This document shows positions 1 to 64,000 of a stretch of DNA of 64,000 nt, one piece after another (the stretch's first letter is position 1; the number at the start of each line of letters is the position of its first letter). A program made the translations under genes and the position numbers. The stretch comes from Sphingomonas sp. (GTDB lineage Bacteria > Pseudomonadota > Alphaproteobacteria > Sphingomonadales > Sphingomonadaceae), in assembly GCF_025362505.1 (NCBI RefSeq), contig NZ_JANYGG010000138.1, forward strand, positions 1 through 64,000, read 5' to 3'. The notes beneath the pieces were generated by a model. It was not told the origin of the DNA. It saw only the letters and a list, made by a program, of their open reading frames with translations, and did not search any database.

Positions 1-984
1 GGCACGACCGGCAGCCGGGTGCTCAACGGCACTTACGCTGGCCACCGCGCGTGCGAGGACGCGTTGAAAGACTTCTACGCGATGGACCATGCGATGGTCT
101 TCTCGACCGGCTACCAGGCCAATCTCGGGATCATCTCGACCGTCGCCGGCAAGGATGATTATGTCGTCCTCGACATCGACAGCCACGCCTCGATCTATGA
201 CGGCTGCGCGCTCGGCAATGCCCAGATCGTGACCTTCCGCCACAATGACGTCGAGGCGTTGGAGAAGCGCCTCAAGCGGATCCCCGAGGGCGCCGGCGTG
301 CTGGTCGTGCTCGAGGGCGTCTATTCGATGCTCGGCGATGTTGCGCCGCTCAAGGAAATGGTCGCTGTGGCAAAGGCGGCCGGCGCGATGGTGCTGGTCG
401 ACGAGGCGCATTCGATGGGCTTCATCGGCGAGAACGGACGCGGCGTCGCCGAGGCCGAGGGCGTTATCGGCGACGTCGACTTCATCGTTGGCACCTTCTC
501 CAAATCGGTCGGCACAGTCGGCGGCTTCTGCGTCTCGAACCATCCCAAGTTCGAGATTCTCCGCCTCGTCTGCCGTCCTTATGTTTTCACCGCCTCGCTC
601 CCGCCGAGCGTCGTCGCGTGCGCCGCAACGTCAATCCGCAAGCTGATGCACGGCGGCAACAAGCGCGCGCACCTGCTCGAAAATTCGAAGAAGCTCCACG
701 CCGGGCTCAAGAACCTCGGCTTTCAGCTTGGCACCGACGAGCCACAGTCGGCGATCATCGCAGTGATCATGCCCGATCTCCAAAAGGGCGCGATGATGTG
801 GGAGGCGCTGCTCAACGAGGGGCTTTACGTCAACCTCGCCCGCCCGCCCGCGACCCCGGGCAACATGACCCTGCTGCGCTGCTCGCTGTGCGCTGAGCAT
901 AGCGTCGAGCAGGTCGACCAGATCCTCGGCATGTTTGAAACAGCCGGCCGTGCGACGGGCTGCATCGCGGCGTCGGCGAGCTGA
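1..984 (+). CDS. spt: serine palmitoyltransferase, 5' end outside window
   Basis: PLP enzyme of the alpha-oxoamine synthase family that condenses L-serine with an acyl thioester to 3-ketosphinganine, the first step of sphingolipid synthesis. The frame is open from base 1, so the N-terminus (roughly the first 100 residues) is missing. Visible landmarks are the ring-stacking His in DIDSHASIYDG (visible residue 62), the DEAHSMG stretch, and the Schiff-base Lys in GTFSKSVGTVGG (visible residue 168). The sequence closely follows the soluble Sphingomonas enzyme as I remember it (CRPYIFTASLPPS region, C-terminal GMF-AAGRA). KBL and ALAS relatives are less likely. The lipid kinase and Tam41-like genes downstream support a sphingolipid locus. 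Confidence 0.93.
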   Translation, partial: GTTGSRVLNGTYAGHRACEDALKDFYAMDHAMVFSTGYQANLGIISTVAGKDDYVVLDIDSHASIYDGCALGNAQIVTFRHNDVEALEKRLKRIPEGAGVLVVLEGVYSMLGDVAPLKEMVAVAKAAGAMVLVDEAHSMGFIGENGRGVAEAEGVIGDVDFIVGTFSKSVGTVGGFCVSNHPKFEILRLVCRPYVFTASLPPSVVACAATSIRKLMHGGNKRAHLLENSKKLHAGLKNLGFQLGTDEPQSAIIAVIMPDLQKGAMMWEALLNEGLYVNLARPPATPGNMTLLRCSLCAEHSVEQVDQILGMFETAGRATGCIAASAS

Positions 985-1022
985 CTCTTTAACTCCCGCC
1001 TGCAACAGGGTAGGTTCACGGC

Positions 1023-3008
1023 ATGACATTGGGGGAAGAACGAACGTTCGACTGGGGACGTGGCTGGGCCGCCGCCGGCGCGTTCCTCGCGACGCTGATC
1101 CTGCTCGGCATGGTCGTCCTCGTCGCGATGTCGAACAAGGCACGCGACGCTGCGCTCGAGAGCGAACGCCACGCCTATGACGTGAACCTGCTCACTCGCA
1201 ACGTCGATGCCACGCTGCAACGGTCGCAAAATGCACTCGGCACCTTCGTACTCGACGAAAAAGCGGCGACGAGCGGGAACATCTATTACAGCCAGTGGCG
1301 CCTCGCCGGCGAGCAGATCATCCAGCTCGACAAGCTCGTCGCCAACGATCGTCAGCAGAGCCGCCGTGTCGACCAGCTCGAATATCTTTACCGCCAGCGC
1401 GGAACCGAGTTCGCCACCGCCGCCCGCTCCGTCTCGGGCAAGAACGGCACCATCGCGATCAATTTCTACTATGCCGCGACCCAGTCGCCGGTCGGCCCGA
1501 CGCTCGCCGCCAAGCTGACCGAAATCGCCGACAGCGAACGGGCGGCGCTTGAAACGCACATGGCGCAGACCCAGTTTTTCTCCGCCCGCGCCGACCGCCT
1601 GACCGATTACTTGAGCTGGCTCGGAATGCTCGCCGGGGTCGGCGGGATTATTCTCGGCTCGGTCGCGATCCAGGCGCTACGCCAGAATGCCGCCGCACGG
1701 AGCGAGGCTGACAGCGAATATGAGCGCTCGCTCGCGCTCGAGCAGGCGGTCGCCGAGCGCACCCGCGAACTCAGCGTCGCCAATGAATCGCTCAAGGCCG
1801 AGGCGATCGAGCGACAGGCCGCCGAGGCGCAACTCCGTCAGGTCCAGAAGATGGAAGCGGTCGGACAGCTCACCGGCGGCATCGCGCACGACTTCAACAA
1901 CATGCTCGCGGTCGTCGTCGGCGGCATCGACCTCGCCCGCCGCCGCCTCAACGGTCCGCGTCGCGAAGTGATGGTCCACCTCAATAACGCGATGGAAGGC
2001 GCCACTCGCGCCGCTGCGCTGACCCGCCGTTTGCTATCGTTTGCCCGCTCCGAACCGCTCCTTCCCGAGCGGGTCGAAAGCTCGACCCTCGTCGCCGGCA
2101 TGTCAGACCTGCTCGACCGCACGCTCGGCGAGCGGATCACCATCCGCAACCGCCTCGCCGCCGACGCCTGGCCGACCTTCGTTGACCCGCACCAGCTCGA
2201 AAACGCGATCGTCAACCTCGCGGTCAACGCGCGCGACGCGATGGACGGCTTCGGGACGCTGGTCATCGAAACCGCCAACGTCACGCTCGGCGCCAATGCG
2301 GTCGGCGACATCCAGCCCGGCGATTACATCCGCTTCGCCGTCAGCGACACTGGCTGTGGGATGACCCAGGAGACGCTCGACCGCGCCTTCGAACCCTTCT
2401 TCACGACCAAGCCGGTGGGCAAGGGCACCGGGCTCGGCCTCAGCCAGATCTTCGGTTTCGCCCACCAGTCAGGCGGCGAAGTCGGCATCGAAAGCGTGCT
2501 CGGCGAGGGCACCACCGTCTCGATCTTCCTCCCCCGCACCGACGCCCCGGCTTCGACCGTCCGCCTCCACCCGTCGATGCAGCAGCGCGGCGAGGTCGAG
2601 GCGACCGTCCCCGGCGCGCGCATTCTGCTGGTCGAGGACGACCCCCGCGTCCGCGCCGCGACGATGGGCGCGCTCGAGGACCTCGATTACGAACCGATCG
2701 CCTGTTCGAGCGGCGAGGAAGCAATCACGCTGTTCGACAGCCAGACGTTTGACCTCGTCATTTCCGACGTCATCATGCCCGAGATGACCGGCCCCGAACT
2801 GATCCGCATCCTCAAGGCCCGCCGCGATGACGTCGCGATCCTGTTCGTCACCGGCTATGTCGGCGAGGGCGAGACCGACGACCTCGCCGGTTATGAGTTG
2901 CTCAGGAAGCCCTTCACCGTCGGTGCGCTGGCGAGCGCAGTTGCATCGGCCCTGATGCGCACAGTCAGCGAATCGCGCCCGAGCGGAGGAGCCGCGGCAG
3001 CAGGCTGA
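1023..3008 (+). CDS. CHASE3-type hybrid sensor histidine kinase
   Basis: Membrane sensor kinase of 661 residues. Order: TM helix about 15-37, an extracytoplasmic helical CHASE3-like region about 45-195, second TM about 197-218, a short coiled coil (SLALEQAVAERTRELS), HisKA with H-box HDFNNM and phospho-acceptor His289, an HATPase domain with N-, G1- and G2-boxes (NARDAM, DTGCGM, GKGTGLGLSQ), and a C-terminal receiver with Asp582 in VISDVIMPEM. The receiver is attached, so output probably passes through a phosphorelay; no HPt protein or DNA-binding regulator is adjacent. Its 3' end overlaps the convergent gene by 44 bases. The signal is unknown. Its place beside spt may be coincidence or may indicate envelope-lipid sensing (inference). 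Confidence 0.9.
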   Translation: MTLGEERTFDWGRGWAAAGAFLATLILLGMVVLVAMSNKARDAALESERHAYDVNLLTRNVDATLQRSQNALGTFVLDEKAATSGNIYYSQWRLAGEQIIQLDKLVANDRQQSRRVDQLEYLYRQRGTEFATAARSVSGKNGTIAINFYYAATQSPVGPTLAAKLTEIADSERAALETHMAQTQFFSARADRLTDYLSWLGMLAGVGGIILGSVAIQALRQNAAARSEADSEYERSLALEQAVAERTRELSVANESLKAEAIERQAAEAQLRQVQKMEAVGQLTGGIAHDFNNMLAVVVGGIDLARRRLNGPRREVMVHLNNAMEGATRAAALTRRLLSFARSEPLLPERVESSTLVAGMSDLLDRTLGERITIRNRLAADAWPTFVDPHQLENAIVNLAVNARDAMDGFGTLVIETANVTLGANAVGDIQPGDYIRFAVSDTGCGMTQETLDRAFEPFFTTKPVGKGTGLGLSQIFGFAHQSGGEVGIESVLGEGTTVSIFLPRTDAPASTVRLHPSMQQRGEVEATVPGARILLVEDDPRVRAATMGALEDLDYEPIACSSGEEAITLFDSQTFDLVISDVIMPEMTGPELIRILKARRDDVAILFVTGYVGEGETDDLAGYELLRKPFTVGALASAVASALMRTVSESRPSGGAAAAG

Positions 3009-3822
3009 CCGCGGCGAGCAATGGATATTTGCGCTGCCACGGCTTGACCGCGATGTCGGTCCCGGCGTGGCGGTTGATCTTCCAAACGATGTAATCGACT
3101 CCGCCGGCGAAGGTCGCGCTGGCCTTGGCAAGCCGCACCAACGACAGCGTCTTCCCCTCGATCCGCCGCCGCGTCCAGCCGCTCGTCCCGGGTATCGCAG
3201 CCGCGAGCGCCGGGGCTGTGAACCGCCGATAGCGCTCGGGGTCGGCGTCGACCACCGACCCGCTGCGCCCCTTGCGCTCGGCGCGAAGCTCGGCGGAGTA
3301 AGTAAGCGCGAATGCCTGCCGCCACAGGTCGAGATCGTCGCGTAGCGGACCCGCGTTGGGGATCGCCGCACCGAGCAGGGTCGGTGCCGCCCGCGCGACC
3401 GCCGCGATCGCCCGCTCCCGCGCCGCGTCGTCCTTGGCCCACACCAGCCGTGACGGCTGCGCGAACCGCGCCCACACCGACACGTTGCGCGTCTCCGGCC
3501 CGTTCAACCGGTAAAAATCCGCCTCGCTCAGCACGGCATACTTGGCCACCAGCCCGCCATGCTCGAACGGGAAAACGTTGGGCGGGATCAGGCGGTTGGC
3601 GGCGCGCAGCCACCGCTGCTTATAGGCGGCGCTATAGTCCGACACGATCAGGTAGAAATCGAGCATCAGCCCGTCGAGCTGCGCCTCGCGCAGGCATGAT
3701 CCGTAAAACAGCACCGCCCTGCTCGCGTCGCCGTACTCGGCGGCGATTGCTCCTGCCATTGCACTGACACGCAAATCGACCGGCACCGCCAGTTCGGCGC
3801 GGACCAGCTCTTCGAGTATCAT
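2965..3822 (-). CDS. Tam41-like (CDP-lipid synthase-type) nucleotidyltransferase
   Basis: A 285-residue protein that resembles mitochondrial Tam41 CDP-diacylglycerol synthase. It has a nucleotidyltransferase-like YGSCLR (residues 40-45) followed by LDFYLIVSDY (Asp55), and a later segment VAKYAVLSEADF (92-103) leading to an N-x-W-x-R-F-x-P-x-R-LVW stretch. These match Tam41 blocks as I remember them. No membrane helix is obvious apart from a hydrophobic C-terminus. It is the last gene of a three-gene operon (stop of the lipid kinase 4 bases upstream), which suggests it uses the kinase product, for example ceramide phosphate plus CTP. Function is inferred from resemblance and context; another nucleotidyl-transfer reaction is possible. 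Confidence 0.68.
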   Translation of the reverse strand: MILEELVRAELAVPVDLRVSAMAGAIAAEYGDASRAVLFYGSCLREAQLDGLMLDFYLIVSDYSAAYKQRWLRAANRLIPPNVFPFEHGGLVAKYAVLSEADFYRLNGPETRNVSVWARFAQPSRLVWAKDDAARERAIAAVARAAPTLLGAAIPNAGPLRDDLDLWRQAFALTYSAELRAERKGRSGSVVDADPERYRRFTAPALAAAIPGTSGWTRRRIEGKTLSLVRLAKASATFAGGVDYIVWKINRHAGTDIAVKPWQRKYPLLAAVSLLPRLLRSGAIR

Positions 3823-3826
3823 GCGC

Positions 3827-4801
3827 TCAGGCTGCGAGGCGCACGAACGACAGCGGCGTGGCGGTGGTCAGGCGGATCGGCTGACCGATTTCGGCGCGGA
3901 ACGTCTCGCCATCGAGGATCACGTCCGACGCCTCGCCCTCGATCGAGATCTCATCGGCTCCCTCGAGGTGGACCCCCGCCATCTTGGTCCGTCCAAGCTT
4001 GCCGAACAGGCTGGCGGTGAAGGCGCGCAACAACAGGAATGGCCGCTGCTCGACCGCGAGCAATTTCAGCCGCCCCTTCGTCGGCCCGCCATAGTCCGAG
4101 GTGAGCAGCAATTTCTCGAGCGTCGTCACGAGCAGCAGCGCGAACCGCCCGGTCAGCTCACCGTCGCGCCGTACCGACACGCTCAAATGGCTCGGCGCGG
4201 GCGGCAGGAAACTCATCTTGAGCCCCGACAAGTGGCGCACCATCAACGCGATCGCGGCGAGCACGTGGCTGACCCCGTTGGGCAGGCCGAGAGGGTAGAT
4301 CTTGTGGCGGCAATAAAGCATCGTGTCCGCCAGCCCCGCGCCGCCGAGGAACATGCCGATCACCGGCTTGCCTCCCGCCGCGCCCCAGCGCAGCGCGATC
4401 AGTTCGCGCGCCACCAGGTGCTGCGACAGATCACCCTGCGCGAGCCGCACCAAATGCTCGAGCGATTCGATCACGTCGCCATGCGCCCCCAGATCAAGCG
4501 CAATGAGGTTGGTCTTGCCGTTGGGCAGCACCGCCACCGGCGGCGGCGTCGTGCCGAAATGACCGCCATTATAGAGCTCGGTCAGCGCCGCTTGGACGGT
4601 GCCGTCGCCGCCGTTGATGACGAGCATCGCCGGCTTGACCCGGGCAATCGTCTTGAGCGCCTCGCCGATCTGCTCGACGCGCTCGACCTCGTAATGGAAG
4701 ATATCGGGATGCTCAGCACAATAAGCGCGGATGCGCGGCAGCTGCGCGACATTGCCGGTCGACTTGGGGTTCGACAGCAAGGCAATGCGCGCGCGCACCA
4801 T
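3827..4801 (-). CDS. diacylglycerol-kinase-family lipid kinase, probable ceramide kinase
   Basis: A 324-residue protein of the DAGK catalytic-domain family that phosphorylates a lipid hydroxyl with ATP. The nucleotide loop NGGDGT lies at residues 63-68, preceded by the N-terminal LLSNPKSTGN strand-loop. The usual GTxND motif is replaced by PNGKTNLIAL (about 93-102), a variant that sets it apart from typical DgkB/YegS enzymes. The C-terminal beta-sandwich is present (VHLEGADEISIEGEASDVILDGE, in two blocks). A bacterial ceramide kinase is known from the Caulobacter sphingolipid locus, and proximity to spt favours that role here. Its start overlaps the stop of the DUF2141 gene by one base, so the genes are translationally coupled. 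Confidence 0.82.
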   Translation of the reverse strand: MVRARIALLSNPKSTGNVAQLPRIRAYCAEHPDIFHYEVERVEQIGEALKTIARVKPAMLVINGGDGTVQAALTELYNGGHFGTTPPPVAVLPNGKTNLIALDLGAHGDVIESLEHLVRLAQGDLSQHLVARELIALRWGAAGGKPVIGMFLGGAGLADTMLYCRHKIYPLGLPNGVSHVLAAIALMVRHLSGLKMSFLPPAPSHLSVSVRRDGELTGRFALLLVTTLEKLLLTSDYGGPTKGRLKLLAVEQRPFLLLRAFTASLFGKLGRTKMAGVHLEGADEISIEGEASDVILDGETFRAEIGQPIRLTTATPLSFVRLAA

Positions 4802-5301
4802 CAGCTCCTCACCGGCCCGATCGAGAGGCCGCGGACATATTGCAACGTGATCGCGGTGCGCGTCGGTCCGTCACCGACCCGGAAACCGGTCCTGTTGAAG
4901 CCCGGCTTCAGGTTGAAGATGCTGAGCTTCGGATTGCGCGAATAGCCACCCCCGTCGGCGCGGTCCTTTTCGTCATTGCCGTTGAGGTCGTGATGCAGCG
5001 CGATCGCGTACAGCCCCGGCGCCGGCACCCCGATGCAGATCTCGATCGGGGCGGTCGAATGAACCGGCACAATTACGTTGTGCAGCTTGCCGCGTTTGAC
5101 GAGGTAGCGCTTGGGATCGCCGTCGTAGAGCGTCACCTTGATCGTGCCCGCTGGCTGCTTGAAGCCGCTGACGACAACCTCGACCGACGGCTTGCCGGCC
5201 ACGCAGGCGGCCGCATCGGACCCGACCACGCTGGCGGGGGCGGCGCTGCCCGGCGCCACGACGGTGGCCAGGGCGAAAAAGGAAGCAACAAATTTCCGCA
5301 T
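4801..5301 (-). CDS. secreted DUF2141 protein
   Basis: Exported protein of 166 residues with a signal peptide (MRKFVASFFALATVVAPGSA). The mature part matches DUF2141: a beta-rich domain with VSGFKQPAGTIKVTLYD early, then YAIALHHDLNGNDEKD in the middle and a FNRTGFRVGDG-like end. The family is small, periplasmic and of unknown function, and is often found near carotenoid or lipid genes. I chose the ATG at 5301, where the signal peptide begins, over an in-frame TTG at 5349 that would put a non-signal segment first. It is first in the operon with the lipid kinase and Tam41-like gene, so a link to envelope sphingolipids is plausible but unproven. Confidence 0.82.
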   Translation of the reverse strand: MRKFVASFFALATVVAPGSAAPASVVGSDAAACVAGKPSVEVVVSGFKQPAGTIKVTLYDGDPKRYLVKRGKLHNVIVPVHSTAPIEICIGVPAPGLYAIALHHDLNGNDEKDRADGGGYSRNPKLSIFNLKPGFNRTGFRVGDGPTRTAITLQYVRGLSIGPVRS

Positions 5302-5431
5302 GATTTTCCGAACCGCTTCGCTATGAACATAAGGAGGCAGCACCCACAACGGGGACAGACTGCCCCGTTACGCTCTATCGGCCAAGTTTGCGGCCAAATC
5401 ATGGTGTTGGGACGACAATATCTTGCCGGCA

Positions 5432-6622
5432 ATGATCGACCGATACCTGGCGCGCTCGATCGCCGTCCCGCTGATCGGTACGCTGGTCCTCGCGTCGATG
5501 CTGTTCGTGCTCGACAAGATGTTGCGACTGTTCAGCTTCGTCATCGACGCGGGCGGACCCGTCAGCGTCGTGTGGCAGATGCTCGCGAACCTCCTGCCCG
5601 AATATTTCGCGCTCGGTATCCCGATCGGCCTGCTGCTCGGGATACTTCTCGCTTTCCGCAAGCTGGCGACCACTTCCGAACTCGACGCGATGCGCGGCAT
5701 CGGCATCGGCTTTGGGCGGCTGCTCCGTGTGCCTTATATTTATGCCATCGCGCTGACCCTGCTCAACCTGGGGATCGTTGGCTACATCGAACCGTGGGCG
5801 CGTTATCGTTACGAACGGCTCCGCTTCGACCTCCAGTCGGGGGCGCTCGGCGCGGCCATCAAGGTCGGCGAATTCAACCGGCTCGGCAAGCGAATGATCC
5901 TGCGCATCGAAGGCAGCGAAAAGGACGGTACCAAGCTCCGCGGCATCTTCCTCCAGGTCGACGAGAAGCCCGGATCGACCGTCGCCGCGACTGCCGAGGA
6001 GGGCCGCTTCCTTGCCACCGACGACCCCAACACGATCCTGTTTCGCCTGAAAAAAGGCCGCCTCGTCCAGCAGATGGACAAGTTCGCCGCGCCGCGCAGC
6101 CTCGCCTTCGACAGCTATGACCTACCGATCAACCTCCCCGCGATCGACAAATTCCGCGGCCGTGGCAAGAATGAGGACGAGCTCACCCTGATCGAGGTAT
6201 TTCGGCGCGGCTACAGCCACCGCCTCGCCGCCGACGACCGCAACCGGGCGCAGGCCAATACCAACTACCGGCTGGTCGAAGCGCTGATGATGCTGATGCT
6301 GCCCCTACTGGCGATCGCGCTGGCCGTGCCGCCCAAACGAAGCACCTCGTCGCTCGGCATCTTCGTCGCGATCGTGATGGTCGTGACTTACCACAAGATC
6401 AACCAGTACGGCGAACAGATGGGCGCGCAGGGGCGGATTGATCCGTTGATCGCGCTGTGGGGCCCGTTCCTCGCGCTCTTGGCGCTGATCGCGTGGATGT
6501 ATCACGTCGTCGCCCACCGCCCGGGCGGCCAGCCGATCGGCGCGCTTGAGCGCTTCTTCGCCAAGGCCGGCAAGCTGCTGAAGCACTTCGCCAAGCGCCG
6601 TCCGCCGACCCCCGCGCCATGA
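5432..6622 (+). CDS. lptF: LPS export ABC permease LptF
   Basis: Inner-membrane permease of the LptB2FG complex that extracts lipopolysaccharide or its functional equivalent from the inner membrane. The N-terminal MIDRYLARSIAVPLIGTLV is typical, with three TM helices, then a periplasmic beta-jellyroll domain (about 130-260) and three C-terminal TM helices (LVEALMMLMLPLLAIALA and onward). The ATG at 5432 is preferred to an upstream in-frame TTG. It overlaps lptG by the ATGA tetranucleotide. Co-location with sphingolipid genes is notable because anionic sphingolipids can stand in for lipid A in Caulobacter (known biology); a link here is only inferred. Confidence 0.93.
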   Translation: MIDRYLARSIAVPLIGTLVLASMLFVLDKMLRLFSFVIDAGGPVSVVWQMLANLLPEYFALGIPIGLLLGILLAFRKLATTSELDAMRGIGIGFGRLLRVPYIYAIALTLLNLGIVGYIEPWARYRYERLRFDLQSGALGAAIKVGEFNRLGKRMILRIEGSEKDGTKLRGIFLQVDEKPGSTVAATAEEGRFLATDDPNTILFRLKKGRLVQQMDKFAAPRSLAFDSYDLPINLPAIDKFRGRGKNEDELTLIEVFRRGYSHRLAADDRNRAQANTNYRLVEALMMLMLPLLAIALAVPPKRSTSSLGIFVAIVMVVTYHKINQYGEQMGAQGRIDPLIALWGPFLALLALIAWMYHVVAHRPGGQPIGALERFFAKAGKLLKHFAKRRPPTPAP

Positions 6623-7728
6623 TCAACTTCAACTTCATGCCGTCGGGCCCGATCGCGCGCTACACCGTGCGGCTGTTCGTGACGCGGACGCTCGCGGTGC
6701 TGGTCAGCCTGGTGATGATCCTGATGACGCTCGACCTGCTCGGCGAAAGTGGCAAGATTCTCGCCGCGCCGGGCAATGGGCAGGCGCAACTGCTTCACTA
6801 TGTCGTGCTGCGCGTGCCGATGCTCGTCGCCCGCTTCCTACCCTTTTCGGCGCTGCTCGGCACGCTGATTGCCTTCGCCGGGCTCAACCAGCATAGCGAG
6901 GTCATCGCGATGAAGGCTGCGGGCATTTCCGCGCACCAGATCCTGGCGCCGCTGATTCTCGCCAGCATCGCCATGGCAGGCGTCAATTTTGTCTTCAACG
7001 AGACCATCGTGGTCAACTCGACGCGCGCGGTGAATGCCTGGAGCGACGCCGATTACCGCACCGTGCCGCCTGATTCTGGCCTCCTCAGCAACGTCTGGAT
7101 CCTCGACGGCGACGACCTCGTCCGCGCACGCCATGTCGGCGGCGCGGGTTCACGGCTGCACCTCGAGCGGGTGACGATTTACGAGCGCGACAAGGGCGTG
7201 CTCCAGCGCGTCATCGACGTCGCCCGCGCCGACCAGCTCCCCGGCGGCGGGGAGCAGGGCTGGGCGCTCAGCAACCTCACCACTTATGATTCGGCGATGG
7301 GGGTGGTCAGCCGCAGCGACCGCGCGATCGGACTGCGCGGGATCAGCCCGCTGCGCTTCACCCTCGCCAAGGTCGCGCCGACCGAACAGGATTTCTGGCA
7401 GTTGCGCCACTCGATCGCCGAGCTCGAGGCGGCCGGCCGCCAGACCGACGAGGCCCGCTCCGGGCTGTGGCACAAGCTCGCCGCGCCGGTCTCGACCATC
7501 CTCATGCCGCTGCTCGCCGCGATCGCCGCCTTCGGCCTCGCCCGCTCGGGCCAGGTCCTCCTCCGCGCCACCGTCGGCATGGCACTCGGCTTCACTTACT
7601 TCGTGGTCGACAATTTCAGCCTGTCGATGGGCAATGTCGGTATTTACCCGCCATTCCTCGCCGCGTGGGCGCCGGTGCTGCTCTTCTTCTTGATCGGCGA
7701 AACGGTCCTGATCCGCAGCGAAGAGTAG
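6619..7728 (+). CDS. lptG: LPS export ABC permease LptG
   Basis: Partner permease of LptF, 369 residues. It has the paired-family layout: an N-terminal TM bundle (YTVRLFVTRTLAVLVSLVM), a conserved segment FLPFSALLGTLIAFAGL, a HSEVIAMKAAGIS coupling loop that contacts the LptB ATPase, a periplasmic jellyroll domain (about 120-270), and C-terminal TM helices ending in LFFLIGETVLIRSEE. The start codon lies within the lptF stop (ATGA), which implies coupled translation in equal amounts. lptB is not in this window, as is usual when FG are separate from the ATPase gene. Confidence 0.93.
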   Translation: MINFNFMPSGPIARYTVRLFVTRTLAVLVSLVMILMTLDLLGESGKILAAPGNGQAQLLHYVVLRVPMLVARFLPFSALLGTLIAFAGLNQHSEVIAMKAAGISAHQILAPLILASIAMAGVNFVFNETIVVNSTRAVNAWSDADYRTVPPDSGLLSNVWILDGDDLVRARHVGGAGSRLHLERVTIYERDKGVLQRVIDVARADQLPGGGEQGWALSNLTTYDSAMGVVSRSDRAIGLRGISPLRFTLAKVAPTEQDFWQLRHSIAELEAAGRQTDEARSGLWHKLAAPVSTILMPLLAAIAAFGLARSGQVLLRATVGMALGFTYFVVDNFSLSMGNVGIYPPFLAAWAPVLLFFLIGETVLIRSEE

Positions 7729-7761
7729 CTCAGGCGAGTTGAAACCAAATCGGCGCGGAGC

Positions 7762-8868
7762 CTAACGCGGCTTCTGACCACGCCACGTACTGGCCGCGAG
7801 CCGCGCGACCAGTGGCACCAGTCCGCTATGGCTAGACGCGTGATAGACGCTGTCCTCGCCTAGCTCGGCGCACAGCCGGCGGTGCGCCTCGCCCAGCGCG
7901 TGATAGGGCACGCTCGGCAGCAGGTGGTGCAACCCGTGATAGCGCAGCCCGACCGGAGCCCACAGCGCCGGCAGCGCCCCCGGCGGCGGGACATTGACGC
8001 TGTCGAGATATTGCGCGGTGACGGTCATCGCCTCACCCTCATTCTCCCACAGGTGCGCGACCAGCGTCCGCACTTGGTTGAGCAACATCACCCCCGCCGC
8101 GACGGCGAGGAAGATCGCGAACGCGCGCAGCGGCACGACCCCGGTGATGACCAGCGCGAGCAGCGTGATCGCCCACAGGCTCGCTGCCCCCTCCTGCCAG
8201 CGCCAGTATCGCGCGAGGTCGCGCTCGGCCGGGCGGCGGCGGAAGGCGGGGTTGATCTGCAGTCCCGAATAACGTTCGGTCACGATCGTCCGCAGGCGCT
8301 TCGACAGCAATGACAGCGGCGTCAGTACGGCAAAGCGGAACATCAGCGCGACCGGCGCCAGCACCGACGCGACGACGAACAGCGGTAGCGTCCACGGCTT
8401 CATCCGCGCGAGCGGGAGATATTCGGGATCCTCGATCGTGCCGTAACGCGTCTTGGCGTGGTGGAGCGTGTGAACCCCCTCGTAGAGAAAGCTTGGCAAC
8501 AGCAGCGGAATGCCGACCAAAGCATTCCACGCAAAGCGGAACCCGGGCAGCGCGTTGGGGCGAATGTGTGTCAGCTCGTGGATGAAGCTCCCGGCGCGAT
8601 AGAGCGCGAGTATCGCGATCGCGCTGGCCAACAGCGCCAACCCGGTCGGATGAAGCAGCATCGCTCCCGCGAGCGCGGCATAGCCGACCAGCGCAGAGGC
8701 GAGCATGTCGGCCCAGTAAATCCGTGGGTTGGCCTTGGCGAGGTCCCGCGCAGCCTCGGCGGCGGCGCGCAGCAGCGCCTTGTCGTCAACGGCCCGACGC
8801 GACGCAGCGGGTCCCGCCACCGGTCCGGCTTGCGCCTCGTGGCGCTCGAGGATTGCTGTCTTGGTCAT
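7762..8868 (-). CDS. membrane fatty acid desaturase family protein
   Basis: Integral membrane di-iron desaturase/hydroxylase of about 368 residues. The three histidine boxes are visible: HELTH after the second helix pair, HTLHH in the middle, and HGLHH near the C-terminus (followed by LLPSVPYHALGEAHRR). The hydrophobic pairs around them fit the acyl-lipid desaturase fold. The substrate cannot be read from sequence; membrane fatty acyl chains are likeliest, and a carotenoid or sphingoid-base oxidation role is possible. Start ATG 8868 follows GGACAGCAGC; the open frame upstream of it is not membrane-like. A PhaR-like motif lies just upstream (8887-8899). Confidence 0.85.
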   Translation of the reverse strand: MTKTAILERHEAQAGPVAGPAASRRAVDDKALLRAAAEAARDLAKANPRIYWADMLASALVGYAALAGAMLLHPTGLALLASAIAILALYRAGSFIHELTHIRPNALPGFRFAWNALVGIPLLLPSFLYEGVHTLHHAKTRYGTIEDPEYLPLARMKPWTLPLFVVASVLAPVALMFRFAVLTPLSLLSKRLRTIVTERYSGLQINPAFRRRPAERDLARYWRWQEGAASLWAITLLALVITGVVPLRAFAIFLAVAAGVMLLNQVRTLVAHLWENEGEAMTVTAQYLDSVNVPPPGALPALWAPVGLRYHGLHHLLPSVPYHALGEAHRRLCAELGEDSVYHASSHSGLVPLVARLAASTWRGQKPR

Positions 8869-8886
8869 AAGCTGCTGTCCCTGCTC

Positions 8887-8899
8887 GCAATTGCAGCAA
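8887..8899 (-). promoter_or_regulatory. PhaR-like operator upstream of desaturase (weak)
   Basis: On the minus strand the sequence is TTGCTGCAATTGC, sharing TTGCTGCA with the palindromes upstream of the phasin and serC genes. It lies about 20 bases before the desaturase start, where a repressor could block transcription or initiation. It is the weakest member of the set because the second half-site differs. Confidence 0.3.
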
Positions 8900-8950
8900 A
8901 TAATGGCGCGAAGATGGCGTGACAAGTGCAGGTCCGTAACGACAGCCACT

Positions 8951-10207
8951 TCAAAGCCGGTCGAGAAAGTGCAGCACAAGGCCAACGAGCCCGCCGACCA
9001 GCGTCCCGTTGATCCGGATATATTGCAGGTCGCGCCCGACCGCGCTCTCGAGCCGGTCGGTTACCGTCCGCGCATCCCACCCGCGCACCGTCTCGCTGAC
9101 CAGCTTGACGATCGAACTCCCATAACTCGCCGCCATCCCGGCCACCGCCCGCCGCGCGAACTGGTTGATCGCACCGCGCATCTTGGGGTCATGCTCGAGG
9201 CTCTGGCCCATCGACTTCAGCACCTCGCCGAGCTTGCCCGCCATCGCCGTATCCGGGTTGCGCGCCGCCGCAATGATCGCCGCGCGGCCCTTCTGCCACA
9301 GCGTGTCGAGCCACAGCCCGACCGACTTGTTGGCGACCAATTCGTCCTTCATCGCCTCGACCCGCTCGCGGGTTTCGGGCCGCGTCTGCAGATCGTTGGC
9401 TAGCTGCGCCAGCGCCCCCTCGATCTTGACCCGGACCGGGTGCGCCGGATCGGTCCCCATTTCGACCGTCAGCTTCTTCAGCCCGTCGATCACCGCGTCG
9501 GCGATGCGGCTGTCGATCCCGGCGAGCTTGAGCACCCAGTTGGCCCGCTTGTGGACCATCTCGCGGATCAATTCCTCGTTGGCGTCGAGTGCCCGCGCCA
9601 TCCAGCGGATCGTGCCCTCGAGCATGGGCACATGGCGATCCTCGTTGATCGCACTCGCCAGCGCATGGCCGAGCAACGGCGCTACCTCCATCGCCTTCAG
9701 CCGCGCCGAGATCGCTCCCTTGACCAGCCCGCCCAGCCGCTCGTCGTCAAGGCTCTCGGCGAGGTCGGCAATCAGCCGCGACGCGCCCTTGCGAATCCGC
9801 GTCTCCTGCCCCGCCGGCGCCTGCAGGAACCGCCCCGCCGCGCCGGCCAGGTCGATATGGCGCATCCGCCGCGCCACCACCGGCGCGATCAGGAAATTCT
9901 CCTTGAGGAAGTGAGCCAGCGCCGCGCCGATGCGATCCTTGTTGCGCGGGATGATCGCGGTGTGCGGGATCGGCAGGCCAAGCGGGTGGCGGAACAACGC
10001 TGTCACCGCAAACCAGTCGGCCATCCCACCGACCACCCCGGCCTCGGCGAACGCCTTGACCCAGCTCGCCGCGGGATAAGTCGGCTCGACCGCGCGTGCG
10101 ACAATGAACACGATCGCCATCACCACCAGCAAACCGGTGGCGGCAGCCTTCATCCCCGCCGCGCCGGGCTGCGCGGGGTTGAAGCGGGAAAGCGGACGTC
10201 GGGTCAT
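8951..10207 (-). CDS. DUF445 family membrane-anchored protein
   Basis: A 418-residue protein with DUF445 features: an N-terminal TM helix (TGLLVVMAIVFIVAR), the conserved block GGMADWFAVTALFRHPLGLP, then IPRNKDRIGAALAHFLKENF, a long alpha-helical middle rich in charged residues, and a C-terminal hydrophobic tail (INGTLVGGLVGLVLHFL). The family (YjiN/YheB-like) is widespread and membrane-associated with no settled function. It starts with ATG at 10207. It sits between the desaturase and RND genes on the same strand, with 32 bases to the RND stop; co-transcription with the pump is possible. Confidence 0.88.
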   Translation of the reverse strand: MTRRPLSRFNPAQPGAAGMKAAATGLLVVMAIVFIVARAVEPTYPAASWVKAFAEAGVVGGMADWFAVTALFRHPLGLPIPHTAIIPRNKDRIGAALAHFLKENFLIAPVVARRMRHIDLAGAAGRFLQAPAGQETRIRKGASRLIADLAESLDDERLGGLVKGAISARLKAMEVAPLLGHALASAINEDRHVPMLEGTIRWMARALDANEELIREMVHKRANWVLKLAGIDSRIADAVIDGLKKLTVEMGTDPAHPVRVKIEGALAQLANDLQTRPETRERVEAMKDELVANKSVGLWLDTLWQKGRAAIIAAARNPDTAMAGKLGEVLKSMGQSLEHDPKMRGAINQFARRAVAGMAASYGSSIVKLVSETVRGWDARTVTDRLESAVGRDLQYIRINGTLVGGLVGLVLHFLDRL

Positions 10208-10239
10208 CGCTCCCTTTTAGGAGAGGCTTCGCCCGCTTG

Positions 10240-13200
10240 TCACTCCGCCGGAAGCGGCGTGCTACGCGGCCCGTCGCCCGTCGGCGCCCCCATCGTATGC
10301 GGCTCACCATTGTCGATCAGCCGTCCGAACTTGCGCGCCACCCACGCTTCCATATCGATTGCGATCGAGAAGAAGGCCGGCACCAGCAGCAGCGTCAGCA
10401 TCGTCGAGAAGATCAGCCCGCCCATCACGGTGATACCCATCGGCGCGCGCCAGCTGCCATCACCGCTCAGCGACAGCGACACCGGCACCATCCCCGCGAC
10501 CATCGCCACCGACGTCATCACGATCGGCTGGGCGCGCTTGTGACCGGCCTCCGCGATTGCCTCGTCCTTGGGCATACCATGCCCGATCATCTCGACCGCA
10601 AAATCGATCAGCAGGATCGAATTCTTCGCGACGATCCCGAACAGCATGAGGATGCCGATGAACACCGGCAGCGACAGCGGCTGCCCCGCGATATGAAGCG
10701 CGATCCCCGCCCCGAGCGGCGCCAGCAACAGCGCGCCCATATTGACGAACGGCGACAGGAAACGGCGGTACAGCAGCACGAGCACAGCGAACACGAGCAG
10801 CACGCCGGACGCCAGCGCGATGATGAAGTAGTAAACGAGCTCCGCCTGCCACTTCTGCGAGCCCAGATTGAGCCGGGTGACGCCGTGCGGCAGGTTCTTG
10901 ACCGTCGGCAGCTTGTCGATCTGCTTCCATGCGTCGCCCGACACAGCTCCCGCGACAAGGTCGGCGCCGATCGCGATGCGGCGCACCTGATCGGTCCGCT
11001 GGACGTTCGCGGGCCCCGCCCCGAAGCCAATCGCGGCGACCGACTTCAGCGGAACGGAGCCGCCGCTGGTGGTCGGCACGGGCAAATTCTCCAGCGTCGT
11101 AAGATCGCGCCGGTCGTTGGGGGACAACGAGACGGTGATCGGCACCTGGCGGTCCGACAGCGAGAATTTGGCGCTGTTCTGCGCAATGTCCCCGATCGTA
11201 GCGATACGGATCGTCTGCGACAGCGCGCTGGTCGTGACCCCGAGGTCGGCGGCGAGGTCGAAGTGCGGCTTGATCGTGATTTCGGGCCGCACCAGGTCAC
11301 CCGCCACGCGCGGCGCGCGGATCAGCGGAACACGCTGCATTTCCTCCTGGATCTTGTTCGCCGCCTGTTTGAGCAGCGCCGGATCCTCGCTGCCGAGGAA
11401 CAGCATAATGTCACGCGACGCCCCACCGGGACCGCCGCCGTCCATCGACAACACCGTCACCTGCGCATCGGGGATGGCTGCCAGCTTCGGCGCCAGGCGC
11501 CGCTCGATCTCGTAACTCGGCACCTTGCGATCATGCTTCAGCACGATGTTGAGATAGGCAGACCCGACATAAATGCGCTCGAACACGCGATCGACGTCGG
11601 GATCGCGCTGGACAACCGCCGCGGTGCGGTCTGCCACGTCTTCAGTCTCGGCGAGCGTCGCGCCCGGCGCCAACCTGATCTGGACGTTCGAGAAATTGAC
11701 ATTGGTCTTGGGCTGAAACGTCATCGGCAAGGTGAACAGCAACGCCAGCGTCACCACCAGCGCGACCTGGCCGGCGCCGACCATCCACACTCGGTGGTCT
11801 AAGAACCACGCCATCGCCCGCCCGCGGGGACCGGGATGCCCGGCGCGAAAACGGTCGGCCCGGCGCGTGTCCAGCGTCCATCGCAGCAGGCCGAGGTAGC
11901 GCTCCATCGCCTTGCCCGACGCATGCGCCTGATGGCCGTGCGACTTGAGGAAATAGGCCGCGATCAACGGCGTTATCATCCGCGCGACGAACAGGCTCAA
12001 TGTCACCGAGATTACGACGGTGTAGCCGAAGCTCTTGAAGAACTGCCCCGAAATGCCCGGCATCAGCGCCACCGGCAGGAACACCGCAACGATCGCCATG
12101 GTTGTCGCCAGCACCGCGAGGCCGATTTCGTCGGCCGCGTCCATCGACGCCTCGTAGGCGCTCTTGCCCATCCGCATGTGCCGTACGATATTCTCGATCT
12201 CGACTATCGCGTCATCGACCAGGACACCCGCGACGAGGCTCATCGCGAGCAGCGACAGGCTGTTGAGGTTGATGCCGAGCAGGCTCATCACCCAGAAGCT
12301 CGGAATTGCCGACAGCGGGATCGCCAGGGCCGAAATCGCCGTCGCGCGGCCGTCGCGCAGGAACAGGTACACGACCAGCACCGCGAGTGCCGCGCCCTCG
12401 AGCAGCGCCTCGATCGACGATCGATACTGCGACCTGGTGTAGTCGACGGAATTCGAGATTTCGCTGAAATGAATCCGCGGATCCGCTTTCTCGATCTTGT
12501 GCATTTCCTTCCAGGCGTCGTCATAGACGCTGAGATCGGAGCTTCCCTTCGACCGCTGGACGTTGAAGCTGATCACCTGCCGGCCCTTGAGCTTGGCGAG
12601 CGTCCGCTGCTCCGAATAGCTGTCTTCGACCCGCGCGATGTCGGACAGCCGGACCGTCCTTCCGCCACTGACTGCGATCTGGGTCTGCGACAGCGCGAAG
12701 GCGGTCTTGGCATTGCCAATGACCCGGACTGATTGCTCGGAACCGGCGATCTCGGCGCGGCCGCCGGTGGCGTTGAGGTTGACCTGGCGCAGCTGGGTAT
12801 TAACCGCGGCCGCGGTAATTCCCTGCGCCTGAAGCGCCCCCGGGTCGAGCACCACCCTGATCTGCCGGTCGACCCCGCCCTCGCGTGAGACCGCCGCGAC
12901 ACCGCTAATGCCGCGCAGTTGGCGGGCGACGTCATTGTCAATCGCCCACGACAATTGCTCAAGCGTCATGTCGCTGGTTTCGGCGGCGACATAGACGATC
13001 GGGTCGCCCGCGATGTCGATCCGCTGGACCTGCGGTTCGAGAATGCCCTCGGGCAAATCGCCGCGCACCTGCGACACCGCATCGCGCAGGTCATTGATTG
13101 CGCGATCGGTTGGCGTCCCGATCTTGAACTGGACGAAGGTCTGGCTGTTGCCTTCACGGATCGAGCTGTCGATCTCCTCGACACCCGTGACGCCGCGCGC

Positions 13201-13419
13201 CGCCGCCTCGATCTTCTGGGTGATCTGGTTTTCCATCTCGGCCGGAGCCGCGCCGGGCTGCGAGATGACGATCACGGCACCCGGAAAATCAATGTCCGGG
13301 TTGTTGGTCACGGTCATGCCCATGAAGGCGATGATGCCCGCCAGCATCAGGCCGATGAACAACACGATCGGCGGCACCGGATTCTTGATGCACCATGACG
13401 AGATATTGCGGAAACTCAT
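10240..13419 (-). CDS. RND family efflux permease (HAE1/AcrB type)
   Basis: A 1059-residue inner-membrane proton/drug antiporter. It has the duplicated RND layout: TM1 near residues 12-33, a large periplasmic loop, TM2-6 with the proton-relay pair in [13 protein letters not shown], the TM7 region ([19 protein letters not shown]), a second periplasmic loop, and TM8-12 with [17 protein letters not shown]. Length is normal for the family. It lies directly downstream of the membrane-fusion adaptor on the same strand; no outer-membrane factor gene is next to it, so an unlinked TolC-type protein is presumably used. The substrate is unknown. Resemblance to the multidrug branch, and not to the heavy-metal CusA branch, rests on the charged DD pair. 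Confidence 0.93.
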
Positions 13420-13447
13420 GACATTCGCTTCCCGGTGAGGGCTCGGC

Positions 13448-14647
13448 CTAAAGGCTTGGCGCGGCGGCGCGGACGGGCAGAACTTTCTGCCCCGAATTAA
13501 GGAACGGCCCGGCCGACTGGACGACCGCTTCCTGCCCGCTCAACCCGGCCATGATCGTCACTCCGGCTTCGTTGATCGACCCGATCTTCACCGCCCGCCT
13601 TTCGATTTGCTTGCGGGCATTGACGATGAACACGTAATTGCCCTTGTCGTCGCTCAGCACCGCGCTTTGCGGAAGCATCGGCGCGGTGGTCGATCCGGCG
13701 GTGATCTTTGCCTCGGCGAAGCCACCCGGGCGGATCGCCGCCGAATAGGGAATCGCGATGCGCACCTCGCCCTGGCGCGACTGCGGGTCGATCACCGGGG
13801 CAACCTGCCACACCGATCCGGCGACGTTGCGGTCGAGCCCGAGTGGGGTGACCGTCGCAGGCATCCCAACACGGACCATCGCGAGATCCTGCTGCGACAT
13901 CACCGCGCGCATCTCCATCTCCCCGCCGAGCGCCAGCCGGAACAGCGCGCCCGACGCCGGGCTGACGATCTGTCCAACCTCGATGCTGCGCGACAGGATC
14001 AGGCCAGAGGTCGGCGCGCGAATATCGAGCTGGCCGATCTGCGCACTTGCCGCGCCGAGCTGGGCCTGCGCGACCCGCACCTGCGCGGCCGCCGCGTCCC
14101 GCGCGGCGCGCTTGGCGTCGAGGTCAGCCTTCGACACGAATCCTCCAGCGATGAGCGCTTGCGCCCGCGCGAGGTTAGACTGGGCGAGCGCCGCATTGGC
14201 CTGCGCCGCCTGAACCTGAGCCGCCAGTTGCGCCGCCTGTTGCGCCTGGACCGAGCGGTCGACCGTCGCCAGCACCTGCCCCGCCTTGACCCAGCTGCCT
14301 GCATCGACCAGCACCCGCGTCACCCGGCCGCCTTGGCCAGCGACGCCGACCGGCTGGTCGCGCCGCGCCGCCAGCGCGCCCGAGGCGGTGATCACCCGCC
14401 CGACCGAGCTCTGGCCGGGAACGATCACGCTCACCGTGGGAACCTGGCCGGTCGTGCCGCCGGCGCCCATCGCGGTCGCCATACCCGGCGCATCAGCACT
14501 TTTTCCGCGTTTCATTATCATCGCCAGCGCCAGCGCGACCGCGATCGCACCGATCACCACTGCGGCGATCAGCATCGTCCGCCGCCTGCTGGAGCGATCG
14601 ATGACAATCAACCTGTCGGATGTTTCAAAACTGGTTTCCCGGTTCAT
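13448..14647 (-). CDS. RND efflux periplasmic adaptor subunit
   Basis: Membrane-fusion protein (MdtA/AcrA type), about 399 residues, linking the RND pump to an outer-membrane channel. An N-terminal anchor helix (MLIAAVVIGAIAVALALAM) is followed by a lipoyl half-motif (VDAGSWVKAGQVLATVD), a long Ala/Gln-rich coiled-coil hairpin (AQQAAQLAAQVQAAQANAAL), the second lipoyl half (IRAPTSGLILSRSIEVGQ) and beta-barrel domains. The start at 14647 has GAGAG about ten bases upstream; an ATG at 14656 is an alternative. There are 28 bases to the pump start, so they form an operon. Confidence 0.92.
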   Translation of the reverse strand: MNRETSFETSDRLIVIDRSSRRRTMLIAAVVIGAIAVALALAMIMKRGKSADAPGMATAMGAGGTTGQVPTVSVIVPGQSSVGRVITASGALAARRDQPVGVAGQGGRVTRVLVDAGSWVKAGQVLATVDRSVQAQQAAQLAAQVQAAQANAALAQSNLARAQALIAGGFVSKADLDAKRAARDAAAAQVRVAQAQLGAASAQIGQLDIRAPTSGLILSRSIEVGQIVSPASGALFRLALGGEMEMRAVMSQQDLAMVRVGMPATVTPLGLDRNVAGSVWQVAPVIDPQSRQGEVRIAIPYSAAIRPGGFAEAKITAGSTTAPMLPQSAVLSDDKGNYVFIVNARKQIERRAVKIGSINEAGVTIMAGLSGQEAVVQSAGPFLNSGQKVLPVRAAAPSL

Positions 14648-14855
14648 GTCCGCCATTCTCTCAAGAACCCGTGACAAGGTTCACCACCTCGGCAACCATC
14701 GCCCACTGTATTATCCGAATAAGTCACTCGCGGCAACTGCCCATGGCTTTAGCTTTTCAAAAGCATTTTTCGATCAACGGCGGCACCTGTGATACGAACC
14801 AACGTTGACGCAATGCAACCGGGCCCGCGATGGGCGCCTGCAAGAGGAAGAAACT

Positions 14856-15116
14856 ATGCTTGGTGCTCATGGAATCCTTGGCTGGATCATTATCGGCGGG
14901 CTGGCCGGCGCCATCGCCAAGGCGCTCATGCCGGGCCGCGACCCTGGCGGGTGCATCATCACGATCATCCTCGGCATCGCCGGAGCGGTCTTCGCGGGCT
15001 ACCTCGGCCAAATGCTCAATTTCTACGGCCCGAACGACGCGGTCGGGTTCATCGGAGCGATCGTTGGCGCGTTCATTATCCTGTTCATCTACCGGCTGAT
15101 CGCTCGCCGCCGCTGA
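14856..15116 (+). CDS. GlsB/YeaQ/YmgE-family small membrane protein
   Basis: An 86-residue, three-helix, glycine-rich membrane protein: GILGWIIIGGLAGAIAKALM, then the conserved PGRDPGGCIITIILGIAGA, then VGFIGAIVGAFIILFIYRLI and a basic tail. It belongs to the transglycosylase-associated/GlsB family, which is commonly induced by stress and has no assigned biochemical activity. The ATG at 14856 has a good GAGGAAG ribosome site; the open frame extends upstream without a comparable signal. A second family member lies on the other strand at 16018. Confidence 0.88.
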   Translation: MLGAHGILGWIIIGGLAGAIAKALMPGRDPGGCIITIILGIAGAVFAGYLGQMLNFYGPNDAVGFIGAIVGAFIILFIYRLIARRR

Positions 15117-15212
15117 ATGTAAACGCACACGATACGCCGACGTAACGTTCAGGCGCGAGCCATCGCGCCGCGCCCAGTGTGGCGGGATGTCGGCATTCAA
15201 GGAGACCAATAA

Positions 15213-15932
15213 ATGAGACTGATCGTCAGCGCATTGCTTGCCGGAGCGATGTTCGTCCCGGCCGCGACGGCCTCCGCGCAGGTGACCACCACGCTCGCCA
15301 CCCCGATCAGCGGCACGCGACTCGACATCAGCGCAACGGGCGAGGCGACCCGCGGCCCCGACATCGCGATCATCTCGGCCGGCGTGACCACGCAAGCCGC
15401 GACCGCGACCGACGCGCTCGGCCAGAACGCGACCCGCATGGAGCGCGTCCGTACCGCCTTGAAGCGCGCCGGCGTCGCCGACCGCGACATCCAGACCGCC
15501 TCGATCAGCCTCCAGCCGCAGTATAAATATGTCGAGAACCAGGCGCCGATCCTGACTGGCTACCAGGCGTCGAACCAGCTCAGCGTCAAGTTCCGGGATA
15601 TCCGCGCCTCGGGCAAGATCCTTGACGCGTTAGTCGGCGAGGGCGCCAACCAGATCAATGGGCCCAATCTGACGATCGACCACCCCGAAGCCGCGCTCGA
15701 CGAGGCCCGCGGCAAGGCGATCGCCACCGGCCGCGCGCGCGCCGATCTCTATGCCCGCGCTCTGGGCATGCGCGTTATCCGCGTGATCTCGGTGAGTGAG
15801 AGCGGCGGCTACTCCTCGCCGCCGCCGCAGCCGATGATGGCCCGCGCGCAAGTGGCCGAGGCCAAGACTTCGATCGACCCGGGCGAACAGCAACTCCAGA
15901 TCAGCGTTGCGATGGCCTTCGAGCTTCAGTAG
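15213..15932 (+). CDS. secreted SIMPL-domain (DUF541) protein
   Basis: Periplasmic protein of 239 residues with a signal peptide (MRLIVSALLAGAMFVPAATASA). The mature part is a SIMPL/DUF541 domain (Bp26/OmpIP-type): LDISATGEATRGPDIAIISAGVTTQ, in two strands near the start, repeated beta-alpha units, and GYQASNQLSVKFRD in the middle. Members form ring-like oligomers in the periplasm, and some influence stress tolerance. The gene stands alone between the two GlsB-type genes with about 96 bases upstream; a hairpin terminator follows. A shared stress-response theme with its neighbours is inferred. Confidence 0.88.
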   Translation: MRLIVSALLAGAMFVPAATASAQVTTTLATPISGTRLDISATGEATRGPDIAIISAGVTTQAATATDALGQNATRMERVRTALKRAGVADRDIQTASISLQPQYKYVENQAPILTGYQASNQLSVKFRDIRASGKILDALVGEGANQINGPNLTIDHPEAALDEARGKAIATGRARADLYARALGMRVIRVISVSESGGYSSPPPQPMMARAQVAEAKTSIDPGEQQLQISVAMAFELQ

Positions 15933-15961
15933 AGCCTGATCATATGTTCACTGCGAACGAA

Positions 15962-15996
15962 AAAGGGGCCGCCCGGTCATCCCGCGCGGCCCCTTT
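15962..15996. terminator. bidirectional hairpin terminator
   Basis: A perfect 11-bp inverted repeat (arms AAAGGGGCCGC and GCGGCCCCTTT) with a 13-base loop. A-rich sequence lies before it and T-rich sequence after it, so it can terminate both the SIMPL gene (+) and the convergent GlsB-type gene (-). Confidence 0.85.
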
Positions 15997-16017
15997 CTGT
16001 CTTGGTGATACGCTGGT

Positions 16018-16275
16018 CTAACGGACCGAACCGCGGCGAACCAGGTTGACGATCGCGAGCAGGATCACGGCGCCGAGCAGCGACCACAGGAACGCAGTGA
16101 CGCTGAGCGGAGCACCGTTGAGGCCCTCACGATTGAAGATGAAATTGGCAATCACGGACCCGACAATGCCGACGATGACATTGAGGATGATTCCCTGCTG
16201 ACCGTCGGTGCGCATGATCAGGCTTGCGAGCCAGCCGCAGATACCGCCAATTACCAGCCAGATGATGAGTCCCAT
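16018..16275 (-). CDS. GlsB/YeaQ/YmgE-family small membrane protein (second copy)
   Basis: An 85-residue three-helix membrane protein: MGLIIWLVIGGICGWLASLI, then the family signature GQQGIILNVIVGIVGSVIANFIF, then an LWSLLGAVILLAIVNLV helix and a basic C-terminus. It is the same family as the gene at 14856 but divergent, so it is not a recent duplicate. The ATG at 16275 is preceded by CAGGAGGGAA at ideal spacing, which rules out the longer frame. An EcfG-like promoter (16328-16353) lies 53 bases upstream, consistent with general-stress induction. Confidence 0.9.
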   Translation of the reverse strand: MGLIIWLVIGGICGWLASLIMRTDGQQGIILNVIVGIVGSVIANFIFNREGLNGAPLSVTAFLWSLLGAVILLAIVNLVRRGSVR

Positions 16276-16327
16276 GGTGAGTTCCCTCCTGTTCATGACC
16301 GCCGCTGGGGCGACCTTCCGGCATCAA

Positions 16328-16353
16328 GACGCGTGATGCCCGCATCTTGTTCC
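16328..16353 (-). promoter_or_regulatory. EcfG-like general stress promoter
   Basis: Minus strand: GGAAC (16353-16349), a 17-base spacer, then CGTC (16331-16328). The alphaproteobacterial general-stress sigma factor EcfG typically uses GGAAC-N16/17-CGTT, so one base differs. Position and the downstream stress-type gene fit. Confidence 0.45.
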
Positions 16354-16438
16354 GCATGGGGAACGCTCTGTCTAGTGTCGGTTACGAAACGACCGGCAAA
16401 TGGTCCGCACCAAGCTTCGATTCTGCCCTGATCGAAGA

Positions 16439-16738
16439 TCAATAACGCTGCTGTCGCTCGTACTGGTCGCGATAATGCTTGATGCGCGTGACGCGCAGGC
16501 CCGGCATGCCGCTGCGATCGACTGCGCGCTGCCAGCTGGTGAACTCTTCGAGGCTCAGCGTGTAGCGCTGGCACGCCTCGTCGACGGTCAGCAATCCCCC
16601 GGAAACGGCCGCTACGACTTCGGCCTTGCGGCGTACGACCCAGCGCGTGGTACCGGCGGGCGGCAGCGAGTCGAGCGTCAGCGGTTCGCCGAGCGGCCCG
16701 ATTACCTGCGCAGGTCGAAATTTCTGATTCTCGAGCAT
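16439..16738 (-). CDS. sciP: SciP-type (DUF1153) CtrA-inhibitory protein
   Basis: A 99-residue helix-turn-helix protein. The diagnostic core TTRWVVRRKAEVVAAV is followed by GGLLTVDEACQRYTLSLEEF and SWQRAVDRSGMPGLRVTR, almost as in Caulobacter SciP as I remember it. SciP binds the master regulator CtrA and blocks its activation of target genes outside the predivisional stage. It is full length with an ATG start at 16738. A CtrA-like box lies nine bases upstream, which would make a CtrA-SciP feedback loop as in Caulobacter (known biology; inferred here). This is a strong sign of an alphaproteobacterial cell-cycle circuit. Confidence 0.93.
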   Translation of the reverse strand: MLENQKFRPAQVIGPLGEPLTLDSLPPAGTTRWVVRRKAEVVAAVSGGLLTVDEACQRYTLSLEEFTSWQRAVDRSGMPGLRVTRIKHYRDQYERQQRY

Positions 16739-16746
16739 TGGCGTCC

Positions 16747-16761
16747 TTAAACCTGATTTAC
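16747..16761. promoter_or_regulatory. CtrA-like box upstream of sciP
   Basis: TTAA-N7-TTAC, one base off the full CtrA consensus TTAA-N7-TTAA, next to the sciP start. A further TTAACC half-site lies at 16781-16786. sciP is itself CtrA-activated in Caulobacter, so the site is in a meaningful place. Confidence 0.5.
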
Positions 16762-16840
16762 TCTGTGTCTGGGACCCTGATTAACCCGTCGGCTTCAACA
16801 AATATGTAATGCCGCTGGTAAATGGTTCCGTCATGCTTCC

Positions 16841-17086
16841 TTAGTTTCGCTTAACTCTGTTCTCCGGCCCTTGCGCCGCTGCGTTTCCCCCTCGTGACTC
16901 GCCGGCAAAGGCGCCGCCGAGCAACAGTCCGGCATCGCGCCATCCCTCGCTCGCCGACAGGTAGCAGGCGATCGCCGCCTGCCGCCGTTCCTCGGGAACC
17001 ACGGCATCGCCAATCATCCGCAGCAGCTCCGAAAGCTCTAGCGCACCGTCGCCGGCCGCTTGAAACCCACCCTCGAACTGCGACAA
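16841..17086 (-). CDS. small hypothetical protein
   Basis: An 81-codon frame upstream of sciP on the same strand, starting with TTG at 17086 after GGGGACAGG. The first 57 residues look like a folded helical domain (GALELSELLRMIGDAVVP, then EERRQAAIACYLSASEGWRD and a GLLLGGAF helix); the rest is low-complexity. I do not recognise a family. Start choice is uncertain (an internal ATG gives about 58 residues). Codon usage matches neighbouring genes, but a chance frame in GC-rich DNA cannot be excluded. Confidence 0.42.
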   Translation of the reverse strand: MSQFEGGFQAAGDGALELSELLRMIGDAVVPEERRQAAIACYLSASEGWRDAGLLLGGAFAGESRGGNAAAQGPENRVKRN

Positions 17087-17162
17087 ATGCCTGTCCCCGC
17101 AACGTTACCGATTGGTCATGAGCTAGACCAACAGGGTGAACATCGGGTAAAGGCGCCGCCTA

Positions 17163-18281
17163 ATGTCCCCTGACACCATGATCGACTTCGGCCTCGCCCG
17201 ACCGGCCAGCGCGGCGCGCATCGTCGTTGCCATGTCGGGCGGGGTTGATTCATCGGTCGTCGCCGTGCTCGCCGCGCAGACCGGCGCCGAGGTGATCGGC
17301 GTGACGTTACAGCTCTACGATCATGGCGAAGCGGTGAAGCGCTCGGGCTCATGCTGCGCGGGACAGGACATCTACGACGCCAAGACCGTCTGCGACCGGC
17401 TCGGCATCGCTCATTATGTGCTCGACTACGAAAGTCGCTTCCGCACCGGCGTGATCGATCGCTTCGCCGACGAATATGCCGCCGGGCGCACCCCGGTCCC
17501 CTGTTCGCTGTGCAACCAGGGGGTCAAATTCACCGACCTGATCGGTTTCGCCCGCGAGCTTGGCGCCGACTGCCTCGCCACCGGCCATTATGTCCGCCGC
17601 GTGATCGGCGCCGATGGCCGTGCCCAGTTATGGAAGGGGCGCGACCCCGCGCGAGACCAGAGCTATTTCCTCTATGGCACGACCGCTGAGCAACTCGATT
17701 TCCTCCGCTTCCCGCTCGGCGACCTGCCCAAGAGCGAGGTCCGCCGGCTGGCCGAGGAGGCTGGCCTGACCGTCGCCGCCAAGCCCGACAGCCAAGATAT
17801 CTGTTTCGTCCCCGACGGCGACTATGCCGGCCTCGTCAAGCGTCTCCGCCCCGAGACGGCCGCGCCCGGAGACATCGTCGACCTTGCCGGCCGCACGCTC
17901 GGCCGCCACGACGGCGTCGTCCACTTCACCATCGGCCAGCGCCGCGGGATCGAGATCGGCGGCCAGCCCGTGCCGCTCTACGTCGTCCGGATCGAGCCCG
18001 AGTCGCGCCGTCTCGTCGTCGGTCCGCGGGCGGCGTTGGCCGTCTCGGCGGCACGCGTCGAAGGCGTCAACTGGCTTGGTGAAGGCCAGCGCAATGTTAA
18101 AGCCAAAGTTCGCTCGCTTGCCCGCACGGTCGAGGCCGAATGGGACGGCGAGTGGCTAAGCTTTCTGGTAAACGAATTTGGCGTGGCACCCGGCCAGTCG
18201 GCGGTCCTTTACGATGAGGAGAGATTGATCGGCGGCGGGACGATCGGTGAAACTCGCGGAACCTTTGCCCGGGCGGCCTGA
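17163..18281 (+). CDS. mnmA: tRNA-specific 2-thiouridylase MnmA
   Basis: A 372-residue enzyme that thiolates U34 of tRNA-Glu, -Gln and -Lys using ATP and persulfide sulfur. The PP-loop [14 protein letters not shown] lies near residues 23-36. The catalytic cysteine pair is visible in [13 protein letters not shown] and [13 protein letters not shown], with TGHYVRR between. The C-terminal beta-barrel includes the [16 protein letters not shown] segment. Start ATG 17163; ATG 17178 is possible. It stands alone upstream of the Flp pilin gene. Confidence 0.95.
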
Positions 18282-18342
18282 CCGCAAGTCTTTCTTAACC
18301 CTGCTGGCGGCAATTTCCGGTGGCCGAGTGGAGGGCCTAGAA

Positions 18343-18504
18343 ATGTACCAGCTTGCCCGACTGCTGCGCGACCAAAAGGGTGCCAACGCAATCGAATATG
18401 CGCTGATCGCTGGCCTGATCGCCACCGCCGCGGTATTCGCCATGTCGAACCTCGGCTCCGGTGTGAACAACCTGTATGGCAACGTTTCGAGCAAACTCGG
18501 CTGA
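18343..18504 (+). CDS. Flp-family type IVb pilin
   Basis: A 53-residue class IVb prepilin: short basic leader (MYQLARLLRDQKG) followed by the processing-site region ANAIEYALIAGLIATAAVF with the conserved Glu at position 5 of the mature hydrophobic helix, and a short polar tail. TadV-type peptidase would cut after the Gly. No tad secretion genes are in this window, so it is either an orphan pilin or a second copy. A GGAGGG ribosome site precedes ATG 18343. A TTAACC CtrA half-site lies at 18295-18300; Caulobacter pilA is a CtrA target, so regulation may be similar. Its end overlaps the PhzF-like gene by 29 bases. Confidence 0.85.
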   Translation: MYQLARLLRDQKGANAIEYALIAGLIATAAVFAMSNLGSGVNNLYGNVSSKLG

Positions 18505-19348
18505 TCCGGCGGCGAAAGCCTATTCCCTTGTCGACGTCTTCGGCACCGAGCCGTTCTCGGGCAATCCCCTCCCGGTTATTGCCGACGCCGATGACCTTGC
18601 GACCGAGGACATGCAGCGCATCACCCGCTGGTTCGGTTATTCCGAAACCGCTTTCCTGCTGACACCGACCGATCCCGCCGCCGACTATCGCGTTCGCATC
18701 TTCACCCTCGACCGCGAACTGCCCTTCGCCGGCCACCCGACGCTCGGTTCATGTCACGCCTGGCTGGCGAGCGGCGGCTTGCCCCGCGACAGCGCCACCG
18801 TCGTCCAGCAATGCGGCGCCGGCCTCGTCTCGCTGCGCCGGTCTGGTGGCACCCTCGCCTTCGCCGCTCCGCCGCTGCTTCGCTCGGGCGCGGTCGCCGA
18901 GGAGGACATCACCGAGATTGTCGATTTCCTGCGCATCGCCCGCAGCGACATCGTCGACGCGCAATGGGTCGACAACGGTCCCGGCTGGGTCGCGGTCCTG
19001 CTCTCCTCGGCCGATGCCGTGCTCGCCCTCGAACCGCCACCGACCTCGTCGCGCCGCATCGAGCTCGGCGTCGTCGGCCCTCATGCGCCGGGCGGACCGG
19101 CGGCGTACGAGGTTCGCTCCTTCTTCAGCGGCCAGCACGGAGCGATCATCGAGGACCCGATCACCGGCAGCCTCAACGCTTCGCTCGCCCAGTGGCTCAC
19201 CCGAAGTGGTCGCTTCACCCCGCCCTACACTGCGCGGCAAGGCACCGCGATCGGACGCAACGGCCGGGTCAGCATCGATCAGGACGCCGACGGCACCATT
19301 TGGGTCGGCGGCCGCACACTCACGATCGCCTCGGGAAAAATGGCCTAG
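18476..19348 (+). CDS. PhzF-family isomerase/epimerase-like protein
   Basis: A 290-residue protein with the diaminopimelate-epimerase-like fold of the PhzF family. Landmarks: YSLVDVFGTEPFSGNPLPV with the GNP segment near the N-terminus, the RWFGYSETAFLLTPT block, LPFAGHPTLGSCHAWL, and EDPITGSLNASLAQWL near the C-terminus. Family members isomerise small hydroxy or amino acids; the substrate here is unknown and phenazine synthesis is not implied. The only ATG lies inside the 3' end of the pilin gene in another frame; no closer ATG, GTG or TTG precedes the conserved region, so I accept this overlap. The 3' end overlaps the convergent CDF gene by 4 bases. Confidence 0.85.
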   Translation: MATFRANSADPAAKAYSLVDVFGTEPFSGNPLPVIADADDLATEDMQRITRWFGYSETAFLLTPTDPAADYRVRIFTLDRELPFAGHPTLGSCHAWLASGGLPRDSATVVQQCGAGLVSLRRSGGTLAFAAPPLLRSGAVAEEDITEIVDFLRIARSDIVDAQWVDNGPGWVAVLLSSADAVLALEPPPTSSRRIELGVVGPHAPGGPAAYEVRSFFSGQHGAIIEDPITGSLNASLAQWLTRSGRFTPPYTARQGTAIGRNGRVSIDQDADGTIWVGGRTLTIASGKMA

Positions 19349-20310
19349 CGCGTCTCGGTGAGATGCGACGACAGCATCGTCTCGCGGTCGGTATGCCCCT
19401 CGGGGTCGAGGTGCATCAGTATCTCGGTGTTGGGAAAGCGCCGCTGGAGCTGCTCCTCGGCCGCATCGATCCGGTCATGTGCCTCGCGCACCGTCCACTC
19501 ACCCGGCACCCACACGTGGAACTGGACGAAGCGGTGCGTTCCGCTGCTCCGCGTACGCAGATCGTGCAGACCCGCCAGTTCCGGAAACTCGGCGGCGGCG
19601 GCAAGGAATTCGGCGCGTTCGGCCTCGGGCCACTCCTGGTCCATCAGTTGCGACAAGGCATGCCTCGAGCTCGACCACGCCCCCCACGCCAGCCACGCCG
19701 CCAGCAGCAGTCCGAACAGCGCATCGGTCCCGCTGAGGTGCAGATACTGGTCGAGCACCAGCGCGATGATCACCGTGCCGTTGAGCAGCATGTCCGACTG
19801 GTAATGGAGATGGTCGGTAGCAATCGCGACCGATCCAGTCCGCCGCACGACATGCTTCTGGTACATCGTCAGCGCAAGGGTAACGAGGATCGCGACCAAC
19901 GACACGCCGATGCCGAGTTCGGCATGCGACGTCTCGGTGCGATGCAGCAGCCGTTCGACCGATTGCAAGGCGATCGCCACCGCCGACCCGGTAATGATCA
20001 TGACCTGCGCCAGCGCGACCAGCGCCTCGGCCTTGCCATGCCCGAAGCGATGGTCGTGATCGGCCGGCTGCGCCGCGATCCGCACCCCGAACAGCGTCAC
20101 CATGCTGGCGAGCAGGTCGAGCCCGGTGTCGGCCAGGCTGCCGAGCATCGCCATCGACCCCGTCTCGACCGCCGCCCAGCCCTTCAGTCCGAGCAGCAGC
20201 AGCGCCGTCGCCACGCTCGCGAGCGCGGCGCGGGTCGATAGCGACGACCGCTCGTCATGCGCCAGGTGATGATGGCGATGGCCGGGGCCATTTCCGTGAC
20301 CGCCGCTCAC
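19345..20310 (-). CDS. cation diffusion facilitator (CDF) metal transporter
   Basis: A 321-residue Zn/Fe/Co-type proton antiporter of the inner membrane. His-rich N-terminus ([15 protein letters not shown]), TM helices beginning [20 protein letters not shown], the metal-site segment [18 protein letters not shown], a second site around [12 protein letters not shown], and a cytoplasmic C-terminal domain containing [16 protein letters not shown] and HDRID. The start is GTG 20310, overlapping the pdxH stop as GTGA; the longer frame upstream runs into pdxH. FieF/DmeF-like proteins are the nearest relatives I recall. Coupling with pdxH may only reflect operon packing. Confidence 0.9.
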
Positions 20311-20885
20311 GGGTAAAGCATTCCTTCGCTCCAGCCCTCGCCGGAACGCGTGAACAGTCGCCGTTCGTGCAGTCGATGTGCGCGGTCGTTCCAAAATTCG
20401 ATCCGCTCTGGCGTCACCCGGAATCCCGACCAACGCGGCGGGCGAGGCACGTCCTGGCCCTCGAACCGCTGCTCGACCTCAGCGAACCGCGCTTCGAACG
20501 TCGCCCGATCGGCCAGCGGGCGCGACTGATCGCTCGCCCAGGCGCCAAGCTTCGACGCGCGGCCACGGCTCGCGAAATAGGCGTCCGCCTCCTCCTCGCC
20601 GACCGCGCCGATCGCGCCCTCGATCCGCACCTGCCGGCGCTGCGACTTCCAGTGGAACAGCAACGCCACATGTGGGTTCGCCGCCAGCTCCCCGCCCTTG
20701 CGGCTGTCGAGATTGGTGTAGAACACGAATCCGTCCGGCCCATGCCCCTTGAGCAGCACCATCCGTACCGACGGTCGCCCCTCGGCATCCGCCGTCGCCA
20801 GCGCCATCGCGTCCGGATCATTGGGCTCGCTCGCCCGTGCCTCGGCGAACCACGCGTCGAACAGGGCGAAGGGGTCATTGGCCAT
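20307..20885 (-). CDS. pdxH: pyridoxine/pyridoxamine 5'-phosphate oxidase PdxH
   Basis: A 192-residue FMN enzyme that makes pyridoxal 5'-phosphate. Family blocks are visible: [20 protein letters not shown], then [22 protein letters not shown], the central [14 protein letters not shown] with the FMN/PLP-contacting Arg residues, and the C-terminal W-x-G-F-R-V-x-P and [14 protein letters not shown] segments. Length is normal for a short alphaproteobacterial form. Start ATG 20885. First gene of the pdxH-CDF pair. Confidence 0.95.
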
Positions 20886-20987
20886 CCTCCAGCCTTACTC
20901 GCCCGCCATGCCGCACCGCAACACGCTTGTCGCCGCGCCCGCGCTGCCCCATCTGGCAGCCGCTGTATTCTCCGCCTAAGGAACCGC

Positions 20988-21941
20988 ATGGACCTATATC
21001 AACGCCTGGGGATAAAGCGCGGCGCGACCGAGGCCGAGATCAAGAAGGCTTATCGCAGCCTCGCCAAGCAGCTCCACCCCGACCGCAACAAGGACAACCC
21101 GAAAGCCAACGAGCGCTTCAGCCAGGTGACGCACGCCTACGACCTGCTGTCCGACAAGGACAAGCGCGCCCGCTATGACCGTGGCGAGATCGACGAGGAC
21201 GGCAATCCCAAGATGCCGTTCGGTGGCGGCGGCTTCGGCGGCGGCGGCCCGCGCCCCGGCCCCGGCGGCGGCTTTGCCGGAGGTGGCCCCGAGGGTTTCG
21301 ACACCGCCCAGGCGGCCGATTTGTCGGACCTGTTCGAGGGCCTGTTCGGCGGTGCCCAGCCCGGCGGCGCGCGCGCCGGCGGCGGCTTCTCGGGTTTCGG
21401 CCGCCGCAGCGCCCCTCCGCCCAAGGGCGCCGACGTCGCCTATCGCCTCAAGGTTCCGTTCGTCGATGCGGCCGCGCTCAAACCGCAACGCGTCACCCTC
21501 GCCGGAGGCAAGACTCTCGATCTAAAGCTTCCCGCCGGGGTCGAGGACGGCGCCAAGATCCGCCTGTCGGGCCAGGGACAGGACGGCGCGGGCGGCAAGG
21601 GCGACGCGATCGTCCAGGTCGAGATCGCCGCCCACCCCTTCTACACCCGCGACGGCGGCAATATCCGTTTGACCCTCCCAGTTACCCTCCCAGAGGCGGT
21701 GCTCGGCGCCAAGGTCAAGGTGCCGACCCCCGACGGCCCGGTGATCCTCTCGATCCCCAAGGGCTCGACCTCGGGCAAGGTCATGCGGCTCAAGGAACGC
21801 GGCTTCACCGACAAGGCCGGCAAGCGCGGCGACGTGCTGATTACGCTGGCGGTCGACCTTCCCGCCGGAGACGCCGCGCTCGAAGCTTTCGCTGCCGACT
21901 GGACGGCGGCAAGCAACCCACGGGCATCGCTCGGAGTTTGA
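20988..21941 (+). CDS. DnaJ C-terminal-domain co-chaperone (CbpA type)
   Basis: A 317-residue J-domain protein that stimulates DnaK. J domain residues 1-66 with the HPD motif in [11 protein letters not shown]; a Gly/Phe-rich linker (about 75-140) dominated by Gly; then two DnaJ C-terminal substrate-binding domains ([51 protein letters not shown]). It lacks the cysteine zinc-finger repeats of DnaJ proper, so it is a CbpA/class II type. The ATG at 20988 follows TAAGGAACC; the much longer open frame upstream is antisense to pdxH and is not coding. Followed closely by the YihY gene. Confidence 0.92.
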
Positions 21942-21948
21942 CGATCGT

Positions 21949-23007
21949 ATGAAGAGCGTATCTCCCCAGTCGCCCGAGGAACGGCGCAAGCGTCTGGCGG
22001 AACTCAAGGCCAAGTTCGGTAGCGAGGTCGCCGACAAGTTCCGCCCGACCACCACCCCGTGGATCATCACCAAGCGCGTCGCTGTCGGCGTCTATTCGGA
22101 CGGCTTCATCCACGCCGGCAACCTCGCCTATCTCGCTGTCCTCGCGCTATTCCCCTTCTTCATCCTCGCTGCTGCGGTCGCCCATCTGCTCGGCCAGGGC
22201 CAGGACGCGATCCTCACCGTCAACAACGTGCTCCAGCGCCTGCCCCCCAACGTTGCCGACCTGATGCGCGACCCGATCCGCGAAGTGTTGACCGTGCGCA
22301 CCGGCCCGCTGCTGTGGTTCGGCGGGTTTGTCGGCCTGTGGACCGCGGCGAGCTTCGTCGAAACCATCCGCGACATCCTGCGCCGCTCCTACGGCGTCCA
22401 GTATAGCGCGCCTTTCTGGACCTACCGCCTCGGCTCGCTCGCGCTGATCATGGGCGCCGTCCTCCTGATGATGATTGCGCTCGGTGCCTCGGTAGTGCTC
22501 GCCTCGCTCAATCAGGCGGTCGTCGCCTGGTTCCCGTTCGCCAGCGGTCTCGCCAGCAAGCTCGGCTTCTACCGCCTCGCCCCCGCGGTTACGCTCTACG
22601 GCACTTTCTACTTCCTGTTCCTCGCCCTAACCCCGTCCCGCTACCGCAAGAAAAGCTGCCGCAAATGGCCGGGCGCCCTGTTCGTCACCGTGTGGTGGCT
22701 GGTCGTGGTCGAGCTGCTGCCGCGGATCATCGCCTGGTTCGGCGGCTACCAGAAAACCTACGGCAGCCTCGCCGGAGTCATGGTCGCGCTGATCTTCTTC
22801 TTTTTCGCCGGCCTTGGCGTCACCATCGCCGCCGAGTTGAACGCGGCGCTGGCGGACGCGGGCAGCAAAGCGCTAAGGGGCGAAGTCTATTCGGGACCTT
22901 TCAGCAACGAACTGGAGGTCGAGGAGCCCCAACCTGGGGAGGACATGGCGCCTGAACCGGTGTCGGTCAAATCGGGCGGGGCGGGGTTGAAGGGGAGCGA
23001 AGTATGA
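21949..23007 (+). CDS. YihY/BrkB-family inner-membrane protein
   Basis: A 352-residue protein with the YihY/virulence factor BrkB layout: cytoplasmic N-terminus, then about six TM helices including AGNLAYLAVLALFPFFILAA, GPLLWFGGFVGLWTAASFVE (followed by TIRDILRRSYGV), VVWWL-type and GVMVALIFFFFAGLGVTIAA, with a polar C-terminal tail. The biochemical role of the family is unsettled; it was once misassigned as RNase BN. It starts 8 bases after the dnaJ-like stop and overlaps fabI by ATGA, so the three probably form an operon. Confidence 0.9.
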   Translation: MKSVSPQSPEERRKRLAELKAKFGSEVADKFRPTTTPWIITKRVAVGVYSDGFIHAGNLAYLAVLALFPFFILAAAVAHLLGQGQDAILTVNNVLQRLPPNVADLMRDPIREVLTVRTGPLLWFGGFVGLWTAASFVETIRDILRRSYGVQYSAPFWTYRLGSLALIMGAVLLMMIALGASVVLASLNQAVVAWFPFASGLASKLGFYRLAPAVTLYGTFYFLFLALTPSRYRKKSCRKWPGALFVTVWWLVVVELLPRIIAWFGGYQKTYGSLAGVMVALIFFFFAGLGVTIAAELNAALADAGSKALRGEVYSGPFSNELEVEEPQPGEDMAPEPVSVKSGGAGLKGSEV

Positions 23008-23822
23008 GCGGATTGATGGCGGGCGGCCTGATGAGCGGCAGGCGCGGGCTGATCATGGGCCTCGCCAACGACCGGTCGCTCGCCTGGGGGATTGCCAAGC
23101 ACCTTAGCCAGCATGGCGCCGAGCTCGCCTTCGCTTACCAGGGCGAGGCGATCGAGAAGCGCGTCCGCCCGCTCGCCGCCGAGCTCGGCTCCCACCTGCT
23201 GATCGATTGCGACGTGTCCGACATGGCCGCGCTCGACCGCGCGTTCGCCGAATTGAAGACGAAATGGGACAGCCTCGACTTCGTCGTCCACGCCATCGGC
23301 TTCTCCGACAAAAACGAGCTTCGCGGCAAATATGTCGAGACCAGCCTCGACAATTTCCTGATGACGATGAACATCTCGGTCTACAGCTTTGTCGCCGTCG
23401 CCGAGCGCGCCCGCGCGATGATGAAGCCCGGCGGGTCGCTGCTCACCTTGTCCTACTACGGCGCCGAAAAGGTCATTCCCCACTATAACGTGATGGGTGT
23501 CGCCAAGGCCGCGCTCGAAGCCTCGGTCAAATATCTCGCCGCCGACCTTGGTCCCGGCGGCCTGCGCGTCAACGCGATCAGCGCCGGCCCGATCAAGACG
23601 CTCGCCGCCAGCGGCATCGGTGACTTCCGCTACATCATGAAGTGGAACGAGTATAACAGCCCGCTGCGCCGCAACGTCACCATCGAGGATGTCGGTGGGG
23701 CGGCGCTATACCTGCTCAGCGACCTTGCCAGCGGCGTCACCGGCGAAATCCACCACGTCGATGCGGGGTACAACGTCATCGGCATGAAAGCCGAGGACGC
23801 CCCGGATATCTCGACGGTGTAA
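23004..23822 (+). CDS. fabI: enoyl-[acyl-carrier-protein] reductase FabI
   Basis: A 272-residue NADH-dependent SDR enzyme that reduces trans-2-enoyl-ACP in fatty acid elongation; it is the triclosan target class. N-terminal nucleotide motif GLIMGLANDRSLAWGIA, then DCDVSDMAALDRAF and FVVHAIGFSDKNEL. The FabI catalytic Tyr-x6-Lys is in YNVMGVAKAALEAS, preceded by LTLSYYGAEKVIPH. The C-terminal GEIHHVDAGYNVIGM is typical. It begins within the stop of the YihY gene (ATGA). Confidence 0.95.
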   Translation: MSGLMAGGLMSGRRGLIMGLANDRSLAWGIAKHLSQHGAELAFAYQGEAIEKRVRPLAAELGSHLLIDCDVSDMAALDRAFAELKTKWDSLDFVVHAIGFSDKNELRGKYVETSLDNFLMTMNISVYSFVAVAERARAMMKPGGSLLTLSYYGAEKVIPHYNVMGVAKAALEASVKYLAADLGPGGLRVNAISAGPIKTLAASGIGDFRYIMKWNEYNSPLRRNVTIEDVGGAALYLLSDLASGVTGEIHHVDAGYNVIGMKAEDAPDISTV

Positions 23823-23853
23823 CTTTCTCCTCTTCCGCCAGAGCGGGAGGGAC

Positions 23854-25143
23854 TCAACTCGCGAACGGATCCCTTACCAAAATCGTGTCATCACGCTCTG
23901 GCGACGTGCTCACCAGCGCCACCGGGCAGCGGATCAGCTCCTCGATCCGCCGCACATATTTGATCGCCTGGGCCGGCAAGTCGGCCCACGACCGCGCGCC
24001 CGCCGTGATGCCTTCCCAGCCGTCCATTTCCTCATAGATCGGCTCGACCCGCGCCTGGTCCGCCGCGTGCGCCGGGAAATAATCGTACACAGTGTCGCCG
24101 ATCCGATACCCCGTGCAGATCTTCACAGTCTCGAACCCGTCGAGCACGTCGATCTTGGTTAGCGCGATACCGGTAATCCCCGACACCGCCGCCGACTGCC
24201 GCACCAGCACCGCATCGAACCAGCCGCAGCGCCGCTTGCGCCCGGTCACGGTCCCGAACTCATGCCCCCGCTCACCAAGCCGCTGCCCGGTCTCGTCCTC
24301 GAGCTCGGTCGGGAACGGCCCGCTGCCGACTCGCGTCGTATAGGCCTTGACGATCCCCAGCACGAAGCCCGCCGCCGACGGCCCCATCCCGCTCCCCGGC
24401 CCAGTCGTCCCGGCAACCGTGTTCGACGAAGTCACGAACGGGTACGTCCCGTGATCGACATCGAGCAATACGCCCTGCGCACCCTCGAACAGGATCCGCT
24501 TGCCGCTGCGCTGTGCCGCGTCGAGGTCGCGCCATACCGGGCGGGCGAATTGCAGGACGAAATCGGCGATGTCGGCGAGGTCGCACTTCAAGCGCGCGCG
24601 ATCGATCGGCGGCTCGTTGAACCCGGCGCGCAAGGCATCGTGGTGGGCGCACAGCCGGTCGAGCAGCGGGTCGAGCTGATCGAGATGCGCGAGGTCGCAC
24701 ACCCGGATCGCGCGGCGCCCGACCTTGTCTTCGTAAGCCGGTCCGATCCCGCGCCGCGTCGTCCCGATCTTCCCCGCCCCGCTCGCGTCCTCGCGCAACG
24801 CGTCGAGGTCGCGATGAATCGGCAGGATGAGCGGGCAGGTTTCCGCGACCATCAGCACTTGCGGGGTGATCTCGACCCCCTGCGCCGCCAGCCGCTCGAC
24901 CTCGGCCTTGAGCGCCCACGGGTCGAGCACCACGCCATTGCCGATCACCGATGGCGTGCCGCGCACGATCCCCGACGGCAGCAGCGACAGCTTGTAAACC
25001 TGGTTGCCGACGACCAGCGTATGCCCGGCATTATGCCCGCCCTGGAAGCGCACCACGACATCGGCCCGGCTGGCGAGCCAGTCGACGATCTTGCCCTTCC
25101 CCTCGTCGCCCCACTGCGCGCCGATGACGGTAACATTTCCCAC
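23854..25143 (-). CDS. purA: adenylosuccinate synthetase PurA
   Basis: A 429-residue GTP-dependent ligase that converts IMP and aspartate to adenylosuccinate in purine synthesis. The start GTG at 25143 follows AAGGAA and yields [20 protein letters not shown], which holds the P-loop-like GDEGKGK and catalytic Asp. Further signatures: [47 protein letters not shown] and the C-terminal TSPERDDTI base-recognition region. Full length. Separate transcription unit, convergent with fabI. Confidence 0.96.
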
Positions 25144-25211
25144 GAAAATTCCTTTGATTGCGACGGCGCTCTAGGGGAGCGGGGGGCTGGGGTCAAAGAT
25201 GGGAAAGCCGC

Positions 25212-26795
25212 TCAGAATTTCAGCGGGCGGACCAGCCTGACGCCGGGCAGCGTCTCGACCTTGCGCACCACCTCGGGCCCGACCGGCTCGTCGAGCGACA
25301 GCAGCAGCACCGCGTCGCCGCCCGCAGCCAGCCGGCCGAGGTGGAACGTGCCGATGTTGATGTTCGCTTCGCCGAGCAGCGTGCCCAGCCGGCCGATGAA
25401 CCCGGGTCGATCCTCGTTGACGATGTACAGCATGTCGCCGACCAGATCGGCTTCGACCTTGACCCCGAACAGTTCGACCAGCCGCGGCGCCGAATTGCCG
25501 AACAGCGTCCCCGCGACCGTCCGCTCTCCCGCCTGGGTGCGCGCCGAAACGCGCAGCAGGGTGTGGTAATCGCCCTCGCGGTCATGGCGCACCTCTCGCA
25601 CGTCGAGCCCGCGCTCCTTGGCCAGCACCGGAGCATTGACCATGTTTACGCTGTCCGAATGGACCCGCATGAACCCGGCGAGCACTGCCCCGGTGATCGG
25701 CTTCGCATTGAGCGCCGCGGCGGCCCCCTCGGTCTCGATTGACAGGCAACCGATGGAGCCATGCGCAAGTTGCCCGACCAGGCTGCCGAGCCTCTCGGCC
25801 AGCGCCATGTATGGCTTCAGCCGCGGCGCCTCCTCGGCCGACAGCGAGGGCATGTTCAGCGCGTTGGTCACCCCGCCGAGCAGCAGATAATCGCTCATCT
25901 GCTCGGCAACCTGGATCGCGACATTGACCTGGGCTTCGCTAGTCGAGGCGCCGAGGTGCGGGGTCGAGATGAAATTCGGAGTTCCGAACAACGGCGAGGC
26001 CTTGGCTGGCTCGCTCTCGAACACGTCGAGCGCCGCGCCACCGACCTGCCCGCTGTCGAGCGCGTCCTTGAGCGCCGCCTCGTCGATCAGCCCGCCACGC
26101 GCACAATTGATGATACGAACACCCTTTTTCGTCTTCGCAATGTTTTCGCGCGACAAGATGTTGCGGGTTTGATCGGTCAACGGCGTGTGCAGCGTGATGA
26201 AGTCGGCGCGGGCGAGCAGCTGGTCGAGTTCGACCTTTTCGACACCAATCTCGATCGCCCGCTCCGGTGTCAGGAACGGGTCGAACGCGACGACCTTCAT
26301 CTTCAGCCCAAGTGCGCGTGAAGCGACGTTCGAACCGATATTGCCCGCCCCGATCAGCCCGAGCGTCTTGCCCGTCACCTCGACCCCCATGAAGCGGTTC
26401 TTCTCCCACTTGCCGGCCTGGGTCGAGGCGTCGGCCTCGGGCAGCTGGCGGGCGAGCGCGAACATCAGCGCGATGGCGTGTTCGGCGGTGGTGATCGAAT
26501 TGCCGAACGGCGTGTTCATTACCACCACGCCGCGCGCGGTCGCAGCCGGAATGTCGATATTGTCGACCCCGATGCCGGCCCGGCCGACGACCTTGAGATT
26601 GGTCGCTGCCTCGAGAATTTTCGAGGTCACCTTGGTCGACGAGCGGATCGCGAGCCCGTCATACTCACCGATGATCGCGGCCAGTTCCTCGGGCGTCTTG
26701 CCGGTGATTTCGTCGACATGGATGCCGCGCTCGCGAAAGATCGATGCGGCGCGCGGGTCCATGGAATCGGAGATGAGAACTTTGGGGGTGGTCAT
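25212..26795 (-). CDS. serA: D-3-phosphoglycerate dehydrogenase SerA (long form)
   Basis: A 527-residue NAD-dependent enzyme opening serine synthesis. Substrate-binding half (residues 1-100), Rossmann motif GLIGAGNIGSNVASRA, catalytic region RGGLIDEAALKDALDSGQ, the His in TPHLGASTSEAQ, then the extra intervening domain and a C-terminal ACT domain (DMLYIVNEDRPGFIGRLGT) that in long forms mediates serine feedback. ATG 26795 with AAGGAACA upstream; the longer open frame has no signal. Lies 85 bases downstream of serC on the same strand; serine is also a substrate of the serine palmitoyltransferase at the start of the window. Confidence 0.95.
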   Translation of the reverse strand: MTTPKVLISDSMDPRAASIFRERGIHVDEITGKTPEELAAIIGEYDGLAIRSSTKVTSKILEAATNLKVVGRAGIGVDNIDIPAATARGVVVMNTPFGNSITTAEHAIALMFALARQLPEADASTQAGKWEKNRFMGVEVTGKTLGLIGAGNIGSNVASRALGLKMKVVAFDPFLTPERAIEIGVEKVELDQLLARADFITLHTPLTDQTRNILSRENIAKTKKGVRIINCARGGLIDEAALKDALDSGQVGGAALDVFESEPAKASPLFGTPNFISTPHLGASTSEAQVNVAIQVAEQMSDYLLLGGVTNALNMPSLSAEEAPRLKPYMALAERLGSLVGQLAHGSIGCLSIETEGAAAALNAKPITGAVLAGFMRVHSDSVNMVNAPVLAKERGLDVREVRHDREGDYHTLLRVSARTQAGERTVAGTLFGNSAPRLVELFGVKVEADLVGDMLYIVNEDRPGFIGRLGTLLGEANINIGTFHLGRLAAGGDAVLLLSLDEPVGPEVVRKVETLPGVRLVRPLKF

Positions 26796-26880
26796 GATGT
26801 GTTCCTTTGCCGCTCTTCCCTTGCGGGAGAGGGAGGGCCCGCGCCGAATGCGTGGGAGGATGAGGGGTCGCCGCAGCGCG

Positions 26881-27999
26881 TTAGTTGGACACTTCGGCCC
26901 AGGCCCAATCGAGCCACGGCCCGAGCGCCTCGATATCCGAGGTATCGACGGTCGCCCCGCACCAGATGCGCAAGCCCGGCGGCGCATCGCGATACCCAGC
27001 GATGTCATACGCCACCCCCTCGGCCTCGAGCAGCCCGGCGAATTTCTTGATCAGCGCTTCGTCAGCGCCCTCGACCGTCAGGCATACGCTGGTCGTCGAC
27101 CGGGTCGCCGGATCCGCCGCGAGATGCCCCAGCCACGACCGCTCGGCCACGATCTGGCCGAGCGCCGCCGCATTGGCATCGCTCCGCGCGATCAGCCCGT
27201 CCGCGCCGCCGACCGACCTCGCCCATTCAAGCGCGCAGATCGCATCCTCGACCGCCAGCATCGACGGCGTGTTGATCGTCTCGCCCTTGAATACGCCTTC
27301 GGTCAGTTTGCCTTTCGACACGAGCCGGAACAGCTTGGGCAGGGGCCACGCGGGCGTGTAGGTTTCCAGCCGCTCGACCGCCCGCGGCCCGAGGATCAGC
27401 ACGCCATGCGCGCCCTCTCCGCCGAGCACCTTCTGCCACGAGAAGGTCGCAACATCGATCTTGTCCCACGGGATCGGGTAAGCGAACACCGCGCTGGTCG
27501 CGTCGGCGAAGCTCAGCCCCTCGCGGTTATCCGCAATCCAATCGCCATCGGGTACCCGCACCCCCGACGTCGTCCCGTTCCAGGTGAACAGCACATCGTT
27601 CGCCCAGTCGATCTGGCCCAGGTCCGGCAACTGCCCGTAATCGGCGCGAATCACGGTCGGGTCGAGCTTCAATTGTTTGACCGCATCGGTCACCCAGCCA
27701 TCGCCGAAGCTCTCCCACGCAAGCGTCGTCACCGGCCGCGCACCGAGCATCGTCCACATCGCCATTTCAAAGGCGCCAGTGTCCGATCCGGGCACGATCC
27801 CGATGCGATGCGTGTCGGGCAGCCGCAGCAATTCGCGCATCAAATCGATGCTGTATTGCAGGCGCGCCTTGCCGATCTTCGACCGGTGCGACCGGCCGAG
27901 GCTTTCGGTAGCGAGTTTGGAAGCATCCCAGCCGGGCGGCTTGGCGCATGGCCCGGACGAGAAATAAGGACGCGCGGGGCGCGTGGCAGGTTTCGTCAC
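26881..27999 (-). CDS. serC: phosphoserine aminotransferase SerC
   Basis: A 372-residue PLP enzyme converting 3-phosphohydroxypyruvate to phosphoserine. It begins VTKPATRPARPYFSSGPCAKPP in two blocks, matching the alphaproteobacterial SerC N-terminus. The PLP lysine is in ATFSWQKVLGGEGAHGVLI, with FAYPIPWDKIDVATF before it. I place the start at GTG 27999 because AGGAG stands nine bases upstream; the ORF continues upstream but holds no conserved sequence. Tandem PhaR-like repeats lie at 28071-28104, within its likely promoter region. First gene of the serC-serA unit. Confidence 0.93.
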   Translation of the reverse strand: MTKPATRPARPYFSSGPCAKPPGWDASKLATESLGRSHRSKIGKARLQYSIDLMRELLRLPDTHRIGIVPGSDTGAFEMAMWTMLGARPVTTLAWESFGDGWVTDAVKQLKLDPTVIRADYGQLPDLGQIDWANDVLFTWNGTTSGVRVPDGDWIADNREGLSFADATSAVFAYPIPWDKIDVATFSWQKVLGGEGAHGVLILGPRAVERLETYTPAWPLPKLFRLVSKGKLTEGVFKGETINTPSMLAVEDAICALEWARSVGGADGLIARSDANAAALGQIVAERSWLGHLAADPATRSTTSVCLTVEGADEALIKKFAGLLEAEGVAYDIAGYRDAPPGLRIWCGATVDTSDIEALGPWLDWAWAEVSN

Positions 28000-28070
28000 T
28001 TTCAGTCTCTCCTCACAGAGAGCTCGCGCCGCGTTGGGACGGCGTGGCCCGTCGCCGCTAATAGCGGTCA

Positions 28071-28104
28071 AATGCTGCAGTGCAAGCCAATGCTGCACTG
28101 CAAA
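28071..28104. promoter_or_regulatory. tandem PhaR-like repeats upstream of serC
   Basis: Two 16-base direct repeats, AATGCTGCAGTGCAAG (28071-28086) and AATGCTGCACTGCAAA (28089-28104), spaced by one and a half helix turns. The core TGCTGCAGTGCAA is identical to the motif upstream of the phasin gene on its minus strand. They lie 72-105 bases before the serC start. PhaR of alphaproteobacteria binds TGCA-rich palindromes of this kind (known); binding here is inferred. Confidence 0.5.
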
Positions 28105-28235
28105 GACGCACCCTGGCGACAGGGATTCGCACATCGCTTTCACGCCAACCGACTAACCTCGCGCAACCCGTTGAAACGGTTCACCGCAGGGTGCGGACGG
28201 TTCGTCCCGTGCAGCGGAACTAGCTGTTGAATTGC

Positions 28236-28243
28236 TTAACCAT
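28236..28243. promoter_or_regulatory. CtrA half-site upstream of M23 peptidase
   Basis: TTAACCAT, an exact match to the CtrA half-site described in Caulobacter, 130 bases before the peptidase start. Short motif, so chance occurrence is possible; the cell-wall role of the gene makes cell-cycle control reasonable. Confidence 0.3.
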
Positions 28244-28372
28244 TCGCGGTCTCAAGTCCCGGCCACCGCTCGAAGGGCATTCGAACGGCACGGCGACGGG
28301 GCTGGGGAGCTCCTTTGCAATTGGGACGAAGCGGCAAAGCGATTCGCCGCGACGGACGAGTTTGGAGCACCG

Positions 28373-29410
28373 ATGACCGCAGTTTTCGCCGTATCGAAAT
28401 CGCTCATTCGCGACCGTGATTTCTTCGTCCATGACGGATCCAGTCTCCGCCGCCTGCGCCTGTCGGCCCCGGTCCAGCTGCTGTTCCTTGCCATCCTCAC
28501 CGCACTGATCGCTTTCTCGGGCTATTCCGCTGCCCGCCTGTTAGCCGGCCCCGCCGCGCGGCCCGCCACCATCTCCCCCGCCATTGCCGCTTCGACCGAA
28601 GCCCGCACGCGCAAGATCGAGCAGCGCCAGGCGCTGATCGAAGCCGCACTGACCGGCCGCCGCCTCGCTCCCGCGAACGTCGCCGGCAAAGACGCCCTCG
28701 CCCGCGTCGAAACCGCTCAGCTGCAGCAGGCCGCGCTCGTCGCCAGCGCGCTCGACGTCCGCTACCGGGTCACTACCGCAGAGCTGAAGCGCCTCGGCCT
28801 GACCCCCGCCCGCCTCGGCCAGACCGGCGAGGGCGGCCCGTTCGAAAGCGTGTCGATTAACTCTGTGCGGGCCGACCCGACCTTCAAGGCGCTGTTCGCC
28901 AGCTGGAAGAAGCTCGACAGCCTGCAGGACAGCGCGATCGCCGTCCCGTCGGAAAAGCCGGTCAGGACCGCCTCCTTCACCTCGGGCTTCGGCGTCCGCT
29001 CTGACCCATTCCAGGCACGCGCCGCGATGCACCCGGGGATCGACCTCGCCGGCGCGATGGGTACCCCGATCTACGCCACCGCCGATGGCACCGTGCTTCG
29101 CGCGGGCTGGAACGGTGGCGGCTACGGCAACCTCGTCGAGCTCGATCATGGCAAGGGCATTGCCACCCGTTACGGCCACATGTCGGCGGTGCTCGTCTCG
29201 GCCGGACAGCATGTAACGCGTGGCCAGCAGATAGGCCGCATGGGCTCGACCGGCCGCTCGACCGGCAGCCACCTTCACTATGAAGTTCGCATCGACGGCC
29301 GACCGGTCAATCCGATCCCGTTCATGAAGTCGACCGACTACCTCCTCGCGATGCGTGCCGGCTCGGGCGCCGCGCTCGACCAGATCGCGATGGGTGGGCC
29401 GAAACGCTAA
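28373..29410 (+). CDS. membrane-anchored M23 peptidoglycan endopeptidase
   Basis: A 345-residue protein with an N-terminal TM helix (APVQLLFLAILTALIAFSGY), a helical/coiled region (about 65-200) and a C-terminal peptidase M23/LytM domain. Zinc ligands appear in AAMHPGIDLAGAMGTPIY (H-x3-D) and GSHLHYEVRIDG (HLH), with GYGNLVELDHGKGIATRYGH between. The site looks complete, so it is probably an active D,D-endopeptidase and not a degenerate activator. The ATG at 28373 after TTTGGAGC gives a normal N-terminus; the longer frame from a TTG does not. Acts in the periplasm on cross-links during growth or division. Confidence 0.9.
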   Translation: MTAVFAVSKSLIRDRDFFVHDGSSLRRLRLSAPVQLLFLAILTALIAFSGYSAARLLAGPAARPATISPAIAASTEARTRKIEQRQALIEAALTGRRLAPANVAGKDALARVETAQLQQAALVASALDVRYRVTTAELKRLGLTPARLGQTGEGGPFESVSINSVRADPTFKALFASWKKLDSLQDSAIAVPSEKPVRTASFTSGFGVRSDPFQARAAMHPGIDLAGAMGTPIYATADGTVLRAGWNGGGYGNLVELDHGKGIATRYGHMSAVLVSAGQHVTRGQQIGRMGSTGRSTGSHLHYEVRIDGRPVNPIPFMKSTDYLLAMRAGSGAALDQIAMGGPKR

Positions 29411-29478
29411 CGGCTCGCCGTCAGCTACAATCGCCTGATAAGCTTGCTGATAGCGTTCGCGACCCCTATCTCCATCTT

Positions 29479-29802
29479 ATGACTGACGTTCAGCTCACCG
29501 CCAGCGCCGCCAAGCGCGTCGCCGCTATCGCGGCCAAGCAGGACAAGCCCGCCGTGCTCCGCCTCGCGGTCGAGGGCGGCGGTTGCGCCGGTTTCAGCTA
29601 CAAGTTCGCGCTGGGCGAACCCGAGGCCGATGATATGCTCGTCGAAACCGACGGCGTCTGCCTCGTTGTCGACCCGATGACCCTCGACCTCGTCCGCGGC
29701 TCGGCGGTCGATTTCGTCGAGGACATGGGCGGATCGGCGTTCAAGGTGACCAACCCCAACGCGGCGTCGGGCTGCGGTTGCGGGTCGAGCTTTTCGATCT
29801 GA
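29479..29802 (+). CDS. erpA: iron-sulfur cluster insertion protein ErpA/IscA family
   Basis: A 107-residue A-type carrier delivering Fe-S clusters to apo-enzymes. The three conserved cysteines are visible: one in EGGGCAGFSYKF and two in the terminal GCGCGSSFSI. The middle holds the DPMTLDLVRGSAVDF block. Length and terminal FSI are typical of ErpA. The DNA between it and the peptidase gene (68 bases) holds no clear terminator. It may serve the Fe-S enzymes encoded elsewhere, including the IOR pair in this window, but no direct link is visible. Confidence 0.92.
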   Translation: MTDVQLTASAAKRVAAIAAKQDKPAVLRLAVEGGGCAGFSYKFALGEPEADDMLVETDGVCLVVDPMTLDLVRGSAVDFVEDMGGSAFKVTNPNAASGCGCGSSFSI

Positions 29803-29826
29803 CCCCGCGCCGCTAGACCGGCGATC

Positions 29827-30600
29827 ATGAAAATCGCCACCTACAACGTCAACGGCATCCGCGCCCGCCTCCCCCGCCTGCTCGAATGGCTCGACCGCGC
29901 GGCGCCCGACGTCGTCTGCCTGCAAGAACTCAAATGCGCCGACGAAGCACTCCCGATCGGCGACATCGAAGCGGCGGGCTACGGCGCCGTCTGGCATGGC
30001 CAGAAAGGCTTCAACGGCGTCGCGATATTGGCGAAAGGCGACGCTCCCATGCTCCGCCACATCGGCCTTCCCGGCGACCCCGACGACAGCCATTCGCGCT
30101 ACATCGAGGCTGAGGTCGGCGACTTCGTCGTCGCCTCGCTTTACCTCCCCAACGGCAATCCGGTCGGCACCGACAAATTCGCCTACAAGCTCGCCTGGAT
30201 GGAGCGCCTCCGTGCCCATGCCGCCACGCTCCTCGCCGAGGAAAAGCCGACCATCCTCGCCGGCGACTGGAACGTCATCCCCGAAGACCGCGACGTCTTC
30301 TCCGCGAAGGCGGTCGCGGGGGACGCGCTGATTCAGCCCGAAACGCGCGCTGCGTACCGCACCATCCTCTACCAGGGCTGGACCGACGCGCTGCGCGTCC
30401 TCAACCCCGACGACCCCAAGCTGTGGACCTTCTGGGACTATACGATGGGCGCATGGCAGCGCGACTTGGGCTTCCGCATCGACCATCTCCTGTGCAGCCC
30501 GCAAGCCGTCGACCGCCTGCGCGCCGCCGGCGTCGACCGCTGGCCGCGCGGCGAGGAGAAAGCCAGCGACCATACCCCGGTGTGGGTCGACCTCGCCTAA
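29827..30600 (+). CDS. xthA: exodeoxyribonuclease III
   Basis: A 257-residue Mg-dependent AP endonuclease/3'-5' exonuclease of base-excision repair. EEP-fold signatures: MKIATYNVNGIRARLPRLLEW, then CLQELKC with the metal-binding Glu, GDWNVIPEDRDVF, and the C-terminal FRIDHLLCS and SDHTPVWVDL catalytic Asp-His. Starts 24 bases after erpA, likely co-transcribed. Its stop overlaps the convergent GNAT-like gene by 4 bases. Confidence 0.95.
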   Translation: MKIATYNVNGIRARLPRLLEWLDRAAPDVVCLQELKCADEALPIGDIEAAGYGAVWHGQKGFNGVAILAKGDAPMLRHIGLPGDPDDSHSRYIEAEVGDFVVASLYLPNGNPVGTDKFAYKLAWMERLRAHAATLLAEEKPTILAGDWNVIPEDRDVFSAKAVAGDALIQPETRAAYRTILYQGWTDALRVLNPDDPKLWTFWDYTMGAWQRDLGFRIDHLLCSPQAVDRLRAAGVDRWPRGEEKASDHTPVWVDLA

Positions 30601-31739
30601 AGCGTCTTCTCGTAAATCCGGTAGGTATGATTGACCTTTGCACCGGGCAGTTCGGCAATCGACATCATCCCTTGGTTGTCCTCAAGGATCCAACCGAACT
30701 CGCCATGAGTCGCGCCGAAATCTGCGACGATCGCGCGGCGGATATGCTCGATCAGCATAAACGCCAGCTGCCCCGCCATCCGCGTCCCGTGGAGCTTCTT
30801 CGCTACCCCCATCAGCGGCACCCGCACCCGCGCCGTCCTCGGCTTGCGTAACCGCCACAGCAGCTTGATAAAATTGAACGGGAACAGCTCGCCGTTCAAA
30901 TCCTTGGTCAAATCATTGATGTCGGGAATGGTCAGCATGAACGCCACCGGCTCCCCGTCCAGTTCGGCGATCAGCACCATTTCGGGGAAGATGATCGGCT
31001 TCAATTTCTTGCCGGCATAGGCAATCTCGTCGGGGGTCAGCGGCACATAACCCCAATTGTCGGACCAGGCATCGTTGAGCAGGTTCAAAATGATCGCCGA
31101 ATCGCGCTCGAACTTGGACTTGTCGACCGGGCGAAGCACGATCCGCGGGTTCTTGTCCCCCGCCGCGACCAGCCGCGCCATCACCCCCTCAGCCGGCGGC
31201 CGAATATCGACCTCATAGGTCAGCAAATCCTTTGCCTTGGCGTAGCCCGCGCCGTCGATCCACCCTTGGTAGGCGGCAAGATGATGCCCCATCATGACCA
31301 TCGGCGGCTGCTCGAAACCTGAGATCAGCAGCCCCGGCTCGTCCCAGATCGACAGGCTGATCGGTCCCATTGACCGCGTCATCCCCTCGCCCCGTAACCA
31401 CTCCTCGGCCTGCGCGATCAGCGCCGCAGCCGCCACGCCGTCGAGCGCCTCGAACATCCCCCAGTGGCCGATCCCCGGCCCCATATGCTCGAGCACCAGC
31501 TGGTCGACCTGCGCACTGATCCGGCCGACGACCTTGCCGCCCCGCTCCGCCAGCCACAGCTGCGCCCTGGCGTGCCCGAACCACGGGTTCTTCTTCGGAT
31601 CGATCAGCCCGTGGACCTCGTCCTTGAGCGGGGGGACCCAGGCGGGATCGTCCTTGTAGACCTCCCATGCGAGGTCGACGAACTGCTTGCGATCGGCCTT
31701 GGTGACAACCGGACGGATGGTGACGGGTGCGTTGCTCAT
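30597..31739 (-). CDS. GNAT-fold acetyltransferase-like protein
   Basis: A 380-residue protein widespread in proteobacteria without a firm function. The N-terminal half looks like a GNAT domain (RKQFVDLAWEVYKDDPAWVP, then ARAQLWLAERGGKVVGRISA), and the second half holds IILNLLNDAWSDNWGYVPLT, KPIIFPEMVLIAELDGEPVAF and a closing QGMMSIAELPGAKVNHTYRI, also typical of the duplicated N-acyltransferase fold. The substrate is unknown. Annotations as a pyrophosphohydrolase occur in databases but I see no Nudix box. Separate gene, 48 bases downstream of murA on the same strand. Confidence 0.75.
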   Translation of the reverse strand: MSNAPVTIRPVVTKADRKQFVDLAWEVYKDDPAWVPPLKDEVHGLIDPKKNPWFGHARAQLWLAERGGKVVGRISAQVDQLVLEHMGPGIGHWGMFEALDGVAAAALIAQAEEWLRGEGMTRSMGPISLSIWDEPGLLISGFEQPPMVMMGHHLAAYQGWIDGAGYAKAKDLLTYEVDIRPPAEGVMARLVAAGDKNPRIVLRPVDKSKFERDSAIILNLLNDAWSDNWGYVPLTPDEIAYAGKKLKPIIFPEMVLIAELDGEPVAFMLTIPDINDLTKDLNGELFPFNFIKLLWRLRKPRTARVRVPLMGVAKKLHGTRMAGQLAFMLIEHIRRAIVADFGATHGEFGWILEDNQGMMSIAELPGAKVNHTYRIYEKTL

Positions 31740-31787
31740 CGGTGAGGCGTAGCGGCTGCCTGCTTGCCTGTCACTTACCCGCCAGGT

Positions 31788-33068
31788 TCAGCTCCCGCGC
31801 CGTTCGATGTTCGCGCCGACCGCCGACAATTTCTCCTCGAGCCGCTCGTAACCGCGATCGAGGTGGTAGACCCGCAGCACTTCGGTTTCGCCCTCGGCCG
31901 CGAGGCCCGCCAGCACCAGACTCATCGACGCGCGCAGGTCGGTCGCCATCACCTTCGCCCCGGTCAGCCCGGCAACCCCATGGACGATCGCCGACCGCCC
32001 GCGGACGTCGATGCTCGCTCCCATCCGGCGCAGTTCCGGAACGTGCATGTATCGGTTTTCGAAAATCGTCTCCTCGAGGAAGCTTTCGCCCTGCGCGAGG
32101 CACATCATCGCCATGAACTGCGCCTGCATGTCGGTCGGGAAGCCGGGGTAAGGCGCGGTCGAGATGGCGAGCGGCCGCAGCGGCTTGTCGGCGGTGACGC
32201 GGATCCCCTTGCCGCTGAATTCAACGATCAGCCCGGCCGCGGCGAGCGCGTTGGTGATCGCCAGCATGTCGTGCGGCCGCGCCCCGACGAGCTCAATCGA
32301 CCCACCGGTGATCCCAACCGCGCAGGCATAGCTGCCCGCCTCGATCCGGTCGGGCATGACCTCATATTCGCAGCCGTGCAGCCCCTCGACCCCGCGGATG
32401 ATCAGGTGCGACGAGCCGATTCCGTCGATCCTCCCGCCCATCGCCACCAGCAAATTGCACAGGTCGACGATCTCCGGCTCGCGCGCGGCGTTGAACAGCT
32501 GGGTCTTCCCCTTGGCCAGCACCGCCGCCATCAGCGCATTCTCGGTCGCGCCGACCGACACCACCGGAAAGCTGTAGTCGCCGCCCGGCAGCCGGCCCTT
32601 GGGCGCGGTCGCCTTCACATAACCGGCGGCAAGCTCGATCTCGGCGCCCATCGCCTCAAGCGCGCGCAGGTGCAGGTCGATCGGCCGGTCGCCGATCGCG
32701 CAGCCGCCCGGTAGCGAGACGGTCGCCTCTCCCGCCCGCGCCAGCATCGGGCCGAGCACGAGGATCGACGCGCGCATCTTGCGCACCATGTCGTAGGGCG
32801 CGACGGTCGAGGCGAGATCCTTCGCCTGCAACGTCATCCGCCGTCCGATCTCGCCCGGCTTGACCCCGTCAACCTTGGTCGACGCGCCGAGCCCGTTGAG
32901 CAGGTGCGAGAAATTGTCGACATCGGCCAGCCGTGGCAGGTTGGCGAGGGTCAGCTTCTCATTGGTCAGCAACGCGCACGGCAACAGCGCCAGCGCACTG
33001 TTCTTCGCCCCCGAGATCGGAATCTGCCCTTCGAGCCGCTGCCCGCCGACGATGTGAATGCTGTCCAT
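31788..33068 (-). CDS. murA: UDP-N-acetylglucosamine 1-carboxyvinyltransferase MurA
   Basis: A 426-residue enzyme of the EPSP-synthase fold that transfers enolpyruvate to UDP-GlcNAc, committing it to peptidoglycan. N-terminal [20 protein letters not shown] (with the Lys-Asn substrate pair) and the flexible loop [15 protein letters not shown] whose Cys is the PEP/fosfomycin-reactive residue. The C-terminal [20 protein letters not shown] and [14 protein letters not shown] are also diagnostic. Complete, ATG 33068. The presence of the Cys predicts a fosfomycin-sensitive enzyme. Confidence 0.96.
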
Positions 33069-33117
33069 CGAAGCGCGGTAAATTCAAACCTTCCTCGCTG
33101 CAAGGGAGGGAAAAAGT

Positions 33118-33507
33118 CTACGCCTTCTCCAGCGTGCACTGCAGCGGGTGCTGGTTTTCCCGCGCGAAGTCGATCACCTGGCTGACCTTGGTCTCGGCGA
33201 CCTCGTAAGTGAACACCCCGCACACCGCGAGGCCCTGCTGGTGGACCTGGAGCATGACCCGCGTCGCATCCTCGATCCCCATCGAGAAGAAGCGCTGCAG
33301 GCACAGCACGACAAATTCCATCGGCGTATAATCGTCGTTGAGCATCAGCACCTTGTAGTTGCTCGGTTTCTTGGTGCGCGGACGGGTCCGGGTGACGACT
33401 CCGGTCTCGCCGTCCTCGCGCCCGCCGCCACCGCCGCCGCGGCCGTCATCGATCCCCTGGTCGCCGCCGCGTCCCGGCTCATCGCCCGCCATGCTGGTTC
33501 TGCTCAT
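33118..33507 (-). CDS. clpS: ATP-dependent Clp protease adaptor ClpS
   Basis: N-end-rule adaptor delivering substrates to ClpAP. The ClpS core begins [18 protein letters not shown], with the substrate-pocket residues around Asn-Asp-Asp and the later [20 protein letters not shown]. It is preceded by a Gly/Arg-rich disordered leader. Three in-frame ATGs (33510, 33507, 33492) lie together with no clear ribosome site; I chose 33507. The frame is open further upstream but extends through the phasin terminator, so it is not coding there. clpA is not adjacent. Confidence 0.92.
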
Positions 33508-33610
33508 CATCACGACGAATATGGCAATGGTTGATCCTGCTGCAAGGCGAGAGTGACGCGCGCACCCCTTTAAACGGAAAACCATTGCCACAGTGCCAAA
33601 AAAACGGAAA

Positions 33611-33642
33611 CGGCCGCTCCCCAGATACAGGGGGAGCGGCCG
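33611..33642 (-). terminator. intrinsic terminator of the phasin gene
   Basis: A perfect 12-bp stem (CGGCCGCTCCCC / GGGGAGCGGCCG) with an 8-base loop, followed on the minus strand by GTTTCCGTTTTTTT. It lies about 110 bases beyond the phasin stop and before clpS, so it insulates the two genes. Confidence 0.9.
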
Positions 33643-33754
33643 CTGATGACTGACCGAGGAGAGAAGGTCAGCCAATCTTGGTATTCGACGAGACCGTCAT
33701 TCACGCTCTCGACAGGAGCGCGACGCGCTTCTGCCTCGAACGATCAGGCTCTTG

Positions 33755-34582
33755 TTACGCCGTCAGCTCGCTGAACTTCTCGGCGTTGACGCTGGCGCGG
33801 CTCGACAGCGGCTGCACCGCTTCACCGGTAAGCTTGACCAGCTGCTCGGTGAACTTCGAACCGTCGGCGACCATGCGGTCGAACGAGGCGCGGACCATTT
33901 CCGACTGCAGCTGGAAAAACTCGGTCGGCGACTTGGCTTCGGTCAGCGTCTTTACCGCGGCGGTGGTCTGCTCGACGCTCGACTTGGTCGTGGCGACGAT
34001 CTCGGTGCCGAGGTCACGCGCGCCGGCGGTGGCGATGCGGCTCGCCTCGACGACCGCTTCCAGGTTGGCCTTGGCGGCTTCGGTCAGCTGCCCGGCGAAT
34101 GCCTGGCTCTTGCGAACGGCTTCCTGGCTCTTCTCGCCGGCATCGGCGAACAGGGTCTGAAATTGATCGGCGCCCGGCAACTGGGTGAAACCGGCGAAGA
34201 AGTTGGTGGCATCGGTCATGGTCTTGGTTCCTTGAAAATAAGTGTTCGAAGTGGGGGCCGCGAGCGGCTTGACGGCGGCGGCGTTGATCGGCGACGCAAC
34301 CTTGCGAACATATTTGCGCTTGGCGACGGTTGCGCTCGCCTTGCGATTGACCTTGCGGACTGCCTCGACGACCGCAGTCGCCGGGGTCTTGATGCGGGCA
34401 ATGCGCGGCTTGGCGGCGGCCTTTACCGCCAGCGGGGCCGACTTCGCCGCAATCGGCTTGGTGACAAGAGCGGCCGTCGTGTCGGCCTTGATGGGGGCCG
34501 TCGCGTTGGCGGCTACTGCATCGGTAACATTCCTGGTCGCCGTATCGACTGCGCCTTCGACGGCGGTTGAAACTTCACTCAT
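33755..34582 (-). CDS. phasin with basic Ala/Lys-rich N-terminal extension
   Basis: Polyhydroxyalkanoate-granule surface protein. Residues 122-275 form the phasin domain (FFAGFTQLPGADQFQTLFAD, then long amphipathic helices such as EAVRKSQAFAGQLTEAAKAN and TEFFQLQSEMVRASFDRMVA). Residues 1-115 are rich in Ala, Lys, Val and Pro with basic patches (AKRKYVRKV), resembling histone-H1-like tails. Two starts look usable: ATG 34582 with TAGGAGT, giving 275 residues, and an internal ATG 34219 with AAGGAACC, giving 154. A PhaR-like palindrome lies 59 bases upstream, and phaC is 6 kb away, completing a PHA system. Confidence 0.88.
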   Translation of the reverse strand: MSEVSTAVEGAVDTATRNVTDAVAANATAPIKADTTAALVTKPIAAKSAPLAVKAAAKPRIARIKTPATAVVEAVRKVNRKASATVAKRKYVRKVASPINAAAVKPLAAPTSNTYFQGTKTMTDATNFFAGFTQLPGADQFQTLFADAGEKSQEAVRKSQAFAGQLTEAAKANLEAVVEASRIATAGARDLGTEIVATTKSSVEQTTAAVKTLTEAKSPTEFFQLQSEMVRASFDRMVADGSKFTEQLVKLTGEAVQPLSSRASVNAEKFSELTA

Positions 34583-34640
34583 TAGTCAACTCCTATGTTG
34601 CGGTGCACAATACGCGAGTCGTCAAAGGGTTGCAAGAAAA

Positions 34641-34657
34641 TTGTTGCACTGCAGCAA
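34641..34657. promoter_or_regulatory. PhaR-like palindrome upstream of phasin
   Basis: TTGTTGCACTGCAGCAA, a 17-base near-perfect palindrome (one mismatch between arms), 59 bases before the phasin start. PhaR represses phasin genes until PHB accumulates; this is the expected place for its operator. The same core occurs upstream of serC. Confidence 0.6.
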
Positions 34658-34699
34658 AAGCCTTCTTGACGTGCTGACACGGGCGCGGCAACAGCGGTC

Positions 34700-35353
34700 A
34701 TGGACCTCGACCAGAATCAGGCGATCGGCCGCAAGCGACGCGGCCTGCTGATCGTCCTGTCATCGCCCTCCGGAGCGGGCAAATCGACCATCAGCCGGAT
34801 GCTGCTCGACGCCGACCGCGACGTGACCATGTCGGTTTCTGCTACCACCCGCCCGATTCGCCCCGGCGAAGTCGAGGGCCGCGACTATCATTTTGTCAGC
34901 GAAGTCGATTTCAAGCGCATGGTCGAAGAGGGCGAATTCGCCGAATGGGCGCCGGTGTTCGACCACCATTACGGCTCGCCCCAGACCCCGATCAAGGCCG
35001 CGCTGAAGGCCGGCCGCGACGTCCTCTTCGACATCGACTGGCAGGGCACCCAGCAACTTCACGCGGCGATGGGCGAGGACCTCGTCCGCGTCTTCATCCT
35101 CCCTCCGTCGATGGTCGAACTCGAGCGCCGCCTGCGCGACCGCGGCACCGACAGCGCCGAGATCATCGCCAGCCGGATGAGCCGCGCCGCGGGCGAGATC
35201 AGCCACTGGGCCGAATATGATTATGTCCTGGTCAACGAGGATCCGGCGACCTGCCTCGCCGACGTCCGCGCGATCCTTGCCGCCGAGCGATTGAAGCGCT
35301 GGCGCCAGGCTGGCCTCGTCGCCTTCGTCCGCGATCTCGTCGCCCAGCGCTAA
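34700..35353 (+). CDS. gmk: guanylate kinase
   Basis: A 217-residue enzyme phosphorylating GMP to GDP. P-loop SSPSGAGKSTISRML near residue 24, GMP-binding SVSATTRPIRPGEVEGRDYH, VSEVDFKRMVEEGEFAEWAP, the VLFDIDWQGTQQL Walker-B-like strand, and the lid segment RLRDRGTDSAEIIASRM. ATG 34700. Divergent from the phasin gene; its stop overlaps the ATP12 gene by 4 bases. Confidence 0.96.
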   Translation: MDLDQNQAIGRKRRGLLIVLSSPSGAGKSTISRMLLDADRDVTMSVSATTRPIRPGEVEGRDYHFVSEVDFKRMVEEGEFAEWAPVFDHHYGSPQTPIKAALKAGRDVLFDIDWQGTQQLHAAMGEDLVRVFILPPSMVELERRLRDRGTDSAEIIASRMSRAAGEISHWAEYDYVLVNEDPATCLADVRAILAAERLKRWRQAGLVAFVRDLVAQR

Positions 35354-36042
35354 CCCAGCAGCGACAGAAACCGCGCCGCGGCCTCGAAATCCGTCCGGCG
35401 ATTGGCGAGCGATGCCACCGCCTCGTCATCGTCGCCCCACTGCTCGATCTGCCACCGTTCGTCGAGACTGACCGCTTCCCAGATCGTGTCCAGCGGCATC
35501 GCCTCCTCGACCACCGCCAGCGCCGCAACCAGCGAACCGCCGATCGTCACCAGCGGCGACAGCGCCGCCAGCCGATAGGCATCGAGCGCCGCCACCGCCT
35601 GGCCGAGACGCGCCACCGTCGCCGCCGGCTGCCCGATATGGACGATTGCGTCGGTCACCACGAAGTCGGCCTCAAACCGCCGCCGCGCCCACGCCAGCAG
35701 CGGGTCCCACTGTGCCGCCTGCCGCTGGACGAGCTTCGCCGGCCCCGCCGCGCGATAGCAGAACAGGTCCGCCTCGGCATATTTCGCCAGCCCTCCCGAG
35801 AACGTCACGGGATCGGGCGCAACCCGGTCGACCGCCGCATTGGCGAGCCCGGTCAGCGGCATCGCGCGCGGATCGACCGCCTCCCCCGCTCCCGACCATT
35901 CCGCCGCAATCGCCTCGGCCAAATCCCGCATCGGCACCACCAGCGCCACCCGCGACGGCGTCTTGAGCGGGCGTCCGTCGAGTTCGACTCCCCAGCCGTC
36001 TTCCGCCTCGACCGCCCGCGCCGCCGTCCAGAACCGCTTCAT
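35350..36042 (-). CDS. ATP12-family F1-ATPase assembly chaperone
   Basis: A 230-residue ATP12 homologue, which in mitochondria binds the F1 alpha subunit during ATP synthase assembly. Signatures: MKRFWTAARAVEAEDGWGVE, LDGRPLKTPSRVALVVP, AIAAEWSGAGEAVDPRAMPL and WDPLLAWARRRFEADF. Restricted to alphaproteobacteria and mitochondria, which supports the taxonomic call. Start ATG 36042; the frame's upstream part covers the next gene in antisense register and is not coding. Overlaps the small membrane gene before it by 4 bases. Confidence 0.92.
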   Translation of the reverse strand: MKRFWTAARAVEAEDGWGVELDGRPLKTPSRVALVVPMRDLAEAIAAEWSGAGEAVDPRAMPLTGLANAAVDRVAPDPVTFSGGLAKYAEADLFCYRAAGPAKLVQRQAAQWDPLLAWARRRFEADFVVTDAIVHIGQPAATVARLGQAVAALDAYRLAALSPLVTIGGSLVAALAVVEEAMPLDTIWEAVSLDERWQIEQWGDDDEAVASLANRRTDFEAAARFLSLLG

Positions 36043-36260
36043 TCGCGCTCCCACCGCTTGCGCACCAGCCGCGGCAGGAAGATCGCCTCGACTACCCCGA
36101 CCAATCCAAGCACGGCGCCAAGCGCGGGCATCCCGCCCGGCCGGACCAGCCCGGTCAACGCCACGGCAATGCCAAGCATCACCGTCGCCACGCCGCCCAA
36201 CCGGACCAGCGCGAACAGCGCGAACCGCCGCTTCCACTCCGCTTCGCTGACTTTGCTCAT
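36039..36260 (-). CDS. small two-helix membrane protein
   Basis: A 73-residue protein, unrecognised, with a charged N-terminus (MSKVSEAEWKRRF), helix ALVRLGGVATVMLGIAVALT, helix ALGAVLGLVGVVEAIFLPRL and a basic end. It sits between the HAD phosphatase and ATP12 genes with 4-base overlaps on both sides, a strong sign of a real translated gene in a coupled operon. A role in assembly of a membrane complex would fit the ATP12 neighbour but is a guess. Confidence 0.8.
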   Translation of the reverse strand: MSKVSEAEWKRRFALFALVRLGGVATVMLGIAVALTGLVRPGGMPALGAVLGLVGVVEAIFLPRLVRKRWERE

Positions 36261-36928
36261 GCCGCCCTCCTCACCAACGTTCGCGCCAGCCCGAGCACAT
36301 CGGCCGGCTCCTCGGCGACGACCTGCGCGCCCCCGGCGAGCAATTCGTCCGCTTCATGATAGCCCCAGCCGACCCCGATCGCGCCGATCCCCGCGCCGCG
36401 CGCACAGCCCATGTCCCATGCCGTATCGCCGATCATCACCGTCTGCGCCGCCTCGGCCCCGGCCTCCGCCATCGCCGCCAGCGCCATCGCCGGATGCGGC
36501 TTCGACGGGTGGCTATCGGCGGTCTGCAGCGAAACGAACCGCCCATGCAGTCCGTGGGTTTCAAGGCAATGGCGCAAGCCCCGATCCGACTTCCCCGTCG
36601 CCACCGCCAGCGCCCAGCCGTCACCCGCCAGCGCCTCGATCAGTTCGGCGATTCCATCGAACAACGGCTCCTCGACCTCGCCCGCCAAGCGCAGCCGCTG
36701 GAACGCCAGTCGATAGGTCTCCGCCAACGCTTCGAGCTCGTTCCCGGCCGCATCCGGGACCAGCATCGCCATCGCCTCGAACAGGCTCAGCCCAACCACC
36801 CGCCGCGCCTCGCGGGCAGGCGGCGCCGCGCGGCCATGCGCCTCAAGGCTGGTCTTCAGCGCCGTATAAATCGTCGCCCCGCTATCGACCAATGTTCCGT
36901 CGCAATCGAAGATCGCCAGCCGGGTCAT
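36257..36928 (-). CDS. HAD-IA family phosphatase (phosphoglycolate-phosphatase-like)
   Basis: A 223-residue haloacid-dehalogenase-like hydrolase. Motif I is FDCDGTLVDSGATIY (Asp nucleophile and acid), motif II the Thr in LAVATGKSDRG, motif III Lys in HPSKPHPAMALA and motif IV in VMIGDTAWDMGCA. The alpha-helical cap follows motif I (subclass IA). Gph-like 2-phosphoglycolate phosphatase is likely; pyrophosphatase PpaX-like activity is possible. Overlaps both neighbours by 4 bases. Confidence 0.88.
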   Translation of the reverse strand: MTRLAIFDCDGTLVDSGATIYTALKTSLEAHGRAAPPAREARRVVGLSLFEAMAMLVPDAAGNELEALAETYRLAFQRLRLAGEVEEPLFDGIAELIEALAGDGWALAVATGKSDRGLRHCLETHGLHGRFVSLQTADSHPSKPHPAMALAAMAEAGAEAAQTVMIGDTAWDMGCARGAGIGAIGVGWGYHEADELLAGGAQVVAEEPADVLGLARTLVRRAA

Positions 36929-37035
36929 TGCGCGCCCCGCATCAGCGCCGCCAGCTCGCCTGCCCCGCTCCGCTCGACCCCGGCGGCCAGCATCGCCGGC
37001 TCATGGTCCCAGCGGAACACGCGATCGGGATGCAT
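36925..37035 (-). CDS. tiny coupled ORF, 36 residues
   Basis: ATG at 37035 directly follows the TAA of the RluA-type gene (TAAATG), and its TGA overlaps the HAD start (ATGA). Translation: MHPDRVFRWDHEPAML, then AAGVERSGAGELAALMRGAQ. I do not recognise it. The perfect junctions on both sides suggest it is translated as a link in the operon, or is the remnant of a larger gene once located here. No membrane helix or motif is evident. Confidence 0.42.
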   Translation of the reverse strand: MHPDRVFRWDHEPAMLAAGVERSGAGELAALMRGAQ

Positions 37036-38199
37036 TTAGCGCGGCTTCCGGGCCGGCTTGCGGGCGACCGGCTTACCGCCCTTGCTCGGCGGCTTTCCTG
37101 ATGGCTTGCCGACGGGCGCGGCACCACGGGAGCGCCGCTCGCCCTTACGGGCCTTGCGCGCGGTTTTCGCCGCCGCCGCGACGCGCTTCATCTTGACCTC
37201 GGTCGACTTCGCCGGGTCGGGCGTATCGATCGGCATCATGTCGCCCGCCATTGCCTCGAACCCGAGCATGCCCAGGCTCTCGGCGAAATGCGCCGGCAGT
37301 TCGGCGGTCACGTCGATCGGCTTGCCGTCGAGCCCGTCGACCCGCAGCCGCCGCGCGTGCAAGTGCATCTTGCGGCTGACCCCGCCGGTCAGGAATGCGT
37401 CCGCCCCGCCATATTTCGCATCGCCGACAATCGGATGCCCGATCGCCGCCATGTGCGCGCGCAGCTGGTGGGTCCGCCCGGTCAACGGCTGCAATTCGAC
37501 CCACGCCGCGCGATTGCCGGCGATGTCGATCGTCCGGAAACGGGTCTTCGACGCCTGGCCATTTTCCTCGTCGACATGCATCTTCTCGCCGCCCGACCCC
37601 GGCTGCTTGGCCAGCGGCGCGTCGATCATCCCTTCTTCCGGCGAAGGCACCCCGATCACCAGCGCCCAATAGACCTTGCGCGCCGTCCGGCTTGAAAAGG
37701 TCTTGGCGAAATGCCCCGCCGCCCGCGCCGACCGCGCCACCAGCAGCACCCCCGACGTATCCTTGTCGAGGCGATGGACCAGCTTGGGCCGCTGCCCCTC
37801 CTCGTTGGCCAGCCCGTCGAGCAGCCGGTCGAGATGCTGGTGGGTCTTGGTCCCGCCCTGCGTCGCCAGCCCCGGCGGCTTGTTCAGCACATAGGCGTCG
37901 CGCGTCTTCTCGATCACCATCTCGCGGACGAAGCTTTCCTCCTCCTCGGTCAGCAGCACCACCGGCCGCGCGACGCGCTTGCCCTCGGCCGGCGCGGCTT
38001 CGGGCGGCGGCACGCGCAAGACTTGCCCGGTCTCGACGCGGTCGCCCGGCGCCGCGCGCTTGCCGTCCACGCGCAATTGCCCGGTCCGCGCCCAGCGCGA
38101 CACGGTATTGAAACTCGTGTCGGGCAAGTGCCGTTTGAACCAGCGGTCGAGGCGGATGCCGTCGTCATCCTCGGCGACGGTGAATGTGCGTTCGGTCAT
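37036..38199 (-). CDS. RluA-family rRNA pseudouridine synthase
   Basis: A 387-residue RluC/RluD-like synthase that isomerises uridines in 23S rRNA. An S4 RNA-binding domain (RLDRWFKRHLPDTSFNTVSR) covers the first 70 residues. The catalytic Asp is in LVHRLDKDTSGVLLVA, with the VELQPLTGRTHQLRAHMA and GHPIVGDAKYGG signatures after it. The last 60 residues are Lys/Arg/Pro-rich (KTARKARKGERRSRGAA), a basic tail probably for rRNA contact and longer than in enterobacterial enzymes. First gene of the operon running to ATP12. Confidence 0.93.
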   Translation of the reverse strand: MTERTFTVAEDDDGIRLDRWFKRHLPDTSFNTVSRWARTGQLRVDGKRAAPGDRVETGQVLRVPPPEAAPAEGKRVARPVVLLTEEEESFVREMVIEKTRDAYVLNKPPGLATQGGTKTHQHLDRLLDGLANEEGQRPKLVHRLDKDTSGVLLVARSARAAGHFAKTFSSRTARKVYWALVIGVPSPEEGMIDAPLAKQPGSGGEKMHVDEENGQASKTRFRTIDIAGNRAAWVELQPLTGRTHQLRAHMAAIGHPIVGDAKYGGADAFLTGGVSRKMHLHARRLRVDGLDGKPIDVTAELPAHFAESLGMLGFEAMAGDMMPIDTPDPAKSTEVKMKRVAAAAKTARKARKGERRSRGAAPVGKPSGKPPSKGGKPVARKPARKPR

Positions 38200-38226
38200 C
38201 CCCGGGCGCTTAGCCGAGGTCGCCCG

Positions 38227-38607
38227 TCAAGGCGAGCGCCCGGCCCAATAGGCGAACGCCACGCGCTGCAGCCGCTCGACCAGCGCCGCCGCCCGCGGCC
38301 CTTCCCACGGCCCGACATAATCATGATCGCTCGCCCCGCCGGCTACCCACCAGCCCTGCCCCGGCAGCCCGTCCGACTGGCGCACGACCAGCACCGCCAG
38401 TGCGGGCTCGCCCCGTTCCGCCGACGCTCGATCGACCACGCCGAGCGTCACGCACAGCGCCCGCATCCTGGGTCGCGAAAAGCCATGGCCGAGCAGCTCG
38501 AGCAGCTCCGAATAGGTCAGCGCATGCCCCGCCGACGCCGCCGCGACGAGGTGCGCCCTGACCTCGTGCGGATCGCCTATGCTAGCCGTCACTTGGCTAA
38601 CCGTCAC
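38227..38607 (-). CDS. conserved hypothetical protein, 126 residues
   Basis: The GTG start at 38607 overlaps the lipoprotein stop as GTGA; the ORF's upstream part is antisense noise. The protein has an N-terminal helical part (EVRAHLVAAASAGHALTYSE, LLELLGHGFSRPRMRALCV) that looks like a winged-helix or small alpha domain, then a beta strand VDRASAERGEPALAVLVVRQ and a Trp-rich C-terminal part (GQGWWVAGGASDHDYVGPWE, FAYWAG). Similar sphingomonad proteins are sometimes labelled ribose-phosphate pyrophosphokinase, but I see no PRPP motif, so I leave the function open. Confidence 0.7.
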   Translation of the reverse strand: MTVSQVTASIGDPHEVRAHLVAAASAGHALTYSELLELLGHGFSRPRMRALCVTLGVVDRASAERGEPALAVLVVRQSDGLPGQGWWVAGGASDHDYVGPWEGPRAAALVERLQRVAFAYWAGRSP

Positions 38608-39272
38608 TTGGGCTGTTCGGTCACCGGCGTCAGCTCGAACACGTCGAGCTTCGCTCCATTTCGCGGATACGGGATGACCAGCCGCCACACGAATGGCGCG
38701 ACCCGCTCGACTACCCCCGCCATATCGCGTGCGGGATCCTCGCCATAGGCCTTGGGCTGGTCCTCTTCGCCCAGTGCAAGACTCCCGAGATAGACCAGCC
38801 GGCTGGCGACATCGTCCTCCCACAGCCGCCCCGCCGGACGCTGGCTGCCGGTCTGCTTGACGATCGTCAGAAGCTCGCCCTCGACCTCGACATAACAGAA
38901 GAACGGCTTGAACCGCTCGAACGCGACTTTCTTCTTCGGCGTGCTGCCGATCTCGACCATGCGACACGAATAGCTTCCCGGAGTCGGCGCTGGTCGCGCC
39001 AACGCCGCGCCGGACCTGAGCAGCAGTGCTTCCTTCTTAACCTCATCGCCAAATCCGCGGCTTCGCGCCTCAGCCAGCCCCTCGCTCCACGCCGACCCGA
39101 TCCGCGCGATCCGTGCCGCGTCGGCGGCGCTGGCAACGCGTTGCCATACATCGGCCTTGCTCGGCGGCGCGACGGTGACGGTCGCCCCGAGGTGGCTCGG
39201 TGGCCTGGGCTTAGTCACGCAACCGGCCAGCGCCAGTGCGATCAGGGACACGGCAAGAAAGGAACGCGGCAC
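38604..39272 (-). CDS. DUF4893-type lipoprotein
   Basis: A 222-residue exported lipoprotein. GTG 39272 follows GGAAGGAA and gives a short signal with lipobox (SLIALALAGC); ATG 39299 is an alternative. The mature part has the DUF4893 look: DVWQRVASAADAARIARIGS, W-S-E-G-L-A-E-A-R, then PTPGSYSCRMVEIGS, PFFCYVEVEGELLTIVKQTG, SQRPAGRLWEDDVASRLVYL and a closing FVWRLVIPYP. Function unknown. The overlap with the next gene suggests a coupled pair. Confidence 0.8.
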   Translation of the reverse strand: MPRSFLAVSLIALALAGCVTKPRPPSHLGATVTVAPPSKADVWQRVASAADAARIARIGSAWSEGLAEARSRGFGDEVKKEALLLRSGAALARPAPTPGSYSCRMVEIGSTPKKKVAFERFKPFFCYVEVEGELLTIVKQTGSQRPAGRLWEDDVASRLVYLGSLALGEEDQPKAYGEDPARDMAGVVERVAPFVWRLVIPYPRNGAKLDVFELTPVTEQPK

Positions 39273-39396
39273 GAATGATTCCTTCCGGGTAGACGGCACC
39301 TGCCTACACCGTGTCAGGCACCGATGACAGTTTCAACAAACACGCCGGTCACCACAAGGATTGACTTCGCCTTGTCCCGCCTTAGCGCCCCACCGG

Positions 39397-40344
39397 GTGA
39401 ACACACCCTCGTCCCAGACCCGTATCGATCATCCCGAACGCCTCGGCTTCCTGCTCGGCATCGGCGCCTATTCCTATTGGGGCTTCCTCCCGATCTACTT
39501 CAAGCTGGTGAAGTCGGTCGAGCCGATCGCAATCGTCGCCCAGCGCGTCGTCTGGTCCGTGCTCGTTCTCGCCGTCCTCGTCAGCGCGGTGCGCGGCTGG
39601 CCGGCCGTGCGCACGGCGCTCGCCAACCCGCGCGTGCGCGGCCTGCTCGCGCTCAGTGCGCTACTCATCGCAGTCAACTGGCTGTTCTACGTCTACGCTG
39701 TCAACAACGGTCACATCCTCGCCGGCAGCCTCGGCTATTACCTCAATCCGCTCGCCAACATCCTGCTCGGCCGCTTCTTCCTCAAGGAAAAAGTCTCGCG
39801 ACTGCAGTGGGTCGCGGTCGCCATCGCCGCGGCAGGGATCGCGGTCCTCGCCGCCGGCGCGCTCGGCCAATTGTGGATCAGCCTCACCCTCTGCGCGAGC
39901 TTCGCAAGCTACGGCCTCGTCCGCAAGATCGTCGCCGCCGACGCGCTCACCGGCCTCGCTATCGAGACCGGCTTCCTGCTCCCCGCCGCCCTCACCTTTC
40001 TGCTCCTGACTCACGTCCCCGGTGCCCCACTGCTGGCGCCAACTTCCCACGTCAGCCTGCTCATCGGTTTGAGCGGCATTATTTCGACCATCCCGCTGCT
40101 GCTCTTCGCCGGGGCCGCCCGGCGCCTGCCCTATTCGACGCTCGGTATGCTCCAGTTCCTCGCCCCGACGCTCCAGTTCCTGCTCGCCGTCTTCCTCTAC
40201 GGAGAACCGTTCACCCGCGCCCATGCCATCGCCTTCGCCGCGATCTGGACCGCGCTCGTGCTCTACGTCATCGCGCTGGTCACCGCTGCGCGCCGCGACC
40301 GCTTGCCGAAGGAAGGCGAAGCGGTCATGCTCGGCGAATGCTGA
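39397..40344 (+). CDS. rarD: EamA-family transporter RarD
   Basis: A 315-residue ten-helix membrane protein of the drug/metabolite superfamily, RarD branch. N-terminal GFLLGIGAYSYWGFLPIYFK and QRVVWSVLVL match RarD, followed by NWLFYVYAVNNGHILAGSLG, YYLNPLANILLGRFFLKEK and the second EamA repeat ending TLQFLLAVFLYGEPFTRAHA. The substrate is undetermined; chloramphenicol-sensitivity naming reflects an old phenotype. Start taken as GTG 39397; the TTG at 39361 lacks a better signal. Its stop lies inside the start of the next small gene. Confidence 0.88.
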   Translation: MNTPSSQTRIDHPERLGFLLGIGAYSYWGFLPIYFKLVKSVEPIAIVAQRVVWSVLVLAVLVSAVRGWPAVRTALANPRVRGLLALSALLIAVNWLFYVYAVNNGHILAGSLGYYLNPLANILLGRFFLKEKVSRLQWVAVAIAAAGIAVLAAGALGQLWISLTLCASFASYGLVRKIVAADALTGLAIETGFLLPAALTFLLLTHVPGAPLLAPTSHVSLLIGLSGIISTIPLLLFAGAARRLPYSTLGMLQFLAPTLQFLLAVFLYGEPFTRAHAIAFAAIWTALVLYVIALVTAARRDRLPKEGEAVMLGEC

Positions 40345-40559
40345 ACCTCGTCTCGCTGATCATCGGGCTCGTCGCCTTCCTGTTCGCGCTAGTCGCCTTC
40401 ATTCCGCTGCTCGGCTGGATGAACTGGCTGATCATCCCGCTCGCGCTCGTCGGCACGATTGTCGGCGCGGCGAGCGCATCGAAGACCGGCCGCAACCTCA
40501 ACCTGTTCGTGATCGTCGTCGGCATCCTCCGCCTGATGCTCGGCGGCGGGATCATTTAA
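40338..40559 (+). CDS. small hydrophobic membrane protein
   Basis: A 73-residue protein starting at ATG 40338, seven bases inside rarD. Two hydrophobic segments, MLNLVSLIIGLVAFLFALVA with MNWLIIPLALVGTIVGAAS, and a third near the end (LNLFVIVVGILRLMLGGGII). Similar small proteins follow many genes in this order and family; I do not recognise a function. The long frame upstream of the ATG is the RarD gene read out of frame. Confidence 0.75.
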   Translation: MLNLVSLIIGLVAFLFALVAFIPLLGWMNWLIIPLALVGTIVGAASASKTGRNLNLFVIVVGILRLMLGGGII

Positions 40560-40573
40560 GCAGAAATCCCGGG

Positions 40574-42313
40574 CTAGCGCGACTTCACGTAGCGCCCCGG
40601 CGCATCCTCGATCGCCTTGTATTTGCCCGCGCCGGGCACACGCGCGCCGTCGGCCTTGACCGTCCCCGCCGCCCGCCCGCGCAGCCACTCGATCCAGTCG
40701 GGCCACCAACTGCCCTTATGCTCGGTCGCCCCGGCGACATACTCGTCAAAGCTCGCCGGCGACGCGTCGTTGATCCAGTACTGATACTTCCCGGCGGCAG
40801 GCGGATTGACCACGCCGGCGATATGCCCCGACCCGGCGAGCACGAACCGCTTCGGTCCGGCGAGCAGGCCCATCATCCGCCACACGCTCTCGGGCGGCGC
40901 GATATGGTCCTCGCGTCCGGCCTGAATATAGGCCGGGGTCTCGATTTTCTTGAGGTCTATCGGCGTCCCGTCGACGACGATCACGCCCGGCTTTACCAGC
41001 AAATTCTGCCGATAAAGCGTCTCGAGATAATTGCGGTGCCACCCCGCCGGCAAATTGGTCGTGTCGCCGTTCCAGTGGAGCAGGTCGAACGGCGTCGGCT
41101 CCTGCCCCATCAGGTAATTATTGACGACATAGTTCCAGATCAGGTCGCGCCCGCGCAGCAGGTTGAACGTCGCAGCCATGTAGCGCCCGTCGAGCACCCC
41201 GCTTTCGGTCGTCAGCTGGCCAAGCAGTTCCATCACCTCGTCGCCAAGGAACAAAGTCAGGTCGCCGGCCTTCTCGAAATCGACCTGCGCGGTGAAGAAA
41301 GTGGCCGACGCGACCTTGTCCGCCTCGCCCCGCGCCGCCAGCAGCGCCAGCGTCGCCGCCAGCGTCGTCCCCGCCACGCAATAGCCGATGGTGTGAACCT
41401 TGCTCACGCCAAGCTGCTCGCGGATCACGTCGACCACCTCGGTCTGCGCTGCGACATAATCGTCGAGGGTCACGTCGGCGATGCTCTCGTCGGCCGATTT
41501 CCAGCTGACCATGAACAGCGAAACGCCCTGCTCGACGGTCCACCGCACGAAACTTTTCTCGGGCGTAAGGTCGAGGATGTAGAAGCGGTTGATCCACGGC
41601 GGGAACACGACCAGCGGCGTCTCGAGCACCTTCTCGGTCGTCGGCGCATAATGGATCAGCTGGAACAATCGTGTCTCGTAGATCACCTTGCCTGGCGTCA
41701 TCGCCAGATTGCGTCCGACCTCGAATGCCCCGGCCTTGCTCTGGCTCATTTGCCCGGCCTTGATGTCGCCAAGCATGTTGCTGAGCCCGTTGAGAAGATT
41801 GTCGCCGCGGGTCTCGATCGTGCGGTGCATCACCTCGGGGTTGGTCAGCGCGAAGTTGGCCGGGCTCATCGCCTCGACGAAGCTCTTCGTCGCGAACCGC
41901 AGCCGGTGCCGCGCCGCCTCGTCGAGCCCCTCGATCTTGTCGACTGACCCGAGCAGCTGGTCCGAAATCGCCAGATACGACTGGCGAATCGTGTCGAACA
42001 GCGGATTGTCACGCCACTCCGCCGCCCCGAACCGCCGGTCCTTCGCCTCGCCCGCCTCGGCGAACCCGGTCAGCATCTGGCCCCACACCTCAAGCCCCTT
42101 CGACCACGCCTCGGCCCCCGCGGTCAGCATCGGCAGCGGGTCGGCCAGCGGCTTGGCGATCCCGCCCTCCTTGACCAGCCCGTCGGCCCACGCCTCCATC
42201 AGCATCTGCTGTGCGCGGCCCGTGACCAAGGTCCAGTGCTGCCAGTCCTCGAGACCCGGAATCGTTCCCGGCGAAGCATCGGCCGCAGTCGTCGAATCGG
42301 CTTTATCGGTCAT
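40574..42313 (-). CDS. phaC: class I polyhydroxyalkanoate synthase PhaC
   Basis: A 579-residue synthase polymerising (R)-3-hydroxyacyl-CoA into PHA granules. Lipase-like box GYCVAGTT carries nucleophile Cys312. Catalytic Asp/His regions are GREDHIAPPESVW and GSGHIAGVVNPPAAG. The N-terminal block ends NPEVMHRTIETRGDNLLNGL, and the conserved FPPWINRFYILDLTPEKSFV and VVNNYLMGQEPTPFDLLHWN are present. ATG 42313 with AGAGGTGAG upstream. It stands apart from phaAB, but a phasin gene and PhaR-like sites are nearby. Confidence 0.96.
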   Translation of the reverse strand: MTDKADSTTAADASPGTIPGLEDWQHWTLVTGRAQQMLMEAWADGLVKEGGIAKPLADPLPMLTAGAEAWSKGLEVWGQMLTGFAEAGEAKDRRFGAAEWRDNPLFDTIRQSYLAISDQLLGSVDKIEGLDEAARHRLRFATKSFVEAMSPANFALTNPEVMHRTIETRGDNLLNGLSNMLGDIKAGQMSQSKAGAFEVGRNLAMTPGKVIYETRLFQLIHYAPTTEKVLETPLVVFPPWINRFYILDLTPEKSFVRWTVEQGVSLFMVSWKSADESIADVTLDDYVAAQTEVVDVIREQLGVSKVHTIGYCVAGTTLAATLALLAARGEADKVASATFFTAQVDFEKAGDLTLFLGDEVMELLGQLTTESGVLDGRYMAATFNLLRGRDLIWNYVVNNYLMGQEPTPFDLLHWNGDTTNLPAGWHRNYLETLYRQNLLVKPGVIVVDGTPIDLKKIETPAYIQAGREDHIAPPESVWRMMGLLAGPKRFVLAGSGHIAGVVNPPAAGKYQYWINDASPASFDEYVAGATEHKGSWWPDWIEWLRGRAAGTVKADGARVPGAGKYKAIEDAPGRYVKSR

Positions 42314-42362
42314 CGGCTCACCTCTTGGTCGAACTCTAGCATGGATCGCGCTACGGTGAGTC

Positions 42363-42590
42363 ATGACCCCGGTGCTCCCGACCCCGTCGCTGCCTGACGC
42401 GCTCTACCTGCTCGACTATTTCGGGCTGGCGGTGTTCGCCATTTCGGGCGCGCTGCTCGCCGCCGAGAAGCGCCAGACGCTCGTCACCTTCCTGTTCTTC
42501 GCGGTCGTCACCGGGGTCGGCGGCGGCACCGTGCGTGACCTGCTGATCGGCGCCCCGGTGTTTTGGGTCCACAGGCCTCGTCACACCTAA
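42363..42590 (+). pseudogene. TRIC/UPF0126 membrane protein, 5' half, interrupted
   Basis: The frame encodes the first repeat of a UPF0126 (trimeric intracellular cation-channel family) protein: LLDYFGLAVFAISGALLAAE, then FLFFAVVTGVGGGTVRDLLI and GAPVFWVH. Here homology stops and five foreign codons lead to a stop at 42590. The continuation is found 750 bases downstream (43322 on). Start ATG 42363 is divergent from phaC. The intact gene would be about 200 codons. The truncated 75-residue product would have two or three helices and is probably non-functional. Confidence 0.85.
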
Positions 42591-42742
42591 AAGAAGAAAA
42601 AGTATCGTTTCTAGACACTTATCTAGCGCACCGCTCTAATGATCCAGCGCCCCGATTTGATGGACTGTGGGTGGCAGGAAGCGCGATCGTTCAAGATGAC
42701 GTGTGCAGATGAAGGCCCTGAACTAAAGCGGCAACGCCCTCT

Positions 42743-42946
42743 TTAATCGGTAGATTGGTCGCCCTTCTTGCGTCGCCGATTTATAGAAGCAGTGATCGCA
42801 CCAAACAGGCCACCTCCTACAGCTGAACCAATGGTCGCGAAGGTAATCTGGCCATCTTTATTAAAGGGCGGGAGGCTTTGCACGACCGCAAAGGCCGCGC
42901 ATGCTGCTATCCATAGCCATTGTAATGGAGTGAAACGTTTCCACAT
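42743..42946 (-). CDS. small two-helix membrane protein in insert
   Basis: A 67-residue protein starting at ATG 42946 after GGGGGACC. Helix LQWLWIAACAAFAVVQSLPP, then FNKDGQITFATIGSAVGGGL leading into a second helix and a basic-acidic tail (INRRRKKGDQSTD). The short two-helix plan with charged tail resembles phage holins or small toxin-like membrane proteins, but no family is recognised. AT-rich relative to flanking genes, so acquired with the insert. Confidence 0.6.
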   Translation of the reverse strand: MWKRFTPLQWLWIAACAAFAVVQSLPPFNKDGQITFATIGSAVGGGLFGAITASINRRRKKGDQSTD

Positions 42947-42989
42947 CTTCAGGTCCCCCAGCAAGCACATTCTATCTTTGGTACTAGGC

Positions 42990-43175
42990 TTAAGTCTTAC
43001 CTGATTGAACGGCCAGCAGTCGTTTTTCAGCAACCGCAGCAGCCAAGTCCAGTTTTTCACGGATGCGCTCAACCGCTATTCTGATTTCAGTTGGTGTTGC
43101 CAGACAGGCGGTTTCGCCCATTGCTTCCAGTACCACCCCATCCTGAGAACGGCTAACCTCGAAGTTCATCAGCAT
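42990..43175 (-). CDS. small cytoplasmic protein in insert
   Basis: A 61-residue protein: MLMNFEVSRSQDGVVLEAMG, then ETACLATPTEIRIAVERIRE and a helical end KLDLAAAVAEKRLLAVQSGK. ATG 43175 has a strong CGAGGAGG site, good evidence of translation. It precedes the membrane-protein gene on the same strand by 43 bases, so they may be one operon. Function unknown; the strand-then-helix pattern suggests a small regulatory or antitoxin-like protein (guess). Confidence 0.6.
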   Translation of the reverse strand: MLMNFEVSRSQDGVVLEAMGETACLATPTEIRIAVERIREKLDLAAAVAEKRLLAVQSGKT

Positions 43176-43294
43176 ACCAAGTCCTCCTCGGCTCACATAC
43201 CGCAAAAAAACGGAACGAACCACGGCTCCACACAAAGTTAGGCGTTCCGCAAACGTAGGGGCCAGCCGGCAACAAAAACCTCAGAAAACTGCGG

Positions 43295-43744
43295 ATGCAA
43301 CTGTCAGGATGGTGTGTTCACCGCAACGCGACGCTCGGCATCTGCCTCGCCGCCGGGTTCGCGGTTTGGTTCACCGCGCGCCATCGCTGGAATGAGCGCG
43401 CGATCCTGTGGTTCGACGCACTCGGCCTCGCGGCTTACTCGACCTACGGCGCGTCGAAGGCGCTGGCGTTCGAGGTCGCGCCGGTCCCCGCCTTTGCGAT
43501 GGGCGTGCTGACCGCCTGCGCCGGCGGCATCATTCGCGACGTGCTCGCCGGCGACCCGTCGATCCTGATGCGCCCCGAAATTTACGTCACCGCCGCCGCT
43601 TTATCCTCGGCGCTGTTCGTCCTGCTCCACGTCGTCGGCCTCCCCGCCCTCCCGGCCGCCGCGATCGCCTTCATCGCGGCGTTCGCGCTCCGGGCACTCG
43701 CCATTACCACGGGCCTCAAGCTCCCCGGCTATTCGGAACGCTGA
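43295..43744 (+). pseudogene. TRIC/UPF0126 membrane protein, 3' half
   Basis: Continuation of the interrupted gene: from codon 43322, RNATLGICLAAGFAVWFTAR, then the second UPF0126 repeat WFDALGLAAYSTYGASKALA with FAMGVLTACAGGIIRDVLAG, and three more helices to GLKLPGYSER. The inserted DNA supplies an in-frame ATG (43295) and nine foreign codons, so a 149-residue protein starting just before repeat 2 could be made. The split falls between the two homologous repeats. Confidence 0.8.
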
Positions 43745-43789
43745 CCATCGCTCTTTCGCAGCGCAGCAAAATCCGCCAAACAGGATCCC

Positions 43790-44965
43790 ATGGACGAATT
43801 CTACCGCATCCGCCGCCTCCCTCCCTATGTCTTCGCCGAAGTCAACGCGATGAAGGCGGCGGAGCGCGCGCGCGGCGAGGACATCGTCGACCTCGGCATG
43901 GGCAACCCCGATGGCGCCCCGCCCAAGCACGTTATCGACAAGCTGTGCGAAGTCGCGTCGAAGCCGACCGCCCACCGCTACTCCGCCTCGAAAGGCATTC
44001 CCGGCCTGCGCAAGGCCCAGGCCGCCTATTACAAGCGCCGCTGGAACGTCGATCTCGACCCTGACAGCGAGGTCATCGTCACGCTGGGCAGCAAGGAAGG
44101 CCTCGCCAACCTCGCGCAGGCGATCACCGCGCCGGGCGACGTCGTCCTCGCCCCCAACCCGTCCTACCCGATCCACACTTTCGGCTTCATCATCGCCGGC
44201 GCCGCGATCCGCTCGATACCCGCCGCGCCCGGCCCCGACTTCTTCGTCCGGCTCGAGATGGCGATGCGCTACACCGTGCCGCGGCCTAAGGTGCTCGTCG
44301 TTGGCTACCCGTCAAACCCGACCGCTTACGTCGCCGACCTGCCGTTCTACGAAAAGCTCGTCGCCTTTGCCCGCGCGCATGAACTCGTCGTCATTTCCGA
44401 CCTCGCCTACGCCGAAATCTACTTCGGCGACGAGCCGACCCCGTCGATCCTCCAGGTCGACGGCGCCAGGGAAGTCGCGGTCGAGTTCACGTCGATGTCG
44501 AAAACCTACAGCATGGCCGGCTGGCGGATCGGCTTCGCGGTCGGCAACGCCCGGCTCATCGGTGCGCTCGCCCGGGTCAAATCCTACCTCGACTATGGCG
44601 CCTTCACCCCGATTCAGGCCGCCGCGACCGCCGCATTGAACGGCCCGCAGGACATCATCGCCGAAAATCGCGCGCTGTACAAAAAGCGCCGCGACGTGCT
44701 CGTCAAAAGCTTTGCCAGCGCCGGCTGGGACATCCCCGTTCCCCAGGCCAGCATGTTCGCCTGGGCCCCGATCCCCGAACAATATCGCGCGCTCGGCAGC
44801 ATGGAATTCTCGAAGCGCCTGCTGACCGAAGCCAAGGTCGCCGTCGCGCCGGGCGTGGGCTTCGGCGAGGAAGGCGAAGGGTTCGTCCGCATCGCGCTCG
44901 TCGAAAACGAACAGCGCCTCCGCCAGGCCGCGCGCGGCATCAAGAAACTGCTGGCGAAAGGCTGA
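43790..44965 (+). CDS. class I/II aminotransferase, AlaC-like
   Basis: A 391-residue PLP aminotransferase. N-terminal EFYRIRRLPPYVFAEVNAMK, then DIVDLGMGNPDGAPPKHVID, substrate loop YSASKGIPGLRKAQAAYY, NPSYPIHTFGFIIAGA, and the PLP lysine in TSMSKTYSMAGWRIGF. It resembles glutamate-pyruvate transaminase AlaC and LL-diaminopimelate aminotransferase-like enzymes; alanine synthesis is the best guess. ATG 43790. Its TGA shares a base with the next ATG. Confidence 0.88.
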   Translation: MDEFYRIRRLPPYVFAEVNAMKAAERARGEDIVDLGMGNPDGAPPKHVIDKLCEVASKPTAHRYSASKGIPGLRKAQAAYYKRRWNVDLDPDSEVIVTLGSKEGLANLAQAITAPGDVVLAPNPSYPIHTFGFIIAGAAIRSIPAAPGPDFFVRLEMAMRYTVPRPKVLVVGYPSNPTAYVADLPFYEKLVAFARAHELVVISDLAYAEIYFGDEPTPSILQVDGAREVAVEFTSMSKTYSMAGWRIGFAVGNARLIGALARVKSYLDYGAFTPIQAAATAALNGPQDIIAENRALYKKRRDVLVKSFASAGWDIPVPQASMFAWAPIPEQYRALGSMEFSKRLLTEAKVAVAPGVGFGEEGEGFVRIALVENEQRLRQAARGIKKLLAKG

Positions 44966-45450
44966 TGCTCCCCGGCCTCACCGACCTAACGACCAGCAAC
45001 GCCGAGGTCGCGCAGGTCATCCAGTCGGCGGTCGCACCGGTGTTCCTGCTCGCCGGCATCGGCGCCTTCCTCAATGTCTGCGTCGGCCGCCTCGCCCGCA
45101 TCGTCGATCGCGCCCGCGCGCTCGAGCCCAGGCTGCTCGTCAGCCGCGGCAAGGAACATGATCGGATCATCGCCGAACTCCACATTCTCGACCGCCGCAT
45201 CCGTGTAGTGAACACCGCCGTCTTCCTTTCGGTCAGCGCGGCGGTGTTGATCTGCCTCGTCGTCATCCTGCTGTTCGGCAGCCAGCTCACTGGTCTGCAT
45301 TTCGGCAAGGCAGTCGCGCTGCTGTTCATCGCCGCGATGATTTCGACCGGGCTCGGGTTCGCCACCTTCCTCCACGAAACCCAGCTCGGCATCCGCGCCG
45401 TCCGCGTCCGCGCCCACATCCTCGAACATCAGCCCGAGGACGCCGACTGA
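44965..45450 (+). CDS. DUF2721 membrane protein
   Basis: A 161-residue protein with three predicted TM helices: IQSAVAPVFLLAGIGAFLNV with the conserved GRLARIVDRARALE after it, VVNTAVFLSVSAAVLICLVV, and VALLFIAAMISTGLGFATFL. The pattern fits DUF2721, of unknown function. Translation is coupled to the aminotransferase (1-base overlap), so it probably serves the same cell state but not necessarily the same pathway. Confidence 0.83.
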   Translation: MLPGLTDLTTSNAEVAQVIQSAVAPVFLLAGIGAFLNVCVGRLARIVDRARALEPRLLVSRGKEHDRIIAELHILDRRIRVVNTAVFLSVSAAVLICLVVILLFGSQLTGLHFGKAVALLFIAAMISTGLGFATFLHETQLGIRAVRVRAHILEHQPEDAD

Positions 45451-45528
45451 CGACGCACAGCCTCTCGTGCAGAGTCTCGACAAGGTCATAGCCCGCTCCT
45501 ATCCCGACCACGAATACCGGGAGAGAAC

Positions 45529-46521
45529 ATGACCAATAACAGTAGCGTTACGGCCAGTACCGTCCTCGACCGCGTCCTCGTCCTCGAGATGGTTCGCGTC
45601 ACCGAAGCCGCTGCGATCGCCGCCTCGCGTCTAGTCGGCCGCGGCGATGAAAAAGCCGCCGACGCCGCCGCCGTCGAAGCGATGCGCGCCGCACTCAACG
45701 AACTACCGATGGACGGCACCGTCGTCATTGGCGAGGGCGAACGCGACGAAGCCCCGATGCTCTACATCGGCGAAAAAGTCGGTTCGGCCCAGGGCACTGG
45801 CCCCAAGATCGACATCGCGCTCGACCCGCTCGAAGGCACCACCATCACCGCCAAGGCCGGCCCCAACGCGCTCGCCGTCCTCGCCATCGCCGAACATGGC
45901 CATTTGCTCAACGCGCCCGATACTTACATGGACAAGATCGCGATCGGCGCCGGCTATGAGCCCGGCCTCGTCGGCCTCGCCCGCTCGGCGACCGAAAACG
46001 TCACTGCGCTCGCGGCCGCGAAGGGCGTGCCCGTTGGCGAGATCATGGCCTGCGTCCTCGACCGCCCGCGCCACTCGGGCATCATCGCCGAGCTTCGCTC
46101 GCTGGGCTGCGGCATCATGCTAATCCCCGACGGAGACGTCGCCGGAGTTATCGCCACCTCCAACCCCGATAGCGGCGTCGACATCTACCTCGGCCAGGGT
46201 GGCGCCCCCGAAGGCGTCCTCGCCGCCGCCGCCTTGCGCTGCATCGGCGGCCAGATGGAAGGCCGGCTGTTCTTCCGCAACGACGACGAGCGCGCCCGCG
46301 CCCGCCGCTGGGGGATCGAGGACCTCGACCGCATCTACCGCCTCGAGGAAATGGCGAGCGGCGACTGCATCTTCGCCGCCACCGGCGTTACCGACGGCTC
46401 GCTCCTGTCCGGTGTCAAGCGCCTCCGCGGCGGCCTGCTCAAGACCGAAAGCATCGTCATGCGCGCCAGCTCGGGCACCGTCCGCCGCATCACCGGCGAA
46501 CACCACAAGGGCCATGCCTGA
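45529..46521 (+). CDS. glpX: class II fructose-1,6-bisphosphatase GlpX
   Basis: A 330-residue Mg/Mn-dependent phosphatase of gluconeogenesis. Signatures: EMVRVTEAAAIAASRLVGRG, MDGTVVIGEGERDEAPMLY with metal-binding acids, IDIALDPLEGTTITAKAGPN (the DPLEGT active site) and GQGGAPEGVLAAAALRCIGG. The ATG at 45529 follows GGGAGAG. Followed by recJ 51 bases on, as in many alphaproteobacteria. Confidence 0.95.
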   Translation: MTNNSSVTASTVLDRVLVLEMVRVTEAAAIAASRLVGRGDEKAADAAAVEAMRAALNELPMDGTVVIGEGERDEAPMLYIGEKVGSAQGTGPKIDIALDPLEGTTITAKAGPNALAVLAIAEHGHLLNAPDTYMDKIAIGAGYEPGLVGLARSATENVTALAAAKGVPVGEIMACVLDRPRHSGIIAELRSLGCGIMLIPDGDVAGVIATSNPDSGVDIYLGQGGAPEGVLAAAALRCIGGQMEGRLFFRNDDERARARRWGIEDLDRIYRLEEMASGDCIFAATGVTDGSLLSGVKRLRGGLLKTESIVMRASSGTVRRITGEHHKGHA

Positions 46522-46572
46522 TCCCGCCTCATGCCACCTTCCGCCGGGCCAGTCCCTGCCCCATAAGGCCGC

Positions 46573-48345
46573 ATGAGCCGCGATGATCATGCCTGTGGCG
46601 TAAGCTCTTCCGTCCTTTCCCAACCGTGGCGCTGGCGGCGCCAGGGGGGCCCGGATGCGGGCGGCGACGACCTCGGCCTCGACCTCGTCGATCAGCTGCT
46701 CCTTGCGCGCGGTATTGCCGCCGACGATCTCGCCCGCCACCGCGACCCGCGGATCCGCGATTTCCTCCCCGACCCGTCGCACTTCGCTGACATGGACAAG
46801 GCCGCCCGCCGCCTCGCCGACGCGGTCGAGGGCGGCGAGACGACCGCCATCTTCGGCGACTACGACGTGGATGGCGCGACCTCCGCCGCGCTGCTCACCC
46901 TCGTCCTGCGCCGCCTCGGGAATGAGCCGATCGTCTACATCCCAGACCGGCTGATGGAGGGCTACGGCCCGTCGGGTAAAGCCCTCGTCGAGCTTCACGC
47001 GCGCGGAGCGACCCTCGCCGTCACTGTCGATTGCGGCGCCCAGGCATTCGACGCGCTTGCCGAGGCCGCCGCCGCCGGGCTCGAGGTGATCGTCTGTGAT
47101 CACCACCAGTGCGCCTCCGCGCTCCCCACCGCGCACGCCCTGATCAACCCCAATCGCCTCGACGAGAGCGAGATCGGCGCCGCCCACGGCCATGTCGCCG
47201 CGGTCGGGATGGCGTTCCTGCTCGGTACCGCGCTGCTCCGCGAATTGCGCCAGCGCGGCCGCTTCGCCGCCACCCCCGAGCCGAAGATCATCGACTTGCT
47301 CGACCTCGTCGCGCTCGGCACTGTCGCCGATGTCGCGCGCCTCAAAACCCTCAACCGTGCATTCGTCACGCAGGGACTAAAGGTCATGGCCGGCCGCCAG
47401 AACATCGGCCTCGCCGCACTCGCCGACGCCGCCCGCCTGACCCGTGCCCCAACCAGCCGCGATTTAGGCTTCGCGCTCGGTCCACGGATCAACGCCGGCG
47501 GCCGCGTCGGCAAGTCCGACCTGGGCGTGCGCCTGCTCACCACCACTGACCCGGCCGAGGCCGAGGCGCTCGCCGCCGAACTCGACCGCCTCAACGAGGA
47601 GCGCCGTGCGATCGAACTGATCGTCATCGAACAGGCCACCGCCGCCGCCGAGCGCCAAGCCGACGCGCCGCTTATCCTCGTCGCCGGCACCGGCTGGCAT
47701 CCCGGCGTGATCGGCATCGTCGCCAGCCGCCTCAAGGAACGCTTCAACCGACCGGCGATCGTCGTCGCCATCGAACAGGACGGCACCGGCAAGGGCTCGG
47801 GTCGCTCGATCTCGGGGGTCGATCTCGGCGCCGCGATCCTCGCCGCGAAGGACAGCGGCCTGCTCGTCGCCGGCGGCGGCCACGCGATGGCCGCGGGACT
47901 TACCGTCCGCCCAGATGGCGTCGAGGCCCTGCGCGCCTTCCTCCACGACCGCCTCGCCGCCGATCTCGAGGTCGCCCGCGGCACCCGCTCGCTCCTCCTC
48001 GACGCCCTGCTCTCCCCCGGCGGGGTAGCGGCGTCCCTGTGCGACCAGCTCGACGCCGGCGGTCCCTATGGCGCCGGCTGGCCGAGTCCGCGCGTCGCCG
48101 CCGGCCCCGCCCGCCTGCTGCGCGTCGCCACCGTCGGCAACAGCCACGTCCGCGGCATCGCGTCCGGCGACGACGGCAAGAGCTTCAAGTGGATCGCCTT
48201 TCGCGCCGCCGACACCCCGCTCGGCCACGCCCTCCTCGCCAGCGGCCCCGACCGCCGCTGGTGGCTGGCGGGCTCGATAAAGCGCGACGAATGGACCGGC
48301 GGCAACGCGGCCGAAATGCACCTCGATGATGCGGCGTTTGTGTGA
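46573..48345 (+). CDS. recJ: single-stranded-DNA-specific exonuclease RecJ
   Basis: A 590-residue 5'-3' exonuclease of the DHH family for recombination and mismatch repair. DHH motifs: IFGDYDVDGATSAALLTLVL, VTVDCGAQAFDAL, VIVCDHHQCASALPTAHALI and DLVALGTVADVARL. The DHHA1 domain follows (GRSISGVDLGAAILAAKDSG with GGGHAMAAGLTV) and an OB fold closes the protein. Complete; ATG 46573. No terminator is visible before the tRNA gene 78 bases on. Confidence 0.94.
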   Translation: MSRDDHACGVSSSVLSQPWRWRRQGGPDAGGDDLGLDLVDQLLLARGIAADDLARHRDPRIRDFLPDPSHFADMDKAARRLADAVEGGETTAIFGDYDVDGATSAALLTLVLRRLGNEPIVYIPDRLMEGYGPSGKALVELHARGATLAVTVDCGAQAFDALAEAAAAGLEVIVCDHHQCASALPTAHALINPNRLDESEIGAAHGHVAAVGMAFLLGTALLRELRQRGRFAATPEPKIIDLLDLVALGTVADVARLKTLNRAFVTQGLKVMAGRQNIGLAALADAARLTRAPTSRDLGFALGPRINAGGRVGKSDLGVRLLTTTDPAEAEALAAELDRLNEERRAIELIVIEQATAAAERQADAPLILVAGTGWHPGVIGIVASRLKERFNRPAIVVAIEQDGTGKGSGRSISGVDLGAAILAAKDSGLLVAGGGHAMAAGLTVRPDGVEALRAFLHDRLAADLEVARGTRSLLLDALLSPGGVAASLCDQLDAGGPYGAGWPSPRVAAGPARLLRVATVGNSHVRGIASGDDGKSFKWIAFRAADTPLGHALLASGPDRRWWLAGSIKRDEWTGGNAAEMHLDDAAFV

Positions 48346-48423
48346 AGTCTGGTTCTTCCCACAAAAACTCGCTCCGGCTTGACCCTCGCCGCCCCCTCGC
48401 CTAATCGCCCGCCCACGCCTCAC

Positions 48424-48498
48424 GGCCCCTTCGTCTAGCGGTTAGGACGCGGCCTTTTCACGGCTGAAGCACGGGTTCGATTCCCGTAGGGGTCACCA
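48424..48498 (+). tRNA. tRNA-Glu (anticodon TTC)
   Basis: Cloverleaf with 7-bp acceptor stem (GGCCCCT with AGGGGTC, one G-T pair), D loop TAGCGGTTAGGA, anticodon arm CGGCC-TTTTCAC-GGCTG with anticodon TTC at 48457-48459, T arm ACGGG-TTCGATT-CCCGT, discriminator A and encoded CCA. It is a common integration target, and partial copies follow downstream. Confidence 0.97.
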
Positions 48499-48843
48499 GC
48501 CTGTTAAGCTACTGAAAACAAACATTAAATTTTCACGACGCGGCCCTTTCCGATCAGTCAGTTCGGGGTTACACCGGGGTTACAAAGGGGTGCTGGTGCG
48601 CTCCAATGCGCTGATTGCGAGCTGTCGCAGTGCTAAGTAGACTTCCGAAAATGGCGGATTACCGGGACTTTTCTGAGGCCGTTTACGCGTGCAAAAAACA
48701 ATTTCTAGCGGACGCGGCCCTTTCAGCCCGAAAGGCCGGGTTCGGGCGTAGCAGAGTGCGTCAGCGAGGAGCTTCAAGCTCCCTTGTGGAGTGTGCGTTA
48801 CCCACTACGATTAGCCGTTACCACGCAGCCGTAGGGGTCTCCA
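48499..48843. repeat. tRNA-Glu-derived repeats, att-like remnant of an integrated element
   Basis: No gene is seen. The last 15 bases of the tRNA (CCGTAGGGGTCACCA, 48484-48498) recur with one change as CCGTAGGGGTCTCCA at 48829-48843. The anticodon-stem segment GACGCGGCC(C/T)TTTC appears three times: 48446-48459 in the tRNA, 48537-48550 and 48711-48724, the last preceded by TCTAGCG as in the tRNA. A tandem 11-mer CGGGGTTACA(C/A) lies at 48564-48585. This pattern fits serial integration and excision at the tRNA 3' end, leaving att scars. Confidence 0.65.
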
Positions 48844-49185
48844 TTGAACAAGCTTTTCTACGGCGACAATCTCGGCGTGCTGCGCGACCATATCGCCAGC
48901 GACAGTGTCGACCTGATTTACCTCGATCCCCCGTTCAACTCGAACGCCAATTACAATATACTGTTCAAGTCTAAGACTGGCGACGGATCGGACGCGCAGA
49001 TCGAGGCGTTTGAGGACACTTGGCACTGGAATGAGCATGCCGAGCAAGCCTTCGACGAGGTCGCGCGCAGCGGCAATACCAAGGCGTTCGACCTGTTGAA
49101 CGCGATGCGTGGCTTCCTCGGCGACAATGACATGATGGCCTATCTGGCGATGATGGCGGTGCGCCTGATTGTGGATTGGCGATGA
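48844..49185 (+). pseudogene. truncated DNA methyltransferase (N-terminal fragment)
   Basis: A 113-codon frame beginning TTG directly after the att-like repeat. It opens NKLFYGDNLGVLRDHIASDS and contains the catalytic DPPFNSNANYNILF (DPPY-type motif IV), as in adenine-specific methylases of type III-like restriction systems, which are normally several times longer. Homology ends near MAVRLI and the frame closes four codons later. No restriction subunit or remaining part of the gene follows. Residue of the element integrated at tRNA-Glu; not expected to be active. Confidence 0.75.
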
Positions 49186-49704
49186 CGCTGGACCCCCGTC
49201 GATTCAGGTCTACGACCATGAATTAGCAACGAAAACTGTCACCATGCCGGGGTCCCCGTCGGCGCCGATGGGGACCCCGGCCTTGGGCCGATTTAGAAAG
49301 AGAAATCAATTCAGTAAGCAAGGCTCTGGCAGGTTCCAGTTTCACCGCCGATCCACACGCTCGGATTTAACCTGACAACGCCCTAAATATGTCGCAGGGG
49401 TTTGATCTTGTATTAAAAGCCTCTCACCTTGGATTAAAGCGTTCCGGATCATCATTCAAAATGGCTCGTTCACAAACGAGGGCAGCGATACCAAATCAAC
49501 GGCGATACGATAGGTGTGCAATTCGAAATTTGGCGATCGCTTGCTTTCAAGAAGGCACGCCGCGAACGGAATTATAGGAAAAGGGCGAGTTGCTGCCCTT
49601 CGACCGGCAACGACAAATCCGAGAAAAGCATGACGACGCACTCGGCGACCATACGAGGTCCAACAAATGATCATTGCGTGGGAACATCTGAAAGCCAGCG
49701 CCAG
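49186..49704. other. gene-poor, decayed DNA after the methylase fragment
   Basis: About 520 bases with lower GC and no frame that I can support as a gene. It contains the palindrome at 49246-49281 and, at the end, an in-frame upstream extension of the thioesterase with a possible ATG at 49630. It looks like scar sequence between the old integrated element and the catabolic cluster. Confidence 0.5.
49246..49281. repeat. 36-bp near-perfect palindrome
   Basis: Centre at 49263/49264; 17 of 18 pairs match (arms GCCGGGGTCCCCGTCGGC and its complement, one G-T mismatch). It has no loop and no T-tract, so it is not a standard terminator. It could form a cruciform, or be a REP-like unit or the end of a lost element. 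Confidence 0.6.
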
Positions 49705-50130
49705 ATGACATTTAAATACACCTTCCCCGTCCGCTTTGCGCACTGCGACCCGGCTGGGATTGGGTATTTCCCGCGTTTGCTGGAAATGCTCGACGGCGCG
49801 GTTGAGGATTTCATGGCCGAAGTGACCGGAGCAGATCGGGCGCAAACGCATTTGCGCGAGCGGCTGGGCATTCCGACCATCGACCTCCAGGTCCATTTCG
49901 CTCAGCCCAGCCGCTTGGGCGAATTGCTGACGTTCGAGATCAAACCGGTAAAACTCGGACGAACCTCGTTGACGTTCCAAACCGAAGTAACACGCGATGG
50001 CGAGCCACGCTTCTCCGTGAGTCAGACCGTGGTGCAGATAAATGTCGATACCGGCCGTCCTCATCCCTGGGCTGACGTAACACGGGTTTTGCCAGTGTTC
50101 GCTTCGGTCGCCGGGGGCAAGGCATCGTGA
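49705..50130 (+). CDS. 4HBT-family acyl-CoA thioesterase
   Basis: A 141-residue hot-dog-fold hydrolase, cytoplasmic. The 4-hydroxybenzoyl-CoA thioesterase pattern is visible: FPVRFAHCDPAGIGYFPRLL with the catalytic Asp, IDLQVHFAQPSRLGELLTFE in the middle, and SLTFQTEVTRDGEPRFSVSQ. It cleaves an aryl- or acyl-CoA ester; the aromatic-CoA genes downstream make an aryl-CoA or an unwanted CoA dead-end product reasonable. I use ATG 49705, where the domain begins; ATG 49630, with GAGAAAAG upstream, would add 25 residues. Isolated on both sides by gene-poor DNA. Confidence 0.82.
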   Translation: MTFKYTFPVRFAHCDPAGIGYFPRLLEMLDGAVEDFMAEVTGADRAQTHLRERLGIPTIDLQVHFAQPSRLGELLTFEIKPVKLGRTSLTFQTEVTRDGEPRFSVSQTVVQINVDTGRPHPWADVTRVLPVFASVAGGKAS

Positions 50131-50627
50131 CCGTGCATCGCACGCTCCTACCCTCCCCCCGGTTGGCCCGCCAGAAAGGATATTCCAATGGCATCGTCGC
50201 GCGCGGCACAATGATATGGACTGGCGGCGTTGTCGGCTGGAATATTGCCGAAGCACGTCCTGACGGCCTGACGGAACATTTGCGCCACTGTCGTGAAGCA
50301 CCGTAAACGTGCGGGCGGAGAAAAGTGCTACGCCGACACATATTGTCCGGATGACCTGGCCCAGCGACATGCCGGCTTGCCCGGAGAGCATTCCCCCAAT
50401 CGGCACAAATCGACGCGACAACATCGGCAAATTTTATGGCAAAGGCGGTCGTCGGCGTAACTCACCTCGTTGGAGCCGATTCAAGGCATTGTCAGATTGG
50501 CCATTTCTCATTCGCTTCCGGCTGATTGCCATATAAATATCCGAGCCCCTCGGTCCAATCTCGCCTGCCCTTAAGACTGGTGCCTTTGCTCTGTTAATTC
50601 CGCACCGCTCGTCGCAACTCGGACTTG
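50131..50627. other. gene-poor stretch, no supported gene
   Basis: About 500 bases between the thioesterase and the minus-strand cyclase gene. A 75-codon plus-strand frame at 50309-50536 (RRDNIGKFYGKGGRRRNS inside) could be a transposase relic, but I cannot place it in a family. No tRNA, repeat or terminator was seen. Confidence 0.4.
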
Positions 50628-51545
50628 CTAGCGGCTTGGGCGAAGCACGCCGTCGGTCCCGCGGACGAGCGGTGCCGACTGGCGCGGTAGTGGTGCACCA
50701 GGGGCGGCATCGATCGTCGTCCCATAAGGCCAGGATGGGGGAGCGATCGCCACGAACCGTGCAAGCCCGCCCGTACCGCCCTCGGGTCGGGCAAAGCCGA
50801 TCGAGATCAGCGCACCGGCTTCGGGCACGTGGTCGAGGTTGGTGACCCCCTCGGCCTGAGCGAAGTCGTGGCCGAGCAGCCAGCGCTCGGCCACGAAATC
50901 GTCGGTCGTGTCGGTGTCAAGTGGTTCGTGGCCATGGAACAGGATGTGGCGGTCAAGGTGAAGCAGCTTGAGCGCATCGAGCGAAATGCCCGGGAACGGC
51001 CGGCGAGTGAAGCGCTCGGGGTCGTTCCATCGCTTCGACCAGTCGGTCCGGAACATGACCACCGATCCCGCCGGGATCCGGCCGTGGCGCTGCTCCCAGC
51101 CAAGCACGTCGGCGACGCTTGCGACATGACCAGGATCGGCGCGGGTCGCGGCCGAGAGGTCAATGACGACCAGCGGGCGGACGGCGATCGTCGCGGGAAA
51201 ATCGCTGATCGTGGCGCCAAGGGGATTGCCGTGGGCCGGGGGATCAAGCTGAGTTCCGACCTGGTCCGTCGGCAGCTGGTAGGCGGTAATTCCGGCGCCG
51301 TGGCGGGCGTAGCCGAAAGGCTCTCCCCTGCCGATGAACCCGGGGACGTCGATCGCCGCGCGTGCCGCCGACACCGACAACCGGCCGAAGCCCGCCCACT
51401 TTGGATCGCCCGGTGCGAAGGCGTGGGTGAGGTCGATATATTTGGCGTGGGCGAAGTTCGCTTCATAAGCCGGCCAAAGACTTGCGGGGCGCGATGTCAC
51501 GCACCCCGCCAGCGCGAGCAAGGCGAGCGGGACGAGCCGGCGCAT
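50628..51545 (-). CDS. secreted cyclase-family (KFase-like) lipoprotein with altered metal site
   Basis: A 305-residue protein of the kynurenine-formamidase/isatin-hydrolase (cyclase) family with a lipoprotein signal, MRRLVPLALLALAGC, lipobox Cys15. The family motif H-x-G-T-H-x-D-x3-H reads Q95-V-G-T-Q99-L-D101-P-P-A-H105: two metal ligands are Gln. Other family blocks are intact (MFRTDWSKRWNDPERFTRRP, HLDRHILFHGHEPLDTD). Some cyclase homologues have GTQ-x-D in place of GTH-x-D, so activity is not excluded. It follows the class V PLP gene by two bases, implying a joint function, yet acts outside the cytoplasm. Confidence 0.8.
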   Translation of the reverse strand: MRRLVPLALLALAGCVTSRPASLWPAYEANFAHAKYIDLTHAFAPGDPKWAGFGRLSVSAARAAIDVPGFIGRGEPFGYARHGAGITAYQLPTDQVGTQLDPPAHGNPLGATISDFPATIAVRPLVVIDLSAATRADPGHVASVADVLGWEQRHGRIPAGSVVMFRTDWSKRWNDPERFTRRPFPGISLDALKLLHLDRHILFHGHEPLDTDTTDDFVAERWLLGHDFAQAEGVTNLDHVPEAGALISIGFARPEGGTGGLARFVAIAPPSWPYGTTIDAAPGAPLPRQSAPLVRGTDGVLRPSR

Positions 51546-51547
51546 CG

Positions 51548-52711
51548 TCAGAGCATCAGCGCGCGGTGGCACCCGATCGCGTGGAACACTCGCTCGACAT
51601 CGCCCTCCTCGTTGTAGAAGTGCGGCGAGAGGCGGACATTGCCGTCACGCGAGGAGGTAACGATGTTCGCCTCGTGCAGCGCAGCCACCATTGCCGGAGC
51701 ATCGTGCGAGCGCAGGGCGACCATCGCCCCGCGCCGCGTCGGCTCATCGGGCGTCGCCATCGGGATTCCGGCGGCGTGAGCGTGGTTGGCGATCGAGGCC
51801 GTTAGGCCGGCAATCCGTTCGCCAATCGCGGCAAGCCCGATCTCCTCGACGATTGCAAGGCCGGCGCGGGCGGCATAGACATTGGGGATCGGCGGGGTTC
51901 CGCCCTCGAATCGCCGCGCGCTGGCAGCAGGATGATGCGCGCGGGCATCCATTGCGCCGATGTCCTCCTGCGCGAACCAGCCGGTGGCGGTCGGCTGGAG
52001 CGCTGCAGTGGTGGCGCTGCGCGCGTAGAGAAAGGCGACGCCGGCCGAGGAGAGGAGATATTTGAGCGTCCCGCCGACGTAAAAATCGCAGTCCAGGGTA
52101 GTCATGTCGATTGGCATGGTACCGATAGCCTGGAACCCGTCGATCAGAACATGAGCGCCCTTCGCCCGGGCAAGCTGCGCGATCGCGGCGACGTCGAGCT
52201 TCTCGCCGTTGCGGTAACAGACGTGGGTCACGGCGACGATCCGCGTGCGTTCGTCGATGACGTCCGCGAGCCGCTCGAGCAAGCTGGTGTTGCCGTTGGC
52301 GACGACCCGTTCAACCGTCGCTCCGCGCGCTTCCTGCGCATACCAGATTTGCGCGTTGGTCGGAAACTCGAGGTCGGTGATGACGACCTTGTCGCGGTCC
52401 TGGTCGAAGGTCATCGCCGAGGCGACGGCGTTGATCCCGGCCGAGGCCGAACCGGTCACGGCAATTTCATCGGCGGTGCATCCGAGCAGTCGCGCGACAT
52501 CGCCGCGCAGGGCTTCATAGCGACCGATCCATGCGTCCCAATGGCTACCATGGGCGTGGCGATCGGCGAGATATTCAAGATAGGCGGCCTCGACCGAGTC
52601 CGACAGCAAGCCATAGGAACAGCTGTTCATGAAGCATTGACGGCGAAGCAGCGGGAAGCGCGCGCGCAGGGCGTTCCAGTCGGGGGCGATGGCAACGGTT
52701 GAGTCGGTCAT
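51548..52711 (-). CDS. class V aminotransferase-fold PLP enzyme
   Basis: A 387-residue PLP enzyme of the NifS/kynureninase/isopenicillin-N-epimerase group. Visible blocks: CFMNSCSYGLLSDSVEAAYL, substrate region GSASAGINAVASAMTFDQDR, HVCYRNGEKLDVAAIAQLAR, the Asp of HVLIDGFQAIGTMPIDMTTL, and PLP lysine in DFYVGGTLKYLLSSAGVAFL. Lengths and motifs fit a C-C or C-N lyase or racemase as well as a transaminase; kynureninase is plausible given the aromatic context but its specific residues are not certain. ATG 52711 with AGGCAGGAA. Divergent from the TonB receptor; palindrome ATTCACGTGAAT lies 45 bases upstream. Confidence 0.85.
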   Translation of the reverse strand: MTDSTVAIAPDWNALRARFPLLRRQCFMNSCSYGLLSDSVEAAYLEYLADRHAHGSHWDAWIGRYEALRGDVARLLGCTADEIAVTGSASAGINAVASAMTFDQDRDKVVITDLEFPTNAQIWYAQEARGATVERVVANGNTSLLERLADVIDERTRIVAVTHVCYRNGEKLDVAAIAQLARAKGAHVLIDGFQAIGTMPIDMTTLDCDFYVGGTLKYLLSSAGVAFLYARSATTAALQPTATGWFAQEDIGAMDARAHHPAASARRFEGGTPPIPNVYAARAGLAIVEEIGLAAIGERIAGLTASIANHAHAAGIPMATPDEPTRRGAMVALRSHDAPAMVAALHEANIVTSSRDGNVRLSPHFYNEEGDVERVFHAIGCHRALML

Positions 52712-52755
52712 GGTTCCTGCCTTGCATTGAGAATAGAGCATTGAACTACGTCGGA

Positions 52756-52767
52756 ATTCACGTGAAT
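52756..52767. promoter_or_regulatory. ATTCACGTGAAT palindrome between class V PLP and TonB receptor genes
   Basis: A perfect 12-bp palindrome in the 262-base divergent intergenic region, 45 bases before the PLP-enzyme start. The core ACGTGAAT recurs at 60940-60947 beside the marR start, so I propose it as an operator for that regulator. Confidence 0.5.
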
Positions 52768-52973
52768 ATGTGATCTAAAAGCAACAGGCCGTCGCAGTTT
52801 CACGAATATAGCAGTCGTCCGCGTTCCCGCTAGATGTTTTAGGTTGAAAATAAATTTCATCCAGTCATGTTTTGCCATGACGATCGTCGGCACTGGCCTG
52901 CGATCGTTCAACGGCCGACGGCATGGCGTCATGCTTGTCGGGGGATCGAGCCAATGTTCGACAAGGGGGACTT

Positions 52974-55331
52974 ATGACCGACCTGCGCAAGGGACTATTC
53001 GCAACGACCGCAGGGCTGGTGCTCGCGGCACTTACCCAGCCGGCGCTGGCTCAGCCCGCGTCGGGTCCCGAAGTCCCGGCACCCGCCCGCCCGGCGCCGG
53101 GCGACCAAGCGACCGGTGCCCCGGTCACCTCGACCTCCAAGCCCGACGAGAATTCAATTCCCGACATCATCGTCACGGCAACCAAGCGTGGCGACGAGGC
53201 GTTGCGCAACGTGCCGATCGCGATCCAGGCGTTGACCGGCGACACGCTCGCCAAGGCCGGCATTACTCAGTTTAGCGAATATGCCGGGCGCGTGCCGAGC
53301 CTGTCGTTCCAGGACCTCGGGCCTGGCGACAAGAAATATGTCATCCGCGGTGTTAACTCGACCGGCGCTGCGACCGTCGGCGCCTATTACGACGAAGCGG
53401 TGATCAGCGCCGATAATCGCAACGACGGCGGCGGTCGCAACGTCGATCTCAAGCTGTACGACATCGCCCGCATTGAAGTCCTCAAGGGGCCGCAGGGAAC
53501 ACTTTATGGCGCCTCGTCGGAATCGGGCACGATCCGCATCATCACCAACAAGCCCAACAGCCGCGAGTTCAGCGGCTATCTCGCCGGCGAACTGTCGCAG
53601 ACCCGCAAGGGCGGCACCAACTATAACCTCAACGGCATGGTCAACCTGCCGCTGGCAACCGACAAGCTGGCGCTGCGGCTGGTCGGCTGGCGAGTCGACG
53701 ACAGCGGTTATATTGACCAGATCCGCCTCCCCGCAGGGCGCAGGAACGACGTCAACAATGACGACACCTGGGGCGGCCGCGCGAGCCTGCGCTTCACGCC
53801 GACCAACCAATTGTCGGTTACTGCTTCGGCGACGTACCAGAAGACCCATTCCAACGGCTCGTCGCGCTACACGCCCGCTGGGACCCAGAGCTTTTCGACC
53901 GTCGGCTATCCGCCGGTGGCGGGTGGCGACCTGCTCAACACCGACCTGTCGCGCAGTCCGCTCGACGACAAGGTCAAGATCTTCAGTCTGACCGGCGAAT
54001 ATAATTTCGATCACGGCAGCATCGTCGCGACAACCAACTATTTCGACCGCAGCTTCCTTTTCAATTTCGACAGCTCGCCGATTCTGTTTTATTTTGGCGT
54101 GCCGATCTCAGGCATCACCATCCAACCGCAGTCGCGCAAGATCTGGTCGAACGAGCTGCGCTATGCGTCCAAGTTCGACGGCCCGCTGAACTTCGTGGTC
54201 GGCGGCTTCTACAGCAAGGAAAAATCGAACTTCGACGTTCAGGTTGTCAAGATCAACGCGTTCGGCGACCCCGCTGGACCGTTTAGTGGCCTCAACGCCG
54301 ACGACGCTCTGTCGAACCCCAACGGCAACACTTTCTTTGGCCGCTACGACAACAACCGCCTCAACCAGTATGCCGCGTTCGGCGAGGCGACCTTTGCCTT
54401 TACCCCGACCGTCAAGGCGACCATCGGCGCTCGCTATTTCCACTCGAAGCTCAGTTCGGTTCAGGAGACAACTCACCCGTTCGGCGGTTTTGGGCCCAAC
54501 CCGCCTGGGGTGCTGCGCAATGAGGCAAGCGACCATAAGACGACCTTCAAGGGGAACGTTAGCTGGAAGCCGAGTGAGCAGATATTGCTCTATGTGACCG
54601 CCGCGCAGGGTTTTCGTACTGGCGGTCTGAATCAGGCCGACTTGCCCTTCTCGTCGTTCATCCCACGCAGCTACGGCTCGGATTCGCTGTGGAATTACGA
54701 AGTCGGGACCAAGCTGACGCTGCTCGGCGGCAAGCTGCGGCTTGACGCTGCGGCATATCGCATTGACTGGTCGAACATCCAGGTCGGCGCGGTCGATGCC
54801 ACCGGCGCCTTCCCCTTTACAACTAATGCCGGGACCGCGAAGGTCGACGGCGTCGAGGCCGACCTGAACGCGCTGCTGGCGCGCGGCGTGACGCTGGAAG
54901 TGGGCGGTTCATACCAGAACGCCCGGCTCACCTCGGACCAGCCAGGAGCGACGCCACGACCGATCACCCTTGGCTTAAGCGGCGACCGGCTGCCCAACGT
55001 GCCGCGCTTCAACAGCAGCGTGAACCTCGACGTCGACCGGCCGATTAGCGAGCGCTGGAACTACCAGCTCCACGGCGATGTCACCTATCGCGGAAGTTCC
55101 GACACCAAGCTGCGCCGCAGCATCGACCCGAACAATGTCCATCTGGCGAGCTATAGCTTGGTCAACCTGCGCGCGGGCGTCAGCGACCGGGTGTGGACCG
55201 TCACCGCGTTCGTCCGTAACCTGTTCGACAAACGGGCGCAGGTCGATGCCATCTTCTCGTCGCAGGACCCGCTCGCCTATATCACTGTCCGACCGCGGAC
55301 GATTGGTATCGGCGCCGCTCGCAAATTCTGA
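52974..55331 (+). CDS. TonB-dependent outer-membrane receptor
   Basis: A 785-residue outer-membrane channel with an N-terminal signal (GLFATTAGLVLAALTQPALA). The mature region starts with a disordered Pro/Ala stretch, then IIVTATKRGDEALRNVPIAI (TonB-box/plug start, 65-84), plug signatures VIRGVNSTGAA and RIEVLKGPQGTLYGASSESG, and 20-odd beta strands ending with the family terminal Phe (IGIGAARKF). It belongs to the broad sphingomonad TonB receptor group and probably imports an aromatic or other catabolic substrate, not iron. ATG 52974 after GGGGGA. Followed 10 bases on by the CDGSH-cupin gene. Confidence 0.93.
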   Translation: MTDLRKGLFATTAGLVLAALTQPALAQPASGPEVPAPARPAPGDQATGAPVTSTSKPDENSIPDIIVTATKRGDEALRNVPIAIQALTGDTLAKAGITQFSEYAGRVPSLSFQDLGPGDKKYVIRGVNSTGAATVGAYYDEAVISADNRNDGGGRNVDLKLYDIARIEVLKGPQGTLYGASSESGTIRIITNKPNSREFSGYLAGELSQTRKGGTNYNLNGMVNLPLATDKLALRLVGWRVDDSGYIDQIRLPAGRRNDVNNDDTWGGRASLRFTPTNQLSVTASATYQKTHSNGSSRYTPAGTQSFSTVGYPPVAGGDLLNTDLSRSPLDDKVKIFSLTGEYNFDHGSIVATTNYFDRSFLFNFDSSPILFYFGVPISGITIQPQSRKIWSNELRYASKFDGPLNFVVGGFYSKEKSNFDVQVVKINAFGDPAGPFSGLNADDALSNPNGNTFFGRYDNNRLNQYAAFGEATFAFTPTVKATIGARYFHSKLSSVQETTHPFGGFGPNPPGVLRNEASDHKTTFKGNVSWKPSEQILLYVTAAQGFRTGGLNQADLPFSSFIPRSYGSDSLWNYEVGTKLTLLGGKLRLDAAAYRIDWSNIQVGAVDATGAFPFTTNAGTAKVDGVEADLNALLARGVTLEVGGSYQNARLTSDQPGATPRPITLGLSGDRLPNVPRFNSSVNLDVDRPISERWNYQLHGDVTYRGSSDTKLRRSIDPNNVHLASYSLVNLRAGVSDRVWTVTAFVRNLFDKRAQVDAIFSSQDPLAYITVRPRTIGIGAARKF

Positions 55332-55341
55332 CGAGGACAAG

Positions 55342-56397
55342 ATGGACGAGCCCGCAGTTGCCGCCACCAAGCCATGCCTCGTCGCCCTCGTCGAGGGACG
55401 GCGCTATTCGTGGTGCAGCTGCGGGCTGAGCAAGAACCAACCGTTCTGCGATAACTCGCACGTCGGCACCGGGTTCAAGCCGATCCTTTTCAAGGCGCAG
55501 GAGACCGACGAGGAATTGTTGTGCGCGTGTAAGCGCACCAAGTCGCCGCCTTATTGTGACGGATCGCATAACAGCCTGACTGCGAGCTACGGCGCGCCGA
55601 TGGACGAAATCGCCTCCGACGCGGCGATGGTCGAGCCGAGCGACCTCGGCAATGGCGCGAGTCGCGCCGCGCTCGATGCCAACTGTTTCGTCATCACCCC
55701 GCGTGGCGCCGCCGAAATCTATGCCGGCGGGCTCGCGCTGTATCAGGTGATTGGGCCGCGTGATGGGGCGAGGCGATTGAGCCAGTTCGCTGGATCGCTC
55801 GCCCAGGGCGCCGGGCCGATCGTCCGTTTCGCTGACGCCGATGCGGTAATTTACGTCATCTCGGGCAGCGGCACGATCGAGATTGGATCGCGGCACTTCG
55901 CGCTTCCGGCGGAGAGCGGCGCTTATGTTCGAAAGGGCGAAGCGTTTCGGATCCACGCCGACGATGCGATCGCGCTCAACATCACCGTCTGCCCACTGGG
56001 ACCGCTTCCCGAAACACTCGACACGATGCCGCAGATCTTCGACGATGCCGTCGAGAAGAGGGTCGAACCGGTCGACGCTTCGGAGCGTTCGGCGATGGCT
56101 GATCGATATTATCAGGTACTCGTCGACGGTGAAAAGCAGGGCACCGAAGTGACCCAATTCATCGGCCACATCCCCTTCTCGCGTGCCGCCCACCACCGCC
56201 ACCTTTACGAAGAAACGCTGACCGTGCTGTCGGGCCAAGGGGTGATGTGGACCGACACGACCAAGACGGTGATCCGACCGGGCGACACCATATTCCTACC
56301 GCGCAAGCAGTCGCATTCGGTCGAATGCACGAGCGCCGAGGGGATGATGATCGTCGGGGTATTTTACCCGACGATGTCGCCCGCCATTAATTACTAG
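55342..56397 (+). CDS. double-CDGSH iron-sulfur / bicupin fusion protein
   Basis: A 351-residue protein. Residues 20-80 hold two CDGSH (mitoNEET-type) 2Fe-2S motifs: C25-S-C27 ... C36-D-N-S-H40 and C61-A-C63 ... C72-D-G-S-H76; the first has Asn for Gly. The rest forms two cupin barrels. Cupin 1 (about 165-225) lacks His ligands. Cupin 2 has H285-x-H287-x3-E291 and later H325, a complete mononuclear metal site like those of cupin dioxygenases. The layout suggests an oxygenase with built-in electron carrier or sensor (inference). ATG 55342, GAGGACAAG upstream; in operon with the TonB receptor. Confidence 0.87.
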   Translation: MDEPAVAATKPCLVALVEGRRYSWCSCGLSKNQPFCDNSHVGTGFKPILFKAQETDEELLCACKRTKSPPYCDGSHNSLTASYGAPMDEIASDAAMVEPSDLGNGASRAALDANCFVITPRGAAEIYAGGLALYQVIGPRDGARRLSQFAGSLAQGAGPIVRFADADAVIYVISGSGTIEIGSRHFALPAESGAYVRKGEAFRIHADDAIALNITVCPLGPLPETLDTMPQIFDDAVEKRVEPVDASERSAMADRYYQVLVDGEKQGTEVTQFIGHIPFSRAAHHRHLYEETLTVLSGQGVMWTDTTKTVIRPGDTIFLPRKQSHSVECTSAEGMMIVGVFYPTMSPAINY

Positions 56398-56398
56398 T

Positions 56399-56454
56399 GC
56401 CTGATCGTTTGAGGTGGAAGCGCTTCGCGCTTCCGGCGAGAGCGTAAATCAGGC
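56399..56454. terminator. nested inverted repeat, probable bidirectional terminator
   Basis: Outer arms GCCTGAT (56399-56405) and ATCAGGC (56448-56454) enclose an 8-bp hairpin, GGAAGCGC-TTC-GCGCTTCC (56416-56434). It lies exactly between two convergent genes. The design recalls intergenic repeats common in sphingomonads (from memory). Confidence 0.6.
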
Positions 56455-56476
56455 TCTAATTATCTATCAGTCCTGA

Positions 56477-57985
56477 TCAGGCTGCACGCGGCACCGCGGC
56501 CTGGCCAAGATCGGCGATGGCGCGGGTTAGTGCACGGCCCTCGTCGTCCTTGAGCGCGGCCTCGCGCAGGGTCTGCACGAGCGCCGCCGAACCGGGCCGT
56601 TCAACAAGTTGGGGCAGGCTGCGCATGATCATTGCGAAGTTATGGAGTCCGCGCGCGTGGGTGTCGCCATAGCCTTTGACCAGCCGCTGGCAGCGGATGA
56701 TCTCAACCGCCAGCTGATGATCCGTCCGGCACGCGTTCAGGGCCGAGGTGAGCCACCCGATGATACGATCCTGTTCAAGCCGGTAGCGAAGCGTTCCACG
56801 ACGCCAGCGGCGCAGCCGGGCAATGCCGTGGAGCAGGAGAAATCCACTAATGCGCGAGGTGGTGATAGTCCGGTCGCGTTCGAGCAGCGGCGCGATCAGA
56901 CGCCGGCTGCGATCCGAGGCAAGTAACCGTTCGCCGACCCGCCACGGCAGCGTGTCGCATAGTTCCTCAAAACGAGGGTGCATATATTCGGTGACGTCGA
57001 CGATGTGTTCGGGTTGCCCGCGGGCCTCGACCAACACGCGCGCCAGGCGGCTGCCGCGGGTCTTGAGGTCGGCAACGCGGATGACGTCTTCATAGGACAT
57101 CCACAAGGCCAGGTAGCGGGCGGCTTCGCGGGTCAGGGTCCAGTCAGGATCGGGCGACAGCTGGCGCTCGGCATCAGCGACGGCCGACAGTCGGTCGAGA
57201 TAAAGCGAGGCATAGGCGGCATCCTGGTAATCAGCGAGCCGCTCGATGCCGATCGTCGCGGTCGGCCAGGCCGCCTCTGGCAGGCGCTGGGCAAGGATGG
57301 TGCGCAGGTGCGAAAGCCCGGTCAGCACTACCGGCGGCGGTGCCGCATCCTCCCGCTCGACCGGGGCAAGCGCTCGGTCGAAGGCGGCGGCGAAGGTTCG
57401 CAAGCTTGAATTGACCCCAACCCCGCCGGCGCGAATGGCATCCTCGAACGCCGCGCGCGGAAATGGCAGCGCGCCCGATCCGGCGAGGGCACCGAACAGC
57501 GCCGCGCTGATCACGCTGCCATCACGCTCGGCGAGCGCCTGATAGTCGGCGAGGACCAGCCGCCGCGCCGCCATCCGGCAAGCGTCGAGAATCCTCACCG
57601 GACTGGTGATGCCGTCGCCCATTGCCGATTTCTCGGCGATGGCGAAGATGCGGTGGCTCGACGCGATCAACGTGGTCCGGTCGGGCGTCACGAGGCCACG
57701 GGCGATCGCCCGACCGGCTTCCATCAGTTCGGCGGCGACGACGATGTCGACATCGCCCGGGACCGGCATCAGTGCCTGGACCGGCAAGCGGCCGGCGGCG
57801 TCGGGCGGGCAGAATTCTAGATAATAGACGGTCGCCCCGGTGCGCTGGGCAACCCCCGGAACTGAGGTCGCCTGAACGAGCCAACCGCAGGAATCGGCGG
57901 TGGCGACGAGCCAGTCGGCGAGCACGCCTCCTCCCTGCCCGCCGAGCGCGTTGATCGACAGGCGGATCGGCGACGCCTCGCTCAT
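56477..57985 (-). CDS. iorB: indolepyruvate ferredoxin oxidoreductase-type beta subunit
   Basis: A 502-residue subunit. The first 190 residues are the pyruvate-ferredoxin-oxidoreductase gamma-like domain: INALGGQGGGVLADWLVATA, TSVPGVAQRTGATVYYLEF, and DIVVAAELMEAGRAIARGLV. The rest is the long helical C-terminal extension found in proteobacterial IorB-like proteins (DUF6537 type), including a MHPRFEELCDTLPWRVGERL region. The start codon overlaps the iorA stop (ATGA). It works with IorA to oxidise an aryl-2-oxoacid to the acyl-CoA; in this cluster isatinate is my preferred substrate. Confidence 0.85.
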   Translation of the reverse strand: MSEASPIRLSINALGGQGGGVLADWLVATADSCGWLVQATSVPGVAQRTGATVYYLEFCPPDAAGRLPVQALMPVPGDVDIVVAAELMEAGRAIARGLVTPDRTTLIASSHRIFAIAEKSAMGDGITSPVRILDACRMAARRLVLADYQALAERDGSVISAALFGALAGSGALPFPRAAFEDAIRAGGVGVNSSLRTFAAAFDRALAPVEREDAAPPPVVLTGLSHLRTILAQRLPEAAWPTATIGIERLADYQDAAYASLYLDRLSAVADAERQLSPDPDWTLTREAARYLALWMSYEDVIRVADLKTRGSRLARVLVEARGQPEHIVDVTEYMHPRFEELCDTLPWRVGERLLASDRSRRLIAPLLERDRTITTSRISGFLLLHGIARLRRWRRGTLRYRLEQDRIIGWLTSALNACRTDHQLAVEIIRCQRLVKGYGDTHARGLHNFAMIMRSLPQLVERPGSAALVQTLREAALKDDEGRALTRAIADLGQAAVPRAA

Positions 57986-60105
57986 GCCATCCTCGCCTGC
58001 CGACGCCGCTCGCTGCCAGTCTGGAGCCAGCTGATGAGCCTCGCTGAAGTGCGGTGGCGAAGCCGGTCGAACCGCGAGGGATTGTGGACGATGTCGGCGC
58101 GGAAGAAGCTCGGGCAGAGCACCGCGGCGTGCGCGATCTCCCCGCACACGCCGCATCCAACGCAATCATTGTTGACCGCTGCGACCGGGTCCTCGCGCAA
58201 TGGGTCGGGGTTGGGCTTGACGGTCAGCGACGGACAACCCGACAGTCGGATGCAGCTATGGTCGCCCGTGCACAAATCCTCGTCGACTCCGAAGCGCTGC
58301 TTGACCATCCGCTTGCCCTGCTTGACTGCCTTGGCGAATAACGGCTTTTCGCGGCGTTGGCGGTTGAGCATGCATTCCGACTGGGCGATGATCACCTTGG
58401 GCCCAAAATGCTTGGTCAGCATCGCTTCCTTGAGCGTGCCTTTCATCTTCTTGAGGTCGTAAGTACGGACGGTCCGCACCCAGTCGACCCCGACCCCGCG
58501 CACCGCCCGCTCGATCTCGTGGCCGGTGCTGCGGACAGTGTTCTCGGCCCGCGATGAAAGCAGGTCCTGCCCGCCGGTTGCGGCCGAATAATCATTGTCG
58601 ACGATGACCAGCACATTGTCGTTCTTGTTGAACACCGCATTGCCGACGCCACTGGTCAGACCGTTGTGCCAGAACCCACCGTCGCCCATCACGCTGATTG
58701 TCCGCCGCGCCGAATCCTTGACGTTGAACGCCGACGCGCCGGCCCAGCCAAGGCCGTAGCCCATGGTCGTATTGCCGATGTTGAACGGCGGCAGGATCGA
58801 GAAAAGGTGGCAGCCGATGTCGCATGACACGTGGATCGGCCCGAGCTCCTGCTGCAGCAGTTTCATCGCGGTGAACACCGGCCGTTCGGGACAGCCGGTG
58901 CAGAAGCCCGCCGGGCGCTGGGGGACGTCGGCAATGGCGATCGACGCGGGCGGGCGCGAAGATGGCGGCACACGACCGATCGCGTGGCTAAGGAAATCGG
59001 CCAGAGCATCGCCGATCACCTGCCCGGTGTATTCTCCCGCGCGCGGGAAGGCATCCTTACCCGACAGCTTCGCCGCGACTCCGCGCTGGCGCAGGATGAA
59101 GGCGATCGCCTGCTCGATATATTCCGGCTGGCCTTCCTCGATCACCAGCACCGCGCGCTTGTCGTTGCAAAATGCGGCAATCTCGTCGTCGACCAGCGGA
59201 TAGGTCACGTTAAGCACGTGGATCGGGATCTGGGTTTCGCCATAGCGGTCGGCCAGTCCGGCAAGTTCCAGCGCACGGATAAGGCCGTTGTACATCCCGC
59301 CCTGAACGATGATGCCAAGGTCGGGATGCAGTGCGCCGGGAAAGGTCTCGTTGAGCCCATGCCTGACGATATAGTCGATCGCAGCGGGCCAGCGGGTGGC
59401 AATCTTCTCCTGCTCATGGGCGAAATTGGCGGGCGGCAGGACGATCCGGTTGGTATCACGAACCGGTGCATCCATCGCCTCCTTGAGCGACATCGCCGAG
59501 CGGCGGTTGTCCTTGGCCTCGAACCGGCCGTGGAGGTGGCAGGCCCGAATGCGCAGTTCGAGCATCACCGGCGTGTTCGACGCTTCGGACAGGGCGAAGC
59601 CATGCTCGACCATGTCGACGATCATCGGCAGATTGGGCCGCGGATCGAGCAGCCAGATTTGCGACTTCATCGCGAAGGCGTGGCTTCGCTCCTGCATGAT
59701 CGACGAGCCTTCGCCATAATCCTCGCCGACGATGATCAGCGCGCCACCGGTCACCCCGCCACTGGCGACATTGGCGAGCGCATCGGATGCGACATTGGTG
59801 CCGACGGTCGATTTCCACGTTACCGCGCCGCGCAGTGGATAGTTGACCGACGCCGCGAGCATTGCTGCGGCGGACGCTTCCGACGCCGACTGCTCGAAGT
59901 GGACGCCAAGTTCCATCAGCAGCGGGTTAGCGTCTGCGAAGACGTCCATCAGATGGCTGATTGGGGCCCCTTGATAACCGCCGACATAGGCCACGCCCGA
60001 CTGCAGCAAGGCTTTGGTGACAGCAAGGATCCCTTCACCGTGAAAGGTCTCGCCCGCACCAAGGCGAAGCGACTCGACCTCTTTCGCGAAGGAGCGCTCG
60101 GCCAT
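57982..60105 (-). CDS. iorA: indolepyruvate ferredoxin oxidoreductase-type alpha subunit
   Basis: A 707-residue thiamine-diphosphate 2-oxoacid oxidoreductase. N-terminal PYR domain GVAYVGGYQGAPISHLMDVF and EQSASEASAAAMLAASVNYP; TPP-binding domain GDGGFWHNGLTSGVGNAVFN with NDNVLVIVDNDYSAATGGQD. The C-terminus carries two [4Fe-4S] ligand sets, CTGDHSCIRLSGC and CVGCGVCGEIAHAAVLCP. Canonical enzymes convert indole-3-pyruvate to indoleacetyl-CoA; 2-aminophenylglyoxylate (isatinate) is also an aryl-2-oxoacid and would give 2-aminobenzoyl-CoA. Starts one base after the hydrolase stop; forms the operon hydrolase-iorA-iorB. Confidence 0.9.
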   Translation of the reverse strand: MAERSFAKEVESLRLGAGETFHGEGILAVTKALLQSGVAYVGGYQGAPISHLMDVFADANPLLMELGVHFEQSASEASAAAMLAASVNYPLRGAVTWKSTVGTNVASDALANVASGGVTGGALIIVGEDYGEGSSIMQERSHAFAMKSQIWLLDPRPNLPMIVDMVEHGFALSEASNTPVMLELRIRACHLHGRFEAKDNRRSAMSLKEAMDAPVRDTNRIVLPPANFAHEQEKIATRWPAAIDYIVRHGLNETFPGALHPDLGIIVQGGMYNGLIRALELAGLADRYGETQIPIHVLNVTYPLVDDEIAAFCNDKRAVLVIEEGQPEYIEQAIAFILRQRGVAAKLSGKDAFPRAGEYTGQVIGDALADFLSHAIGRVPPSSRPPASIAIADVPQRPAGFCTGCPERPVFTAMKLLQQELGPIHVSCDIGCHLFSILPPFNIGNTTMGYGLGWAGASAFNVKDSARRTISVMGDGGFWHNGLTSGVGNAVFNKNDNVLVIVDNDYSAATGGQDLLSSRAENTVRSTGHEIERAVRGVGVDWVRTVRTYDLKKMKGTLKEAMLTKHFGPKVIIAQSECMLNRQRREKPLFAKAVKQGKRMVKQRFGVDEDLCTGDHSCIRLSGCPSLTVKPNPDPLREDPVAAVNNDCVGCGVCGEIAHAAVLCPSFFRADIVHNPSRFDRLRHRTSARLISWLQTGSERRRQARMA

Positions 60106-60106
60106 G

Positions 60107-60895
60107 TCAGGCGGGGACCAGCGCCAGCACGCGCAGCGGACTGCCAGAGCCGCGTACGATTTTGAGCGGCGGGGCGATAACGATCGCGCCCGTCGGCGGA
60201 AGCTGGTCGAGATTGGTAAGGCTGGCCAGTCCGAACTTGTTAGCGCCATGCATCAGCGTGTGGCAGGGATAGGCAGGATCGAGAGCGAACGCCTGGCCGG
60301 CGTCGGTGCCCACTGTCTCGACCCCAACCCCGCGCACCTTGCGTTGTTCGGCGAGGAACGGGATGGTCGCCGGGTGCCAGCCGGGGGTGTGGGCACCGTC
60401 CTCGGCAAAATTGAGAAACTCCTTGGGGTCTGTGCGCTTCGACCAGTCGGTCCGGAACAGCACCCAAGCGCCCTCGGGGATCTGGCCGTGGCGCTTCTCC
60501 CACTGCTCGACATAATCGACGGTCACGAGGAAATCGGGATTCGCGGCTGCCTCGGCCGAGGCATCAATCACGCAGGCCGGACCGATGAAGCGCTCGACCG
60601 GGATCGTATCGGTCGCGTTGTTCTCGTGATCCTTGCCGGTGATGAAGTGAATCGGCGCATCGAAATGGGTCCCGGTATGCTCGCCGCACTTGAACCAGTT
60701 CCAGTACCAGGCAGGTCCGCGCTCGTCATATTCGGACAGGACCTCGATCTCGAACGGCGGGTTCTGGACGAATTCGGCGGGCAACTGGAGCACCGGCGTG
60801 GCGGGCTCGAGGGGCTGGGTGAGATCGACCACCTTGATCGCGCCGGAGACGAGCGCGAGCGCCAGTCCATTGAGTAGATCGCCGCCGTCGGTCAC
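60107..60895 (-). CDS. isatin-hydrolase-like cyclase-family amidohydrolase
   Basis: A 262-residue cytoplasmic metal hydrolase of the kynurenine-formamidase fold. The metal motif is intact: H73-T-G-T-H77-F-D79-A-P-I-H83, followed by FITGKDHENNATDTIPVERF. Further family blocks: GAWVLFRTDWSKRTDPKEFL, PGWHPATIPFLAEQR and HTLMHGANKFGLASL. The signature and length fit isatin hydrolases (isatin to isatinate) at least as well as kynurenine formamidases. The aryl-2-oxoacid oxidoreductase next in the operon and the 2-aminobenzoyl-CoA-type oxygenase favour isatin. GTG start 60895 with AAAGGAG. Divergent from marR. Confidence 0.8.
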   Translation of the reverse strand: MTDGGDLLNGLALALVSGAIKVVDLTQPLEPATPVLQLPAEFVQNPPFEIEVLSEYDERGPAWYWNWFKCGEHTGTHFDAPIHFITGKDHENNATDTIPVERFIGPACVIDASAEAAANPDFLVTVDYVEQWEKRHGQIPEGAWVLFRTDWSKRTDPKEFLNFAEDGAHTPGWHPATIPFLAEQRKVRGVGVETVGTDAGQAFALDPAYPCHTLMHGANKFGLASLTNLDQLPPTGAIVIAPPLKIVRGSGSPLRVLALVPA

Positions 60896-60935
60896 ACGCC
60901 ATTCTCCTTTAAATGATGTCTCGCCAAGCTGCCCG

Positions 60936-60962
60936 AATTACGTGAATTGTCAAGTGATGACA
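60936..60962. promoter_or_regulatory. candidate MarR operator in the divergent promoter
   Basis: Two adjoining inverted repeats in the 87-base gap between the hydrolase and marR: AATTACGTGAATT (60936-60948) and TGTCA-N5-TGACA (60948-60962). The first shares ACGTGAAT with the palindrome at 52756-52767. MarR proteins usually bind such palindromes next to their own gene and repress both directions. Confidence 0.5.
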
Positions 60963-60982
60963 GCGGCTGCACGGAGGACTAG

Positions 60983-61474
60983 ATGGAAGCGATGCCCTCC
61001 AAGCGCGACGCCCTTCATCGAGCCGACCCGGCCGGTCCGAACTTCAAGCTGGCCGACTCGCCGCTATATTGGCTCGCGCGGGTAGCGGGGCGCTACCGGC
61101 TCGACATGGACATGGTATTGAAGCCGATCGGGATGGATGTGCCGCGCTGGCGTGTTCTCGCGATCCTGACCGAGCATGAGCCGGCAAGCGTGACCGAACT
61201 GTGTGACCACGCCGTCATTCGCCTGTCGACGATGACCCGGATCGTCCAGCGCCTGGCCGACAGCGGGCTGGTCAGCACTCGACCGCGCGACTCGGACGGG
61301 CGGGTGACCGAGGTCAGGCTAACCGTCGCCGGACGCGACGCTGCCGTGAGCGTCCATGCGCAGGCGAGTAGGATCTTTTACCACGGCTTCGACGGCTTCT
61401 CCGCGGCAGAAGTTGCAGCCCTTAACGGCATGCTGCAGCGATTGTTTACGAATTTCGGACTGCCGCCACGCTGA
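60983..61474 (+). CDS. MarR-family transcriptional regulator
   Basis: A 163-residue winged-helix regulator. Dimerisation helices flank a DNA-binding domain: WRVLAILTEHEPASVTELCD, recognition helix IRLSTMTRIVQRLADSGLVS, and wing RPRDSDGRVTEVRLTVAGRD. ATG 60983 after CACGGAGGA. It is divergent from the hydrolase-iorAB operon, which it most likely represses until a catabolic intermediate (isatin, isatinate or an aryl-CoA) binds. MarR regulators of indole-acetate degradation loci are known in other proteobacteria. Its 3' end overlaps the convergent monooxygenase gene by 29 bases. Confidence 0.92.
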   Translation: MEAMPSKRDALHRADPAGPNFKLADSPLYWLARVAGRYRLDMDMVLKPIGMDVPRWRVLAILTEHEPASVTELCDHAVIRLSTMTRIVQRLADSGLVSTRPRDSDGRVTEVRLTVAGRDAAVSVHAQASRIFYHGFDGFSAAEVAALNGMLQRLFTNFGLPPR

Positions 61475-63818
61475 CCGCATCCGTGTGCTTATGGCGTGGG
61501 GATTTAGCCTTCTGCTGGAGGTCCGCCTGCTTCGCGCGCGTCTTGGCGGTTTCGCGCATCAATTGCGCGGCGCCCGACAGATAGGGTTTTGGCACGGCGA
61601 CGGCGCGGGTGGCGTACCAGGCCGCGGCGCGCAGCGCGAAATTGGGGTCGGTCAGGTGGACGCGACCGAGCGCCACCAGATCAGCGCGGCGACAGGCGAT
61701 GATCGTGTTGACTTGGCCTGGCTCGGTGATCGCGCCGACGCACAGGGTGCGAATGCCGACCTCGTTGCGGACGGTCTCGGAGAAGGGCACCTGATACATC
61801 CGGCCATAGACCGGCGACTGGTCGGGAACGGTCTGGCCCGATGACAGGCTGATAAGGTCGCAGCCGGCGTCCTTGAAGGCGCGCGCGATGGCGACGAGGT
61901 CGTCCTCGCCAAGCCCGCCCTCCCGCCAGTCGGTGGCAGACAGGCGGACCGACATCGGCTTGGCCTGTGGCCAAACGGCGCGCATCGCGGCAAACAACTC
62001 AAGCGGAAACCGCAAGCGGTTGTCGATCGATCCGCCAAATTCGTCCGATCGCTGATTGGTCAGCGGCGATAGGAAGCTGGCGACGAGATAGCCGTGCGCG
62101 GCGTGAAGCTCGAGCAAATCGAAGCCGGCACAATCGGCGCGTCGCGTTGCCGCCACGAAGTCGGCGACGATGGCGTTCATCCCCGCCCGGTCCAGTTCGG
62201 CTGGCGCCTGGCTTTCACCCGGCAGCCATGGCAAGTTTGAAGCAGATACGATCGGCCAGTTAAGTGCGGGGTCGGCGATCGGATGGTCCGCGGCCTCCCA
62301 GCCGAGCTGGGTCGACGCCTTGCGCCCGGCGTGACCGAGCTGAACCGCGAGCTTCGCGCCGCTGTTGGCCTTGGCGAAATCGACAATCCGTTTCCACGCC
62401 GCTTCCTGCGTTTCGTTCCACAGCCCGGGACAACCCAGCGTGATCCGCGCTTCGGGCGACGTGCAGGTCATTTCGACATACAACAAGCCCGCGCCGCCCA
62501 CGGCACGGGCGCCATAATGCATCAGGTGCCAATCGCCCGGCACGCCGTCGGTCGCGAGATATTGCGCCATTGGCGCGACGACGACGCGGTTAGGGATGGT
62601 CAGACCGCGCAGCTTCAATGGCGTGAACATCGGTGTCGGACGCTCGGCGGCAACGTCGATCCCGGTCTCGGCGGCATAATTTCGGTAAAAATCATCCTCG
62701 ACCGCGGCGAGAAAGGCCGGGTCGCGCAGCTCTAGATTGTCCCAAGTGATCGACTTAGCGCGCGACATGACCATCATCGCGAACTGCTGCGGCGGCATGT
62801 CCCACGAACACGCGACATGCTCGAACCAAGCGAGCGACACGGCGGCGTTGTGCTGGGTGATCTCGATCGCAGTCGCACGGTTCTCCCGATAGGCATCAAA
62901 CGCAGCCGGCACGTCGTGCTCATGCTCGACCAGGGCATCGGCCAGCGCGATCGCGCTTTCCATCGCCAGCTTGGTGCCCGACCCGATCGAGAAATGAGCA
63001 GTCGCCATAGCATCACCGAGCAGCACGATACGGCCGTGGGTCCAGCGCCGGCAGCTAATCCGCGGAAAGTTTCGCCACAGCGATCGGTTGACGAGCAATG
63101 GATGACCTTCGAGATCCTCAGCGAAGATCGCCTCGAGCGCTCGCGCCGCCTGCCGCTCGTCCATCGTGTCGAAGCCATTACCGGCCCAACACTCGGGCGT
63201 TGTCTCGATCACCCAGGTCGAATGATCGCGGTCATACTGATAGCAGTGGGCGACGATGATGCCGTGCGGCGTCTCGCGGAAGAAATAGGTGAAGTCGCTC
63301 AAAGGACGGGTCGAACCCATCCAGGTGAACTTATTGCGGGTCGGGCTTATCACCGGCTCGAACGCCGCGGCGTAGGCGTCACGGATGCGGCTGTTGGTGC
63401 CGTCGGCGGCAACGATCACGTCGGACTGGGCAAAACGCTGTTCGATCGTCGCCGGGTCGATCGATACTCCATAGTGGCTTTCGACCCCGACCGCATCGGC
63501 GCGGGCCTGCAGGATTTGAAGTAACTTCAGCCGGGCGCAACCAGCGAAACCATTACCGCCGCAATGGATGTCGTGGCCCTTGTAGCGGATGCGGATGTCG
63601 TCCCAATAGGCGAAGGCATCGGCGATCATCGCGTAGGATTCTGGATCTCGGCTGAGGAATTCGCCCAGCGTCTCGTCCGAGAAGACGACACCGAAGCCGA
63701 ACGTGTCGTCGGCCTGATTCTGCTCGAACAGCTCGACCTGCCAATCGGGCCGCACCTTCTTGACGAGGATGCCGAGGTAGAGACCCCCGGGGCCGCTGCC
63801 GATGATGCTGATCCGCAA
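61446..63818 (-). CDS. FAD monooxygenase / Old Yellow Enzyme fusion, 2-aminobenzoyl-CoA monooxygenase/reductase type
   Basis: A 790-residue bifunctional flavoprotein. Residues 1-395 are a class A flavin hydroxylase: GSGPGG at 7-12, later VIVAADGTNSRIRDAY, and GDAMATAHFSIGSGTKLAME. From about 405 to 775 is an OYE/YqjM-type reductase: PMFTPLKLRGLTIPNRVVVA, AVQLGHAGRKASTQLGW, and ELHAAHGYLVASFLSPLTNQ. This architecture is that of Aromatoleum (Azoarcus) evansii 2-aminobenzoyl-CoA monooxygenase/reductase and related salicylyl-CoA 5-hydroxylases. The former hydroxylates and reductively dearomatises 2-aminobenzoyl-CoA. Start TTG 63818, with GAGGAA six bases upstream, gives the conventional N-terminus; TTG 63857 is less likely. 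Confidence 0.9.
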   Translation of the reverse strand: MRISIIGSGPGGLYLGILVKKVRPDWQVELFEQNQADDTFGFGVVFSDETLGEFLSRDPESYAMIADAFAYWDDIRIRYKGHDIHCGGNGFAGCARLKLLQILQARADAVGVESHYGVSIDPATIEQRFAQSDVIVAADGTNSRIRDAYAAAFEPVISPTRNKFTWMGSTRPLSDFTYFFRETPHGIIVAHCYQYDRDHSTWVIETTPECWAGNGFDTMDERQAARALEAIFAEDLEGHPLLVNRSLWRNFPRISCRRWTHGRIVLLGDAMATAHFSIGSGTKLAMESAIALADALVEHEHDVPAAFDAYRENRATAIEITQHNAAVSLAWFEHVACSWDMPPQQFAMMVMSRAKSITWDNLELRDPAFLAAVEDDFYRNYAAETGIDVAAERPTPMFTPLKLRGLTIPNRVVVAPMAQYLATDGVPGDWHLMHYGARAVGGAGLLYVEMTCTSPEARITLGCPGLWNETQEAAWKRIVDFAKANSGAKLAVQLGHAGRKASTQLGWEAADHPIADPALNWPIVSASNLPWLPGESQAPAELDRAGMNAIVADFVAATRRADCAGFDLLELHAAHGYLVASFLSPLTNQRSDEFGGSIDNRLRFPLELFAAMRAVWPQAKPMSVRLSATDWREGGLGEDDLVAIARAFKDAGCDLISLSSGQTVPDQSPVYGRMYQVPFSETVRNEVGIRTLCVGAITEPGQVNTIIACRRADLVALGRVHLTDPNFALRAAAWYATRAVAVPKPYLSGAAQLMRETAKTRAKQADLQQKAKSPRHKHTDAVSVAAVRNS

Positions 63819-63896
63819 GACTGGTTCCTCGAAACGTTCGCCGCGAGTATAGCCCAAACGGCAAGATGCTTCAAACCTAAAAGACTTCGTGCTCGA

Positions 63897-64000
63897 TCAG
63901 AAGTCGACGCTCTGGCCGATGCCTCGTTCCCGCGCGCGCTGGTTGACGAGATAGGCTGCAGCGAGGTCTTGCGCGGCAATGCCGAGCGATTTGTAGAGCG
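63897..64000 (-). CDS. ornithine cyclodeaminase/mu-crystallin family protein, C-terminal fragment
   Basis: Only the last 34 residues are inside the window; the gene continues past 64000. The visible tail LYKSLGIAAQDLAAAYLVNQ then RARERGIGQSVDF is typical of the C-terminus of the family (YKSLG-x2-x2-DLAAA helix). Members are NAD(P)-dependent imine reductases or cyclodeaminases. It is 78 bases upstream of the monooxygenase on the same strand, so likely the same operon; it might reduce an imine or enamine intermediate formed from the amino group of the dearomatised ring (speculative). Confidence 0.72.
   Translation of the reverse strand, partial: LYKSLGIAAQDLAAAYLVNQRARERGIGQSVDF

Follow-up and report, generated by a model that had tools for sequence, protein, structure and literature searches.

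An isatin hydrolase–IorAB operon beside an ACMR-type gene in Sphingomonas: a candidate route from isatin to 2-aminobenzoyl-CoA

Isatin is a breakdown product of indole and of plant auxin, and the locus described here raises the question of whether it can enter degradation as a CoA thioester, without passing through free anthranilate. The window that we analysed, the first 64,000 bases of a Sphingomonas contig of 81,199 bases, encodes an isatin hydrolase (IH), both subunits of an IorAB-like oxidoreductase and a fusion enzyme of the 2-aminobenzoyl-CoA monooxygenase/reductase (ACMR) type. The features are as follows:

60107–60895, minus strand: isatin hydrolase of the cyclase family, GTG start (open frame, PF04199, structure match, motifs)
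57982–60105, minus strand: large subunit (IorA-like) of a thiamine-dependent 2-oxoacid oxidoreductase, with two Fe-S motifs (frame, domain and profile matches)
56477–57985, minus strand: IorB-like subunit with a POR domain and DUF6537 (frame, domains, NF006179)
60983–61474, plus strand: MarR-family regulator, divergent from the IH–IorA–IorB operon (frame, domain)
61446–63818, minus strand: fused FAD monooxygenase/old yellow enzyme, ACMR type (frame, domains, NF006101)
60939–60963, minus strand: possible operator/promoter in the MarR/IH interval, where an inverted repeat, TGTCA-N5-TGACA, overlies a TTGACA box
51548–52711, minus strand: kynureninase-like PLP enzyme (class V), a possible source of isatin or anthranilate (domain and profile matches)
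50628–51572, minus strand: another protein of the cyclase family; inspection by eye suggests a lipoprotein-like N-terminus
52968–55331, plus strand: TonB-dependent receptor
55339–56397, plus strand: CDGSH and cupin protein

The genes for IH, IorA and IorB are co-directional open frames in one operon, and re-measurement returned the coupling described in the first-pass annotation, a single base between IH and IorA and a 4-base overlap between IorA and IorB. The interval which that annotation gave for the pathway (57982–63818) holds IH, IorA and ACMR but leaves IorB outside to its left. The MarR gene, which it did not name, sits between IH and ACMR; in a comparison of loci the operator/promoter block is identical in L005 and nearly so in L006. 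The TonB-dependent receptor and CDGSH–cupin genes are a neighbourhood shared with L006, with related copies in L015, L017 and L023.

The translation of IH carries the HxxxHxD metal site (HTGTHFDAPIH), intact as first reported, together with the pocket signatures WxW/FxW and GLQC/GLAS (as WYWNW and GLAS), motifs of types that the available text of PMC6117287 ties to isatin hydrolases. Beyond the Cyclase domain, solved isatin hydrolases match it strongly (5nmp, E 3e-106; 4j0n, E 2.1e-89). We predict that 60107–60895 encodes an isatin hydrolase with Mn-dependent activity on isatin.

IorA (searched as 57982–60102, first Met omitted) has a TPP_enzyme_C domain and the GDG...N motif of a thiamine site (GDGGFWHNG...DN), IorB scores 654.9 bits against the cut-off of 348 for subfamily model NF006179, and the pair can be assigned on these criteria to the proteobacterial IorAB-type 2-oxoacid oxidoreductases. 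The title of the model that IorB passes, ‘indolepyruvate oxidoreductase subunit beta family’, invites the alternative that IorAB acts on some other aryl-2-oxoacid upstream or in parallel, e.g. converting indolepyruvate to indoleacetyl-CoA, and is clustered here by way of tryptophan-derived compounds. A gene of the TDO family elsewhere in the source genome fits this idea, as do related IorAB copies that adjoin TRAP importers at loci lacking IH, from which it follows that the wider IorAB family has other substrates. However, IorA falls far below the cut-off of the canonical IOR equivalog (TIGR03336 IOR_alpha, 292.2 versus 650.9 bits), and IH and IorAB are kept together despite differing upstream genes, including indole-monooxygenase modules; we consider this alternative quite unlikely. 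In the IorA tree all 44 copies from IH loci fall within one group of 52 rows (support 100/100), and 13 alignment positions distinguish them from the 8 copies outside it.

The fusion enzyme contains both domains expected from its first description, FAD_binding_3 and Oxidored_FMN, and model NF006101 spans its residues 1–765 at 1017.4 bits, short of the cut-off of 1078. As this model is named for salicylyl-CoA 5-hydroxylase/oxidoreductase, the shortfall does not decide the substrate. The nearby RidA gene and anthranilate-CoA-ligase homologue (see below) favour 2-aminobenzoyl-CoA over salicylyl-CoA, and a RidA gene within the operon suits an amino substrate.

We think it probable that IH, IorA and IorB, under the divergent MarR regulator, make up a two-step module from isatin to 2-aminobenzoyl-CoA that feeds ACMR. 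IH would open isatin to isatinate (2-aminophenylglyoxylate), and IorAB, using CoA and passing electrons to an acceptor that is probably ferredoxin, would turn isatinate into 2-aminobenzoyl-CoA by oxidative decarboxylation. Gene content, motifs, co-occurrence and linkage are observed; the IorAB reaction and its acceptor, the substrates of ACMR and of the ligase described below, and the origin of isatin are inferred. ACMR, followed by a beta-oxidation/RidA set, would then dearomatise and degrade the thioester. Phenylglyoxylate:acceptor oxidoreductase, an enzyme of anaerobic phenylalanine breakdown with more subunits than IorAB, turns an aryl-glyoxylate and CoA into aryl-CoA and CO2; the proposed reaction would have the same form. 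In the literature covered, mostly outside subscription journals, we found no proposal that IorAB converts isatinate to 2-aminobenzoyl-CoA.

The contig beyond the window bears directly on this proposal. The first-pass annotation saw no anthranilate-CoA ligase, took this as fitting a bypass of free anthranilate, and named a ligase just outside the window as evidence against it. Its statement is true inside the window, but a ligase homologue lies on the same contig at 72277–73899, 8.5 kb past ACMR, and rules out the argument from absence for the source genome. The search past position 64,000 that it advised did yield beta-oxidation genes, but along with the ligase homologue and with no recognisable isatin-making gene. 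The homologue is the last gene of an operon that also encodes an enoyl-CoA hydratase, an acyl-CoA dehydrogenase, an SDR and RidA. Its nearest solved structure is 4wv3, ‘Anthranilate-CoA ligase’ (E 1.3e-79), it scores 348.3 bits against a cut-off of 375.25 for benz_CoA_lig, and judged by sequence it is a putative anthranilate-CoA ligase predicted to act on 2-aminobenzoate. Since it shares an operon with beta-oxidation genes, the genome can probably activate free anthranilate as well, and the ligase would probably make the same thioester from anthranilate derived, for example, from kynurenine.

An abm-type cluster, for which the Azoarcus gene list serves as reference, consists of ACMR, ligase, beta-oxidation genes and RidA, and all of these occur at contig 61446–73899. 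The contig thus resembles the anthranilate-CoA pathway of Azoarcus evansii and Arthrobacter, but with IH and IorAB added as a second entry, while in many relatives IH and IorAB occupy the place where that pathway would have its ligase. Two Arthrobacter ligases are active according to the available text of PMC3534580.

The presence of the ligase raises the classical alternative, in which isatinate loses CO2, spontaneously or through another enzyme, to give free anthranilate that is activated by the ligase for ACMR, and IorAB does something else. Anthranilate is the reported end product of iad auxin degradation in the accessible parts of PMC9613470 and PMC12633357, and the ligase was found in 62 of 69 ACMR genomes in a class sample of 385 genomes not selected by IH (some counts include the source genome). 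In that sample ACMR occurs in 70 genomes, IorA in 58 and both in 40; with the source genome included, IH is accompanied by IorA in 13/13 cases and by ACMR in 12/13, and the ligase is present in 10 of the 12 genomes with both ACMR and IH. Ligase absence there was tied neither to IorA (4/40 ACMR genomes with it, 3/30 without), nor to IH (2/12 with, 5/58 without), nor to linkage of IorA and ACMR (1/3 versus 6/66, p 0.28).

Genomes carrying IH give a different picture. Among 49 besides the source genome, an uneven set in which 11 records are titled Robiginitomaculum, ACMR is present in all 49 (two matches partial), and with the source genome added IorA is present in 49 of 50. This is the conserved co-occurrence that the first-pass annotation had proposed to look for, and it supports the conclusion that IH, IorAB and ACMR co-occur beyond chance. 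A close ligase was found in only 19 of the 50; the other 31 all have ACMR and IorA, which counts against the classical route, and in 24 of them at most 15 kb separates IorA from ACMR. A more distant ligase could still serve in those 31 genomes. Ligase-free isolates include Marinobacter orientalis W62 and Caulobacter sp. S45. Across the 50, the 15-kb surroundings of ACMR include IorA in 29 genomes, a ligase in 9 and both in 2, and the ligase is absent from 24/29 genomes with IorA–ACMR linkage versus 7/21 without (p 5e-4, uncorrected for kinship). Ligase and IorA seldom adjoin ACMR together: of 118 genomes, 2 have both as neighbours where 11.8 would be expected. By our lineage labels the ligase is absent throughout in 16 of 33 lineages of the IH set. 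The sole IH genome without IorA, Kordiimonas sediminis, has a ligase near ACMR. Among 61 IH loci, fetched as stretches of which some are short, IorA was not seen in 18; of 4 plasmid loci, 3 showed none. The classical route also leaves the linkage of IH with IorAB unexplained, and we judge it unlikely. The ligase bypass through IorAB proposed at first pass is backed by this gene association and by the ligase-free relatives, but not by the source genome; in many relatives IorAB would be the only dedicated source of 2-aminobenzoyl-CoA that can be recognised.

No isatin-making gene was recognised in the source genome. The contig carries an amino-acid permease gene and, besides the kynureninase-like gene at 51548–52711, a second one at 64895–66058. 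With the TDO-family gene, these suggest that the window genes might mainly serve kynurenine, a kynureninase-like enzyme delivering anthranilate to the ligase and ACMR, and IH and IorAB serving only to clear toxic isatin. Against the kynureninase cut-off of 246 bits, however, the two PLP enzymes score only about 89 and 99, and the ligase-free relatives would go unexplained; we regard this as very improbable.

The window has the iorA/iorB markers and MarR regulator of iad loci (Variovorax, Bradyrhizobium), but its contig lacks an IadDE-like oxygenase, which rules out an iad locus. No orthologue of that oxygenase was found in the source genome: none of its 13 Rieske-alpha matches is on this contig, and the best match to the oxygenase of the iad-like locus L111 reaches 36% over half the length. 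A StyA domain search of the genome returned zero matches, but its control was equally silent, so the result does not establish absence; the window shows no StyA-type monooxygenase, flavin reductase or SDR of the iif/WHOP type. In the available text of PMC9613470, iorA and iorB (iadA/iadB) are exclusive markers of iad loci, which are under MarR control and have isatin and isatinic acid as intermediates. After deletion of the Variovorax iad locus, iadC-K2 alone restored anthranilate (PMC12633357, whose main text, as available, does not mention iadA/iadB), so IorAB seems dispensable for anthranilate formation there. The parts of the iad literature that we examined yielded no step assigned to IorA/IorB.

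Modules upstream of IH–IorAB differ among loci and include an indole monooxygenase, a full iad operon and others. A StyA-type monooxygenase, flavin reductase and SDR, as in iif/WHOP indole clusters, adjoin IH in six loci and also in Azospirillum; the published iif/WHOP routes reach anthranilate via other enzymes (PMC12538310, in its available text). An iad-like operon accompanies IH, about 59% alike, in L111, where IorAB is present, and in Sulfitobacter, where IorAB was not seen within the 25 kb of the locus. We read IH–IorAB as an exchangeable module for the conversion of isatin to 2-aminobenzoyl-CoA. A broader version, which we put forward tentatively and with considerable doubt, makes it a general isatin node, linking interchangeable inputs (indole monooxygenase, auxin iad operon, sphingomonad kynureninase-like PLP enzyme) through 2-aminobenzoyl-CoA to ACMR; free anthranilate and its ATP-driven ligase would be unneeded, and the missing function of iadA/iadB would be supplied. 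The sphingomonad PLP enzyme might then act on dioxindolyl-alanine, which is an oxidised form of tryptophan, and release isatin together with alanine.

If the proposed module operates, it would provide an ATP-free, probably ferredoxin-linked entry to the 2-aminobenzoyl-CoA pathway and would account for the supply of ACMR in genomes without a close ligase. Indole degradation via isatin would become a CoA-thioester route rather than a free-acid one, and iorA and iorB, the iad marker genes of plant-associated auxin degraders, would gain a testable role.

The proposal under study is that isatin hydrolase (IH) converts isatin to isatinate (2-aminophenylglyoxylate), that the thiamine-dependent 2-oxoacid oxidoreductase IorAB converts isatinate and CoA to 2-aminobenzoyl-CoA, and that a fused FAD monooxygenase/OYE of the 2-aminobenzoyl-CoA monooxygenase/reductase type (ACMR) acts downstream. 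The genes concerned are:

56477-57985, minus strand: IorB (Pfam POR and DUF6537)
57982-60105, minus strand: IorA (Pfam TPP_enzyme_C)
60107-60895, minus strand: IH (Pfam Cyclase)
60983-61474, plus strand: MarR gene, divergent from IH-IorA-IorB
61446-63818, minus strand: ACMR (Pfam FAD_binding_3 and Oxidored_FMN)

The coupling of IH, IorA and IorB noted in the first-pass annotation is borne out, with a 1-base gap and then a 4-base overlap, all on the minus strand. IH is very likely an isatin hydrolase: it matches the solved enzyme 5nmp (E = 3e-106) and has the motifs (metal site, pocket and GLAS) tied to isatin hydrolases in PMC6117287. ACMR, which scores below the cut-off of the fusion model, is likely the downstream enzyme, its substrate being predicted. 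In IorA the thiamine motif is intact, and the first Fe-S motif is CTGDHSC: where the usual form has a second Cys, 60/60 sequences carry Asp, a substitution that may bear on oxygen tolerance. Between MarR and IH, a 25-base block (60939-60963) contains a TTGACA box overlapped by a perfect inverted repeat; identical in locus L005 and nearly so in L006, it is a possible MarR operator. A second cyclase-family protein (50628-51572), lipoprotein-like at its N-terminus, shares 33% identity with IH.

The absence of an anthranilate-CoA ligase from the window had been taken to support a bypass of free anthranilate. This argument fails, as a ligase homologue (nearest solved structure 4wv3, an anthranilate-CoA ligase; E = 1.3e-79) is encoded beyond it, 8.5 kb past ACMR, on the same contig of 81,199 bases of which the window covers the first 64,000. 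The recommended look beyond 64000 also found enoyl-CoA hydratase and acyl-CoA dehydrogenase genes:

past the window, in order: OCD/mu-crystallin protein, second kynureninase-like enzyme, PALP enzyme, amino-acid permease
contig 68515-73899, all on one strand: SDR, MarR, enoyl-CoA hydratase, acyl-CoA dehydrogenase, RidA, acyl-CoA ligase

Such a ligase had been named as grounds for rejecting the proposal, yet its presence is not decisive: two routes into the same thioester can coexist in a genome, and this genome also carries a TDO-family gene. The ligase-ACMR route is described in PMC3534580 and PMC6221969; the literature searched yielded no proposal of a step from isatinate to 2-aminobenzoyl-CoA. 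Directly beyond the ligase come genes for a Y2-type transposase and an rve integrase (L003:14477-15795, contig 74477-75795; L003 is the contig past the window), and because these mobile genes adjoin it, the catabolic stretch (~49.5-74 kb) is possibly an acquired island. Farther on (L003:15929-19402) are a tryptophan-halogenase-family gene and a GH3 glycosidase. A short frame resembling part of a DNA methylase (48844-49182) had zero Pfam matches.

Scanning a single genome of each species for IH yielded 61 loci, of which 50 were carried forward and the genomes searched for 49. ACMR occurred in 49/49 (partial matches in G017 and G048) and IorA in 49/50, own genome included. Ligases with 47% identity or more occurred in 19/50, again including our own (20/50 at E <= 1e-75, the extra genome, G024, having 40% identity). 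All 31 genomes without a close ligase have IorA, in 24 of them within 15 kb of ACMR, and the sole genome without IorA, Kordiimonas sediminis, has its ligase near IH and ACMR. The ligase-free genomes include the isolates Caulobacter sp. S45 and Marinobacter orientalis W62 (26/26 candidates scored in each), Rhodothalassium salexigens (29/31) and Aquabacterium soli (29/36); a search across the genome of L006, a Sphingomonas bin with a cluster like the window's, likewise found no close ligase. Every member lacks the ligase in 16 of 33 IH lineages (the labels are our own), and this goes with IorA-ACMR linkage (12/16 vs 5/17, p = 0.011).

The strong form of the bypass was weighed against 385 genomes of the same class, own included, chosen irrespective of IH. 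ACMR occurred in 70, IorA in 58 and IH (at least 50% identity) in 13; an IH tally at E <= 1e-30 gives 30, from which 17 cyclases of at most 43% identity were left out. IH co-occurred with IorA in 13/13 (p = 6e-12) and with ACMR in 12/13 (p = 6e-9), and ACMR with IorA in 40 genomes (p = 1e-21), all by one-sided Fisher tests uncorrected for kinship. The ligase was present in 62 of 69 ACMR genomes, own excluded (64/69 at E <= 1e-75, two at 38% and 41% being set aside), and in 10 of the 12 with ACMR and IH. Among the sample's ACMR genomes, its absence showed no trend with IorA (4/40 with IorA, 3/30 without), and the three lacking both are 64%, 78% and 99% complete. These counts speak against the strong form. 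Linkage to ACMR still sets ligase and IorA apart: within 15 kb of it, the 69 class genomes have the ligase in 36, IorA in three and both in none, and in a pool mixing the IH-selected and unselected sets both are neighbours in 2/118 against 11.8 expected, one of the two being the window.

Genes around IH vary between loci. A StyA-type monooxygenase, flavin reductase and SDR adjoin it in six (L030, L041, L051, L053, L054, L059; families assigned by HMM on one member each), five with an AndR-like regulator and four with IorA in the examined stretch; L030 (Marinobacter orientalis) has StyA, flavin reductase, ACMR, IH and IorAB within ~14 kb. Azospirillum L125 has the StyA-type set with IH, and Sulfitobacter L126 an iad-like operon with IH, each without IorAB in its 25 kb. 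In L111 the iad-like operon runs IH, SDR/OB, thiolase, AMP ligase, Rieske beta and alpha, reductase, IorB, IorA. Several Hyphomicrobiales loci place an ABC importer, luciferase-like monooxygenase, FAD oxidase and HpcH aldolase near IH, and IorAB accompanies IH in one of four plasmid stretches (Novosphingobium sp. KACC 22771, consecutive IH-IorA-IorB). IH and IorAB are found together in three or more different gene orders, which speaks for a shared function.

As to the source of isatin, our genome yielded no IadDE orthologue, and a StyA search no match, its control being equally silent. Two kynureninase-like PLP enzymes (51548-52711 and L003:4895-6058), both below the kynureninase cut-off, have relatives in IH loci L005, L006, L015, L017, L019 and L027.

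In a preprint (PMC12633357), iadC-K2 restored anthranilate to an iad-locus deletion, and C8H7NO3, which we read as the formula of isatinate, accumulated strongly only in strains overexpressing iadC-K2; its main text makes no mention of iadA or iadB. Provided that iadAB are absent from that deletion, which the gene names point to, the build-up fits IorAB as a missing isatinate consumer; under the same proviso, the data equally show anthranilate formed without IorAB.

In a midpoint-rooted IorA tree, a single group of 52 rows (100/100) takes in every one of the 44 copies from IH loci, together with eight copies without IH nearby; eight more lie outside. L099 and L100 have no IH; their IorAB belongs outside this group and shares its locus with a kynureninase-family gene, RidA, SDR, acyl-CoA dehydrogenase and ACMR, the ligase being far from the locus. 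The IorA of L047, titled Klebsiella pneumoniae and perhaps a mislabelled bin, is almost identical to that of L049, an uncultured gammaproteobacterium. In six loci without IH, IorAB adjoins a TRAP-type importer (one of them examined by HMM), so the wider family also acts on other substrates; for the window, the best reading, which we hold to be moderately probable, is that IorAB converts isatinate to 2-aminobenzoyl-CoA.
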